DNA of 49,873 bases from K189A clade bacterium (GTDB lineage: Bacteria > Pseudomonadota > Gammaproteobacteria > Pseudomonadales > Azotimanducaceae). Below, one piece after another: positions 1 through 49,873 of this stretch. The stretch covers positions 1 to 49,873 of the forward strand of contig CACOYI010000010.1 in NCBI GenBank assembly GCA_902631405.1, written 5' to 3'. The translations under genes and the position numbers were made by a program. Below the pieces are notes generated by a model. That model was not told the DNA's origin. It saw only the letters and a program-made list of their open reading frames with translations, and ran no database searches. The first letter of the stretch is position 1. Each line of letters begins with the position of its first letter.

Positions 1-1
1 A

Positions 2-478
2 CTCACTAGCGAACGTCAATCAACTACCGATTGTTTGATTTCCAGTAGTAGGAAACGTTCGAGTTTGATACCTAATCACGACGCATCGCAACTTGTTAAT
101 CGACTTCGCGCAAGGCTAGGGAGCGATGCATGTCTCCAACTAAGAACAGAACCACATCACAGCCCGGAATCCTCATGGGCAAAAGACTATTCGTTAAACC
201 TAGAAGAAATAAAATGGATCTCAAACAAAAGCATCTATAAAAAGCGCCCCTTATGGCTTTTGAAAGCCCCCAAGCCTGTACCGATTAATCAATTCTCACT
301 AATTGAGGGTCCAGAAAAAATACAAACCGAATGGTGGAATCAAAGTTCTTCGAGAGCATATTACATCGCTCAGCACCAATCGGGGTCAGTGTGCTGGATT
401 TATAAATATGAAAGACCTGTGGCCACAAAAAATACATCCACTGAAGAGACGTTTTATTTGCACGGGTATTTTGGATGA
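2..478 (+). CDS. imuB: ImuB, Y-family polymerase-like mutagenesis protein (C-terminal part only)
   Basis: The frame is open to the left edge, so this is only the C-terminal ~158 residues of a longer protein. ImuB is a catalytically inactive Y-family polymerase homologue that links ImuA, the beta clamp and DnaE2 in SOS-induced mutagenic translesion synthesis. What is visible is the conserved tail: RPLWLLKAPKP, then GPEKIQTEWWNQ, then a YYIAQ strand, an aromatic W-I-Y-K-Y strand and the closing FYLHGYFG. This order is typical of ImuB C-termini. The stop overlaps the dnaE2 start by 4 nt (ATGA), so the two are translationally coupled. imuA and the expected LexA-controlled promoter would lie left of the window. 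Confidence 0.88.
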   Translation, partial: LTSERQSTTDCLISSSRKRSSLIPNHDASQLVNRLRARLGSDACLQLRTEPHHSPESSWAKDYSLNLEEIKWISNKSIYKKRPLWLLKAPKPVPINQFSLIEGPEKIQTEWWNQSSSRAYYIAQHQSGSVCWIYKYERPVATKNTSTEETFYLHGYFG

Positions 479-3400
479 TAGAGAGAGGGGAATTTGCTGA
501 ACTACATTGTTTAAGCAACTACAGTTTTTTAAGAGGCGCTTCACATCCGGAGGAACTTGTATATAGGGCCTCTGATCTTGGCTATAACGCTATAGCAATC
601 ACTGATGAATGCTCTTATTCAGGCTTAGTAAAGGCACATGTGGCAGCAAAGCAATGTGGCATTAAGTTAATCGTCGGTGCTGAATTCTTCGTTGATATGG
701 CTCATGGTGAAGAAAAAAACTCTGTTGAGAATATCATTATGCTTGCCCCGACAAGGCAAGCTTACGGTCAATTATCAGCGTTTATCAGCAAAATAAGACG
801 TAAGAATCAAAAAGGTAATTCTTACTTGCGTTATGAGGATTGTCAGATAGGAATCAGTGATTGCCTGATTTTATGGTCTCCTAAGCTGCAGGATATTGAT
901 ATTCAAGTGAGTGTTGGCCAAAAACTAAAGACTATTTTTCAACATTTTTGGATTACTCTGGAATTGTTCCAAGATGGTTTTGATATTGATAAAACAGCGC
1001 AGGCATTGACTTTATCGTCTCGACTGAACCTCAGATTAGTTGCCTCTAATAATGTGCATACGCATGTCCCTGAACGCCAACCGCTACAGGACATAATTAC
1101 CTCAATTAGATATCAGTGCTCGCTGGAAGAATTAGGACATCAGACATTCGTCAATGCAGAGCACACTTTAAGAACATTAGATTCATTAAGGACTGTTTAT
1201 CCCAAAGAGCTACTCGAGGAAAGTGTTCGTATCGCTGAGATGTGTTCGTTTAGTATGGATGAACTACGCTACGAATACCCTGAAGATCTTGTGCCTCCAC
1301 ATCTCGATGCCTCGACTTATTTAAAGCAACTTACTCTTTCAGGCGCGCAGACACGTTGGCCAAAAGGCGTTCCAGATGATGTTCTCACACTCATAGAGAA
1401 AGAGCTGACACTCATCAAAGAAATGCAATACGAGCATTATTTTTTAACAGTTCAGGACATCGTTGAATTTGCTCGTTCTGAAGGAATACTTTGCCAAGGG
1501 CGCGGTTCAGCTGCTAATTCAGCTGTTTGCTACTGCCTCTTTATTACAGAAGTCGATCCCGCTCGTATGCATTTATTGTTCGAACGTTTTATTTCCAAGG
1601 AAAGAGATGAACCACCAGATATTGATGTTGACTTCGAACATGAAAGACGAGAAGAGGTTATTCAGTATATCTATAAGCGCTATGGTAGAGATCATGCTGC
1701 ATTAGCGGCGACCTTAGTGACTTATCGGCCCAAGAGCGCAATCAGAGACGTTGGTAAGGCCCTTGGTTTTGATTCTGAAGTATTAGGTCTGCTGGCCAAA
1801 TCTATTGCCTGGTGGGATAAGAAAGATTGTCTATCTGATCATTTTAGTCAGGTAGGTATTAACCCGCAGACAGAAAAAGCTAAACATCTTTCGGCTTTTG
1901 TAAGTGAAATTCTGGGTTTTCCAAGGCATCTCTCGCAGCATGTTGGTGGCTTTGTGATCTCCAGCAACCCGATCAATCAAATCGTTCCGATTGAAAATGC
2001 TGCGATGGAAAATCGGACTGTTATTCAGTGGGACAAGGAGGACCTTGAGGCTCTAGGTCTCTTGAAAATCGATATTCTTGCTTTGGGAATGCTAACCGCC
2101 ATAAAAAAGACTTTAGCGTTATGCGCGAATTCTAAAGACTTAGAAATAGCTTCTATTCAAGACATACCAGCCGAAGATGCATCGACTTATGAGATGTTGC
2201 AACGTGGAGATAGTGTTGGTGTCTTTCAAGTCGAGTCCCGGGCTCAGATGGCGATGCTTCCGAGGTTAAAACCAAAGTGTTTTTATGATCTCGTTATAGA
2301 AGTGGCCATTGTACGGCCAGGCCCCATACAAGGCGACATGGTGCATCCCTATCTACGACGAAGACAAGGATTAGAAACACCCAATTATCCAAATCCTGAG
2401 ATCAAGCATGTATTAGAAAGAACTCTGGGGGTCCCGATATTTCAGGAGCAAGTTATTGAATTAGCGATGGTTGCGGCCGGCTTTAGCGGCGGAGAAGCTG
2501 ACCAATTAAGAAGAGCAATGGCTGCATGGAAAAAGCGCGGTGGTTTGGAGTCATTTCGAGACAAGTTAGTTAATGGAATGAAAATCAGGGGCCATGATGA
2601 AGAATTTGCTGAACGCGTATTTAACCAAATAAAAGGTTTTGGCGAATACGGTTTCCCTGAATCCCACGCCGCCAGCTTCGCTCTTCTGGTTTATATTTCG
2701 GCATGGCTTAAATGTCACAGAACTCTTGAATTTTACTGTGGCCTTTTAAACAGCCTGCCAATGGGTTTTTATTCAGTTTCACAAATTGTTCAAGATGCCA
2801 AAAGACATGATGTTGTTGTGTTACCTGTTGATGCAATGAACAGTGATTGGGATCACTCTATCGAGTTACTGGATGAAGATGAAAATGAACATAGCAAATA
2901 CGGGTTAAGACTGGGCTTGAGGATTGTTAAGGGTCTTCACAAAAAGAGTGCGGATAAAATAACTAGCTCAAGGGATAGTTCGATTACGAATGTTTTCGAG
3001 TTGAATCTCAAAGCAAGCCTTAACGAAGAACAACTAGGAACCCTAGCTAGGGCTGGAGCATTAAATAGTTTCTCGGAAAATCGGCATCAAGCTTATTGGG
3101 AAATTAAAGCGCTAGGCAGTACTACTCCCATTGAAATAAGTTCTAAAGTTTCTGCTAGACAAGATTCAACGAAACTACCTCCGCCAAGCCGTATTAAAAA
3201 TATGGTCAATGACTATCAATACACTGGTTTGTCTTTAAAAGATCATCCGATGAAAATCTTAAAGAAATATCATCCCCTCACTGGCACTAGTCTCGCATCG
3301 CAATTATCAAACTGCAGACACGGACAGTTTATAAAAATCGCAGGTGCGATCACTGGTAGACAACGGCCTAGCACTGCTAACGGCGTGCTGTTTATTACGT

Positions 3401-3642
3401 TAGAAGATGAGACAGGGAACACTAACGTAGTCATTTGGAAAAGCGTTCTTTCCAGGTTCAGGAGCGAAGTGCTGCAAAGTCAACTTGTAAGCATTAAAGG
3501 CACAGTTGAACGTGAAGGCCTAGTTATACACGTCGTAGCTGGCCATATCGAAACACTGGATCATATGTTTGCCGCTGCGCAAAACATTGGCCCCATCGAT
3601 AACAACAAACAAGGTACGATCAAATCTAGAGATTTCCACTAG
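475..3642 (+). CDS. dnaE2: DnaE2 (ImuC), error-prone DNA polymerase III alpha subunit
   Basis: The 1055-aa C-family polymerase is the catalytic partner of ImuB in damage-induced mutagenesis. An N-terminal PHP domain begins at ELHCLSNYSFLRGASHPEEL and continues through ITDECSYSG. The palm carries PPDIDVDFEHERREEV (about residues 379-394), which holds the catalytic aspartates. Further C-family blocks are RPGPIQGDMVHPYLRRR and FGEYGFPESHAASFALLVY. A C-terminal OB fold contains LFITLEDETGNTNVVIW. The length is close to the family norm and shorter than replicative DnaE (about 1160 aa). The ATG overlaps the imuB stop. No LexA box is seen between the genes, so control must come from upstream. The PHP metal ligands look partly substituted compared with active exonuclease-type PHP domains. 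Confidence 0.95.
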   Translation: MIERGEFAELHCLSNYSFLRGASHPEELVYRASDLGYNAIAITDECSYSGLVKAHVAAKQCGIKLIVGAEFFVDMAHGEEKNSVENIIMLAPTRQAYGQLSAFISKIRRKNQKGNSYLRYEDCQIGISDCLILWSPKLQDIDIQVSVGQKLKTIFQHFWITLELFQDGFDIDKTAQALTLSSRLNLRLVASNNVHTHVPERQPLQDIITSIRYQCSLEELGHQTFVNAEHTLRTLDSLRTVYPKELLEESVRIAEMCSFSMDELRYEYPEDLVPPHLDASTYLKQLTLSGAQTRWPKGVPDDVLTLIEKELTLIKEMQYEHYFLTVQDIVEFARSEGILCQGRGSAANSAVCYCLFITEVDPARMHLLFERFISKERDEPPDIDVDFEHERREEVIQYIYKRYGRDHAALAATLVTYRPKSAIRDVGKALGFDSEVLGLLAKSIAWWDKKDCLSDHFSQVGINPQTEKAKHLSAFVSEILGFPRHLSQHVGGFVISSNPINQIVPIENAAMENRTVIQWDKEDLEALGLLKIDILALGMLTAIKKTLALCANSKDLEIASIQDIPAEDASTYEMLQRGDSVGVFQVESRAQMAMLPRLKPKCFYDLVIEVAIVRPGPIQGDMVHPYLRRRQGLETPNYPNPEIKHVLERTLGVPIFQEQVIELAMVAAGFSGGEADQLRRAMAAWKKRGGLESFRDKLVNGMKIRGHDEEFAERVFNQIKGFGEYGFPESHAASFALLVYISAWLKCHRTLEFYCGLLNSLPMGFYSVSQIVQDAKRHDVVVLPVDAMNSDWDHSIELLDEDENEHSKYGLRLGLRIVKGLHKKSADKITSSRDSSITNVFELNLKASLNEEQLGTLARAGALNSFSENRHQAYWEIKALGSTTPIEISSKVSARQDSTKLPPPSRIKNMVNDYQYTGLSLKDHPMKILKKYHPLTGTSLASQLSNCRHGQFIKIAGAITGRQRPSTANGVLFITLEDETGNTNVVIWKSVLSRFRSEVLQSQLVSIKGTVEREGLVIHVVAGHIETLDHMFAAAQNIGPIDNNKQGTIKSRDFH

Positions 3643-3688
3643 TCAAAAATCTTCCGCCCTTTGGGTTAATTCTTCACTTAAAATTAAT

Positions 3689-3716
3689 GTAACTTTACGT
3701 AACAGACTGATATTAT
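3689..3716 (+). promoter_or_regulatory. Candidate promoter/operator of the XRE gene
   Basis: Two copies of GTAAC start exactly 10 bp apart (3689 and 3699), about one helical turn. A TATTAT hexamer at 3711-3716 could be a -10 element with a poor -35 (TGTAAC, 17-bp spacing). An AGAGGGGG ribosome site follows at about 3770-3777, ahead of the GTG start at 3785. The repeat overlapping the putative promoter would suit autoregulation by the HTH protein. This is inference from position only. Confidence 0.25.
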
Positions 3717-3784
3717 GGGAAATATCGCTCTTTCTTTCCGAATAGATTACTCTCGGAGTAGAGGAAAAGAGAGGGGGTATTTAG

Positions 3785-4120
3785 GTGGATACGAAAACGC
3801 GTATAAAAGCGGCAAGAAGTCGTTTAGGGATCACTCAGAAAGTTGTTGCTGACCATTGCGGTGTTTCAATAACTACGGTTTCTAAATGGGAGCATGGAGA
3901 AGCGTTACCGCAACGCGGGGACAATTTGGACAAACTTTGCGAGCTATTAAAAGTGAGTAAGCCGTTCCTTATTTGGGGCGAGGCTACCTCGGAGGAATCC
4001 ACAGGATCCGAAAAAGAGCTTGCGTCGCAAATCGGGTTATTGACTGAGTTTGAACAACACATGGTCAAAAGATTTGTTGAGGACCTTTTGCGAAATAAAA
4101 GCCAATCACGGTTGGATTAG
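3785..4120 (+). CDS. XRE/Cro-CI family helix-turn-helix regulator
   Basis: This 111-aa protein has one HTH_3 domain at residues 5-60. Its recognition region reads TQKVVADHCGVSITTVSKWEHG, followed by LCELLKVSKPFLIWG, the usual C-terminal helix of Cro/CI folds. A short acidic linker leads to a C-terminal helix rich in charged residues and no peptidase or ligand domain, so it is a minimal DNA-binding regulator. The GTG start is supported by AGAGGGGG 7 nt upstream. It sits 23 nt ahead of an unknown gene with its own AAGGAG site, so they probably form one transcript. No phage genes surround it. The target is unknown and may be its own promoter. Confidence 0.85.
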   Translation: MDTKTRIKAARSRLGITQKVVADHCGVSITTVSKWEHGEALPQRGDNLDKLCELLKVSKPFLIWGEATSEESTGSEKELASQIGLLTEFEQHMVKRFVEDLLRNKSQSRLD

Positions 4121-4143
4121 ACGCATAAAAATTAAGGAGTTTC

Positions 4144-4773
4144 GTGAAGGGCTCAGTTGAAACTGGAAAGAAATTATTAGCGAGACGGATGGAGCAATTT
4201 TGCGACTCACCGTTTCATGTCGATGCGGAATTAGAGCTGGGACAGCTTGGCAAAGTTAAATTCGGATACTTCGAATTTGATGATTTTGATTATGTCAGGA
4301 GGCACAAATTAGCATCTCTTGACCCAGTTCATTGGGAGTTGATGTCTATTGTCTTCGAGCATTACGTTCCAGGGTGGCTGGAACACAACGCTGGTTGGTT
4401 TGTGGTGTTACATGAAAACCAAACCATGCTCTGTTTGAGGCTCGAGGACGAATTTAAGCTAATCTCTCTCAAAGGAGGCGAGGCTGCTGATCTCACCGCT
4501 TACGCCAAAGAAAAGAGTCTATTTATCGATCGTAGGCTCGATCAGTACTGGAACACGGGTGATCCTGACATTATCGACGTTTTTAGAAAGGCGCTAGAGA
4601 CCAGCACAGATGACATGTTGATGAACTGCGATCCACGTTTTCGGGAGCGAGCATTGTTGGTGACGAAATTTAAGAAACTACTTTCTTATCAAGAAAAGTC
4701 TCCTTCATCTAAAAAGTCGGATAAGCGCTCCGCTCTCAGCAATGTGATTCAGTTCGCTATTGATAACAAGTAA
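4144..4773 (+). CDS. Hypothetical protein, 209 aa, cotranscribed with XRE regulator
   Basis: I do not recognise this family. The protein starts at GTG with AAGGAG 4 nt upstream. It is soluble, with no signal peptide or membrane segment. The first half is rich in aromatic and acidic residues (FGYFEFDDFDYV, HYVPGWLEHNAGWFVV), resembling a mixed alpha/beta domain. The last 30 residues are a basic, serine-rich tail ending in a hydrophobic helix (ALSNVIQFAID). The tight spacing to the preceding HTH gene suggests a regulator-effector pair, but no toxin, protease or nuclease motif is visible. The next gene (cupin) starts 18 nt downstream. Confidence 0.65.
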   Translation: MKGSVETGKKLLARRMEQFCDSPFHVDAELELGQLGKVKFGYFEFDDFDYVRRHKLASLDPVHWELMSIVFEHYVPGWLEHNAGWFVVLHENQTMLCLRLEDEFKLISLKGGEAADLTAYAKEKSLFIDRRLDQYWNTGDPDIIDVFRKALETSTDDMLMNCDPRFRERALLVTKFKKLLSYQEKSPSSKKSDKRSALSNVIQFAIDNK

Positions 4774-4791
4774 TCCCTGGCTGATGCCTAG

Positions 4792-5259
4792 ATGAATGAC
4801 AAGGACTGGAAATCAGAGGGTGTTAAAGTGATTAAAGGCGATCGTCTTGACACGAACACGCCACAAACACCCGGTATGAACAGAGCGGCTGCTATAAATC
4901 ATGCAACAGCTGGAGCGAACAAGCTATGGGCTGGAACGGTAACGATTCACGCCGATGCGAAAACGGGAGCTCATCATCATGGAGCTCTGGAAAGCATTAT
5001 CTACATCATCAGTGGTCAAGCCCGAATGCGATGGGGGGAGAAACTTGAATTTGTCTGCGAGGCCGGACCGGGGGACTTCATTTACGTGCCTCCTTATGTG
5101 CCTCACCAAGAGATCAATGCTAAATCTGAAGAGCCTTTGGAATGTATTCTGGTGAGAAGTGACCAAGAACCCGTAGTAGTTAATCTAGATATTCCCGTTG
5201 TGGAGGACCCAGGTGAAACTCTGTGGATAGACCCGATACATGCCGATGTCAAATCCTAA
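4792..5259 (+). CDS. Cupin-domain protein
   Basis: A single-domain cupin of 155 aa. The first cupin motif is read at HHHGALESIIYIISGQARMRWG (residues about 63-84) and the second at GDFIYVPPYVPHQEIN (about 97-112). Together they supply the His/Glu metal ligands of a small beta-barrel. The opening segment PGMNRAAAINHATAGANKLW is typical of uncharacterised bacterial cupins annotated only by fold. Substrate and reaction cannot be assigned; sugar isomerase, dioxygenase and sensor roles are all known for the fold. The upstream ribosome site is weak, so the exact start is uncertain. It ends tail-to-tail with the sulfatase gene, their stop codons overlapping by 4 nt. Confidence 0.8.
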   Translation: MNDKDWKSEGVKVIKGDRLDTNTPQTPGMNRAAAINHATAGANKLWAGTVTIHADAKTGAHHHGALESIIYIISGQARMRWGEKLEFVCEAGPGDFIYVPPYVPHQEINAKSEEPLECILVRSDQEPVVVNLDIPVVEDPGETLWIDPIHADVKS

Positions 5260-7025
5260 GACTGAGCCGCCCTTCTCTTCCCTCTTACCCACAGAATAAT
5301 CGAAATTAACAGCGCCAAGAGTCCTATCAGAAAAACAGAAATATAGGTGGAATTGCGCGCCATCAGACGGCTCATGGTAGTTACCCCGACCTGAAGTAAA
5401 GGATTGAAGTCCCTTGGAACGGCGACAACATTGAAGTTCGACGCGTAGGCCTCGTATTCCTCGATCATAATTGCTTTCAGTTCTGGAAATTGTTGTGACA
5501 GATCGAGGCTCTCCCCTGGATCCTTCTTTATATCGAATAACTCCCAGCGAGCATTTCCGTGAGGGAGTGTGTTAAACGTCAATTTATAATTTCCCCGGAA
5601 AACGGCTTTACTGCCTGATACCTCGATAAAGGTGGATTCATCCGGCGCATAAATTCGGTCTAATTCGCCACTGAGAACAGGCACAAAGGATCTGCCCGTC
5701 ATTGAAACACCAGTCGTTTGAACATCTTTCGATACATTTGCCATTTCCAAAATTGATGGCGTAATGTCGCTCACAAACAGTAACGCGGGATTAAAGCCTT
5801 CTTGCAGAAAACCGCCCCCTGAAACAATTAGGGGCACCCTGAGTGATCCTTCGCTCGCATAGAATTTAAACAAGTTACCCGGTGTTGCTGCGGCCAAGGC
5901 CCATTCTGGGCCGATCGACGTGACTGATCGGAATTCTCCCGCGCGCTCAGGATCATCGTGATAGCCGTTGGCAAGACGCCAGGCGTTGAACAAAGCGCTT
6001 GATGTGGGATGGTTAAATTCCGGGCCGTTGTCAGAAGTTATAATAAAGATGGTGTTATCAAACCGTCCTGTTTCTCTCAAATACGATATTAGCCGGCCAA
6101 TATTCGCATCCATACTTTCGAGCATCCCCGCGTTCGCCATCATGGCCTGCTCATAGTAGTATTTTTCTGATTCGTCAAGCTGGGACCAAGGTCGAAATTC
6201 CGCCGGCTGCGGGACAAGCTCGGCTCTCTCAGATATCAGCCCGATCTTCTTTGCTTTTTGAAAACGATCTTCCCTCAATTGCTCCCACCCTCCGGAGTAA
6301 ATACCTTCGTAACGATCTCGGTATTCAGGTGAAACCTGAACAGGAATGTGAACGGCTTGAAAAGCGAGATAGCTAAAAAAAGGGGTTTGCCTATTCTGAT
6401 CGAGATATTCGATCATCTTGTCGACAATGAACTTGGAGGAATAGAAGTCTTTTGGCAGGCTCGCGCGAGCCCCATTCTCATACCACGGTATTTCACCATA
6501 GTACGGCATGTATGACTTCTCTTCCCAATTGTCGGCGCCTGATGCATCAAAGATAAAAGACTCTTCAAATCCATGCTGGTCGGGCAGGCTTTTCCCTTCG
6601 CCACCGAGATGCCATTTCCCAGTCATGTAGGTCCGATAACCAACCGCTGTCAGCTTATCGGCAATCGTTTTGATTTCCGGCAAGAACTGCATCGAATAAC
6701 CACGAGTCTGCTTTTGCTCTGGTGTGACAACTTCCGGGATGGTGCCAACACCGGTCAGATGGTTGTCCACGCCAGTCAAGAGCATTGCTCGAGTAGGCGC
6801 ACATAATGGTGAGGTGTGGTAGTTGCTAAACCTGACGCCGGCGTCACCCAGAGCTGTTATGTGGGGCGTTAATACCTCTCCCCCATAACCACCAAAATCC
6901 ATCAGTCCAGCGTCGTCTGCTACGATCAGGACGAAGTTGGGAAGTGGTGAGCCCTTTGATCGCTCCAAGGAGACCAGTTCAAGCGGAAGAAGCAATGAGA
7001 AAATCAATGTGTACGAAAACCGCAT
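5256..7025 (-). CDS. Arylsulfatase-type sulfatase (formylglycine-dependent, type I)
   Basis: This 589-aa secreted or membrane-anchored sulfatase belongs to the alkaline phosphatase superfamily. A hydrophobic N-terminus (residues 5-20) acts as signal peptide. The metal-binding VADDAG follows at about 35-40. The activation signature C-A-P-T-R has its cysteine at residue 75, to be converted to formylglycine. GKWHLGG at about 136-142 and TSDNGPEFNHP further on complete the active site. A C-terminal hydrophobic segment (SVFLIGLLALLISIILWV) followed by RGKRR should anchor the enzyme in the inner membrane, with the catalytic domain in the periplasm. It hydrolyses sulfate esters; the exact substrate is not predictable. 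Its start overlaps the stop of the upstream SGNH hydrolase gene (TAATG). It would depend on an FGE such as the candidate at 16726-17646. Confidence 0.93.
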   Translation of the reverse strand: MRFSYTLIFSLLLPLELVSLERSKGSPLPNFVLIVADDAGLMDFGGYGGEVLTPHITALGDAGVRFSNYHTSPLCAPTRAMLLTGVDNHLTGVGTIPEVVTPEQKQTRGYSMQFLPEIKTIADKLTAVGYRTYMTGKWHLGGEGKSLPDQHGFEESFIFDASGADNWEEKSYMPYYGEIPWYENGARASLPKDFYSSKFIVDKMIEYLDQNRQTPFFSYLAFQAVHIPVQVSPEYRDRYEGIYSGGWEQLREDRFQKAKKIGLISERAELVPQPAEFRPWSQLDESEKYYYEQAMMANAGMLESMDANIGRLISYLRETGRFDNTIFIITSDNGPEFNHPTSSALFNAWRLANGYHDDPERAGEFRSVTSIGPEWALAAATPGNLFKFYASEGSLRVPLIVSGGGFLQEGFNPALLFVSDITPSILEMANVSKDVQTTGVSMTGRSFVPVLSGELDRIYAPDESTFIEVSGSKAVFRGNYKLTFNTLPHGNARWELFDIKKDPGESLDLSQQFPELKAIMIEEYEAYASNFNVVAVPRDFNPLLQVGVTTMSRLMARNSTYISVFLIGLLALLISIILWVRGKRRAAQS

Positions 7026-7741
7026 TATGAAAACTCCGGATATCTGGCGAGAAGTACTGGTTTTAAATGATTGATCCAGCGAGTGTAACCCTCCTCATTC
7101 AAGTGCAATCCGTCGAATATATAAACGTCGTCTGGTGTTCCTTGAGAATTAAGCAATGTCGCTCCAGTATCTTCAAAAAAAACGTGTTCATTCTCTCTGG
7201 CCAATTGAATTAAGTGCTCATTCACCTCGCGCATTTGCGACCATTTATCCCAACGCGCCTTTGAGGGTTTCATCGACATCAACCATATATCTGTTTGAGG
7301 TAGTGAAGCCGAAACTCGGTCCACAAAAATTCTGAAATTATTTCCTACATGAGTCGGTGTTTTACCAGACCCAATATCATTTACGCCCACAAAGACGACA
7401 ACTGCCCTTGGCGCATAGGTTAAGACGACTCTATCCAAGTTGTGGAGGACATGCTCCATGTGCGCACCTCCGAAGCCCCGTTGAATAATCGGTAAGGGAC
7501 TCATTCCCTCTGTAAGCGAGTCCCAAAAACGCACGCTTGAACTACCAACAAATACAATTTGGCCTGGCTCTGGAAAGGAGACTGAGTCTGCATTCTCAAA
7601 AACAAGAATTTCCTCTTCAAAATAGTCAGGCTGATCTGCTGCTTGATTTTGCGAGCGGATCAGGAGACCGATCATCACCGCAACTAAGATAATCAATCCA
7701 CAAAGAAGGCCAGTGCCCCATTTCAAAATTGTTTTGAGCAA
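7025..7741 (-). CDS. Membrane-anchored SGNH/GDSL-type esterase
   Basis: A 238-aa hydrolase with one N-terminal transmembrane helix (about residues 8-28), probably left uncleaved, and a periplasmic SGNH domain. Block I has the nucleophile in FVGSSSVRFW (about 64-73), block II the glycine in RGFGG (88-92), block III the asparagine in VGVNDIG (119-125), and block V the Asp and His in FDGLHLN (209-215). The family removes acyl or acetyl groups from lipids, sugars and polymers. It overlaps the sulfatase by one base, so a joint role, such as deacylating and desulfating one polysaccharide, is reasonable but inferred. Confidence 0.9.
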   Translation of the reverse strand: MLKTILKWGTGLLCGLIILVAVMIGLLIRSQNQAADQPDYFEEEILVFENADSVSFPEPGQIVFVGSSSVRFWDSLTEGMSPLPIIQRGFGGAHMEHVLHNLDRVVLTYAPRAVVVFVGVNDIGSGKTPTHVGNNFRIFVDRVSASLPQTDIWLMSMKPSKARWDKWSQMREVNEHLIQLARENEHVFFEDTGATLLNSQGTPDDVYIFDGLHLNEEGYTRWINHLKPVLLARYPEFS

Positions 7742-7825
7742 GCTTCACCCATTCATAAAAAATCATTCCACGCAGAACTATAAACCGGGTATGAATTGCT
7801 AGAAAGCAAAAGGGTCCTTGAGTTG

Positions 7826-7892
7826 GAGAACATCCTGATTCCACCTTTTGGGGTAAGGAGGGGAGAAGTGATGTGGTGGAATCAGGGTTCTC
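7826..7892. repeat. Long imperfect inverted repeat in the 300-nt gap 7742-8041
   Basis: The left arm GAGAACATCCTGATTCCACC (7826-7845) pairs with GGTGGAATCAGGGTTCTC (7875-7892). This gives 12 bp, a 2-nt bulge and 6 bp, around a 29-nt loop rich in G and A. It lies about 150 nt beyond the stop of the CmcJ-like gene and 85 nt before the SGNH start. No clean U-run follows on either strand. It could be an attenuator or terminator of the 8-14 kb operon, an operator, or a dispersed element. The rest of the gap shows nothing I can assign. Confidence 0.5.
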
Positions 7893-8041
7893 ACCACGAA
7901 TAAAGCAATTGCTATGCCAACAAATTAATAGTCATATAAATCAGCAACCTAGCCATATGTTGGCTACTTATAAAGGTTGTCATTGATTCGAGCCGGTAAG
8001 GATTGTCGCTTTTCTGACATTCGGCGTAAGAATACGTACCG

Positions 8042-8848
8042 TTATTGATTTTCATCAAAAAAGAAACAAATTGCTCTGACTTCGATACTCTCTCTGGGGG
8101 TTACATTTGCACCTAGAATCGTCTGATCATCAAATGCACTATGCAGCGTTGGCACAAAAGGACTCTCGGACGAGTCATAGGTTTTGAACATTACCAATTC
8201 CTCTCTGTTCATTTTCGGGTAGTAATACCAGTGATGGGATTCCTTGTGGCTGGACTGAAAGATTTCAACCTGAAAACCCTCACCACTGCCGTAGTTATGC
8301 AAGTCGGTTGGGATTAATTCTTCCTCCGAGACCGTCCTCGAATCACACAGAGCCAGCGGCGCATCCACACAATCTTTGTCAAAACGTCGCCAAAGGTTAT
8401 AAACAGCGACCCGATCAGGTTTCGGATTTGCCTGACCGATTAAAGGTTCTATCGTATCCAGAAATTGAGGAGTGAAGTCGTTGTGAACCAACCTGTGAGC
8501 ACCTAGTCTTTTTCCAGACTGCGCCTCAGCTTCATTTCGTGTGATATGGGAGACAATGTGTACGGTGGAAGCATCGGTCTGTTGTTTTACTAGTTCAGCC
8601 ATTTCTGGATAGTAAGTTTCCATGACTGCCTGATCATCATAGAAGTCATCGACACTGGATACATGTTCTATGAGCTTGAACCCGGACTCTTTTAGGCTCT
8701 GATTGGTGCCTCGGGCGTTAGAGACTTTCTTTATAAAAGATTGATGGTCTGGACGATCAGGGTCCGGCTCAACTAATCCAAACGCTGGTTTCGGTTCATT
8801 CTCTCTTAGTGGTTTGCGATAAAAAAACTCCGCACTCACAGTATCCAT
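8042..8848 (-). CDS. CmcJ/NvfI-type oxidoreductase
   Basis: This 268-aa protein resembles the CmcJ/NvfI family, non-heme iron-type oxygenases that include cephem 7-methoxylase subunit CmcJ and fungal NvfI. Family marks are an H-x-D pair in VHNDFT (122-126), YNLWRRF (150-156), PLALCDSRTV (164-173), HWYYYPKMNREELVMFKTYDS (206-226), a distal histidine in LHSAFDD (236) and the closing PRESIEVRAICFF. The longer frame begins at 8902. I prefer the ATG at 8848 because AGGAGGAAGAG lies just upstream and this start leaves a 17-nt gap to the preceding gene instead of an overlap. It is the third gene of the UGSC operon and likely oxidises a small organic acid or ester product; the substrate is unknown. 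Confidence 0.85.
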   Translation of the reverse strand: MDTVSAEFFYRKPLRENEPKPAFGLVEPDPDRPDHQSFIKKVSNARGTNQSLKESGFKLIEHVSSVDDFYDDQAVMETYYPEMAELVKQQTDASTVHIVSHITRNEAEAQSGKRLGAHRLVHNDFTPQFLDTIEPLIGQANPKPDRVAVYNLWRRFDKDCVDAPLALCDSRTVSEEELIPTDLHNYGSGEGFQVEIFQSSHKESHHWYYYPKMNREELVMFKTYDSSESPFVPTLHSAFDDQTILGANVTPRESIEVRAICFFFDENQ

Positions 8849-8865
8849 ACGCTCTCTTCCTCCTA

Positions 8866-9945
8866 TCAAGCTGAGGCGCCGGCTAGGCCAGGCACTTCGC
8901 AAAACTGATCCATTTCTATTTTCACGCTAACCGGACAATTAAAATGAGCCGCTCCGCCCCAGGACGGCATAACCATTGAATACAAACCGCTCCCGCCCGC
9001 TACCATAATTAAAATATTCTCAGGTTTAGGAAATGCCGTGTAGGTATCGCCTTTGAATCGGCTACCGAACTCACCGCCATAACGATTATGAAGCTCCGTG
9101 GGAAGATGAGTCAGTTCCCATAGCCTTTTTGCTGTCGATTCTCTTGAGAAATTCGACCTCTTGAGGACCTCTGCATGTTTAGGACCTAGCACAACCAGAG
9201 CACTTCCCGACGTCAATACAGCGTTATTTGTCGCGATATTCGCAAGCCCCTGCGATAGCACATATAAGAGTTTCTCCGCATCTTCCGGGTCATCAGCATT
9301 GTCACTATAAATAACAGAATGAGGCGCCTCACATCCGATTAAAGTGACGACACTATCCTCGGCATCAAAACCTTGACTTACATGCAGTGGTGGAAAGGGT
9401 GAGTCCTCTTCGGCTTCTGCTAAGCAGTAGGTAAATTTTCCAGGGTGCCCTAATAGAGCCATATCCGATATGCCTGGTCTACCGCCTCCAATATTGATCA
9501 TGCAAAGCCGTAAAGCCCTACCAATGCTCGCGTTTGCTCTGTGGCCCGGTCCCAGCGCTCCATATCCAGAGGCCACTGGACCACAACTATGCCTTGCCTC
9601 ACCGTTGACAATAATTAAAGGTGCCGTGCAATGAGTCGTCGCCTGAAGCTCCCTAAGATCAAATTCCGGTTGAACCGCAGCCTTAACCGCCGCGATTACA
9701 ATGGGCATATAATCCGGTAGACAACCTGCCATCACAGCGGCTACGCAAACTTTTTCGATGGTCGCCACGCCCATCCCTGGGCCCATTTCGCCCAGCACCA
9801 TATCGCCATCCAATCCGGTAGCTAAAATCAATCGCTCGACACGCTCTTGTGTGGGAATGACAACTGGAAGCCCATCGGTGCATCCCATCTCATGGAGCTT
9901 CTCTAGTGCGAGTTCCTCTGTCTCTGCCTCCAGAAAATCAGGCAT
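8866..9945 (-). CDS. Conserved protein coupled to the UGSC selenoprotein
   Basis: This 359-aa protein has no signal peptide or membrane helix. I recognise it as a recurring partner type but cannot name an activity. Notable segments are MGCTDGLPVVIPT (20-32), the glycine-rich EMGPGMGVATIEKV (53-66), AVMAGCLPDYMP (70-81), TTHCTAPLIIVNGEARHSCG (103-122), GPGHRANASIGRALRL (132-147), NIGGGRPG (151-158) and HPGKFTYCLAEAEEDSPF (167-184). Several cysteines (21, 75, 106, 121, 174) lie in conserved-looking blocks and could serve redox or metal chemistry with the selenoprotein. A longer frame starts at 10020. The ATG at 9945 is preferred because GGAGAAG precedes it and it overlaps the UGSC stop by 8 nt, implying stoichiometric coupling. 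Confidence 0.75.
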   Translation of the reverse strand: MPDFLEAETEELALEKLHEMGCTDGLPVVIPTQERVERLILATGLDGDMVLGEMGPGMGVATIEKVCVAAVMAGCLPDYMPIVIAAVKAAVQPEFDLRELQATTHCTAPLIIVNGEARHSCGPVASGYGALGPGHRANASIGRALRLCMINIGGGRPGISDMALLGHPGKFTYCLAEAEEDSPFPPLHVSQGFDAEDSVVTLIGCEAPHSVIYSDNADDPEDAEKLLYVLSQGLANIATNNAVLTSGSALVVLGPKHAEVLKRSNFSRESTAKRLWELTHLPTELHNRYGGEFGSRFKGDTYTAFPKPENILIMVAGGSGLYSMVMPSWGGAAHFNCPVSVKIEMDQFCEVPGLAGASA

Positions 9946-10474
9946 CTGCGAACTTCTCCAAAATCTCGTCAACGATTCCATCCGCAACCTCAGTGATTCT
10001 AGCCTCGCCAGTACCCGCAACAGGATGTGGTAATTTTAGTCTGGGTACACTTGTCATTCCGACTGAAGCGGCAACAAAATCTCCCTGATTCCAGAAGTCC
10101 TCGGTGACAAGTGAGATAGAGGGTATTCCCTCTCTGGCAATATTTACGCCGTCACGCACGGTGCCGGTAGTACAACTGCCTCAATGGCCGTACGCAGCTA
10201 TCGCCACCTGACATGTTGCTTTGATTTCTTTAAGTAATTCCTTACTCGCTGGAACGCCGGCGTTTCCTTTATTCCAGAATTTTGTGCTCAACTTAGGAAG
10301 TTTTTTAACCAACGCTTCACCAACCTTCTTCACAAAATTCTCTGAATCCGGAAATCCATTAGCTAGCAATGCAACGGTGATATTCTCCCCTTCGTTTTCA
10401 CCAATATCGTAGGACAGTTTATAAAGCTCGTCTTCAACGGCTGTTTCCGCCTCCGGATTATGAAACTGAATCAT
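9938..10474 (-). CDS. UGSC-motif selenoprotein with in-frame TGA (Sec) at 10181-10183
   Basis: A conventional reading stops after 97 residues at a TGA and reopens in the same frame. Read through, it is one 178-aa protein. The TGA is codon 98 and sits in A-A-Y-G-H-U-G-S-C-T-T-G-T-V-R-D-G-V, the signature of the UGSC family, where the first position is Sec or Cys. The 97 residues before (LLANGFPDSENFVKKVGEAL, VPASKELLKEI) and 80 after (IPSISLVTEDFW, MTSVPRLKLPHPVAGTG) both look like real folded protein. The start has a strong site (GGAGGGAGGAAG), and the true stop overlaps the next gene. The likely role is thiol/selenol redox catalysis, with U98 and C101 as a redox pair; the reaction is unknown. 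Sec machinery (selA, selB, selC) is not in the window. Standard gene callers would split or truncate this gene. Confidence 0.87.
10136..10165 (-). promoter_or_regulatory. Candidate bacterial SECIS hairpin for the UGA at 10181-10183
   Basis: In the mRNA, 19 nt after the UGA, CCGU (10158-10161) pairs with ACGG (10149-10152) around a GCGUG loop whose first base is G. GGCA (10162-10165) can pair with UGCC (10136-10139) as an asymmetric outer stem. A small stem-loop GGCAGU/ACUACC directly follows the UGA. A short stem with G at the start of the apical loop about 16-37 nt past UGA fits the loose bacterial SECIS pattern. No folding energy was computed. Confidence 0.4.
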
Positions 10475-10564
10475 CTTCCTCCCTCCCTATATCGTATTAC
10501 TCAAGCTTACAGGTTCTTCTAGTGAGTGCTCAATATACTGTCTTTTAACCTCATAGCTCTTCGC

Positions 10565-12079
10565 TCAAATATCATAGGCCAACACGTGACATAGCTGTAG
10601 ATCCAATTCACCTACCATCGAGGGATATCGAAAAATCATTGCTTTAGCTTCTTCTGACCATTCAGGCCAATTTCCGTCTTCACCCGGGTCGCCAGAACGC
10701 GCGAAGTTTATCCATGCGGTCTTCATTTCCTTAGACACCATGCGATCCTCAGAGGTAGTGGGGAGCCATTCATCATGCGTATCAAAAACATAGGGTAATT
10801 CGGCTCCGTGGTATGCTCTTAATGATTCTGAACTTAGTCGTTCTTGTGCGAATCGATACATGTACACATTAGAATTACCCTCTAAAAGTGCATTAGCTTG
10901 TAAAACGGTTGGGCAGAAGAAATCTTCCGCAGTGGTTAACGCATCCATTTTCTCATTTAGATTTTTATCCTCAAGAATCTGCTCTATTTGAGTCTTCTGT
11001 TGCTCTGAATAGTTCGCTAATTTCCTCGTCCAATCGGACTCGCTGGTCGAAACATAATTCATTAAATTCTCATGCTCATTGGTCCCAAGCATAACTGAGC
11101 GTCGGGGGAGTCTTTTTCGAGCGTGTAGCTCTCGGGGAGAATCCGGCAGCAGCCATTGGTCTATCGGCGGGTCGTTATACCCTGGCTTATAAAAAGAGTC
11201 TGCTTTCTCAACCAACTCCAGTGCGCTGAAACTTCGAAGTTCAGCTATGGAATTTCCCGTGTCCTCGGTAAATTTGCTACCTATCGCTTCATTTTCCGCC
11301 AGCTCTCTATCCAGTTTAATCGGCCATCCTCCGCTTTGCATAATCGCTTTGTGGAAGAGCTCGTCCGACAATGGCGAAACGAGGAGATAACCGATGTTGC
11401 CGGCACCTGCCGACTCACCAAAAACCGTAATGTTTTTAGGGTTACCGCCGTATTCCTTGATATTCTGCTGAATCCATTTGAGTGCCTCAATCTGATCCAG
11501 AATGCCATAATTGCCAGAGGAACCATAAGGGGATTCCTTTGATAATTCTGGGTGTGCCAGAAATCCGAACACGCCCAATCGATAACCAATTGAAACTACG
11601 ATAACGCCCTCGGAAGCTAACTCGGCGCCAATATAATTTGGTTCATAAGCCCAGCCACCGACGTTTCCACCACCGTGTATCCACACCATTACGGGGAGAT
11701 CGAATACCTCTGCTGATTCGGGTTGCCATATATTCAAAAACAAACAGTCCTCGCTGGTGGGCGGTGTATCAAAGATCACGCTAGGGTCAGCCCCAACTCC
11801 CTTTGCGACTATCTTGTACCAATCCACGTTGCCGTCTCCCTGCACGCAGACGGGCGGCCATTCGTCTAATATTTCTCTCTCCGATACTGGGATGGGCGGT
11901 TTCCAGCGATTCCTCCCCGTTGGAGCCTCGGCATAACGCACACCACGATATTCGACCACTCGCTCCCCATTTTTAACTGGAACGAGCCGCCCGCGTTCGT
12001 CATCCCTAGTCAGGCCTTGGCATTCGCAAGAACTCAACGAAAAAAGCGCCAGCCCAAATAGGGTGAGGCGCTTAATCAA
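10565..12079 (-). CDS. Type-B carboxylesterase, lipoprotein
   Basis: A 504-aa alpha/beta hydrolase of the carboxylesterase/lipase (COesterase) family. The N-terminus MIKRLTLFGLALFSLSSC carries a lipobox (L-S-S-C) with Cys18, so export and lipid anchoring are likely. The body shows YRGVRYAEAPTGRNRWKPP, DCLFLNIWQP, the oxyanion hole HGGGNVGG, the nucleophile elbow FGESAGAGN, and the C-terminal YHGAELPYVFD containing the catalytic histidine. It cleaves carboxylic esters of fairly bulky substrates. It starts at TTG with a weak ribosome site, 11 nt after the TonB receptor stop, so it probably depends on upstream translation. It lies 90 nt before the UGSC operon and may release the acid or alcohol that operon processes. 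Confidence 0.9.
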   Translation of the reverse strand: MIKRLTLFGLALFSLSSCECQGLTRDDERGRLVPVKNGERVVEYRGVRYAEAPTGRNRWKPPIPVSEREILDEWPPVCVQGDGNVDWYKIVAKGVGADPSVIFDTPPTSEDCLFLNIWQPESAEVFDLPVMVWIHGGGNVGGWAYEPNYIGAELASEGVIVVSIGYRLGVFGFLAHPELSKESPYGSSGNYGILDQIEALKWIQQNIKEYGGNPKNITVFGESAGAGNIGYLLVSPLSDELFHKAIMQSGGWPIKLDRELAENEAIGSKFTEDTGNSIAELRSFSALELVEKADSFYKPGYNDPPIDQWLLPDSPRELHARKRLPRRSVMLGTNEHENLMNYVSTSESDWTRKLANYSEQQKTQIEQILEDKNLNEKMDALTTAEDFFCPTVLQANALLEGNSNVYMYRFAQERLSSESLRAYHGAELPYVFDTHDEWLPTTSEDRMVSKEMKTAWINFARSGDPGEDGNWPEWSEEAKAMIFRYPSMVGELDLQLCHVLAYDI

Positions 12080-12090
12080 AACGTTTTTGC

Positions 12091-14490
12091 CTAGTTTAAT
12101 CTCGCTTTAACTCTGAAGCCGATCGTTCTTGGCCGATTGGTGGTGACTCGCGAATCATAGTTACCCGTATTAATGAAAATTTGGGCCCTCTCATCGGTTA
12201 GGTTGGTCGCGTAGAGCTCAAAGCCATAATTACTATCACTGAACTCCCACCCTACTCGCGCGTCTACAATACTGTAAGGATCCTGAAGTCTCGGTATAGC
12301 ATCGGCCTGAAAAGGTTCTGTTATCAAGAGGTTCCACATATCATCCGTGTAAGAATAAGAGATATGGGCGTAGCCGGTTGCATCAGCGCCCTGCTCCCAG
12401 GAATATCTCGCGTTAGCAGAATATCGAAGCTCTGGTGAGTAAGGTAGTCTTCGGCCCTTTGGAGCCCAAACAACATCTGGATCAACGGTTGAGTTAAAGT
12501 CCTTGGTAAGCTGGCTCTGATTATAAGTTGCACCAACTCCCAACATTAATCTTTCGCCAACCAGCGTATTGAGTTCGGCTTCTATACCATCCACTTCAGC
12601 GTTTCCAGCGTTCGCCCTGAAGATCAATGGCGAAATCAAGAGGTCGTAAATCGAAGTCTGGAAATCAGTCCACTCCATATGATAGACAGCACCGTTGAAT
12701 GTCGTTCTGCCGTCATCTGATCTCATTTTCCAACCAAACTCATAAGAGTCCAAAACGTCTGGCTGATAGGTTTCAGGGACATTAGGATTGGTTGCTCCTT
12801 CGGTGTTACCTCCACCTGGCCTAAATCCCTCTGCGTAATTGAAGAACGCCAAAAGATTGTCCGAGACATCATAGGTAAGATTGAACTTGTAGATCATATC
12901 ATCCGTCGAACCGCTGTTCCCAGGCGCGTCATCACTCGCTTTAGAGTTGTAAAAGTACCCGGCCCATCCACCACCTGGTGACGAGAACTCAGACTCGAAC
13001 ATTCTGGCGCCAACTGTCGCAGTCAAACGATCGGTAACATCGTAGGAAATCTCACCAAAGAAGGCCGTCTGTTGCCATTCGGACTCCCAGTCTGCACTCC
13101 ACCACTCGTTGGGCAACGGATCACCACCATAAGAGGACGTATAGTAGGCTCCAGGACCGCCATCATGTTGAATCCCTGGCATATCCCAGAAGATGAAATT
13201 GTCACTGCTGTTGTCTTCGAAATAGGCTCCAGCTATCCACGTCAATGGGCCATCCCCTGTTGAGTTAATTCTAATCTCATGGGTCGTCTGCTCAGATTCA
13301 TAGTCTCCCTGGAAGAACATGCTAGGGTCGTTACAACCAACGTTTCCGTACCAATAGTAGTCATCACAAGCGAATTGCTGTACCCACGCTCCGAAAGAGG
13401 CGTATTCAACGTAGTCCGAATAGTCTGAGGTGGTTTCCGTACTCCGATCTAAAAAGGACCCGGAATAAATAATATCCGCAAAGCCCAAATCTCCCTCTAC
13501 ATTCCAGGCCACCTGTCCGTAAGTTAATTCACCATACTCAGGACCAAATCGGGCCACTTCGAGGTCTTGGTAGCGCGTGGGATCGTGGTCCCAGGCCCCT
13601 TTTGTCGTACTATCCTGCATGAACCCGCTCACCGTAGCTGACCATTGATCTCCCAGCGATGTTTTAAACGCTCCTCTGAATCCAGTCGTTTCCTCTTCGT
13701 TGTATGCTTTTTGGGCAAATTGGCTGTTGGTGGCCGTCGCTCCGTTCATATAAGTTCGGCTAGTGCTTACGTTATCGATGAAGCCGTCAGACTTGTCGTA
13801 CCAAGCAACTAATCTCAACGCAGATACGCCATCCTGAACCGGTATGTTGATGAAGCCCTCAAGCGTGCTGATACCATCCGCACCTTCGATTCCTCCATAA
13901 GACACGTCCACTCCGCCAACAACCGCGTCAGGATCTGGTTTTTTGGTGATGATTCGAACCGTACCTGAGGTCGCACTTGCCCCGTAATACGTTCCCTGTG
14001 GGCCGTTCAAAACCTCAATCCTTTCTATGTCGTAGTTATGAAGATCTGCGATTCCGCCAGAATATGTGAGCGGCGCATCATCGAGATACATCGTGGCCGT
14101 TGCGGTGTTGCTTCTATTCGGGTTACTACCATCGGCAATCCCACGTATAAACATAAATTGAGTTCCCGGCCCCGCGCTAATATATGAAATCGACGGACTT
14201 AATTTTGCTACGTCTTCAAATCGCGAAACGTCAAGGTTTTCAATAGTTTCATCAGTAATCGCTTGGATGGAAAGTGGTACATCTTGGAGGTTATTCGCCC
14301 TCCGTGTTGCGGTGACGATAACTTCTTCCATAGCATCTGCAGATTCTGCATCTTCGGCTAGGACCACACCCGGCAAAGACCCGCAGGCAAGAGATACTGC
14401 GCTTGCCAATGCTGTGCGTTTAAAAATCTCTGATGGCTTCTTGCCCGCTTCTTGCCGAACCGTTGCATTTAGTCGCCTACTTCTCTTCAC
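12091..14490 (-). CDS. TonB-dependent outer-membrane receptor
   Basis: A 799-aa receptor of the IroN/FecA-like class common in marine gammaproteobacteria. A long N-region and signal peptide (FKRTALASAVSLACGSLPGVVLA, cleaved near A-E-D) is followed by a TonB box-like EEVIVTATRR. A plug domain follows (DVPLSIQAI, FIRGIADG, YDIERIEVLNGPQGTYYGA, GTVRIITKKP), then a 22-strand-type barrel ending in TIGFRVKARLN with a terminal aromatic strand. The frame opens at GTG 14520. I prefer the GTG at 14490 because AGAGGAGAG lies 5-6 nt upstream of it. It imports a ligand across the outer membrane using TonB energy. The coupled carboxylesterase and UGSC genes suggest an ester rather than iron, which is inference. 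Confidence 0.92.
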   Translation of the reverse strand: MKRSRRLNATVRQEAGKKPSEIFKRTALASAVSLACGSLPGVVLAEDAESADAMEEVIVTATRRANNLQDVPLSIQAITDETIENLDVSRFEDVAKLSPSISYISAGPGTQFMFIRGIADGSNPNRSNTATATMYLDDAPLTYSGGIADLHNYDIERIEVLNGPQGTYYGASATSGTVRIITKKPDPDAVVGGVDVSYGGIEGADGISTLEGFINIPVQDGVSALRLVAWYDKSDGFIDNVSTSRTYMNGATATNSQFAQKAYNEEETTGFRGAFKTSLGDQWSATVSGFMQDSTTKGAWDHDPTRYQDLEVARFGPEYGELTYGQVAWNVEGDLGFADIIYSGSFLDRSTETTSDYSDYVEYASFGAWVQQFACDDYYWYGNVGCNDPSMFFQGDYESEQTTHEIRINSTGDGPLTWIAGAYFEDNSSDNFIFWDMPGIQHDGGPGAYYTSSYGGDPLPNEWWSADWESEWQQTAFFGEISYDVTDRLTATVGARMFESEFSSPGGGWAGYFYNSKASDDAPGNSGSTDDMIYKFNLTYDVSDNLLAFFNYAEGFRPGGGNTEGATNPNVPETYQPDVLDSYEFGWKMRSDDGRTTFNGAVYHMEWTDFQTSIYDLLISPLIFRANAGNAEVDGIEAELNTLVGERLMLGVGATYNQSQLTKDFNSTVDPDVVWAPKGRRLPYSPELRYSANARYSWEQGADATGYAHISYSYTDDMWNLLITEPFQADAIPRLQDPYSIVDARVGWEFSDSNYGFELYATNLTDERAQIFINTGNYDSRVTTNRPRTIGFRVKARLN

Positions 14491-14572
14491 GAACACTCTC
14501 CTCTTGTTCCAGAAACCCACAGATTGATCCTAGCACAAAAGCGACTATCACGAATGACGGGCTGCAAACTTT

Positions 14573-14584
14573 TGGTTATAACCA
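14573..14584. promoter_or_regulatory. 12-bp perfect palindrome upstream of the TonB receptor
   Basis: TGGTTATAACCA is a perfect inverted repeat 83 nt upstream of the proposed receptor start. It lies in the only intergenic region ahead of the minus-strand run 8042-14490. It has the size and dyad symmetry of a dimeric repressor site. No regulator gene is adjacent, so the cognate factor is unknown. Confidence 0.35.
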
Positions 14585-14643
14585 TATAGGAATCCCTTGG
14601 TGCCCGAACGGGAAACAGAAAGCCAGAGCTCATTTATCAAAAG

Positions 14644-16587
14644 TTAATCTTTATGCGCCAGCGCGTCTTTTAAAGGCTCAAGCCAGGTTTCATAATTACG
14701 CCAGTGTTCGACTCCTGACGTATAAAGTGGTTGCCTGACCTGTTGTGCACTTGCCGTTCTTACTGATCGCTTGGTTTTATGAAAATCCACGCAACCTCTC
14801 TCAAAAACCAACCCACAATGATCAAGTAATCTCCTTACTTCATCTTCTAAGTTATTGACTATACTCTCATAATTCACTTCTATGACGCGTCCAGGCATCA
14901 CGGAATGCCAGTGGTTCATCATGGCTCTATATTCTTGATAGTAATCCCCTACCACTTCCAAGCCGTAGCTAAAGGACTGACCTCTTGCGAAATTTTGTTT
15001 GAACGCGGAGAAGCAACAGTCCATCGGGTTTCTTCTCGCATCCACAAAAACCGCGTTTGGCATGACGTGTGCTATGAACCCGATATGTGGGAAATTGTTT
15101 GGCATTTTGTCGATGAAATAAGGTTTACCCGAACGGAAAGTCTCGGTTTCCTCTAAATATCTTTTGGCAAAGCTATCGGCTATTTCAGGACCTTCCTCAC
15201 CAAAAAGTAGCTTATAGCCGCCCTTCTTCGACTCAATATCACGAGTAAAGTTCAGAATTTGAGGGAGCTCCATCGTGCCTTCGACAAGAGAGTGGGAGGC
15301 CAAGATCTGTTCAAGAAGTGTTGACCCTGCCCTTGGCATGCCAAGGATAAATATAGGGGTCGGGGATTCGCTTGCCCCCTCAACGCTCCTTGGTGGACTA
15401 GAGAAGGCCATCCTTATTTGCTTGTTGCGTGACTTAAACTCTTCCATTGGAAACGGCTCTATTTCTGCTTTAATTCTGTTACCACTTTGATAATGGGAAA
15501 AAGACAGCTCGTATGCCTGCTCATCTTCATGAGCCTTGCCAAGGGCAAAATGAAAAGCCGCGACATCAGACGCGTTCAAAATGTCCTTACCTAACTGATG
15601 ATTCATTGCCTCTATCTCGTCAGGCCTAAACCTATAGGTCTTGAGATCTGCCTTACTCCACATCGCCTCTCCTAGGCTTGGATCGATCTTGAAAGCTTCG
15701 TCATAAGCTCTTTCGCTTGCTCTCGAATCTCCTATTGTTTTCTCGACATGCCCCATGGACAAAAGAACCCTTGGTTGCATCGGTTTAAGTTGAAGCGCTT
15801 TAGCAAAGGCATCCCTCGCTTTTTCCGGCTCGAGCGCCCCAGCCAGCACAGTACCCAGCATAGTCCAACCATCTGCCACCTCTGGTGCAAGCTCGACCGC
15901 TCTCTCCGCTGCCTCTCTAGCCTCCACATATTGTGCACTTTCACTATATGCACGGGCCAAGCCTCGCCAAATTGATTCAGTATTCGGCGAAATCTTTAAA
16001 GCGTGATTCAATAGCTTCTTTGCATCTTTCACAGCTCCAGCATCAAGGGCCACAGAAGCAAGACCGATTAGCGCATGAATGTGATCTGACGAGTGTTTCA
16101 AAACCTCTCTAAATATTTTTTCAGCGCGAACAGAGTCTTTATCTCCCAAGGCTTTCACTCCGGAAGAGATTTGACCTCGAAAAGGATCCAGTTCAATTGA
16201 TTTTTTGAACGACGAAACCGCATCTTCTCTTCTGCCAAGTCCCGCTTGAACATTGCCTAGCATTTGAAAAGACTCGGTCGATGGCTCTTGATCACAGATG
16301 CGGCTCAAGATTTTGGATGCCTCTTCAAAACTGCCGGAGAAGAACAAGGCTCGTCCGTAGTCCAGTTGCGCATGAACGAAATTTGGCGCTGACCTGCAAG
16401 CTTGCTCTAGAAACTCTATTGATGCTTTATAGTCTTTTTGTCCCATAGCTATGAGACCAAGGAGCCTGAGAGAGTTGGGCTCATCTGGTTGGTTTTTTAC
16501 TATCGACTTAAGAATATCGACCGCCGCCTTTACTCGGCCCTTTTTCAAAGCACTTTCAGCACTAGCGAACTGATCTTTCACGCTCAT
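14644..16587 (-). CDS. TPR-repeat sulfotransferase
   Basis: This 647-aa protein joins about ten tetratricopeptide repeats (residues 1 to about 330) to a C-terminal sulfotransferase domain. The TPR part repeats patterns such as LLGLIAMGQKDYKASIEFLEQA. The sulfotransferase has the PAPS 5'-phosphosulfate loop in PIFILGMPRAGSTLLEQ (about 408-424) and the 3'-phosphate site in NAVFVDARRNPMDCCFSAF. It ends in a conserved LEDEVRRLLDHCGL and W-R-x-Y-E-x-W segment. No signal peptide is present, so it acts in the cytoplasm. This architecture is widespread in marine proteobacteria and its acceptors are mostly unknown. It is divergent from an FGE-like gene; the ~140-nt gap should hold both promoters. Confidence 0.92.
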   Translation of the reverse strand: MSVKDQFASAESALKKGRVKAAVDILKSIVKNQPDEPNSLRLLGLIAMGQKDYKASIEFLEQACRSAPNFVHAQLDYGRALFFSGSFEEASKILSRICDQEPSTESFQMLGNVQAGLGRREDAVSSFKKSIELDPFRGQISSGVKALGDKDSVRAEKIFREVLKHSSDHIHALIGLASVALDAGAVKDAKKLLNHALKISPNTESIWRGLARAYSESAQYVEAREAAERAVELAPEVADGWTMLGTVLAGALEPEKARDAFAKALQLKPMQPRVLLSMGHVEKTIGDSRASERAYDEAFKIDPSLGEAMWSKADLKTYRFRPDEIEAMNHQLGKDILNASDVAAFHFALGKAHEDEQAYELSFSHYQSGNRIKAEIEPFPMEEFKSRNKQIRMAFSSPPRSVEGASESPTPIFILGMPRAGSTLLEQILASHSLVEGTMELPQILNFTRDIESKKGGYKLLFGEEGPEIADSFAKRYLEETETFRSGKPYFIDKMPNNFPHIGFIAHVMPNAVFVDARRNPMDCCFSAFKQNFARGQSFSYGLEVVGDYYQEYRAMMNHWHSVMPGRVIEVNYESIVNNLEDEVRRLLDHCGLVFERGCVDFHKTKRSVRTASAQQVRQPLYTSGVEHWRNYETWLEPLKDALAHKD

Positions 16588-16725
16588 AGACGTTCTTTAT
16601 ATGACCCATATATTCACCCAACTAAATATCTTTTTCACTCTACGATCAAGGCTATAACTGATCGAGATTTTCAATCCGAGATCTTTTTTTGGTACCTTAA
16701 CTTAACTAAGGTTCTGGCGATCAAT

Positions 16726-17646
16726 TTGGTTTCTCTTCAACACAAGGCTCTAAAGCGCATCTGGACCCGTTTCCTTTTCTCGATGTTTTTTTTGATATTC
16801 GGTTGTGCCAATGAAGATCAGCCGAAAGGCCCAATTAACTGCGCGCTTTCTCATGACAGAATCGGGTCATTTGTGACCATACCAGGTGGCTACGTGAAAA
16901 ATAGAGCTGGAGTAGAAAAGGAAATTGCGCCCTTTTCGATACAGATACATGAAGTGACCAACCAACAATTTGCTGATTTTGTTCGCTCGACAGGTTACAC
17001 AAGCCAAGCGGAACAAGATCTAGAGGATAATCGTGATGACGCGGGGTCCGGACTTTTCAGGATGCCTCCCTCGGGGGATTCACAAAAGAATAAAAACCTA
17101 GCTGATGAGCCTGGCTGGACTCTATCAAGAGGCGCGACATGGGACTCGCCAGCGGGTCCTGGAACAACGATTTCTGCTAAAGAGAACCATCCTGTTGTTC
17201 ATGTTTCACTTAACGACGCCCTGGCATACGCCAACTGGGTCGGTGCGAGGTTGCCGACTGAGTTAGAGTGGGAGTATGCGGCCAACCTAGGACTCCCCAA
17301 CAAGGACAATCAAGACTCAGGCGCCTACTCTCCTGACGGGGTGCCCATAGCAAATACTTGGCAAGGTGTTTTTCCGTTTTTCAATACGACCGAAGATCTA
17401 TTCGCTGAGTCATCACCCGTAGGATGTTTCCCTTCAGATAAGAACGGTGTTCATGATTTGATTGGGAACGTATGGGAATGGACTGATACGAGGAAGGGCA
17501 GCGATAGCCACATCATTAAAGGTGGGTCTTTTCTCTGTGCCGATAACTTTTGCAGGAGATTCAAACCTGTAGCTCGAGAATCTCAGGAGATTGATTTCTC
17601 TACCAACCATATTGGCTTTCGTGTGATTAAAGACGGGACGATTTAA
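16726..17646 (+). CDS. Formylglycine-generating-enzyme-like lipoprotein (SUMF1/FGE domain)
   Basis: The protein has a C-type-lectin-like FGE-sulfatase fold. Visible blocks are VTIPGGYV, IQIHEVTNQQFADFVRSTGY, HPVVHVSLNDALAYANWVGARLPTELEWEYAA, DLIGNVWEWTD and GGSFLCADNFCRRFKPVARE, closing with NHIGFRVIKD. The two cysteines in LCADNFC match the copper-binding catalytic pair of aerobic FGE (Cys336/Cys341 in human SUMF1). Ahead of it lies RFLFSMFFLIFGC, a lipobox, so the enzyme should be exported and lipid-anchored. The start is uncertain. The frame is open from 16438, but that overlaps the divergent TPR gene. I give TTG 16726, the codon that leaves a normal n-region; ATG 16783 would be too short. 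It may mature the sulfatase at 5256-7025. Confidence 0.85.
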   Translation: MVSLQHKALKRIWTRFLFSMFFLIFGCANEDQPKGPINCALSHDRIGSFVTIPGGYVKNRAGVEKEIAPFSIQIHEVTNQQFADFVRSTGYTSQAEQDLEDNRDDAGSGLFRMPPSGDSQKNKNLADEPGWTLSRGATWDSPAGPGTTISAKENHPVVHVSLNDALAYANWVGARLPTELEWEYAANLGLPNKDNQDSGAYSPDGVPIANTWQGVFPFFNTTEDLFAESSPVGCFPSDKNGVHDLIGNVWEWTDTRKGSDSHIIKGGSFLCADNFCRRFKPVARESQEIDFSTNHIGFRVIKDGTI

Positions 17647-17710
17647 TCTACCCAGTTTTTCTCGACTTGCAGTCCTATCAGCTTCTGACAGAAAGCCTCA
17701 TGTAGATAAG

Positions 17711-18229
17711 TTAACCTCGCCCCAAAACCTCCACATTATCACCCCAACAATTAGCTCGACCTCCGCCATTCGCTATAAATCGAAGCATAATCTCTCCAAG
17801 ATTTGCTGTCTTTTTGACTCGGGCCGTCTTGCTGTGAAGCGTGATGCCATCAGCCATTTTTGGGGTTACCTTCAACAATGTTTGCCAAGTCTTACCTTGG
17901 TTCAGTGAAAGCTCAGCCCGACAACTTTCATTTTCTTTCAGGCTCATCGCGGCCATTTGCATAGTGATATCAACTCGATCGAATCCTTCTAAAGGCACCA
18001 CAACTTGCGCTGATCTCTTTTTTGATAGATTTAACGAATGATTACCCGCATAAGTCGTTACCTTTGCACGCCCCCGACCCATCAGATCCCATCCTTTCGG
18101 ATCACCATCTTCAAAATTTTCATTAAATAGAACTCGATCTGCGCGTTCTACTTCTTCCGAACGAACAATCTGTGAAAGCAGTAAGCACGAGGCAGTCAGA
18201 GAGAGAAAAAATAAGTTCATTGGCTTCAT
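17711..18229 (-). CDS. Secreted hypothetical protein, jelly-roll-like
   Basis: A 172-aa protein with a clear signal peptide (MNLFFLSLTASCLLLSQIVRS, cleaved near S-E-E). Mature residues alternate as in a beta-sandwich: NENFEDGDPKGWDLMGRG, SLNLSKKRSAQVVVPLEGF, RAELSLNQGKTWQTLLKV, GEIMLRFIANGGGRANCWGDNVEVLG. The opening phrase (F-E-D-G-D-P-K-G-W) and the closing D-N-V-E-V resemble concanavalin-like or MAM-like binding domains found beside secreted hydrolases, so it may bind carbohydrate; I cannot prove this. The start at 18229 is favoured by GGAGG 9 nt upstream. It is convergent with the FGE gene and about 40 nt downstream of the HSL-type esterase. Confidence 0.7.
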   Translation of the reverse strand: MKPMNLFFLSLTASCLLLSQIVRSEEVERADRVLFNENFEDGDPKGWDLMGRGRAKVTTYAGNHSLNLSKKRSAQVVVPLEGFDRVDITMQMAAMSLKENESCRAELSLNQGKTWQTLLKVTPKMADGITLHSKTARVKKTANLGEIMLRFIANGGGRANCWGDNVEVLGRG

Positions 18230-18269
18230 ATCCCCATACCTCCACCCGATAAAACCGAAAAAAATCTGG

Positions 18270-19214
18270 TCATTCGCATTTTAATCCTCGCTTGAGAGAA
18301 GAAACAAACTCTTCGCGGTAACGCTTACTAATAGTAGCACTCTCGATACGTTGAAAAGCGTGGCAAGCCCCAGGATATACGACTAAATCGCATGCCACAC
18401 CAGAACGCATCAGATTCTGAGCGTATAGAATGTTCTCATCTCTAAAAAGGTCTAGGCTCGCTGTGAACATCCAGGCCGGTGGCAGACCTCGAAACTCTTT
18501 CAGACGACCTGGGACTTGCGGAGCCGTTCTTTCTGCATCGCCTAGATAGCTAGCCCAACCATACTGATTAAGCTCTCGGGTCCAAACAAATTCCCCGACG
18601 AGAGGATCCCCGTAGTGCTGAGAGGACCCCGTGCGATCATCCAGCATAGGGTAGGTTAGTTGTTGCCAGCAGAGACCATACTCCCCTTCATCACGAGCCT
18701 TGATAGCCAATGCAGCAGCAAGCCCACCGCCAGCGCTCTCGCCTCCAACGCCGACTCGCTTTGGATCCACACCCAGTTCCGCAGCGTTTTCGTGGAACCA
18801 CCCTAGTGCCGCGTAGCAATCGTCTAACGGTGCAGGTATCGGGTTTTCAGGCGCTAGACGATAATCGACCGATAGAATGACAATGTTTAACATCGACGCT
18901 AAATACAAATTCATCGGGTCTGAACCCTCTGGGCTTCCGAACAAGTAACCACCCCCATGAATGTGGAGGTATCCCGAAGCATCTTCTTGGTCATTTAATT
19001 TACCGTAGAGCAAACACCTCACATCTGGCTGCCCGTCAGAAGAAACAAAAATTTCTTTTCGGTAAACACCTTTGCTCGACGGATCATTGAGCTCGGGCGC
19101 TTGATCCGCTATTACTCCGCGGATATCCGCAATCGTTTCGTCAGTCAGCTCGGGCAGAAAAGGACCCGCAGCCATCTCCCTCAATTCTGGGTCCAAAAGT
19201 TCTTTTGTATCCAT
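18270..19214 (-). CDS. Alpha/beta hydrolase, hormone-sensitive-lipase (family IV) type
   Basis: A 314-aa cytoplasmic esterase. The family signature HGGGYLFGSPEG forms the oxyanion hole and GESAGGGLAAALA holds the nucleophilic serine. The acid is in FTASLDLFRDENI and the histidine in YPGACHAFQ. The segment VDYRLAPENPIPAPLDDCYAAL is the standard HSL bridge. It hydrolyses short-chain esters; the substrate is undefined. The ATG is supported by position more than by its ribosome site, which is weak. The gene begins 12 nt after a broken reading frame (19227-19478), so it may once have been the second gene of an operon. Confidence 0.92.
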   Translation of the reverse strand: MDTKELLDPELREMAAGPFLPELTDETIADIRGVIADQAPELNDPSSKGVYRKEIFVSSDGQPDVRCLLYGKLNDQEDASGYLHIHGGGYLFGSPEGSDPMNLYLASMLNIVILSVDYRLAPENPIPAPLDDCYAALGWFHENAAELGVDPKRVGVGGESAGGGLAAALAIKARDEGEYGLCWQQLTYPMLDDRTGSSQHYGDPLVGEFVWTRELNQYGWASYLGDAERTAPQVPGRLKEFRGLPPAWMFTASLDLFRDENILYAQNLMRSGVACDLVVYPGACHAFQRIESATISKRYREEFVSSLKRGLKCE

Positions 19215-19226
19215 GGATTATCCCGT

Positions 19227-19478
19227 TTAAAGCTTTTCGTAATTTACATTTAAAAAATCTGCAGAGCGCCAGTCCGCCTCTGTCGGGGTCCACCCCTCTG
19301 GTGGTTCATCCTCAGCATCACCAGCTCGCATAAATTGGTTGTATCCTGAATAAAACTCTTCTTTGGTAAGTCCAGCAAATTTTTCTACAGCTCCCCAGAA
19401 ACCCAGATCGTAATAATTCATTGGGATATCGACCCATACTGTTTTCCAAGAAGTTAAATGAATCGTCCGCGTCAGCAT
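19227..19478 (-). pseudogene. C-terminal fragment in shifted frame, remainder of a broken gene
   Basis: This 83-residue frame overlaps the end of the lipoprotein frame 19318-19764 but is offset by one base. It reads as plausible protein: VWVDIPMNYYDLGFWGAVEK, then FAGLTKEEFYSGYNQF and EGWTPTEADWRSADFLNVNYEKL. It has no credible start of its own and no ribosome site. I read it as the 3' part of a gene joined to the lipoprotein 5' part by a frameshift or deletion near 19440-19480. The protein family is not recognised. Alternatively, it is a small intact gene using a GTG/ATG-type start near 19478. Confidence 0.45.
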
Positions 19479-19764
19479 CGTCTATCTCTATAGTTGCTAC
19501 ATCAGATTGGTGTTCAACGATCGATATATTATCGGAGGTCTCGAAGCTGGGTAGATTATTCGACGCTGTACCTGATCCTGACCCGGAAGAACTTGTACCA
19601 GAAGAGCTGCCAGAAACAACGGAAGAGGCTCCACTACCCACGGTAGATGCCGCGACCCCGGACTCTGATGAACCATCTCCCCCACCGCCGCATGCGTATA
19701 GGCTCCCAAGCATTACTATTAATGCGATTCTCTTACTCAAAATGCTTTTTTCGCTCGTTAGCAA
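19318..19764 (-). pseudogene. Truncated lipoprotein with Gly/Ser linker and cadherin-like start
   Basis: The first ~100 residues are convincing: basic n-region, hydrophobic core, LGSLYAC lipobox, then GGGGDGSS and a long Ser/Gly linker. After these comes LPSFETSDNISIVEHQSDVATIEIDDADADDS, which resembles the start of a cadherin-like domain and the same region of the 2131-aa lipoprotein at 39107-45502 (F-x-V-V-E-N ... I-E-A-D-D-E-D-S-D-D). After about residue 100 the sequence loses character (LENSMGRYPNELLRSGFLGSCRK), while the overlapping frame looks coding. The gene is probably broken by a frameshift, perhaps with loss of a large internal part. Confidence 0.5.
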
Positions 19765-19789
19765 ACCATCGCCTCTGCCAGTTAATGCC

Positions 19790-22291
19790 TTATGATGCTA
19801 CCAGTCTCTCTGAAATTCCGATCAGAACCTGGCGTAGTCCTCTAAGCTGACCTTCTGATGCTTTTGTCTTCACAGACCAAGAATTTGTCGCAGATCTAAG
19901 CGATTCAGCAAGTCGCTCAGACTTGCCTTTCCTTTTTAAAAGAACAACCGCTCGATACAGTAAATTTCTTAGGTCTTGCGCTTTTTCAACGCTCACGGAT
20001 TTTGACCTCATCAATTGATCCAGATGGGCGCTAGCTACAACGGGATTGGCTGGCCAGCTCACTTTAAGCTGCTGTTGCGGATTAAAGATATTCCCTTGAG
20101 AAGCGAGTTTAGCTGCCGCAATCTCATTCTCACTGATATGTTTGCTGGGGAGCAATTCGAAGACGTCCAATCCTCGAACTATTCCCGTGCCGTAGATTCT
20201 ACCGTCATACCAATAAGTCGACCAGAACCCACCGGATACCAGAGCTTCATCGTCTATCGGCCCCCTATCAAAGAATGCTATTTCTTCAGGCTCACTAGAA
20301 TCAGTAAAGTCAAAAATCGATATGCCGCCTTGATACCAAGCTTGGAGAAAGATATCTCTTCCAGGGATTGGAATAATTGAACCATTGTGCGCAACGCAAT
20401 TTTCCTCATCCGTTTGCGGTGCAGGCATCTTAAAGTGACTACGAAACTCAAGCTTCCCGTCCACCATGTCGTAGATTGCGTCAGCTCCCCACGTCAACGG
20501 GTCATGCGTTCTACAACGCGCTCGCCCGCCGCCACCCCATTCGTCCGTGAAGATAACCTTATCTCCATCGTTATTAAAAGTTGCAGAGTGCCAGTAAGCA
20601 AAACCCTTATCTAAAACATCATCAATACGCCTCGGTTTTCTTGGATCAGCAATATCAAATACGATGCCGTTTCCTGAACAGGCGCCTGCTGCAATGCCCT
20701 TAGCCGGAAACACAGTGATATCATGGCATTGATCCGTTGCTCGAGTGTCTTGGGTTTCTCCCCCGTGGTCACCGCCTCGCCATAAACCAGCTAGCACTCC
20801 TGTTTCTTCATCAGCAAATACTCCAGGGCTGTCGACTATTCTTGCATCTCTTGGACTATCAATCGGTATTTCAATTACATCTATCCTAAAGAGGGCTGTT
20901 CTTTGATCCCCCGCAATGTTCCCAATACACCCAGCAAGCTCCTCCTCTTCACGCACCACGGAAGTTCCTGAGTTATACACAACGATCATGCCGTTTTCGT
21001 CTGGCCCAGATACGACCGAGTGCGTATGGGAACCTCGGCAAGTTTGCACCTGCCCAACCTGTCGAGGTCTCGTGATATCCGACAGATCAAAAATTCGTAA
21101 CCCTCGAAATCTTTCCTCACTCACTTTCTCACTCACCCCATCGCGGCCGCAGTCTACGCGACCCCGGGTTTGTTCGACAGACAATATAAGGAGATGTCCG
21201 ACAATGGATACATCTCCCTGGCCACCTGGACAGATCACTGAACTAACTAAAGAGGGCATCGCATCTTCATGCAATCGATAGACATTGAAACCGTGATAGT
21301 TTCCTACAACCATAACGTCGTCTTTGAAGGCCATGTCGGTATTAGAGAAACTCAGCAACGGATATCGTTCATCCTCGTATTTCTCAGACTCTTCTTTATC
21401 AGAATCCTCACTTTCTTCTGAAAGCAACTCGGCAGAGGCTTCGGAATCTTTCTCCTCGTCATCTTCTTCTTTTGGAGCAGTACGTTTAGCGAGCAGTTTT
21501 AGAGGTAGCTCCGATGGGTTGCTCGGATCGTAAAAACCGGGAGGTTTTGGAAGGCTTCCCACTAGTTCTAAATTGGAGATCGCTATCTCTGCGTCCAGGA
21601 AACCTGCGGCCAAACCCGTGCGAGGGTCTTCATTAAGACTCCTGGCTAATGAACTCATACGTTCTATTTCGGTTTCCTGGTCATTTGTTAGATCATTCAC
21701 GAACTCGAACATCGCTTCTTCGAAAGCTGTGCCTGAGAGATCTAACAGGTCTTCAACCATGGAGATAGCTCCCTTGTGATGCCTGATCATAAGTTGGAGA
21801 AATGTCCTGTCGAAATCGGTTCCTTTGGATGATCTCAACTCCGTCATTTGTTCCTCAGTTGCCATACCCATCTTCTTCATATCCATCATCACGGCGTGAT
21901 GAGACATATTAGCGTCGATCGACTGTCCACGAGTCTGCAGCCAATCGGTCATGAATTCGATCTCGTCTAATTGCGATTTGTCGATCCTAGCGGCAAGGTC
22001 AACGATCTCCTCTCTGTTTGTGCGTTCTTCTACGAGAGCAGCCATCTCAACCGCCTGACGATGATGCGGGATCATTCTTTGCATAAAGTCCACATCGGAA
22101 CTCGAGAAGCTCGTGTCAGCCAGCTGAATCGCCTCTTCTGCTGAAATTTCCCGGGAATCTTGTCCTGGAGCACCTGGCTGTAAGATTGGTGTAATGGAAG
22201 TTTCGTTCCCAAAGAGCCCTATGGGGGCAAAAAAGCAAAAGGAACAAACAAAATACGTCGCGAAGTCCCGAAATCTCAAACGAAATTTCAT
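19790..22291 (-). CDS. DUF305 plus LVIVD beta-propeller secreted protein
   Basis: An 833-aa exported protein. The signal peptide spans about residues 9-29. A DUF305 ferritin-like four-helix domain follows, with two metal-ligand-rich repeats, DFMQRMIPHHRQAVEMA (about 68-84) and LQLMIRHHKGAISMV (about 166-180), as in copper- and metal-binding CopM-like proteins. A very acidic linker (KEEDDEEKDSEASAELLSEE) leads to a long LVIVD-repeat propeller, with units such as GLRIFDLSDITRPRQVGQV, GIVFDIADPRKPRRIDDV and GISIFDFTDSSEPEEIAFF. The C-terminus is helical and basic. The start is fixed by AGGAGG 7 nt upstream. Fusing a metal-binding helical module to an LVIVD propeller suggests a periplasmic or cell-surface metal-related role. 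No enzyme activity is evident. Confidence 0.87.
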   Translation of the reverse strand: MKFRLRFRDFATYFVCSFCFFAPIGLFGNETSITPILQPGAPGQDSREISAEEAIQLADTSFSSSDVDFMQRMIPHHRQAVEMAALVEERTNREEIVDLAARIDKSQLDEIEFMTDWLQTRGQSIDANMSHHAVMMDMKKMGMATEEQMTELRSSKGTDFDRTFLQLMIRHHKGAISMVEDLLDLSGTAFEEAMFEFVNDLTNDQETEIERMSSLARSLNEDPRTGLAAGFLDAEIAISNLELVGSLPKPPGFYDPSNPSELPLKLLAKRTAPKEEDDEEKDSEASAELLSEESEDSDKEESEKYEDERYPLLSFSNTDMAFKDDVMVVGNYHGFNVYRLHEDAMPSLVSSVICPGGQGDVSIVGHLLILSVEQTRGRVDCGRDGVSEKVSEERFRGLRIFDLSDITRPRQVGQVQTCRGSHTHSVVSGPDENGMIVVYNSGTSVVREEEELAGCIGNIAGDQRTALFRIDVIEIPIDSPRDARIVDSPGVFADEETGVLAGLWRGGDHGGETQDTRATDQCHDITVFPAKGIAAGACSGNGIVFDIADPRKPRRIDDVLDKGFAYWHSATFNNDGDKVIFTDEWGGGGRARCRTHDPLTWGADAIYDMVDGKLEFRSHFKMPAPQTDEENCVAHNGSIIPIPGRDIFLQAWYQGGISIFDFTDSSEPEEIAFFDRGPIDDEALVSGGFWSTYWYDGRIYGTGIVRGLDVFELLPSKHISENEIAAAKLASQGNIFNPQQQLKVSWPANPVVASAHLDQLMRSKSVSVEKAQDLRNLLYRAVVLLKRKGKSERLAESLRSATNSWSVKTKASEGQLRGLRQVLIGISERLVAS

Positions 22292-22351
22292 GCAAATCCT
22301 CCTATTCTTTCAGCATTAAATATATCTGGATTATCGTTGAACAAAACAAAA

Positions 22352-22375
22352 AAAAGGGCCCCGTTGGGCCCTTTT
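22352..22375 (-). terminator. Intrinsic terminator of katG
   Basis: GGGCCC (22356-22361), a CGTT loop and GGGCCC (22366-22371) are flanked by A-runs and T-runs on both sides. Read on the minus strand, the hairpin comes 16-40 nt after the katG stop and is followed by a long U-run. The flanks would also let it work in the other direction. Confidence 0.9.
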
Positions 22376-22391
22376 CTCATCCTATACCAGT

Positions 22392-24545
<2,154 letters not shown>

Positions 24546-24717
24546 TTAGAAACTCAAGCCGCCTTGGACGGCGTTTGAACAATCTTAGGTTCTCGGTTGA
24601 TGGTAGTAAAGTTTTATAAACTGATACTTATTTAGACGCGAAAACTCCCCAAATTAACACGTCAAATTGTTGCTTCTGACCACGTGCTGTTTGATAAGCT
24701 GGTTCACCCCACGGAAA

Positions 24718-25914
24718 CTATGGTGATCTGGGTAATCTGAGAGCTGCGAACAGCCCCAATATACTCATCCCACCAGAGAGAATAAAAACCCCTAGAAAAG
24801 AACTATATTCATCAGCAATCAACCCCCCGATTGGTGGTGAGATTACTTGCGCCACTCCGAAAGCAAGAGTCGCAGCAGAAAATGCGGGGCCGTAATCCTC
24901 AGCACTAGTGTTTTCTACCACATAGAGCGTTATCAGGATTGGAAGCGCACTGAAAAGGAAACCTAATAAAATCGAGGCGACTAAAACCGGTAGGTAAACG
25001 CCAGTGAGAACGATTGTGATAACCACTGGCCACATGGCAAAACACAGGGCTAAGGTATTCCTCACGCCAAATCGTTTAGAAATGGACGTAAAGAAAGGCG
25101 CGCCAAATATCATTGCAATTCCCATTAGGGTGAATGCGAGAGCAGATTCCGAGGTCGCCCAACCGCTATCGTCTTCTAGTCTCGTCGTGAAGTAACCTAG
25201 AACGAGCAGATACATGAACCCAAAAATTGAATACGCAATAATGAGTGGCTTCCAGCCAGTCATCTTTTTTAACGAATCGAACCCGCCGAATCGACCACCG
25301 GCCTTTGGGGACTCTTGGCGATGTCTCACGATAAGAATAAATAATAATAACAAAATCAATGCAATAGAAAATTTTGTTGAGTAGATAGTTGACCATGCCG
25401 AATCCCCTTCAATATCTCTCAACCATCCACTTAACGTACTTACAAAGACAATACCCAATCCAATCCCGGAACCGAGCAAACCAACCGCTAAGTGGCGCTT
25501 ATTTTCTGGTAGTGCATCTGCCGCGATAACAGGAGCTGGAATCCAAAGAAAGGCCCCTCCTAGGCCTGCCATAATCAAACCCGCGGCCAACAAGCTTGGT
25601 CCCGACGCTATACTTGCTAAAAGCAAGCCCAGAGTTGCCATGGCAAGCCCTGCCTTCATGGCAGTCAACAGACGAAGTCGACTCGTGACCCATGCGACTA
25701 TCAAGGTTCCAACAAGGTAAGCCGCCACATTTGCCGAACCAATAAAGCCGGCGAACGTATTGGTAATACCTAGATCATCTCGAAGAGCCGGGTATATGAC
25801 ACCATAGCCAAATCGACCAAACGCGTGGCCAACAGCACCAGACAAGGCGACCAATGCGACAATTACCCATCCAATCAGAATTCCCTTTTCTTGGTTATCT
25901 TTCTGATCGATCAT
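24718..25914 (-). CDS. MFS transporter, YbfB/YjiJ-like
   Basis: A 398-aa permease with about 12 hydrophobic helices. The opening VALSGAVGHAFGRFGYGVIYPALRDDLG is typical of the YbfB/YjiJ branch of the major facilitator superfamily. Other marks are GLGGAFLWIPAPVIAADALP, LGSGIGLGIVFVSTLSGWLR and the C-terminal ATLAFGVAQVISPPIGGLIAD. The frame opens at GTG 25977, but I choose ATG 25914 because the extra 21 residues are not hydrophobic and look like leader sequence. The substrate is unknown; organic anions or drugs are possible. It stands alone, divergent from nothing obvious, 120 nt downstream of the esterase gene. Confidence 0.88.
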   Translation of the reverse strand: MIDQKDNQEKGILIGWVIVALVALSGAVGHAFGRFGYGVIYPALRDDLGITNTFAGFIGSANVAAYLVGTLIVAWVTSRLRLLTAMKAGLAMATLGLLLASIASGPSLLAAGLIMAGLGGAFLWIPAPVIAADALPENKRHLAVGLLGSGIGLGIVFVSTLSGWLRDIEGDSAWSTIYSTKFSIALILLLLFILIVRHRQESPKAGGRFGGFDSLKKMTGWKPLIIAYSIFGFMYLLVLGYFTTRLEDDSGWATSESALAFTLMGIAMIFGAPFFTSISKRFGVRNTLALCFAMWPVVITIVLTGVYLPVLVASILLGFLFSALPILITLYVVENTSAEDYGPAFSAATLAFGVAQVISPPIGGLIADEYSSFLGVFILSGGMSILGLFAALRLPRSP

Positions 25915-26039
25915 ATTGACCAAACAAGAGGCAGCAAATTTATTTCCAGTTGGCCTCCTTGGACCACAGATACCCACTCAGTTTCCCGCCCGAACAATTC
26001 GCTTCTCCGCTCTCCTTTAATAAAATGCAGGGCAAAAAC

Positions 26040-27305
26040 TTATGCCTCAACACACGCTCGCACGACTTCCTGATAAATCTTCCCACGCGAATTAACGACA
26101 TCCAATATATTCAGCGAAGTTGGAATATAGGCGAAGCCTATTTTTAATTCAGGATGCCATTGGAAGATTGATCCACCGAGTCCCATCCAGCCGAAGAAGC
26201 CTTCTCTTCCTTTGTGAAGACCATCGTTTAGTACATCGCTACCTATGCCATCACCGCCAAAATAGTTGACCCCACCCTGACTGAACGCTGTGTCTATGAA
26301 TGCCATATTCTTTGTTTCAATCCCGTCATGTAATTTTTGATGCGCCACCTCGGATAACACTTTTTTTCCGCCTAAACTTCCACCGCAGGCCATCGCTGCA
26401 GCTAGTTTTGCCAATCCTCTAGCTGTACATTTTGCCCCGGCGGAAGGGGTTTCACCTTTCGAGAATTCAGGATCATTAAATAAATCCATATTCATAAGAC
26501 CACTCCCTTTAATCGGGTCGGGGGCATTCGGGCGTGAGTTTCCGGCCAGAGCCTTCCGAAAGAATAGCGCGCGTCCGATCAGTTGGAATAAATTGAGCTC
26601 CATCTTTCTCCCCAACAAGCTCGGCTTCAAACCCTCCAGAAACTGAAACCCTGCGCCAACCGCTTTTACAGGATTGACTCTTTCAATCTCTGCATCCGTC
26701 AGCCCAATGTAGATGTCAGCTTCAAGCTCTTTTGAAATTTCGGAGCGGATAAACTCTCCCATTGTCCTTCCCTCAGGTTCAACCCGACGGAATAATTCGT
26801 TAGCTATCCAACCTCGTGAAATCGCGTGATATTCTCGTTCATTATTTTCACCCTCACGATATTTCTGATCGTGTTTCTCGATAAGGAGACCTATTTCATT
26901 CCTCTTTAACGCCTCAGGCTGGAGATTTTGAACTGATATTGCCTGATCAAACGCAGCCATACCTCCTTCATGACGCATCAAATCAGCGATGGTGGTCTTT
27001 TCTTTTCCATTTTCACCAAACTCCGGCCAATGAGTCGAAATCTTGTCAGAAAATTCAATCTGACCTCGGTCCACCAACATAGCCAACGCAATGGATTCTA
27101 GACTCTTTCCACTACTGAAAACATTGATCAGAGAATCAGGTCCAAATTTAGGGTCGTCGGTAACGCTGCCCCATAGATCGACAACACATTCTTCCCCAAC
27201 ATAAATACACAACTGTGCATTTATCTCCTTCAAGCCAGCCATTCGTTGTTGAAATGTCTCTTTTACTTGTTCAAATCCTGGTTTAACCGAGCCCTCTATC
27301 TTCAT
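26040..27305 (-). CDS. Serine hydrolase of the beta-lactamase (class C/EstB) family
   Basis: A 421-aa protein of the beta-lactamase superfamily, which includes EstB esterases and LACTB-like peptidases. The catalytic S-x-x-K is in NVFSSGKSLESIAL. The Y-x-N-like motif is probably YHAISRGWIANELF. A C-terminal GWMGLGGSIFQWHPELKIGFAYIP completes the fold. No signal peptide is present, so it is likely a cytoplasmic esterase rather than an antibiotic-resistance enzyme. The frame opens at GTG 27311, but the ATG at 27305 has GGAGAGG at better spacing. Related enzymes cleave ester side chains of small molecules. Confidence 0.88.
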   Translation of the reverse strand: MKIEGSVKPGFEQVKETFQQRMAGLKEINAQLCIYVGEECVVDLWGSVTDDPKFGPDSLINVFSSGKSLESIALAMLVDRGQIEFSDKISTHWPEFGENGKEKTTIADLMRHEGGMAAFDQAISVQNLQPEALKRNEIGLLIEKHDQKYREGENNEREYHAISRGWIANELFRRVEPEGRTMGEFIRSEISKELEADIYIGLTDAEIERVNPVKAVGAGFQFLEGLKPSLLGRKMELNLFQLIGRALFFRKALAGNSRPNAPDPIKGSGLMNMDLFNDPEFSKGETPSAGAKCTARGLAKLAAAMACGGSLGGKKVLSEVAHQKLHDGIETKNMAFIDTAFSQGGVNYFGGDGIGSDVLNDGLHKGREGFFGWMGLGGSIFQWHPELKIGFAYIPTSLNILDVVNSRGKIYQEVVRACVEA

Positions 27306-27441
27306 CGTCACCTCTCCGCTAATTCCTCTATTTCCAAACCCCTTCGAATACTCTAAACAGTTTACCTCGGTCAGGTAATCTTATTTTTTGCTAGCATTTC
27401 CAAATGCAAGCACAGGAACCTACTAGGCCTTCATAAAACAA

Positions 27442-28833
27442 ATGGAAGTTAAAGAACCAACAAGCGATAGTCGTTTCCTGATGCTGGACAAAAGGAACAT
27501 CGCCTATAAGAAAAATGCTCGCCTCTCTCTGGGAACGGTAATGAAGCACGAAGCCAACCCACTTTTTGAGGAGGATAAACTCTGGGAAAAGCGACTGGAT
27601 AATCTTTATGGGAACATCGCCTACGACTACGCGGAAAGCATGTACAAATGTTGGTATAGCCCTTTCATCGTTGCTCATGCCACGGGAGAACTGTCTCTGC
27701 ATGAGCGACTAGAAAAAACTTATGAAGGCCATCCAGAGCAGGAAATGGGCGTCTGTTATGCCACTTCACCCGATGGGATCGTCTGGAATAAGCCGAGTTT
27801 AGGACTCGTGGAATATGAGGACAACTCTGCCAACAACATTTTATCCAGAGGAATACATGGGAGTGGGATCTTTAAGGACGATCTGGAGTCCAACCCTAAA
27901 AGATTATACAAGTCTATTTCACAAGGAATGAATTCAAGCTTTTCGGCAGACGGCTTGAACTGGTCGGTACCGACTTCTCTCAGTGGGGTAGAGTCCGCGG
28001 GTGATACACACAACAATGCCTTATGGGCTCCAACTTTAGAAAAGTATGTTGGATTTACGCGCACATGGTCGAAAACTAATCGTCAAATCGTTGGGCCTGA
28101 AACAAAAACAAATCATGCATGGGAAAGAGAGATCGCCCGTATTGAAAGCCCCGACTTCGAAGACTGGTCGCAGGCAGAAGTGATCATTAGATGCGATTCG
28201 TGGGAGCAACAACCTTACGCGATGCCGGTCTTTTTTTATGGTGGAATTTATATCGGGCTTATCGCTGTGCACGACCAATTATCAGACCGCGTTTGGACTG
28301 AGCTGGCCGTAAGCGAGGACACCAAACAGTGGGAAAGGATTGAACAAGGAACGCCTCTAATTCCCTGTTCTGAAGAACCTTTAGATTATGATTATGGTTG
28401 TGTTTATGCGTGTGCCTCGCCTATCTTCCTGAATAACGAAATACGCCTGTATTACGGGGGCAGTGATTGGCTCCACTCTGGTTGGCGAAAGGGCTGTCTG
28501 GCGCTTGCAACATTGAGACCTGACGGTTTTGCAGGATACGCTCAAGAAAGACGCAATGAACCAGCCAGGATGGGTACTCAATCTTTTTTCATAAAGAAAG
28601 GGGCTATCAAGATATCGGCTGATGTAGAAAAGGATGGGCTCGTGAGCGCGAGACTTTTATCCCCAGCCGGGGATCTAATTAAAGAGGCCATATTAGATCG
28701 GTCTTGTGTTGATGCCGATCTGTTTTCCTCTCTTCCCGATAACGGAGATCAGTACCGAATCGAATTTGAGTTTCATGCTGCCAAGCTCTATTCCTTCACT
28801 ATTGAACAGGATCAGAGAAAGCGGAAGCTTTAA
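27442..28833 (+). CDS. Glycosidase-like five-bladed beta-propeller protein
   Basis: A 463-aa soluble protein. Propeller-like phrases repeat: CYATSPDGIVWNKPSLGLVEYE, NSSFSADGLNWSVPTSL, ELAVSEDTKQWERIEQGTPLIP, EIRLYYGGSDWLHSGWRKGCLALATLRPDGFAGY. The pattern (S-x-D-G-x-x-W-x-x-P) is that of GH32/GH43/GH130-like propellers. The closing beta-sandwich (GLVSARLLSPAGDLIKEAILD) is found in proteins of this group of unknown activity. No signal peptide is seen. Catalytic acids cannot be assigned by eye. A gene for a beta-fructosidase-like or intracellular glycoside phosphorylase-like enzyme is plausible. Confidence 0.7.
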   Translation: MEVKEPTSDSRFLMLDKRNIAYKKNARLSLGTVMKHEANPLFEEDKLWEKRLDNLYGNIAYDYAESMYKCWYSPFIVAHATGELSLHERLEKTYEGHPEQEMGVCYATSPDGIVWNKPSLGLVEYEDNSANNILSRGIHGSGIFKDDLESNPKRLYKSISQGMNSSFSADGLNWSVPTSLSGVESAGDTHNNALWAPTLEKYVGFTRTWSKTNRQIVGPETKTNHAWEREIARIESPDFEDWSQAEVIIRCDSWEQQPYAMPVFFYGGIYIGLIAVHDQLSDRVWTELAVSEDTKQWERIEQGTPLIPCSEEPLDYDYGCVYACASPIFLNNEIRLYYGGSDWLHSGWRKGCLALATLRPDGFAGYAQERRNEPARMGTQSFFIKKGAIKISADVEKDGLVSARLLSPAGDLIKEAILDRSCVDADLFSSLPDNGDQYRIEFEFHAAKLYSFTIEQDQRKRKL

Positions 28834-28866
28834 GAGCTTAAAACCGCTTAAACAAGGCTCTCAAAG

Positions 28867-29070
28867 TTAGCGAGAATTATCTCTGATGACAGTTCCACCA
28901 AGTTCGTCTGTCAGCTCATTATCTTCGAGTATGGTTTTCCCATTTACGATGGTTTTCTTCAGCTCTACCGCCTTTTGATTCAATCGCAGAAATTCACCAG
29001 ATAAATCTAGACCCTGCGTTGATTGCTGTTCCTCGAATCGGTCCATATCGATTACATTCACGTCTGCTTT
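28867..29070 (-). pseudogene. Remnant C-terminus of an amidohydrolase (D-aminoacylase-like)
   Basis: The frame reads K-A-D-V-N-V-I-D-M-D-R-F, then LRLNQKAVELKKTIVNGKTILEDNELTDELGGTVIR. This matches the end of amidohydrolase family 3 / N-acyl-D-amino-acid deacylases, where KADVNVID-like text enters the last strands and VNGxxILxxGxxTxxxxGxVIR closes the protein. A TAA stop directly precedes the lysine and no catalytic domain is found upstream, where another gene already ends at 29182. It is therefore a relic of about 68 codons. Confidence 0.6.
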
Positions 29071-29181
29071 TTACGCAATCATCAAAGGGCTGCTGCCACT
29101 TTGCCGGTGCACAAGAGACCGGGGCATCCCGATAAAATGTAGTCATTCGCCACGGCTCTCATCCCAATCTGAACGAAGAAA

Positions 29182-30963
29182 TCAGTAAAACGTAAATGAA
29201 CGTATCTTTTCAAAACATAACTGTTTGGCAGCCTCCCCAACAGCAGAATCGCTCCTTTCCCAGCCTGATTCCACACCTGAGGAAACACTGCATTCATTGG
29301 TTGTGTCATCGCCTGTTCTTATTACATACACTACTCGCTCTCTTGGAACACGGCTTTCGCCATACGTCGTTAAAGATAAAGCGATGAATTCATCGTCCTG
29401 AAGGAGTGCTTGCGCAGATTGAAAATTTTCTGTGTCGATAAACATGCCTCGTAAACTTGAAAAGGTAGCTGAATAATCTACTTTTGATCGGTCATTCCCT
29501 AAAAAAACCAGCGGCGGATCCGAGAAGAGGTTGCTTTGATCGGCGAGACTGTACTGAACTCCAAATATCTCCTCGCTGTTGCCTCGCTCATTAACTCGGT
29601 TATGCCAAATATTTTTTCTATCGTTGTAAGTAAACAAAAAAGGTGTCTCGTAAGTTGAGCAATCACTCGGATACTGATATCCGATGTTGTGATTTATTTG
29701 TTCCTGCACCTCCGCAAGATCAGGACAACCCGCTCCAGAACAATCTGTTACCTCGTCATAAATTAGCATGGCTTGATAAAAGCATTCCGTAGAATTCGCC
29801 GAGCGCGTTTTTTCTTCCCGATACGTGGAAGTAACCTTTATATTTGGAATTAAGGAAACGTTTTCGTGACCACCATAGCTTAAATAAGACTCTAACTGCG
29901 CCAAAATGTTTTCATAAGTTGGCTCATAAGATTGACAAACCCCTAGACCTTGAGAAGTCGAACAGCTTCGATCTGCAATTTTCCCATCCTGAAGAACTTT
30001 TAGTCCTTGAGTCTGGAGATTATTTGATACTGCCCACCCATTCGCGTCCTCTAAGCCCGTGAAACCGATTCCGACTGACATTTCGACAAATCCGAGGCTT
30101 TCGGTATCGATACCGAATAGCTGTTCACTGGAGCTTTGTGAGAGCCCAACGAACGGCTCATATCCGTCTGGTAGATCCGAACCGAAATGATCTCGTAAGG
30201 CCGCTCTGACAGACTCGGCTGCCTTCAGAAAACTCACGATTTTTTCCGCTTTCGCTCGTCTCTCCGTGTTATTTGAAGCAATGTAGTCCTCGTATAGATC
30301 TTCGAGAGTAACCCCGTATTTACTCTCGAGGTCTTGAACAAAAATGTTAATGCTCTCGGCAACCGCATCGGAAACCGATGTTGCGGTTTCTCCACAACCC
30401 TCACTTAATAAGATCGAATCCACACCCAATTGATCTTTCGCCTCACGAACGAAGTCAACAAAGAGACCTGTGAATGGAGAAATATTAATTAATCCAGAGC
30501 TAGATCCTCCGTAAGGTACGTAGTACATTGTGAATGCCTCCGTTACCTCACCAAGATCGGCATCAATCGCGCCCACAGGGACTTCAGCAATTTGAATACG
30601 GTTACGGGCACAAGCGAAGCTAACGTCTGTTATCGCATCAAATTCTCCATTGGTATAAGGGAATTCATAGTCCCCGTCACCATTATCGACCGCTGAGGGC
30701 TCCCCTTTATCTTGCTGCAGGTTCCAGTTGAAATCTATGTATACATTTGCCCCCTGAATATAACCATCGATTACTTTTGCGCTGATTAGGGGATCATCGC
30801 TCGTGCTTCCAGATGAAGTGGCGCTAGTATTTGAGGATCCAGAATTTGAGGAGAGGTTTTGCGTAGCGCCCCCGGAGGAACCGCCGCCTCCGCATGAGAA
30901 AACCCCAACTAGTAAAAAAAAACCAGAAATTAGTCTTCCAAAAGTTCTCAACTTGCCTCCCAC
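29182..30963 (-). CDS. Lipoprotein of unknown function, 593 aa
   Basis: The N-terminus shows a basic n-region, a hydrophobic core and FLLVGVFSC lipobox. GGGGSSGG and a Ser-rich linker follow. The mature part begins ISAKVIDGYIQGANVYIDFNWNLQQDKGEP, resembling the short domain that opens many marine lipoproteins and precedes a globular region. Further on, several Cys-containing segments (CARNRIQ, EGCGETATS, DCSGAGCPD) may form disulfides. No catalytic motif is visible. The frame opens at GTG 30963. TTG at 30951 has GGGAGG just upstream and is an alternative start. The gene may belong to a surface protein involved in substrate binding. Confidence 0.75.
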   Translation of the reverse strand: MGGKLRTFGRLISGFFLLVGVFSCGGGGSSGGATQNLSSNSGSSNTSATSSGSTSDDPLISAKVIDGYIQGANVYIDFNWNLQQDKGEPSAVDNGDGDYEFPYTNGEFDAITDVSFACARNRIQIAEVPVGAIDADLGEVTEAFTMYYVPYGGSSSGLINISPFTGLFVDFVREAKDQLGVDSILLSEGCGETATSVSDAVAESINIFVQDLESKYGVTLEDLYEDYIASNNTERRAKAEKIVSFLKAAESVRAALRDHFGSDLPDGYEPFVGLSQSSSEQLFGIDTESLGFVEMSVGIGFTGLEDANGWAVSNNLQTQGLKVLQDGKIADRSCSTSQGLGVCQSYEPTYENILAQLESYLSYGGHENVSLIPNIKVTSTYREEKTRSANSTECFYQAMLIYDEVTDCSGAGCPDLAEVQEQINHNIGYQYPSDCSTYETPFLFTYNDRKNIWHNRVNERGNSEEIFGVQYSLADQSNLFSDPPLVFLGNDRSKVDYSATFSSLRGMFIDTENFQSAQALLQDDEFIALSLTTYGESRVPRERVVYVIRTGDDTTNECSVSSGVESGWERSDSAVGEAAKQLCFEKIRSFTFY

Positions 30964-31220
30964 CTACGTCAAATCCCCTGTTTTAAGTCCATCTTGAACG
31001 GCTACCATTCAATCATTCATCTAAAGCTCTTCAAAAGCGAAAGTTCCATTTATTTTTCTAATGGCGACTCGCTACTCGCTGGTTCTGTCAATTGTACAAA
31101 ACTATCATGAAAGCTATTGTGGCTTATTTTACGACAATACTTTTACTACCTTTTCACTGATTAATTAACCGGTACACGACACTATCTGACCTTGATTTTA
31201 ACTCACATCCGAGATCCCAA
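30964..31220. other. Noncoding interval between divergent lipoprotein and PNPOx-like gene
   Basis: This AT-rich 257-nt stretch separates divergent genes and should hold both promoters. It includes TTAATTAA near 31160, a palindromic 8-mer, but I cannot assign a specific operator, RNA gene or hairpin with confidence. Confidence 0.4.
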
Positions 31221-31787
31221 ATGAGTGACTATTTTTGGTTTGACGCCCTTAAGCATTCCATTCGCAAAAACAAAAGAACGAGGGAAAATCGGTATTTCCA
31301 GTTGGCTACACTTTCATAAGATGGATCTCCGTCTAATAGAACAGTTGTTTTTCGCGGATTCGTTGACGGCTCAGTTTCTATAAAAGCTATCACCGATACG
31401 CGGAGCAATAAGTTTGCGGAGATCGAATCCTACGCTTTGTGCGAGGTTTGTTGGTATTTCAGCATTACTAGAGAACAATTCAGAATAAAAGCAGCGGCAG
31501 CAATCGATCATCAAGGCAGCTCCCAAGAGAGACTTAATGTCTGGTCAGAGCTTAGTGCGTCTGCAAGAGAACAATTTTTCTGGGGTGCCCCAGGGGAGCC
31601 CCTTCTCTCTCGAGATGTTCATCAATGCATTCCTCTCCAACACATACAGGAGCCCCCCGCCTCGTTCGCCTTACTAGTTCTGTCCCCTATCTCCGTTGAT
31701 CATCTGACCCTAAAAGGCACGCCACAGACCCGATGGTATTCGAATAAATCGGAAGATGGTTGGTCCACAGTCGCAGTAAATCCGTGA
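31221..31787 (+). pseudogene. PNPOx-like FMN-binding protein split by an in-frame TAA
   Basis: Reading from ATG 31221 gives MSDYFWFDALKHSIRKNKRT, then FQLATLS, a TAA at 31317-31319, then DGSPSNRTVVFRGFVDGS and on through VCWYFSITREQFRIK, LNVWSELSASAREQFFW and GAPGEPL to a normal end. The whole matches Alr4036/PNPOx-like flavin-binding split-barrel proteins, in which LATxxxDGxPxxRTVVFRGF is a continuous FMN-binding segment. The TAA therefore replaces a single residue in the middle of a conserved block. The frame before and after is unchanged and shows no other stop. The simplest view is a recent nonsense mutation or a sequencing error. The intact 3' end overlaps the next gene by GTGA. Confidence 0.8.
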
Positions 31788-32809
31788 TAACGAATAAAGG
31801 TACTAGTTCGAATTGGCTAAGCGTCCGCGAGGAAGGGCTCTACATAAGACCGGCAGATGCATTTGTCGACCCGGTAAGGCCTGTAAAGAACGCTATTGTT
31901 ACTCACGCGCATTCTGATCACGCCAGGGCTGGCCATGGAAATGTATACGCGACGCCAGAAACCATGGCGATTATGAAATGTCGATACGGTAATAAGTTCA
32001 CTGAAAATGGCATAGAAACCAATCTCAGGCGTCACGTAGAGCTACCCGGGGGAGTTGTCATGACTCTACTTCCGGCGGGACATATTCTTGGAAGCGCTCA
32101 GATTAATCTCACCTATAAAAACGAGGTGGTTACTATTTCGGGTGATTTTAAGCGAACCCCAGATCCCACATGTGAATCATTCGAGGTGAGGAAAAGCGAT
32201 ATCTTTATAACTGAAGCAACATTCGCGCTTCCGGTTTTTAACCATCCGCCTATCGAGGCAGAGCTTAGGCGCTTAATTGAATCACTGAAGGAGTTTCCAG
32301 ACCGCTGTCATCTCATAGGGGTCTATGCACTGGGCAAATGTCAGCGAGTAATGTCAACACTCAGAAGTATGGGTTACGAGGACACGATCTATCTTCACGG
32401 AGCCCAAGTGAAATTGGTTGAGCTGTACGAGGATTTAGGTGTCAATCTAGGGAAATGGCGAAGAGTCTCAGAACTGGCCGATTTAAGTTGTTTGTCGGGG
32501 AAAATAGTCCTCGCTCCCCCCTCAGCATTATCCGACAGGTGGTCACAAAAATTACCTAACGTCATGGCGTGCATGGCCTCTGGATGGATGCAGATAAGGG
32601 CACGAGCAAAACAAAAACGCGCAGAGTTACCCCTTGTTATTTCAGACCATGCAGACTGGGCTCAATTGATCGAAACCATCGAACAAGTTAACCCCAGCCA
32701 ACTTTGGGTTACTCACGGCCGAGAGGAGGCTTTGGTGCATAAAGCCAAACAACTCGGTATAGATGCAATGGCATTAAATCTCCTCGGTTACGAGGATGAC
32801 GCAGATTAA
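31784..32809 (+). CDS. Ligase-associated DNA exonuclease (metallo-beta-lactamase fold)
   Basis: A 341-aa protein of the MBL/beta-CASP-like family that accompanies the bacterial ATP-dependent ligase. The HxHxDH motif is in IVTHAHSDHARAGH. Further ligands appear in LPAGHILGSAQI, SGDFKRTPDPTCE, VISDHADW and the final WVTHGREEAL. Related proteins act as 3'-end DNA exonucleases in repair. The frame opens upstream at 31760. The GTG at 31784 overlaps the preceding stop by GTGA, which makes coupling likely and gives a sensible N-terminus. The ligase starts 2 nt after its stop, so the two form an operon. Confidence 0.92.
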   Translation: MITNKGTSSNWLSVREEGLYIRPADAFVDPVRPVKNAIVTHAHSDHARAGHGNVYATPETMAIMKCRYGNKFTENGIETNLRRHVELPGGVVMTLLPAGHILGSAQINLTYKNEVVTISGDFKRTPDPTCESFEVRKSDIFITEATFALPVFNHPPIEAELRRLIESLKEFPDRCHLIGVYALGKCQRVMSTLRSMGYEDTIYLHGAQVKLVELYEDLGVNLGKWRRVSELADLSCLSGKIVLAPPSALSDRWSQKLPNVMACMASGWMQIRARAKQKRAELPLVISDHADWAQLIETIEQVNPSQLWVTHGREEALVHKAKQLGIDAMALNLLGYEDDAD

Positions 32810-32811
32810 AC

Positions 32812-34398
32812 ATGATTGAATTCGCTGAACTGGTTCACAGACTTTTTTTTACCTCTGGTAGCCTAGCAAAAGCCAGAATCTTGAGGTCGTATATCGAAAA
32901 GACGGAAGATCCAGATCGAGGTTGGGCCATAGCCATATTGGCTGGAAAATTGGACCTAGTGCTCTTTAAACGAAGCCTCATCAATCGCCTCATTAAATCA
33001 CGAATAGATCCGTACTTGTTCGATCTCTGCTACGACTATGTCGGAGAGCTCAGCGAAACAGTAGCTCTTCTATGGCCAACGCCGAACACCGAAACAAAAT
33101 TCGAACTACCATCACTGACGCGTATTTTAGCAACGCTCGAATCGTGCTCGAAATCTGAGATTGAACAATATGTCGGCAACCTCCTAGATCAAATGAGTCC
33201 TCAACAAAGATGGGCCTTTATAAAAATAGGAACAGGGGGTCTACGGGTTGGAATGTCTGCGCGTTCTGTAAAACGCGTTCTAGCGGAATTTGGTGATGTA
33301 GACTTGGACGACATAGAACAACTTTGGCACGCCATCGAGCCCCCTTACGAAGAGCTTTTCTTATGGTTATCCGGTGAAGCTGAAAAACCGGACATCAGTG
33401 GGAAGCTCTCCTTTACGCCATTGATGTTAGCACATCCGGTTGACCTTAAATCGCTCGATTTCATAAATCCCAAGGAATGGTTCGCTGAATGGAAATATGA
33501 TGGCATAAGGGTCCAACTTGTGACGTCAAACGACGAATCAGCGATCTTTAGTCGATCTGGGGAAAATATAACCGGTAGCTTCCCTGAACTTTCAAAAGAA
33601 ATTACCAGAGAGTCGGTGTTAGATGGCGAGCTAGTTGTCATGCGCGACAAAGAAATTGGCTCTTTCAACGATTTGCAAAAACGCCTGAATAAAAAAAGGC
33701 CGACAAAAAAAGACATAATTAGCTATCCAACTGCTGTAATTGTTTATGACGTCCTTTCCTGTCGAGGGGAATCCTATAGAAAGAAAACGCTTGAGGAACG
33801 TCGATCTCTTTTGGAGTCATTTTTCAAAAAAGGAGCTATGTCGGATAAGTTGTTTCTTTCCCCGACGCTCTCTTTCACAAATTCTAAAGACCTCCAGCGA
33901 ATTGTTGAGAATCTAACAGAGAATCGGGAAAACCAATTCGAAGGTTTAATGATCAAGAAAAAAGCCAGCGAATATGTTTCAGGCAGACCCAAAGGAGAAT
34001 GGTTTAAGTGGAAAAAAGAACCTCATCTTGTGGACGCCGTTTTAATGTATGCTCAGCGCGGTCACGGAAAACGATCGTCATTTTACTCAGATTACACCTT
34101 TGGTTTATGGGATGAGGACAATCTGCTACCGATTGGAAAAGCCTACTTTGGTTTCACGGACGAGGAACTTGCTCTACTTGATAAATGGGTTCGAAATAAC
34201 ACCGTTGAGAGATTTGGCCCAGTAAGGGGTGTTGAGCCAGGTCTAGTCCTCGAAATAGCATTCGATTCAGTACACATCTCGAACAGGCACAAGAGCGGGG
34301 TGGCTCTGCGTTTTCCAAGAGTGAACAGAATAAGATGGGACAAGTCTGCAGACTATGCTGACCATATTGGCATGCTTAAAGGCTTAATCGTCAACTAA
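32812..34398 (+). CDS. ATP-dependent DNA ligase (exonuclease-linked bacterial type)
   Basis: A 528-aa ATP-dependent ligase of the bacterial PP_1105-like class, with a long helical N-terminal DNA-binding domain. The AMP-acceptor motif is in EWKYDGIRVQL with Lys228. Motif III is represented by VLDGELVVM, motif IV by FEGLMIKKKASEY, motif V by WFKWKKEP and the OB domain by RFGPVRGVEPGLVLEIAFDSVH. It seals nicks in DNA, probably in repair, after end processing by the adjacent exonuclease. The helicase and phosphoesterase often seen with this pair are absent here. It ends tail-to-tail with the next minus-strand gene, 46 nt apart. Confidence 0.95.
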   Translation: MIEFAELVHRLFFTSGSLAKARILRSYIEKTEDPDRGWAIAILAGKLDLVLFKRSLINRLIKSRIDPYLFDLCYDYVGELSETVALLWPTPNTETKFELPSLTRILATLESCSKSEIEQYVGNLLDQMSPQQRWAFIKIGTGGLRVGMSARSVKRVLAEFGDVDLDDIEQLWHAIEPPYEELFLWLSGEAEKPDISGKLSFTPLMLAHPVDLKSLDFINPKEWFAEWKYDGIRVQLVTSNDESAIFSRSGENITGSFPELSKEITRESVLDGELVVMRDKEIGSFNDLQKRLNKKRPTKKDIISYPTAVIVYDVLSCRGESYRKKTLEERRSLLESFFKKGAMSDKLFLSPTLSFTNSKDLQRIVENLTENRENQFEGLMIKKKASEYVSGRPKGEWFKWKKEPHLVDAVLMYAQRGHGKRSSFYSDYTFGLWDEDNLLPIGKAYFGFTDEELALLDKWVRNNTVERFGPVRGVEPGLVLEIAFDSVHISNRHKSGVALRFPRVNRIRWDKSADYADHIGMLKGLIVN

Positions 34399-34444
34399 TT
34401 ATGGTGCACGATCTCTGACTTTACGTCAGCCATTTAAGATCGCT

Positions 34445-35281
34445 CTAGGTCTGCTCTAGCCGCTGTTTCTCAATCCTTCTTAAGCGCCAATCCACAAACA
34501 ACTCTATTAGACGGCGACGGAAATTAAAGTTTATAGCTCTACTTTTTAAGATTTCATTCACTAATTTATCAAGGCCACTAATTTTGAAAGCGTCTGTGTA
34601 AGTGGCAATGAGACCTCGTCTTTTAATCCGATCATGGTACGCGTCTCTTAATGACGCCTTAAGCATCACTCGTCCGGACTTTTCGTCGACGTTAAGCTGT
34701 CTCCAATCCCTTGACATGAAATATTCCGACGTCCTTCGGAATGTCAAAAACGGTGCGCAGATTACCTTTCCGAATTCATCTTCTAATCTTTGAAGCGTCG
34801 TTGGCGTTGGGTCGGACGCAAGATAATCAAGACGCGTGGAGTGGAATCGTGCTGGATTTGCCCTATGTTCTTTTTGGTAAATTTTAGATAAACCACCAAT
34901 CGCGTCTAACCCGGCTCCACAAAGCAGATAGTCTTCGCTCACCTCGGATAAACATTCCATCATGGCGTAGTAAAAGGCTAAGTCACGTTTTTGCGTGACT
35001 TCAATAGCGCCAAGAAGCTTCTTTATCTGGCTGATGAAATGCTTTGTCCGAATATCTACTTTGCGGATCGACCACTCCATAAGATCGGCAACCTTCTCGG
35101 CATTTTTGACGTACTCACTCGTATCTCCGTCAATCGTGAACACGTAAAGAACGATATTGTATTTAACCTGGGAGGCTGATGATGCCAATAGAAATGAATC
35201 TAAGTCACCAAGGTAAAAAACACCGACACTGTCGGTTTTGATATGTTCCACCAGGTCTTTTTCTAGAATGCATGACAACAT
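34445..35281 (-). CDS. Stand-alone asparagine-synthase-C-like protein with altered PP-loop
   Basis: A 278-aa protein that recalls the C-terminal synthetase half of asparagine synthase (ATP-pyrophosphatase fold) without the N-terminal glutaminase. The expected SGGLDS loop is replaced by YLGDLDSFLLAS (about residues 23-34), retaining D-S but losing the first Ser-Gly-Gly pattern. LLCGAGLDAIGGLSKIY (about 118-134) matches the G-x-G-A-D-E-L-F-G-G-Y region with changed acidic residues. K-A-S-L-R-D-A-Y mirrors the K-x-x-L-R motif near the end. It may be catalytically weak, or use another acceptor, or be a degenerate relic. The start ATG has no good ribosome site. It lies downstream of a terminator, so it should have its own promoter. 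Confidence 0.6.
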   Translation of the reverse strand: MLSCILEKDLVEHIKTDSVGVFYLGDLDSFLLASSASQVKYNIVLYVFTIDGDTSEYVKNAEKVADLMEWSIRKVDIRTKHFISQIKKLLGAIEVTQKRDLAFYYAMMECLSEVSEDYLLCGAGLDAIGGLSKIYQKEHRANPARFHSTRLDYLASDPTPTTLQRLEDEFGKVICAPFLTFRRTSEYFMSRDWRQLNVDEKSGRVMLKASLRDAYHDRIKRRGLIATYTDAFKISGLDKLVNEILKSRAINFNFRRRLIELFVDWRLRRIEKQRLEQT

Positions 35282-35417
35282 ATGGCCATGGAAACTTGTC
35301 AGCCGAGAAATTTCGGTGAATTCTCAAGAATCAAATGAACTTTCTTGGTAGTTGTCACCAGAAATATTTCGGGTCCTTACCCGAGTCTTTTTAATTCATT
35401 AGTTGAAAGTAAAAAAA

Positions 35418-35440
35418 AGCGCCGTAAAACGGCGCTTTTT
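35418..35440 (-). terminator. Intrinsic terminator of the second TonB receptor
   Basis: GCGCCG (35419-35424), TAAAA loop and CGGCGC (35430-35435), flanked by A8 and T5. On the minus strand it begins about 30 nt after the receptor stop and is followed by a U-run, so it ends that transcript. The sequence would also stop rightward transcription. Confidence 0.9.
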
Positions 35441-35466
35441 CTTGGTATCAGATTAATGCTACAACA

Positions 35467-38253
35467 TTAACCATTTCCGAGCGTGTATCGCAGACCTACT
35501 TGGAATACTCGTCCAAGCGGGTTATGAGTATACGCGTCATAACCCTGCTCGTGCGGGGCTAGCGGCGCTCGCTCATCGCTCAAATTCAAAGCAGAACCAG
35601 TGAGACGGAGAGATCCATCCAACAGCTCTATGCTGTAATGAGCGTCGAAAGTTAGCATGGAATCAACCTCTGTTATCCCAGCAACTCCATATGCCGTAGA
35701 GGATTGATCTACATCCATTGCATCAATGTAGCGCGCATAGATTCGTGCGTTCGACACACCGTTGGTCCAACCGACCCAGCCATTAATCTTGAATGCTGGC
35801 ATGGATCTTACCTCGATGGGCAAAGCCGTCGCTCTGACATTGTATTTGCCAACTGCGTCGTACAGCCCACCAGTTCGCGTTCCGTCTGAGGCTAGCTCGC
35901 CGGATACGTCATAGGAAAGGATGTAGTTTGCATTCGCACCAGTACTGACAATTCCAAAGTCCATAGGAATTTGCCAGTCGACCTCTATGTCGATTCCATC
36001 GGTTTCGATATCGTCTCCATTGATCAGCTCTGTCACGATCTTGTTTACCTGACCTGCGTCGTTAGTAACGAGATCTGCACAGGCACAAGTCGCAGCTTCT
36101 CTACCAAAAGGTCCTGACAACGACATACTGTAGTAGTCTACCGTCATGGTAAGACCATCTGTCGGCGCAAAGATCGCTCCAATATTGAAGTTATCGGAAG
36201 CTTCTGGGTCTAATGCTGTTGGCACCGGTGTTTCAATAGACAGGTACTCACCAAGAGGCGCGTAAAGCTCCAGTGAAATAGTAGGATTGCTAGGCAATAC
36301 TGGCACTCTAAACACTTGCTCATAAGATGCCCTGATCGCTAACGTATCAGTCACATCCCAACGACCCGCAAATTTAGGCTTGGTTACTGCATCAAGGTCA
36401 TAGTCTTCATGCCGTATACCGATTTCTACATCCAAGTTTGGCGTAAGTGGTATAGCTGCCTCAGCGAACACAGCCCAGTTGGTCGTTTCCAGGTAGTTGT
36501 ACAGTGATACTCCCAGGAAGTGGAATGGGGATGGCTGCGCGCCGTCCACTCTGTTGTCTCCTGTGGGATTGTACTCGGACTCGTAGTATCTATGTTGGCC
36601 ACCGACCGCGAACGCCACGTTGCCGGACCCGGTATCGATTGGTAAATCTCCACTTACAACAAGATCAGTAACAAGGTAATTGTTTTCGGTAATTCCCGCA
36701 GATCTACCGGTAAACCAATCTCGAATGAAAGGCATGTTATACAACGCTGTTCCAGGAGCAGCGGTTGAGCCGGTGCCTGCTGGATTGAAGTAGAAACATC
36801 CTTGAGAGCCGTCACCTCGAATTGCGTCATTATCCGCGGAGTTAGCTGTTTCACTGACTCGCGGACAGTTAGGTCCTCCCACTCCATTTACGGCTTGGTC
36901 AAAACGTTGGGTGAGTATGTCTGTTCCACCAACGTCCGAATCCGCTTCGGCATAAGTTATAGACAAGTCATAGTTCAACCCGTCGGTGGGAGCAAAGTCT
37001 AAGAAGCCTCTTACTCCTCCTACCATTCTCAATGAATGATGCTCACGAGGAAACTGAACTGCCGGTCCTTCTCCCGCAAGTGATCTTCCCCACCACAAGG
37101 CGCCACCAGCGGCAGTAAACGCTGCTGCCTGATCGTCCGTCATATTATTTGCCATGAGGTCCGCTAGGCCAGGATTGCTCAATGGTACAAACGTAAAATA
37201 GTTCGCGCCGGGGTTAGTTGGCGGATAGCTAGGTGATCCTTCATAGATCGTCTCTAGCTTCGACCACAAAAACTCTCCATATACTTCCATATTCTCCGAG
37301 ACTTCAAACTTAGTTTGAGCCAGGAACTTGAGTCGTTTTTGAGGATCAATGATGTTGGCAAATGGCATGTAGCTGTAACCACATCCACTCCAGGCATTTG
37401 CCTGCCTGAGTATTGCTGTACCTCCGTTGGAGCCCCAGCTCTTTCCACACTCAGGGTCTACTACTTGATTGGAAGTGTCGTAATTTGCCGGAGTAAAAGT
37501 ACCTGGGTTACCGAAGGAGGACACCCCTAGCGGCCATGCACCGAATCTGTGGTCGACTTGACCATGTTCGTGAATGTTTAGTCGATCTCGATTCTCGTAC
37601 TCGAAAGACACAACAAGGTTTGCAGAATCGTTTGCTGTTCCCCAGATCAGACCAAAGTTTTGGTCCCCGCCTTCGCTTTCTTGGACAAAAGCACTGTTGG
37701 TTTGGATTTCAAGACCTTCGAATTCATCTCGAGTGATGAAGTTCCATACACCTGCCATTGCATCGGTACCATAGGTCACTGAGCCACCGTTCTTAAGAAG
37801 CTCTACCCGCTCCATGGCTATAGTTGGGAAAGCGCCCACATCAACCACGTACTGGCCACCTTTACCGACACTCGCGCCGGTAACAACCATCCTTTTTCCA
37901 TTCATGAGAACCAGTGAGCGTTCTGCTCCGAGGCCCCGAATGTTGATGTTTTTTAGTCCAGTAGCCACACCGGAACCCGCGTATTGCTCTGACTGATTTA
38001 AGGTTCCCGACATCGCAGGAGTGTTACGAATGATCTCAACCATTTGAGGGCTACCCTGCTCCTCCCATTCAGATCTATCGTACACATCAACTGGATTTGA
38101 TTGCTCCTCTACTGCCCTCGCTATGTAGGATCCAGTGACCACCACCTCTTCCATCTCCGGATTATCATCTTCAGCCACGACTGACTGAGTGACCGCCATA
38201 CTTATGCTGGCAAGAACGAACGCGAGTCGCTTTAAAAACGAATCTTTATTCAT
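35467..38253 (-). CDS. TonB-dependent outer-membrane receptor (large, Oar/IroN-like)
   Basis: A 928-aa receptor with signal peptide (RLAFVLASISMAVTQSVVA, cleaved near A-E-D), a TonB box-like MEEVVVTGSYIARA and a plug (NINIRGLGAERSLVLMNGKR, ERVELLKNGGSVTYGTDAMAGVWNFITR). The barrel ends in GRVFQVGLRYTLGN, as in the class that often transports sugars, peptides or cobamide-like molecules in marine bacteria. A cysteine-containing extracellular loop (CACADLV) is visible. The start is set by AAGGAGACGTA. It is monocistronic with its own terminator. A 14-bp palindrome lies 75 nt upstream. The ligand is unknown; the next upstream gene (38434) is an unrelated unknown. Confidence 0.93.
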   Translation of the reverse strand: MNKDSFLKRLAFVLASISMAVTQSVVAEDDNPEMEEVVVTGSYIARAVEEQSNPVDVYDRSEWEEQGSPQMVEIIRNTPAMSGTLNQSEQYAGSGVATGLKNINIRGLGAERSLVLMNGKRMVVTGASVGKGGQYVVDVGAFPTIAMERVELLKNGGSVTYGTDAMAGVWNFITRDEFEGLEIQTNSAFVQESEGGDQNFGLIWGTANDSANLVVSFEYENRDRLNIHEHGQVDHRFGAWPLGVSSFGNPGTFTPANYDTSNQVVDPECGKSWGSNGGTAILRQANAWSGCGYSYMPFANIIDPQKRLKFLAQTKFEVSENMEVYGEFLWSKLETIYEGSPSYPPTNPGANYFTFVPLSNPGLADLMANNMTDDQAAAFTAAGGALWWGRSLAGEGPAVQFPREHHSLRMVGGVRGFLDFAPTDGLNYDLSITYAEADSDVGGTDILTQRFDQAVNGVGGPNCPRVSETANSADNDAIRGDGSQGCFYFNPAGTGSTAAPGTALYNMPFIRDWFTGRSAGITENNYLVTDLVVSGDLPIDTGSGNVAFAVGGQHRYYESEYNPTGDNRVDGAQPSPFHFLGVSLYNYLETTNWAVFAEAAIPLTPNLDVEIGIRHEDYDLDAVTKPKFAGRWDVTDTLAIRASYEQVFRVPVLPSNPTISLELYAPLGEYLSIETPVPTALDPEASDNFNIGAIFAPTDGLTMTVDYYSMSLSGPFGREAATCACADLVTNDAGQVNKIVTELINGDDIETDGIDIEVDWQIPMDFGIVSTGANANYILSYDVSGELASDGTRTGGLYDAVGKYNVRATALPIEVRSMPAFKINGWVGWTNGVSNARIYARYIDAMDVDQSSTAYGVAGITEVDSMLTFDAHYSIELLDGSLRLTGSALNLSDERAPLAPHEQGYDAYTHNPLGRVFQVGLRYTLGNG

Positions 38254-38327
38254 TACGTCTCCTTTGTTTTTTCAATAAACTGTTCATCTGCTAGGACGAA
38301 CAACTCTCCCTTTTATTTTCTCTTTTA

Positions 38328-38341
38328 ACTTAACGTTAAGT
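38328..38341. promoter_or_regulatory. 14-bp perfect palindrome upstream of the second TonB receptor
   Basis: ACTTAACGTTAAGT is a perfect dyad 75-88 nt before the receptor start, in the 180-nt gap behind the 216-aa gene. Its size and symmetry suggest an operator for a dimeric regulator of the receptor. It differs in sequence from the site at 14573. Confidence 0.4.
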
Positions 38342-38433
38342 AGGAAAATTGAGGGCAGACTAGCACGAAATGGAGACGCTTTTCACAAATTTTTGACTCA
38401 AAAAAAGGATTTGCAATACCTTCTAAATGACGT

Positions 38434-39084
38434 CTAAGAATCGGAGATAAAGCCATCAAGCTCGACGTTCTGAGGGTACTGGCAAATCCTCTCTGTTCGC
38501 GTCGCAATGCCATCGATGAAGGTAAAAATCATATTCTCGCCATCCATTTTTCGCGTCACAGTATCGAACCAATCAAATAGTCGGAAAACCATGATTCCTT
38601 CCTCGTTCACGTGAATAGCCGTATGGAAATTGTTGCAAAGAGCTCCAACATCCCGCGCGCCATTTTCCAACGTTCCATCCAGCCGGAAATCGTGAATTAT
38701 TCCATGAGCAGTTACGACAACGCGGTTTCCACATTGTTCGATTCGCTCGAGATGACCAACCCTTCCTGATATACCCTTCCACAGGCCCCTCATATCGACC
38801 ACTCCTGGGGCCAGGGGTTCGGTGCATTCAGCCAATATCGGCAAGGGCACATCCTCAAGCGCGCATCCCGGTGTATAGGCTTTAGGTATATCGTTGGCGT
38901 GTTTTCCAGATCCGTCGAGCGCAGGCAATTCACAATAGTTCACCTGGCGACCGTCGCCCTCAAATATCGATTTATCCGTTGTATCCATCGGGCGCGGCAT
39001 TAAAAACGCATAGCTTAGCAAGACGGCCACAACTAACATCAGTCCAGCAAGTAAAATCTTTGCGACCTTGAAAATGCTACCCAC
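38434..39084 (-). CDS. Membrane-anchored hypothetical protein, 216 aa
   Basis: The protein has one N-terminal transmembrane segment (about residues 7-28, ILLAGLMLVVAVLLSYAFLM), with the rest predicted periplasmic. The body contains several cysteines (NYCELPA, GCALEDV, AECTEPL, QCGNRVVVT, CNNFHTA) that could pair. A lipocalin-like beta series is visible (GLWKGISGRVGHLERIEQCGNRVVVTAHGIIHDFRLDGT). The closing part (IFTFIDGIATRTERICQYP) is a second sheet. I cannot assign a family. GTG start has GGAG at 6 nt. It follows the giant lipoprotein gene by 22 nt and is likely in its operon. Confidence 0.65.
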   Translation of the reverse strand: MGSIFKVAKILLAGLMLVVAVLLSYAFLMPRPMDTTDKSIFEGDGRQVNYCELPALDGSGKHANDIPKAYTPGCALEDVPLPILAECTEPLAPGVVDMRGLWKGISGRVGHLERIEQCGNRVVVTAHGIIHDFRLDGTLENGARDVGALCNNFHTAIHVNEEGIMVFRLFDWFDTVTRKMDGENMIFTFIDGIATRTERICQYPQNVELDGFISDS

Positions 39085-39106
39085 AATTTACTCCACTTTT
39101 TGGAAG

Positions 39107-42100
39107 TTAGTGCTTCGTCGCATCAAGTGGATAGGCGTCGTAAATGTTTTTAACTTCATCGCCATCGACGTCCGTATGGTCGAAAATTCTTAAAATATCG
39201 TTGTACGAGCCCACTAACGTCCGGTCATCACCGGTCTTCGTTTTGTCGCCAACGAGTCTGCCACCGACATAATCGTAATCCATATAATAATTTTGAGAAA
39301 TCATCAAAGCGCCATCCACTGCGCCAATCAGCTCTACATCTCTCCAAAACGCGATTCCACAATCTGTATAATCGCCATCATAGTCGTAATCGCGTAGGGA
39401 ACATCCTATTGCCGAAATAAAATTGCCGGCACGACTCCATGAATAGTCTCTATAGAACCATCCATCGTTAGTGCGTGCATGGTTGTTGCCGCCCCCAATA
39501 TAAAGTTCCGAGAAAGACGCAAAATTACGCATCGTGCCGTCCGAATTATATACGAAGGCAAAATATCCTGTTGGATCTGGATTTTTCTGGTAAAGAGGAT
39601 TCGCGCCTGTATTTAGCAAGTCTTTTCCAAAAAAGGCCGACATATCAACATCGTTTGCCTCTTGAGGGATAGCGTAGGTATATTTCGAGATAATCGTGCC
39701 ACCATCAGCAGAAATACCCTTTGCGTGAATTCCCATAATGTTATCGTCGATGTGATATCTGCCAACGATTACTCTCGCAGCATTATCATCAAAAACGATA
39801 ACGATCGAGCTAGCCTGATTTTTACTCCACGAAAATGTTCTATTGCTCCGTATAGTTTTTCCAGTTCCGTCAGCCTCAAACTCAAACAGGCCGAAAGCCA
39901 AAGCCTTAGTCTCATCAACAGAACCACTCACACTTCGGTCAAATCTAAGATCTGCTGGTAACGCCCACCTTTTTGTTAATTCATCACTCGTAAAAGGCTT
40001 TAGTTGGTCCCCTTCAAACTCATACCATGTCTCTGTCGAAAAGGTGGTTGTATCGGTTTTCACTGGTAGGCTTGGATCGGCAACGAAGCTTGTATCAACT
40101 AAATAGGTCTTAATGGTCCGAGAACTGTACAACTGATATATCCCGCTTGACTGCGAAACTAACCAATAGGAGTAGTCAGTCCGAGATTGCGTCTCCGCCT
40201 GCACAAATCCAGAACCATCTTCCCCGAACTGGGCTTCCCAAACTTCGGTATTGAGATTAGAGAGGGAAGAAGAAGACTCTAGGGTGTAATAGAAAAGATA
40301 AGAAGAGGTACCATCTGTGACATTTTCCAGCATAAGTTGATTATCGGCGACTCTCCAGGTCCCAGTCTCTTCGTTCTCGTCAAACCAATCGTTTATTTTG
40401 ACGGTTTTATCCGACTCGAGTGAAATCAGGGTCCCCGATCTGAACGCATCGAAGGTTAAATCGGATCTCGTTAACTCCGATATGGTTATAAATTCGCTTG
40501 GCCATTGAGATATATCGATCGGTTTGGCGGCAGAGATGGAATCATCGAGCGGGAAGGCGTCCAGAGGTGATGCATCATCCGCATCCAGAGTGCCGTCGCC
40601 ATCATCATCCGTGTCTGTGTTATTACCGACACCATCCATATCGGTATCAAGCGTCTCAGAACCATCGTTTGGAAACGGATCTGAATTATCTCCGACACCA
40701 TCTGAGTCCGAATCTATAGTCTCAGTAGCATCTAGAGGAAACGCATCTGATGCATCGACCACCCCATCGCCATCGTCGTCTGTATCAGCCGTATTTCCAA
40801 TACCATCCAAATCCGTATCAATCGTTTCACTGGAATCATTTGGAAATAAATCAGCAAAGTCTGCAACGCCATCGTTATCGGCGTCAGTAAGAACCGATCC
40901 GGTGCCATCATCCGAGATTGTCACGCGTATCAGGGGATCGCGAAGGGACGCAGTCGAGGAACTGAGGAGTATGCTGAACTCCTCGGAGTTTTCGCATAAA
41001 GCCGCATCTTTCATTACAGGTACTTGAATAGTAGCTCTCGATTGTCCATTGACCGTTTGGATATCAGCTGCACTTATCGTCCCGGAAACAGAAGTGAAAT
41101 CTGTACCCATCGTCGCCGAGTTACTTATCGTTTTATAGGTGACTGATATGTCAGGCGCCGAATGACTGAACGAGAGCGTTGCGTTTGCAGAGCTTGATTT
41201 TTCGGAGACTGTTAGGTCGTTCCCGTAAATAACTGGTGCGGGATCCTTAGCAACAGAAAATGTAGTTCTGATTAAGTTAAACTGCTGGCCATCTGGCGTC
41301 GAGAATTTCGGATTCGTGTAGGGTTCAGCACTCGAGAATTCAAACTCCATCGAATAATCCCCAGCGGTGAAAAAATCAGCAAGCTCTGGCGTATTCGCTG
41401 CGATATTCTTTGATATAAAATCCATAAGCTTCAAATCAAGAGAGGCCGGCCTCGAAATCCCGTACTCCGAAATTCTTAGAACACTGTCCCCATCAGTGTT
41501 CCAAGAGCTTGAAATAGCGGTTCCATTTGTAGATGTATAAACGAGATTGTGCGCACCCTCTCGTGACACTAGAAACAGCCCGTTCTCGTTCGCAACCCAA
41601 GTGAGATAAATGCTTGCTGTTAGTGCTCTTTCGCCTGGCTGTCTAGAGTAATCTGAACCCTCAAAAAGCCGCACCTCTAAGTTCCCTAAATTGCCATCAG
41701 TTTGCGTTGTTGGGAGGCCCTTGATTGGAACACTCAACTCAGGGGCCTTACCGCCGCTGCCCCTCAACATGGCGTTTAGATTATCCATGTCCAATGCCAT
41801 TGGACCAAAATCAGCTGTCACCTCGGCGTTTGTCACTGACATGGTGGCCTGATAATGAGCAGGAGTGGATTCGTTTCCGTCTAGATAATCGGTCACGCTC
41901 ACAACATTAGAAACCAGACTGAAAACCAGGTCGCTGCTGGAACTGGGCGTTGCTGATAGGGCGCCTGCCAAAGGAGGCGTACAGTAGTAAGCACGGTCGT
42001 TTGGTTTCGCATCAAGCAGATCCGGCACTCCGTCACCATCGATATCAAGATCGAGGCTCATTCCAAGAGCTTGACAGGCAGCATCACAACTATCCGGTCG

Positions 42101-45100
42101 ACCGTCCCCATCAAAGTCAGTCAATGCGCCCAAGCTCACCGATGGATAACCATCGTCAACATCGGCAACCTTGTCTGAGTCACTATCCACGGATAATTGG
42201 TAAACCGAAACTCTACCCGCTTCTGTTAATTCACCTGATGTTTCATACCGCGCCGAAACGGCCAAAACACCCCCATCTGAGCTCAGTCTATTGGAGAACA
42301 TGAAAGCTCTATCCCCAGTGCCAGTGAACTTACTTAGAATCTCCCAACTCGAGCCGTTCCACATGAACAACGAAACGCTGCCGCTGAACGTATAAACGTC
42401 GCTCAGATCCTCGAGCAAAGCTGATACCGCTAATATGTTTCCTGTATCGTCAAGATTCAGGTCACCACCAAACCGATCTCCCTCAGCTCCCTTTAGTGTT
42501 GCTCCTCGTTGAGTCCACGAACTATCAACAAAATCGTAAATTTTCAATTGACCCGCGTCTTCCCCAGCGGAGTCGTTTTTGTGTGCACCATGGGCTAGCA
42601 CATCACCTGTTTTGTTTAATGCAACATAGAACGCCTCGTCAAATTCGGCATCACCAAAAATTGTTTGGCCAATGGTACTCCAGACATCGTTCACCAAGCG
42701 CCAAGTCTTCACACTCCCAGTCAGCAGATTATCAGCGTTCGGATCTAATCCACCTCCGATCGCCACGGTAGAGCCATCACCGCTAATATCGATATCGACC
42801 CCGTAAGAAGATGCACTGGTAGCGGACAGCGGATCCCCTTTCTGGGTCCAGTTATTCCCATCCCAATCATAAACATACGCCGTCGAGTTCGCGTAGTAAT
42901 AGGCGCAAGGCGTGCTGGGACAGACGACGCTTCCATTTTGTGCAAAAACTAACCTGTTCCCGCTATCATCCAGAACGACCTTTTTGCCGAAACGGGTTCC
43001 AGGCTCAGAGGCCTGAATGGTACTCCCCATTTGGGACCATGTGGTGCCATCCCACTTATAAACACGAACCTGCCCTTCTTCACCCTCTACCTCGCGCCCA
43101 TCAGCGAAGCTCGCCCCGACCGCGAGGATATCGCCCGTTTTATTGAGAGCGACACTGATTCCAAAATTTGAATCAGCCAAACCATTGGTGAGCTCACCCC
43201 CCAACTTTTCCCAAGCGCCACTGGCATATTGATACACCTGGACGCTGCCTTGCGTGACCGCATCATCAGTTGCTCCTCCATCACCCGGCGAACCAATCGC
43301 GAGAATATCTCCGGCGCCGTTGAGCGCGATTTTACCGGACCGGACTCCTGATTCATCTCCAAAAAGGTTCTCGCCTTTTTGGGTCATTGCCAAGCGACTC
43401 GTGCTAGAAGTGGCCAGTGAACCATAGGTCGTCTCTAACAGATCTGAAAACCCGTCTGAATCGTCGTCGGTATCAGCATTGTTTCCTAAGCCATCGCCAT
43501 CGGTATCCAAACTTTCAGCCGCGTCATTTGGAAACACATCTGAATTATCGCCAACACCATCACCATCCGTATCAATCGTCTCGGTTGCCAAATTCGGGAA
43601 AATATCAGCGTTGTCGCCAACACCATCACCATCACTGTCGAGTGTTTCAGTCGCATCGTTAGGAAATGCATCCGCATTATCCCCGACACCGTCAGAATCA
43701 GTATCTTCTGTCTCTGACGCTAGAGATGGAAAAGCATCAGCGTTGTCGCCGACACCATCCCCATCAGTGTCAAGTGTCTCAGCAGGATCATTCGGAAAGG
43801 CGTCACTGGCATCAAAAATGCCATCTCCATCAGAATCAACAAATGCGGCAATCGAATCATTGAGCCCACCACTGGCACTAGCTTGCGTGTCTACGTCGGA
43901 CGAGGTGGTGAAGGTGTCTGTCGTGATTTCGCCGGTGACCAACTGCTCAGCCAAAGTCGAGGTGTTGGTCACGATTCCAGCGATATCCTCTGCCGAAGAG
44001 GCGGTTGTCAGAACCGACACGCCAGCACTCGCCACCTGAGTTTTGATTAATGCATTCGTCTCGGCAGCTGTTGCCGCAATCGCGCTAATGTTCTCAGTCT
44101 GTGTACTATCCAGTCCTGTGGAGGTTATTAGTTCTTGTGTTTCTTTAATCTGCAGAATTGCCGTTACTATTGCATCGTTTGTGTCTGAAAGATCTAACGT
44201 ACCAGCCGTTTGCTTAGCTTCTATCTCCGCCACAATCAACGTCGCTGATTCCTCTGCCGTCTCTTTTAATATTTCATTCGTAACCGTGGCATCACCCAGA
44301 TCCACAGTAACAGCGGAAGCGCTGCCCGCTGAAACAACAGCAGCATCAATGGTCTCAACCAATTCTTTGGTGACCGTGCTGGTGATCATGGCTGCACGCT
44401 CAGCAGCACTCTGAACCCCTGAGGTTGTCGTGTCAGTCACAACCGCATCCGCCGTCTGGATCAGATTGGCTATCTGAACCGAGGTGGTCACCACATTATC
44501 GGCAACACTCTCTAACTCCGTAGTGGTAATACCAATACTCTCAGCCAGTGCGGCTGAACTTGCGAATTCACCTGAAGACTCCGTGCTATCCGTTGCCAAC
44601 GCCCAGGGATCAATACTTGTGATCTCATCTGGTGTAACTGTATCTGGGAAACCCAAAGCAATCAGTACCGAAGCCGGATCTGTAGCTACTGAGACAACCG
44701 TACTCAGAGGAGTTACTGCTACCGCTTGAGAAGCATCAGCGGGCACTTCAGCTATCAACGCTAAGCTAGGAAGCTCCTTATTCGTCAGAATGTCAGTGCC
44801 GCCAATGGACAGGACTCTCAACTCAAAGCCTGATTGAGCTTCGGTTTCTGCTAAGGCGTAATAGCCCTGACTGTCTGAACTAACATTTGCCTCATCCGAC
44901 CCACATTCTGAGTCTTCGTTAGTATCCAGACACACTGTGGCATTGGAGAGCGGTGCATCCACTACCCTACCCTCTACGGCATTCGTCACCGTGACAGATA
45001 CATCTTGCGTGACTGTCACTTTGCCGTCATAAGCACCAAGAGTGACCTCATAGACATTATCGCCTGAAGCATCTCCAGGTGCTTCAAAATTAGGCGCCGT

Positions 45101-45502
45101 CTTAAAACTAAGGGGATTGCTCGTGCAGCGACTCGCATTGCAGACACCCAGCTCAAAGAGATCGGAATCTGCTCCACTCTCAATACTGAGAGCTAACGTG
45201 TCATCAGAGTCTTCATCATCAGCCTCAATTGTTCCTGCAGCCGTGTTGTTCTCGACCACAAAGAAAGAGCTGCTGCTAGAGAAGGCAGGTTGGGAGTTGC
45301 TGGGTGCTGTACCCCCCGATGTGCCGCTTCCGCCAGTCGAACCGCTGCCACTTGAACTGCCAGAGCCACCTGTAGAACCTGTCCCTCCAGAAGAGCCTGA
45401 ACCACCAGAAGCACCTCCAGATGCGGAAGAGCCACCCCCGCCGCCACCTCCACAAGAACCGAGTAAAAACACGAGGATCGAAAATAAAACAGCTCGCGAC
45501 AT
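39107..45502 (-). CDS. Giant mosaic lipoprotein with thrombospondin-3, FG-GAP and Calx-beta modules
   Basis: At 2131 aa this is the largest gene. The signal ends in LLGSC (lipobox Cys17), followed by a long Gly/Ser linker. A cadherin-like segment comes next (PAFSSSSSFFVVENNTAAG). A carboxypeptidase-like region holds VVDAPLSNATVCLDTNEDSECG. A long helical Thr/Ala-rich stretch leads to about six thrombospondin type-3 calcium repeats (DTDGDGVGDNADAFPNDA). FG-GAP-like propeller repeats follow (about 700-1115; KIALNGAGDILAIGSP). A Calx-beta module is at about 1424-1532. A second set of D-x-D repeats and a C-terminal unknown domain ending in DHTDVDGDEVKNIYDAYPLD complete it. It is a surface adhesin- or binding-type protein that needs calcium. 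TTG 45505 opens the frame; ATG 45502 fits AAAGGGGG better. Confidence 0.88.
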   Translation of the reverse strand: MSRAVLFSILVFLLGSCGGGGGGGSSASGGASGGSGSSGGTGSTGGSGSSSGSGSTGGSGTSGGTAPSNSQPAFSSSSSFFVVENNTAAGTIEADDEDSDDTLALSIESGADSDLFELGVCNASRCTSNPLSFKTAPNFEAPGDASGDNVYEVTLGAYDGKVTVTQDVSVTVTNAVEGRVVDAPLSNATVCLDTNEDSECGSDEANVSSDSQGYYALAETEAQSGFELRVLSIGGTDILTNKELPSLALIAEVPADASQAVAVTPLSTVVSVATDPASVLIALGFPDTVTPDEITSIDPWALATDSTESSGEFASSAALAESIGITTTELESVADNVVTTSVQIANLIQTADAVVTDTTTSGVQSAAERAAMITSTVTKELVETIDAAVVSAGSASAVTVDLGDATVTNEILKETAEESATLIVAEIEAKQTAGTLDLSDTNDAIVTAILQIKETQELITSTGLDSTQTENISAIAATAAETNALIKTQVASAGVSVLTTASSAEDIAGIVTNTSTLAEQLVTGEITTDTFTTSSDVDTQASASGGLNDSIAAFVDSDGDGIFDASDAFPNDPAETLDTDGDGVGDNADAFPSLASETEDTDSDGVGDNADAFPNDATETLDSDGDGVGDNADIFPNLATETIDTDGDGVGDNSDVFPNDAAESLDTDGDGLGNNADTDDDSDGFSDLLETTYGSLATSSTSRLAMTQKGENLFGDESGVRSGKIALNGAGDILAIGSPGDGGATDDAVTQGSVQVYQYASGAWEKLGGELTNGLADSNFGISVALNKTGDILAVGASFADGREVEGEEGQVRVYKWDGTTWSQMGSTIQASEPGTRFGKKVVLDDSGNRLVFAQNGSVVCPSTPCAYYYANSTAYVYDWDGNNWTQKGDPLSATSASSYGVDIDISGDGSTVAIGGGLDPNADNLLTGSVKTWRLVNDVWSTIGQTIFGDAEFDEAFYVALNKTGDVLAHGAHKNDSAGEDAGQLKIYDFVDSSWTQRGATLKGAEGDRFGGDLNLDDTGNILAVSALLEDLSDVYTFSGSVSLFMWNGSSWEILSKFTGTGDRAFMFSNRLSSDGGVLAVSARYETSGELTEAGRVSVYQLSVDSDSDKVADVDDGYPSVSLGALTDFDGDGRPDSCDAACQALGMSLDLDIDGDGVPDLLDAKPNDRAYYCTPPLAGALSATPSSSSDLVFSLVSNVVSVTDYLDGNESTPAHYQATMSVTNAEVTADFGPMALDMDNLNAMLRGSGGKAPELSVPIKGLPTTQTDGNLGNLEVRLFEGSDYSRQPGERALTASIYLTWVANENGLFLVSREGAHNLVYTSTNGTAISSSWNTDGDSVLRISEYGISRPASLDLKLMDFISKNIAANTPELADFFTAGDYSMEFEFSSAEPYTNPKFSTPDGQQFNLIRTTFSVAKDPAPVIYGNDLTVSEKSSSANATLSFSHSAPDISVTYKTISNSATMGTDFTSVSGTISAADIQTVNGQSRATIQVPVMKDAALCENSEEFSILLSSSTASLRDPLIRVTISDDGTGSVLTDADNDGVADFADLFPNDSSETIDTDLDGIGNTADTDDDGDGVVDASDAFPLDATETIDSDSDGVGDNSDPFPNDGSETLDTDMDGVGNNTDTDDDGDGTLDADDASPLDAFPLDDSISAAKPIDISQWPSEFITISELTRSDLTFDAFRSGTLISLESDKTVKINDWFDENEETGTWRVADNQLMLENVTDGTSSYLFYYTLESSSSLSNLNTEVWEAQFGEDGSGFVQAETQSRTDYSYWLVSQSSGIYQLYSSRTIKTYLVDTSFVADPSLPVKTDTTTFSTETWYEFEGDQLKPFTSDELTKRWALPADLRFDRSVSGSVDETKALAFGLFEFEADGTGKTIRSNRTFSWSKNQASSIVIVFDDNAARVIVGRYHIDDNIMGIHAKGISADGGTIISKYTYAIPQEANDVDMSAFFGKDLLNTGANPLYQKNPDPTGYFAFVYNSDGTMRNFASFSELYIGGGNNHARTNDGWFYRDYSWSRAGNFISAIGCSLRDYDYDGDYTDCGIAFWRDVELIGAVDGALMISQNYYMDYDYVGGRLVGDKTKTGDDRTLVGSYNDILRIFDHTDVDGDEVKNIYDAYPLDATKH
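40550..40890 (-). repeat. Second block of calcium-binding D-x-D-x-D-G repeats
   Basis: Coding repeats of the thrombospondin-3 type within the giant lipoprotein. They are less regular than the first block: DADNDGVADFADLFPND, DTDLDGIGNTADTDDDGDGV, DSDSDGVGDNSDPFPND and DTDMDGVGNNTDTDDDGDG. Confidence 0.85.
43447..43840 (-). repeat. Tandem 22-residue thrombospondin type-3 repeats
   Basis: About six near-identical 66-nt units encode ETLDTDGDGVGDNADAFPSLAS-type repeats within the giant lipoprotein. Each unit offers Asp ligands for calcium. The repeats also create long spurious frames on the opposite strand, which are not genes. Confidence 0.9.
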
Positions 45503-45592
45503 CAATTGCCCCCTTTAACCGAATGCTCCCCCGTGGCCTCCACACACGGGAAGAAACCAAGGCATGTTACATCGGGAGATGATCGATCGCCT

Positions 45593-45609
45593 ATACCTCG
45601 ACGAGGTAT
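45593..45609. promoter_or_regulatory. 17-bp palindrome between P450 and giant lipoprotein genes
   Basis: ATACCTCG, a central A, then CGAGGTAT form a perfect odd dyad 91-107 nt upstream of the lipoprotein start at 45502 and 40 nt beyond the P450 stop. It is probably an operator. As RNA it would form a 6-bp hairpin with a 5-nt loop, a weak terminator at best, without a U-run on the minus strand. Confidence 0.4.
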
Positions 45610-45648
45610 TTTTGACCGACAAACGCGCCCAAATTTAACCTAGCCCGA

Positions 45649-47046
45649 CTAAGTTCCTGTCTTGGCCAGTGAAATCTGTACGGGTCGTGATTTGCCTCGA
45701 CCGTAAAGATCCACCTCAAGATTTGAGACCGCATGGACAAGTGCGTTTGGCGAAATCTTCTGCTTACCAGTCCAGGTTATGTTGGGGAAACGCTCAAAAA
45801 TACGCTCAAATGACAAACGAAGCTGCATTTTCGCAATCCTCATGCCGAGACACTTATGAACACCATGTCCGAAGGCCAAGTGCCTGGCGGCATTTTCTCT
45901 CTGGATATCAAATACGTCTGGATTCGGAAACGCCTCCGGGTCCCTATTTGCGGCACCATACCAAAGTACCACTTTTTCGTCTTTAGCGACCTTTTGTCCA
46001 TTAATCTCCGTATCTTCCAGCGCTGTGCGGCGCATATGAATAACTGGCGAGACCATCCTTAAAGCCTCTTCCGACATCTGAGGGATTAACGAGGGATCCT
46101 CTAGAATCATGGCTCGTTGATCAGGAAACTCAGTCATCAGACGAATTGTTCCAGAGAGGGAATTACGTGATGTATCGTTGCCTGCGAAAATAATCAACAA
46201 CCAAGAACCATCAAGAAACTCCTGCGGCAGCAACTCATTGCCCATCGTCGATCGAGCTATAGCGGTCAGCAAATCCTCCCTCGGTGATTTTCTCCGTTCT
46301 GCCATCACTCTTTCTCCGAAATCAAACATGTCTTTCAACACGCGATTGAACCGAAGAGGAAACATGGGCTCGCTCAAAAAAGTCTTCCAGGGATGGGATA
46401 AAAATTGTGCTGCTAATTCTAAGTGGTGCATCCACACCTTAACTCTAGGCCGGTCTTTCTCGTCCACACCAAGCATCTCGCAGAGGGTAAATAGGGGGAC
46501 TTCCTCGGAAAACATCTTTACAAAGTTAACGGTTGGTCCCTTCCGCTCCATTTCATCGAGCAGCGAGTCGATTTTCTGCCCTACCTTTTCCCTGATTTTC
46601 GCAACATATGCGGGAAAGAAAAACTCGTTCTGCTGTTTGCGAATTTCCCCATGCAAAGGCTCATCTAAGTTGATAAGAGAATTGAAAGCAGCCATTGTGA
46701 GATTTTCTGGGCGCCAGTGCCGTCTGGGTGCAACTGCCATATTGATGCTACCCCTTTGCGAGGAGAACACATCGTGAGCAAGCTCTACAGCTTTGATGTC
46801 CTCATATCGAGTTAAAGACCAAAAACCCGAAAAACCTCTCTCTTGAGGCATCCACATGACTGGAGCTTCTTCCCGCATTTGTCTGTAAAGCTCGAAAGGA
46901 TGGCCTTCAGTCCAAGCACTTGGATCATAAAGTTTGAAACCCTGGATCATCGGATAAACCGCATCAAACAGAGGCTCTACCTGTCCAGTATCCGAGAGAA
47001 TGTCGTCGCTCACCAGCCTCAAATTTTTTGCTCCAGTCACCACCAC
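45649..47046 (-). CDS. Cytochrome P450
   Basis: A 465-aa soluble bacterial P450. The I-helix oxygen-activation motif is in FAGNDTSRNSLSG (about 282-294). The K-helix E-x-x-R is EEALRM. HLAFGHGVHKCLGMRIAKMQ carries the heme-thiolate cysteine (about residue 398). No signal peptide or membrane anchor is present. Bacterial P450s of this form oxidise terpenes, steroids, alkanes or aromatics; the substrate and redox partners (ferredoxin, reductase) are not visible here. The frame starts with tandem GTG codons, so the exact start is uncertain. It lies 232 nt downstream of the CobW gene, possibly a separate transcript. Confidence 0.93.
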   Translation of the reverse strand: MVVTGAKNLRLVSDDILSDTGQVEPLFDAVYPMIQGFKLYDPSAWTEGHPFELYRQMREEAPVMWMPQERGFSGFWSLTRYEDIKAVELAHDVFSSQRGSINMAVAPRRHWRPENLTMAAFNSLINLDEPLHGEIRKQQNEFFFPAYVAKIREKVGQKIDSLLDEMERKGPTVNFVKMFSEEVPLFTLCEMLGVDEKDRPRVKVWMHHLELAAQFLSHPWKTFLSEPMFPLRFNRVLKDMFDFGERVMAERRKSPREDLLTAIARSTMGNELLPQEFLDGSWLLIIFAGNDTSRNSLSGTIRLMTEFPDQRAMILEDPSLIPQMSEEALRMVSPVIHMRRTALEDTEINGQKVAKDEKVVLWYGAANRDPEAFPNPDVFDIQRENAARHLAFGHGVHKCLGMRIAKMQLRLSFERIFERFPNITWTGKQKISPNALVHAVSNLEVDLYGRGKSRPVQISLAKTGT

Positions 47047-47278
47047 TAAAAGGTCCCGCCAGTATAAAACATTCTGTGACGATTGCAGACAAGGAAATAG
47101 ACCGTCGAAGTCCCCATTTGTAATTGGTCATTAAGAAGTGAGCTCAAGTTCATATACGCTAGTACCTCACCCTTACTTAGGACCCTCTCATTATGAGTTT
47201 TCCCAAGGCTCAAACTGCTCAAGAAGACCAAGAGCTCCAAAGCCGAACCTACTTAACTCTTACGCCTAGAACGCTTGC

Positions 47279-48157
47279 TTAATTGGAGGCGTTTGGTCCA
47301 ACAGTTGGTAATTCTTTCTTATCATGACCGATGAAGACCAACCCTAATGAAGTTGGCATAAGCTCACTCTCAAGGAATTTTCGAATCTGTACGACGCCAC
47401 CGGTCACTTGAACTTCGCATAAACCCTCATTCGTCTTCACAAAACCCTTTGCTCTATGTACAGAGTCCGGCAGGCTATCCAAGTATTCGGCCAACGCACT
47501 ACGAAAAACATCGGCCTCTTGAACCCAACTGGAGGCAAAAAGACCATGGCTTTTTTCTATCAATGTTTCCTCTATTTGGTCACCCGCTCCTTGCCAATTC
47601 AATAAAGTGTTCAGCGAATCATCCTCACTCAACATAACGATTGGTTTCAAATCATCCATAAAAAAACTCGGATTAAGGTCTGTTTTTGTGATCACAATCA
47701 GATCTGCTTGCTCTACCTGAGCCGCGACAAGAGTACCGACATACTTGTCCTTCAATCGCTTATCGTGACTGCTTGCGTCCACTAAAACGACGCAGGCTTG
47801 CGGATAAAAACCCGGGTAGTGACATTGACGGATAGCTTTTTGAGGCACAGCAACACCACTGCACTCTAAGAGCACTCGTTCCAACGGCATCGAATTAAGC
47901 TGGTCCAGAACTTGAGTAAGATCATCTCGGATCGAACAACAAACGCACCCGTTGGAAAGACCGATAACCCGCTCATCCTTGGAGGCACCCTTAATTAAAA
48001 GCTCATCGATATTAATGTCCCCGAAATCATTGACCAATATCGCGGTCTGGGCGGGCAATAATTTGCTTCGAAGTAATCGGTTAATTAAGGTCGTCTTCCC
48101 TGCTCCCAGATAACCCCCGATCAGCGTGATCGGTTTTGACGATAAATTTCTATCCAT
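47279..48157 (-). CDS. CobW/COG0523-type GTPase (metal chaperone)
   Basis: A 292-aa G3E-family GTPase. Walker A is GGYLGAGKTTLINRLL (about 14-29 from the longer start). The metal-binding C-x-C-C is in GLSNGCVCCSIRDDL. The Mg site and the NKxD-type TKTDLN follow. COG0523 proteins deliver zinc, cobalt or other metals to target enzymes and are often paired with metal-dependent hydrolases. The CDS can start at GTG 48160 (GTGA overlap) or ATG 48157 (TGATG); I use the ATG. The gene is coupled to the upstream amidohydrolase and could help metallate it; that is inference. Confidence 0.92.
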   Translation of the reverse strand: MDRNLSSKPITLIGGYLGAGKTTLINRLLRSKLLPAQTAILVNDFGDINIDELLIKGASKDERVIGLSNGCVCCSIRDDLTQVLDQLNSMPLERVLLECSGVAVPQKAIRQCHYPGFYPQACVVLVDASSHDKRLKDKYVGTLVAAQVEQADLIVITKTDLNPSFFMDDLKPIVMLSEDDSLNTLLNWQGAGDQIEETLIEKSHGLFASSWVQEADVFRSALAEYLDSLPDSVHRAKGFVKTNEGLCEVQVTGGVVQIRKFLESELMPTSLGLVFIGHDKKELPTVGPNASN

Positions 48158-49797
48158 CACGGCAACGGGTGGACCTTTCCTTCAAAAACAGTTGCGCAAA
48201 TTTCAATGTCTCGCAATTCGATTGGATCACAGGCCAATGGGTCTCGATCGAGAACAGTGAAATCCGCTTTTTTACCTGCTCGTATACTTCCAGTGATGTC
48301 TTGCATACCCAAGACATGCGCCGCATTGATAGTCACCGCCCGCAGAGCCTCTTCTTGGCTTAACGACTCAGCCTCTCCCATGACATTTCCAACATAATTT
48401 CTTCGATTGACGGCTACCCACATGCTATTGAGCGGCTCCGCCGGCGCCATGGTGAAATCAGAATGGATTGCAGTATTGATCCCCGTTTTGAAACAACTGC
48501 CCAGACGGGCCATTTGCGAAGCCCGCTCAAAACCAATACCAGTTTGGCTGTAACTGTCTGATAATTCATGGAGGTAATAGACGTTAGCGGACACCTGGGC
48601 ACCCAAAGAACTAATTCGCCGAATCTGTTCAGGGGTACTGAATCCGAAGTGCTCAAGCGTAAATCCATGATTAAATCTTGGTTTCTCGTCCTGCATCTTT
48701 TGTAAAATGTCTAAGGTGAGTTCCAAACCAAGATCGCCGGTTACATGCACGTGAATCTGGTAACCGGCCTGCCAGTAAGCCCGAATATGTTTTTCTAGAA
48801 CTTCTGGCGTCGCCAACCATTCACCGAAGTGTCCATCGATGTACCCGGGTGCCTGCATCTGTGCCAACTGACTGAAGAAAGCTCCATCACTGAATAATTT
48901 AATATGTCTGCCAAACTCCAAGCGGTGACTATTAAAATCAGTTAGTTTATTCGCAAGCTCCGGCCCTTTTTCAGGAGACTCTCCTCTGGCCAAGATCGTT
49001 CCGTGAGCCACAAGACGAGTTCTGAAGGGCACCTCATTACCTTCTAGATGCTTCGATAATGCTCCCACCTCTGAGTCGAAGTCGAAGAGGCCGGTAGCAA
49101 GATCTCCTATGGTGGTATGCCCGCCACTGTGAACCACCTGCTTCAATCTTTTGAGCCCCTCCCCGTATTTATCAGGTGCTAGTATCCAAGGATTTAGGCG
49201 ATTGATCGCATATCCCAAACCGGTTTCATAAAAATGGCCCCGCTCGATATCTATTTGCATGCCTGGCTTTATTCTCTCCTCCTCAACACCAATCATCTCC
49301 ATCGCCGTTTTACTCATGTACAGCTCATGAAATGAGCGGTGCCAGACAATTATCGGGGATTCACCAACGACAGACTCGATTCTCAATCTGCTCATCTCTC
49401 CGTGCCACAGTTGGTGATAACCCCAAATGAACAAGGGTTCTCCGGCTGCTTTTTGTTTGCTCAGCTGACCCATCCGTTCATCGAACTGTTGAGCCGAAGT
49501 AGTTGGCTCCACGACACCCCATGGCAACTTCCAGCTCATCGCGGTAATAAATTCCATTGGAAGTATGACTGCGGCCATGCTCGGGTGCAGGTGAGGGTCT
49601 ATAAAGCCTGGACAGATGATTTTTTCCGCAAACTGGTCATCTTCAACGTATTCTTGGTCGCGAAGCCAAGGACCCATATTCTCGGGTTCACCAACCTCTT
49701 GGATCAATCCATCTCGCACCAATATGGCACTCGCTCTGGGTAAAGAGTCATTCATCGTGATAACCGAGCGAGCCTTAAATAACGTTAACAAGCGCAA
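48157..49797 (-). CDS. Amidohydrolase family 3 (YtcJ-like)
   Basis: A 546-aa metal-dependent hydrolase. Early IICPGFIDPHLHPSMA provides the H-x-H metal site. Later segments (HVHVTGDLGLELTLDIL, TLEHFGFSTPEQI, NTAIHSDFTMAPAEPLNSMWVAVNR) complete the TIM-barrel, and the end GSIRAGKKADFTVLDRDPLACDP shows the family beta-sandwich. Such enzymes hydrolyse N-acyl or imide bonds; the exact substrate is unknown. The frame starts at TTG 49797 with a poor ribosome site; ATG 49755 is an alternative but would cut the first beta-strand. It overlaps the CobW gene, suggesting that its metal supply is linked. Confidence 0.9.
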   Translation of the reverse strand: MRLLTLFKARSVITMNDSLPRASAILVRDGLIQEVGEPENMGPWLRDQEYVEDDQFAEKIICPGFIDPHLHPSMAAVILPMEFITAMSWKLPWGVVEPTTSAQQFDERMGQLSKQKAAGEPLFIWGYHQLWHGEMSRLRIESVVGESPIIVWHRSFHELYMSKTAMEMIGVEEERIKPGMQIDIERGHFYETGLGYAINRLNPWILAPDKYGEGLKRLKQVVHSGGHTTIGDLATGLFDFDSEVGALSKHLEGNEVPFRTRLVAHGTILARGESPEKGPELANKLTDFNSHRLEFGRHIKLFSDGAFFSQLAQMQAPGYIDGHFGEWLATPEVLEKHIRAYWQAGYQIHVHVTGDLGLELTLDILQKMQDEKPRFNHGFTLEHFGFSTPEQIRRISSLGAQVSANVYYLHELSDSYSQTGIGFERASQMARLGSCFKTGINTAIHSDFTMAPAEPLNSMWVAVNRRNYVGNVMGEAESLSQEEALRAVTINAAHVLGMQDITGSIRAGKKADFTVLDRDPLACDPIELRDIEICATVFEGKVHPLP

Positions 49798-49873
49798 TCC
49801 ATGAAAAAGTTTTTATTTGGGAACTATATCTTGGCAACATACGATTCGTCCGATTCTGTGGCCTAGAAGTCAA

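Follow-up and report, generated by a model that had tools for sequence, protein, structure and literature searches.

The family of UGSC-containing proteins was reported in the 2008 GOS survey, with 255 sequences, among the most abundant selenoprotein families of the ocean (PMC2398784). Its function is given as unknown in the available excerpt of a 2026 review (PMC13188914), and the accessible portions of the literature, including these two sources and PMC9312934, PMC9402790, PMC7539508, PMC5029168, PMC5330540, and PMC7435645, hold neither a function for UGSC nor a tie between UGSC and GrdB. Two described groups of selenoproteins share the UxxC motif of this family, the thioredoxin-fold selenoproteins and the GrdB/PrdB proteins (PF07355) of glycine and D-proline reductase. 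According to the same excerpt of the review, GrdB is a glycine-binding protein that releases ammonia, and its homologue PrdB is one of the subunits of D-proline reductase (PMC13188914). The gene described here is a new member of the UGSC family, which has been in print since 2008. New here are a constant partner gene, found in both gene orders and once fused to UGSC, a predicted fold other than that of thioredoxin, and a testable GrdB/PrdB-like mechanism.

The window, a stretch of 49,873 nucleotides from one contig of a K189A clade bacterium (assembly GCA_902631405.1), carries the UGSC gene on its minus strand:

9938..10474, minus: putative UGSC-family selenoprotein gene, 178 aa, read as a single polypeptide across an in-frame TGA (PF24696 profile match for the whole and for each half)
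10181..10183, minus: TGA codon 98, probably selenocysteine (Sec), with Cys101 completing UxxC (TGA at the motif in 61/61 loci; Cys homologues)
10482..10487, minus: Shine-Dalgarno-like GGGAGG ahead of the UGSC ATG (found by eye)

The initial annotation had described two minus-strand frames of 97 and 73 aa lying in one phase and parted by TGA 10181-10183, and the sequence confirms it. The 97-aa ATG frame (10474-10181) closes at this TGA, and the 73-aa frame (10159-9938) starts at a GTG seven sense codons past it. Read-through yields a product of 178 aa with U98 and C101 in the motif H-U-G-S-C-T-T-G, in which 80 further codons follow codon 98 before the terminal stop, also a TGA (9940-9938). This geometry alone, without homology, is not significant, as seven TGA codons in the window, including that of UGSC, are flanked on either side by 60 or more open codons in some frame. 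The only one of the other six that was inspected, TGA 44037, is antisense to a 2132-aa ORF; this ORF (39107-45505, minus) is rich in repeats, and the TGA-split plus-strand frames opposite to it span 43479-44414. Read-through in UGSC is placed above chance by homology to PF24696 together with the retention of the TGA in relatives. The joined protein reaches 140 bits against this profile (E 1.1e-40), and its N- and C-terminal halves reach 45 bits (E 1.9e-11) and 57 bits (E 3.2e-15), all three exceeding the Pfam gathering cut-off of 25 bits, so that the assignment to the UGSC family made in the initial annotation stands. Its further claim, that the active site would be lost in standard annotation, seems plausible inasmuch as the joined protein scores 104.1 bits against NF041046, below the curated equivalog cut-off of 125. 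However, this cut-off was missed by nine of the ten UGSC proteins tried (101.3-120.4 bits), only L061, from the clade designated B below, exceeding it (164.1 bits). Since joined UGSC proteins can miss the NF041046 cut-off, such split genes may be left without a name.

The retention of the TGA was followed with PF24696 in 58 genomes, comprising that of the window, 36 others of its genus, and 21 of its order. The family was found in 37 of them, 36 of which belong to the genus (37 genomes in total), and each of the 77 matches contains exactly one in-frame stop, always TGA. Sixty-one loci were read closely, namely the window and 60 loci fetched out of the 76 other places matched by PF24696. The TGA stands immediately ahead of G-S-C in 60 of them, including the window; in the remaining one, L116, it stands at the same place, and the next two codons contain N. 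These loci form three clades: A (22 loci including the window, plus L116), B (31), and C (7). A third Cys is present in clades B and C (UGSCTTC / UGSCSTC), in contrast to the window's clade, which has Gly at this position (UGSCTTG). Apart from this Gly and the score below the NF041046 cut-off, the protein resembles the described family (PF24696; NF041046) in its profile match over the Pfam cut-off, its motif, its UxxC, and its exchange of Sec for Cys.

This exchange had been anticipated in the initial annotation, which looked for Cys-containing homologues aligned at position 98 and held homologues with neither U nor C there to be evidence against Sec. Homologues of the first kind were found in Pseudonocardia (L125), in a Clostridiales MAG (L126), and in a genome of the window's phylum (L131), and none of the second kind occurs among the 36 rows of the A3 alignment, all of which have U or C in the residue-98 column. 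Of 398 genomes sampled across the phylum, among them that of the window, five contain the family. The UGSC gene thus shows the pattern by which bacterial selenoproteins are recognised, an in-frame UGA that orthologues retain and for which certain homologues have Cys. Both the placement of Sec at position 98 and the pairing of Sec98 with Cys101, for which U-G-S-C was read in the window and its relatives, are upheld by these comparisons. One further locus, L130, holds a UGSC gene (about 1640-1740, minus) with Cys in the motif and a TGA at a position occupied by Trp in clade A relatives; its N-terminal part was matched separately, as L133, with 22.9 bits, below the cut-off, and judging from its sequence the gene looks damaged or misassembled.

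The codons that follow the TGA are expected to hold the recoding signal, and two overlapping features were assigned to this region:

10148..10168, minus: putative bacterial SECIS (bSECIS), comprising codons +5 to +11 past the TGA, whose synonymous sites are frozen (codon comparison, 22 clade A loci)
10149..10167, minus: putative bSECIS hairpin with a stem of 3+3 bp, one G.A mismatch, and an apical loop CGUGC starting 20 nt past the UGA (54-nt fold)

At codons +5 to +11, the modal residue is encoded by its modal codon in 95-100% of cases across the 22 clade A loci (with this residue present at +5 in 17 of 22), whereas 54 other conserved codons average 54%. Across codons +1 to +13, the mean modal-codon frequency is 0.87, 0.90, and 0.80 in clades A, B, and C, versus 0.54, 0.54, and 0.61 at the other conserved codons of the gene (Mann-Whitney p 1.0e-5, 2.1e-6, and 8.0e-3, restricted to codons with a residue conservation of 90% or more and leaving out L116). 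Codons +5 to +11 form the centre of the freeze, as a bSECIS would require.

According to the available excerpt of the review, a bSECIS has a loop of 3-9 nt with G in one of its first two places, located 16-37 nt from the UGA, and an upper stem of 4-16 bp (PMC13188914). The hairpin of the window shows the loop CGUGC at 20 nt on 6 bp with one mismatch in the 54-nt fold, where it also forms in three of the four clade relatives folded. In a shorter fold of 27 nt, the loop CGUGC begins at nt 24, counted from the U of UGA, in 18 of the 22 clade A loci, the window being among the four that prefer another hairpin, and a loop GUU or GUG begins at nt 23 in all 38 loci of clades B and C. GU lies in the loop in 21/21 distinct Sec sequences folded versus 0/3 Cys sequences. 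Relative to synonymous recodings, the mean z for hairpin stability is -1.89 in clade B, -1.70 in clade C, and -1.62 in the Cys controls (n=3), and the clade A hairpin has no extra stability (-0.58); none of the eight folds tested beat dinucleotide shuffles (z from -0.95 to 0.47). The codon freeze is hence better evidence for a SECIS than folding energy, which gave little for clade A. Taking the conservation of the TGA and of these codons together, UGA98 is almost certainly decoded as Sec, through a bSECIS that would lie in codons +5 to +11.

Decoding of this kind depends on selenium genes, and the initial annotation had named a host without selA, selB, and selC as a finding against Sec. Taken formally, this is what the host assembly returned, as none of selA, selB, selC (tRNA-Sec), and selD is over its cut-off in this 73%-complete assembly (1.6 Mb, 82 contigs). 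Weaker matches below the cut-offs (at best 40.3 bits for tRNA-Sec, 166.1 for selB, and 52.7 for selD) were discounted, similar ones being present in 14/14 control genomes. Within the genus, SelA is present in 29 of 37 genomes, and tRNA-Sec and selD are over their cut-offs in 24 and 28, respectively. Among the eight genomes without SelA, G007 has tRNA-Sec and G010, G019, G031, and G032 have selD, so that the absence of SelA from these five looks like a gap; the other three, G000, G014, and G033, lack SelA, tRNA-Sec, and selD alike and are 73%, 64%, and 58% complete. The relative nearest to the window by its partner gene (G035, 83% identity) has SelA and tRNA-Sec, with selD not over the cut-off. 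SelA is accompanied there by what we take to be genes for a SelB-like protein, a 3-hydroxyisobutyrate-dehydrogenase-like protein, citrate synthase (gltA), and sdhA and sdhB. In the host assembly, nothing matches the gltA of this locus, but 56 of the 58 genomes have a match to it at any similarity. An orthologue of it, defined by at least 70% identity and counting partial ones, is absent from six of the eight genus genomes without SelA versus three of the 29 with SelA (Fisher p 8.5e-4). The host also carries two other genes, both GrdB/PrdB-like (PF07355), that read through a TGA:

L158, TGA at 1312, minus: PF07355 gene of the host genome, its frame running through the TGA into U-P-V-C
L159, TGA at 1730, plus: PF07355 gene of the host genome, its frame running through the TGA into U-P-V-C

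The TGA is present at the U-P-V-C site in 20/20 loci of the PF07355 family fetched. Matches to this family occur in 34 of the 58 genomes, all within the window's genus, which may, judging from such genes, have a sizeable selenoproteome. The sel genes of the genus, the missing gltA, and the two PF07355 genes with TGA at their Sec site make decoding of Sec in the host very likely, and the incompleteness of the assembly, the loss of gltA, and these two genes argue that the absent sel genes are likely an assembly gap.

Directly downstream of the UGSC gene lies the second gene considered here, to which the initial annotation made no reference and which opens at ATG 9945 within the end of the first:

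8866..9945, minus: partner gene, 359 aa, no family match, proposed second subunit (adjacent to UGSC in 60/61 loci)
9938..9945, minus: overlap of 8 bases between the partner start and the UGSC stop (seen in the sequence)

The overlap would be in keeping with translational coupling. Neither the partner nor its 31 aligned relatives, chance rows apart, match any family of Pfam or NCBIfam, and its predicted model (pLDDT 84.2) has no match in the PDB at E < 0.001 in a fold search (best E 1.8e-3, TM 0.24); its Cys75 is nearly invariant. A relative of the partner adjoins UGSC in 60 of the 61 loci, the window counted, the exception being L064, whose contig stops about 300 bases beyond UGSC. The same holds for 7/7 more distant loci examined (L125-L128 and L130-L132). 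The partner follows UGSC in clade A and precedes it in clades B and C, and since both orders are found, the link between the two genes outlived the change in order. In L126, a single TGA-free frame of 580 codons encodes UGSC and partner as a fusion. This resembles the fusion of UGSC with a second conserved domain, "Unknown_1", mentioned in the available portion of the 2008 paper (PMC2398784), and "Unknown_1" may be the partner, although this is a guess. Distances between loci for UGSC and for the partner correlate within clades A, B, and C (r 0.89, 0.88, and 0.99; 49 loci without ambiguous residues), a correlation to which shared ancestry contributes and which is thus confounded by species relatedness. 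The near-constant adjacency suggests that UGSC and its partner make up a two-part enzyme.

The AlphaFold model of UGSC (pLDDT 94.4, pTM 0.89) alternates strands (E) and helices (H) in the order E33-38 H42-58 E63-68 H78-87 E90-96 H99-114 E119-124 H125-137 E145-148 H157-177. Its predicted site has Sec98 after strand 90-96 and ahead of helix 99-114, with Cys101 in the first turn of this helix. The top Foldseek matches in the PDB are azoreductases, flavodiiron proteins, and other Rossmann/flavodoxin-like proteins, with TM of about 0.5, and no thioredoxin is among the best 50 of 1643 matches. The order of the thioredoxin fold is beta-alpha-beta-alpha-beta-beta-alpha, which the predicted order does not follow. 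The fold of UGSC is therefore predicted by this model to be Rossmann-type and not that of thioredoxin, from which the thioredoxin-fold selenoproteins differ accordingly despite the shared UxxC. For the same reasons, the guess of a "Trx-like fold" in the accessible text of the 2008 paper (PMC2398784) is not supported. By sequence, searches of the PDB with the UGSC and partner profiles gave nothing better than E 0.59.

A comparison of the UGSC profile with the PF07355-like set points remotely to GrdB and PrdB. The hhalign score is 33.4 (probability 37%) in an alignment that pairs the two Sec columns, versus at most 18.8 in 60 column permutations and 16.6 for the reversed profile. Masking of Sec and Cys gives a score of 31.4 (probability 26%), with the Sec columns two apart, and 60 permutations reach at most 19.6. 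Twenty-five further gene families of these loci, a set that includes the partner and was not selected for Rossmann folds, score 22.7 at best. Even at a limit of E 1, the PF07355 profile itself matches none of the 36 sequences in A3. The likeness extends to the third Cys, as UxxCxxC, the GrdB motif in the excerpted review (PMC13188914), is found in clades B (31/31) and C (7/7), in contrast to the window, where UGSCTTG lacks it. Unlike the members of the PF07355-like set, with 237-426 aa (some being cut by locus ends), UGSC has about 175 aa, and the partner is unrelated to this set (hhalign 0.3%). The profile comparison suggests, short of proof, a remote kinship of UGSC with the Sec domain of GrdB/PrdB.

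From these observations, a redox enzyme of two subunits with Sec98 at its site is the likely product of the locus, the exact chemistry being left out of this estimate. UGSC would be its catalytic subunit and the 359-aa downstream product its likely substrate-binding subunit; adjacency, both gene orders, and fusion are observed, and they make a two-subunit enzyme of UGSC and partner very probable. The selenolate of Sec98 would attack a small substrate bound to the partner and cleave it reductively, as in GrdB/PrdB, and Cys101 would resolve the intermediate to a selenenyl-sulfide, which the thiol system of the cell would reduce. This chemistry, including the resolution by Cys101, is proposed by analogy and tentatively, its chances falling somewhat short of even. 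Still more speculative is the possibility that UGSC and its partner represent an undescribed branch of GrdB/PrdB-type Sec reductases outside amino-acid fermentation, in bacteria that carry genes of the TCA cycle and for TonB receptors, the fold of the substrate-binding subunit being absent from the PDB. The partner, the fusion, and the remote tie to GrdB/PrdB offer a handle for the function of UGSC in an abundant ocean family.

Three other explanations have to be weighed against this enzyme. If the TGA were a true stop, the gene would be decaying or its halves would be separate proteins, in a host unable to make Sec; the lack of sel genes over the cut-offs in the host assembly and the in-frame GTG past the TGA would fit such a reading. 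Nevertheless, a TGA kept in 61/61 loci and the freeze of synonymous sites speak against it, as do the two other genes with TGA at a Sec site in the host and the absence from the MAG of gltA as well, a gene found beside selA in relatives, all of which leaves a true stop hardly credible.

UGSC might, on the other hand, be a stand-alone thiol-disulfide oxidoreductase or peroxidase of the thioredoxin type, its neighbour merely being a pathway gene. The UxxC motif agrees with this, but the confident Rossmann/flavodoxin-like model (pLDDT 94) without thioredoxins among its best 50 of 1643 PDB matches does not, and neither does a partner that is missing only where a contig end cuts the locus and that can be fused; a stand-alone protein of this type is thus unlikely. 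Sec98 and Cys101 could also bind a soft metal or a selenium species without any reduction of substrate, since a UxxC pair could bind soft metals. Metal-binding Sec is, moreover, allowed for other families in the available excerpt of the 2026 review (PMC13188914). However, metal-resistance families account for 0/10 of the annotated neighbour-family representatives, and the clade B neighbours include a TauD-type dioxygenase, an acyl-CoA dehydrogenase, an epoxide hydrolase, and an MFS transporter, making this role quite improbable. The enzyme of two subunits with Sec98 accordingly remains the preferred reading.

As the neighbouring genes differ between clades, their use as a clue to the substrate was dropped. 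In the window, the gene directly after the partner (8042-8902, minus) encodes an oxidoreductase of the CmcJ/NvfI family (NF041278, 204 bits, cut-off 80). A tblastn search at 1e-6 gave no match to it in the remaining 60 loci, several of them truncated by contig ends. Among the more distant loci, L132 carries two partner-like frames in tandem next to a single UGSC gene.
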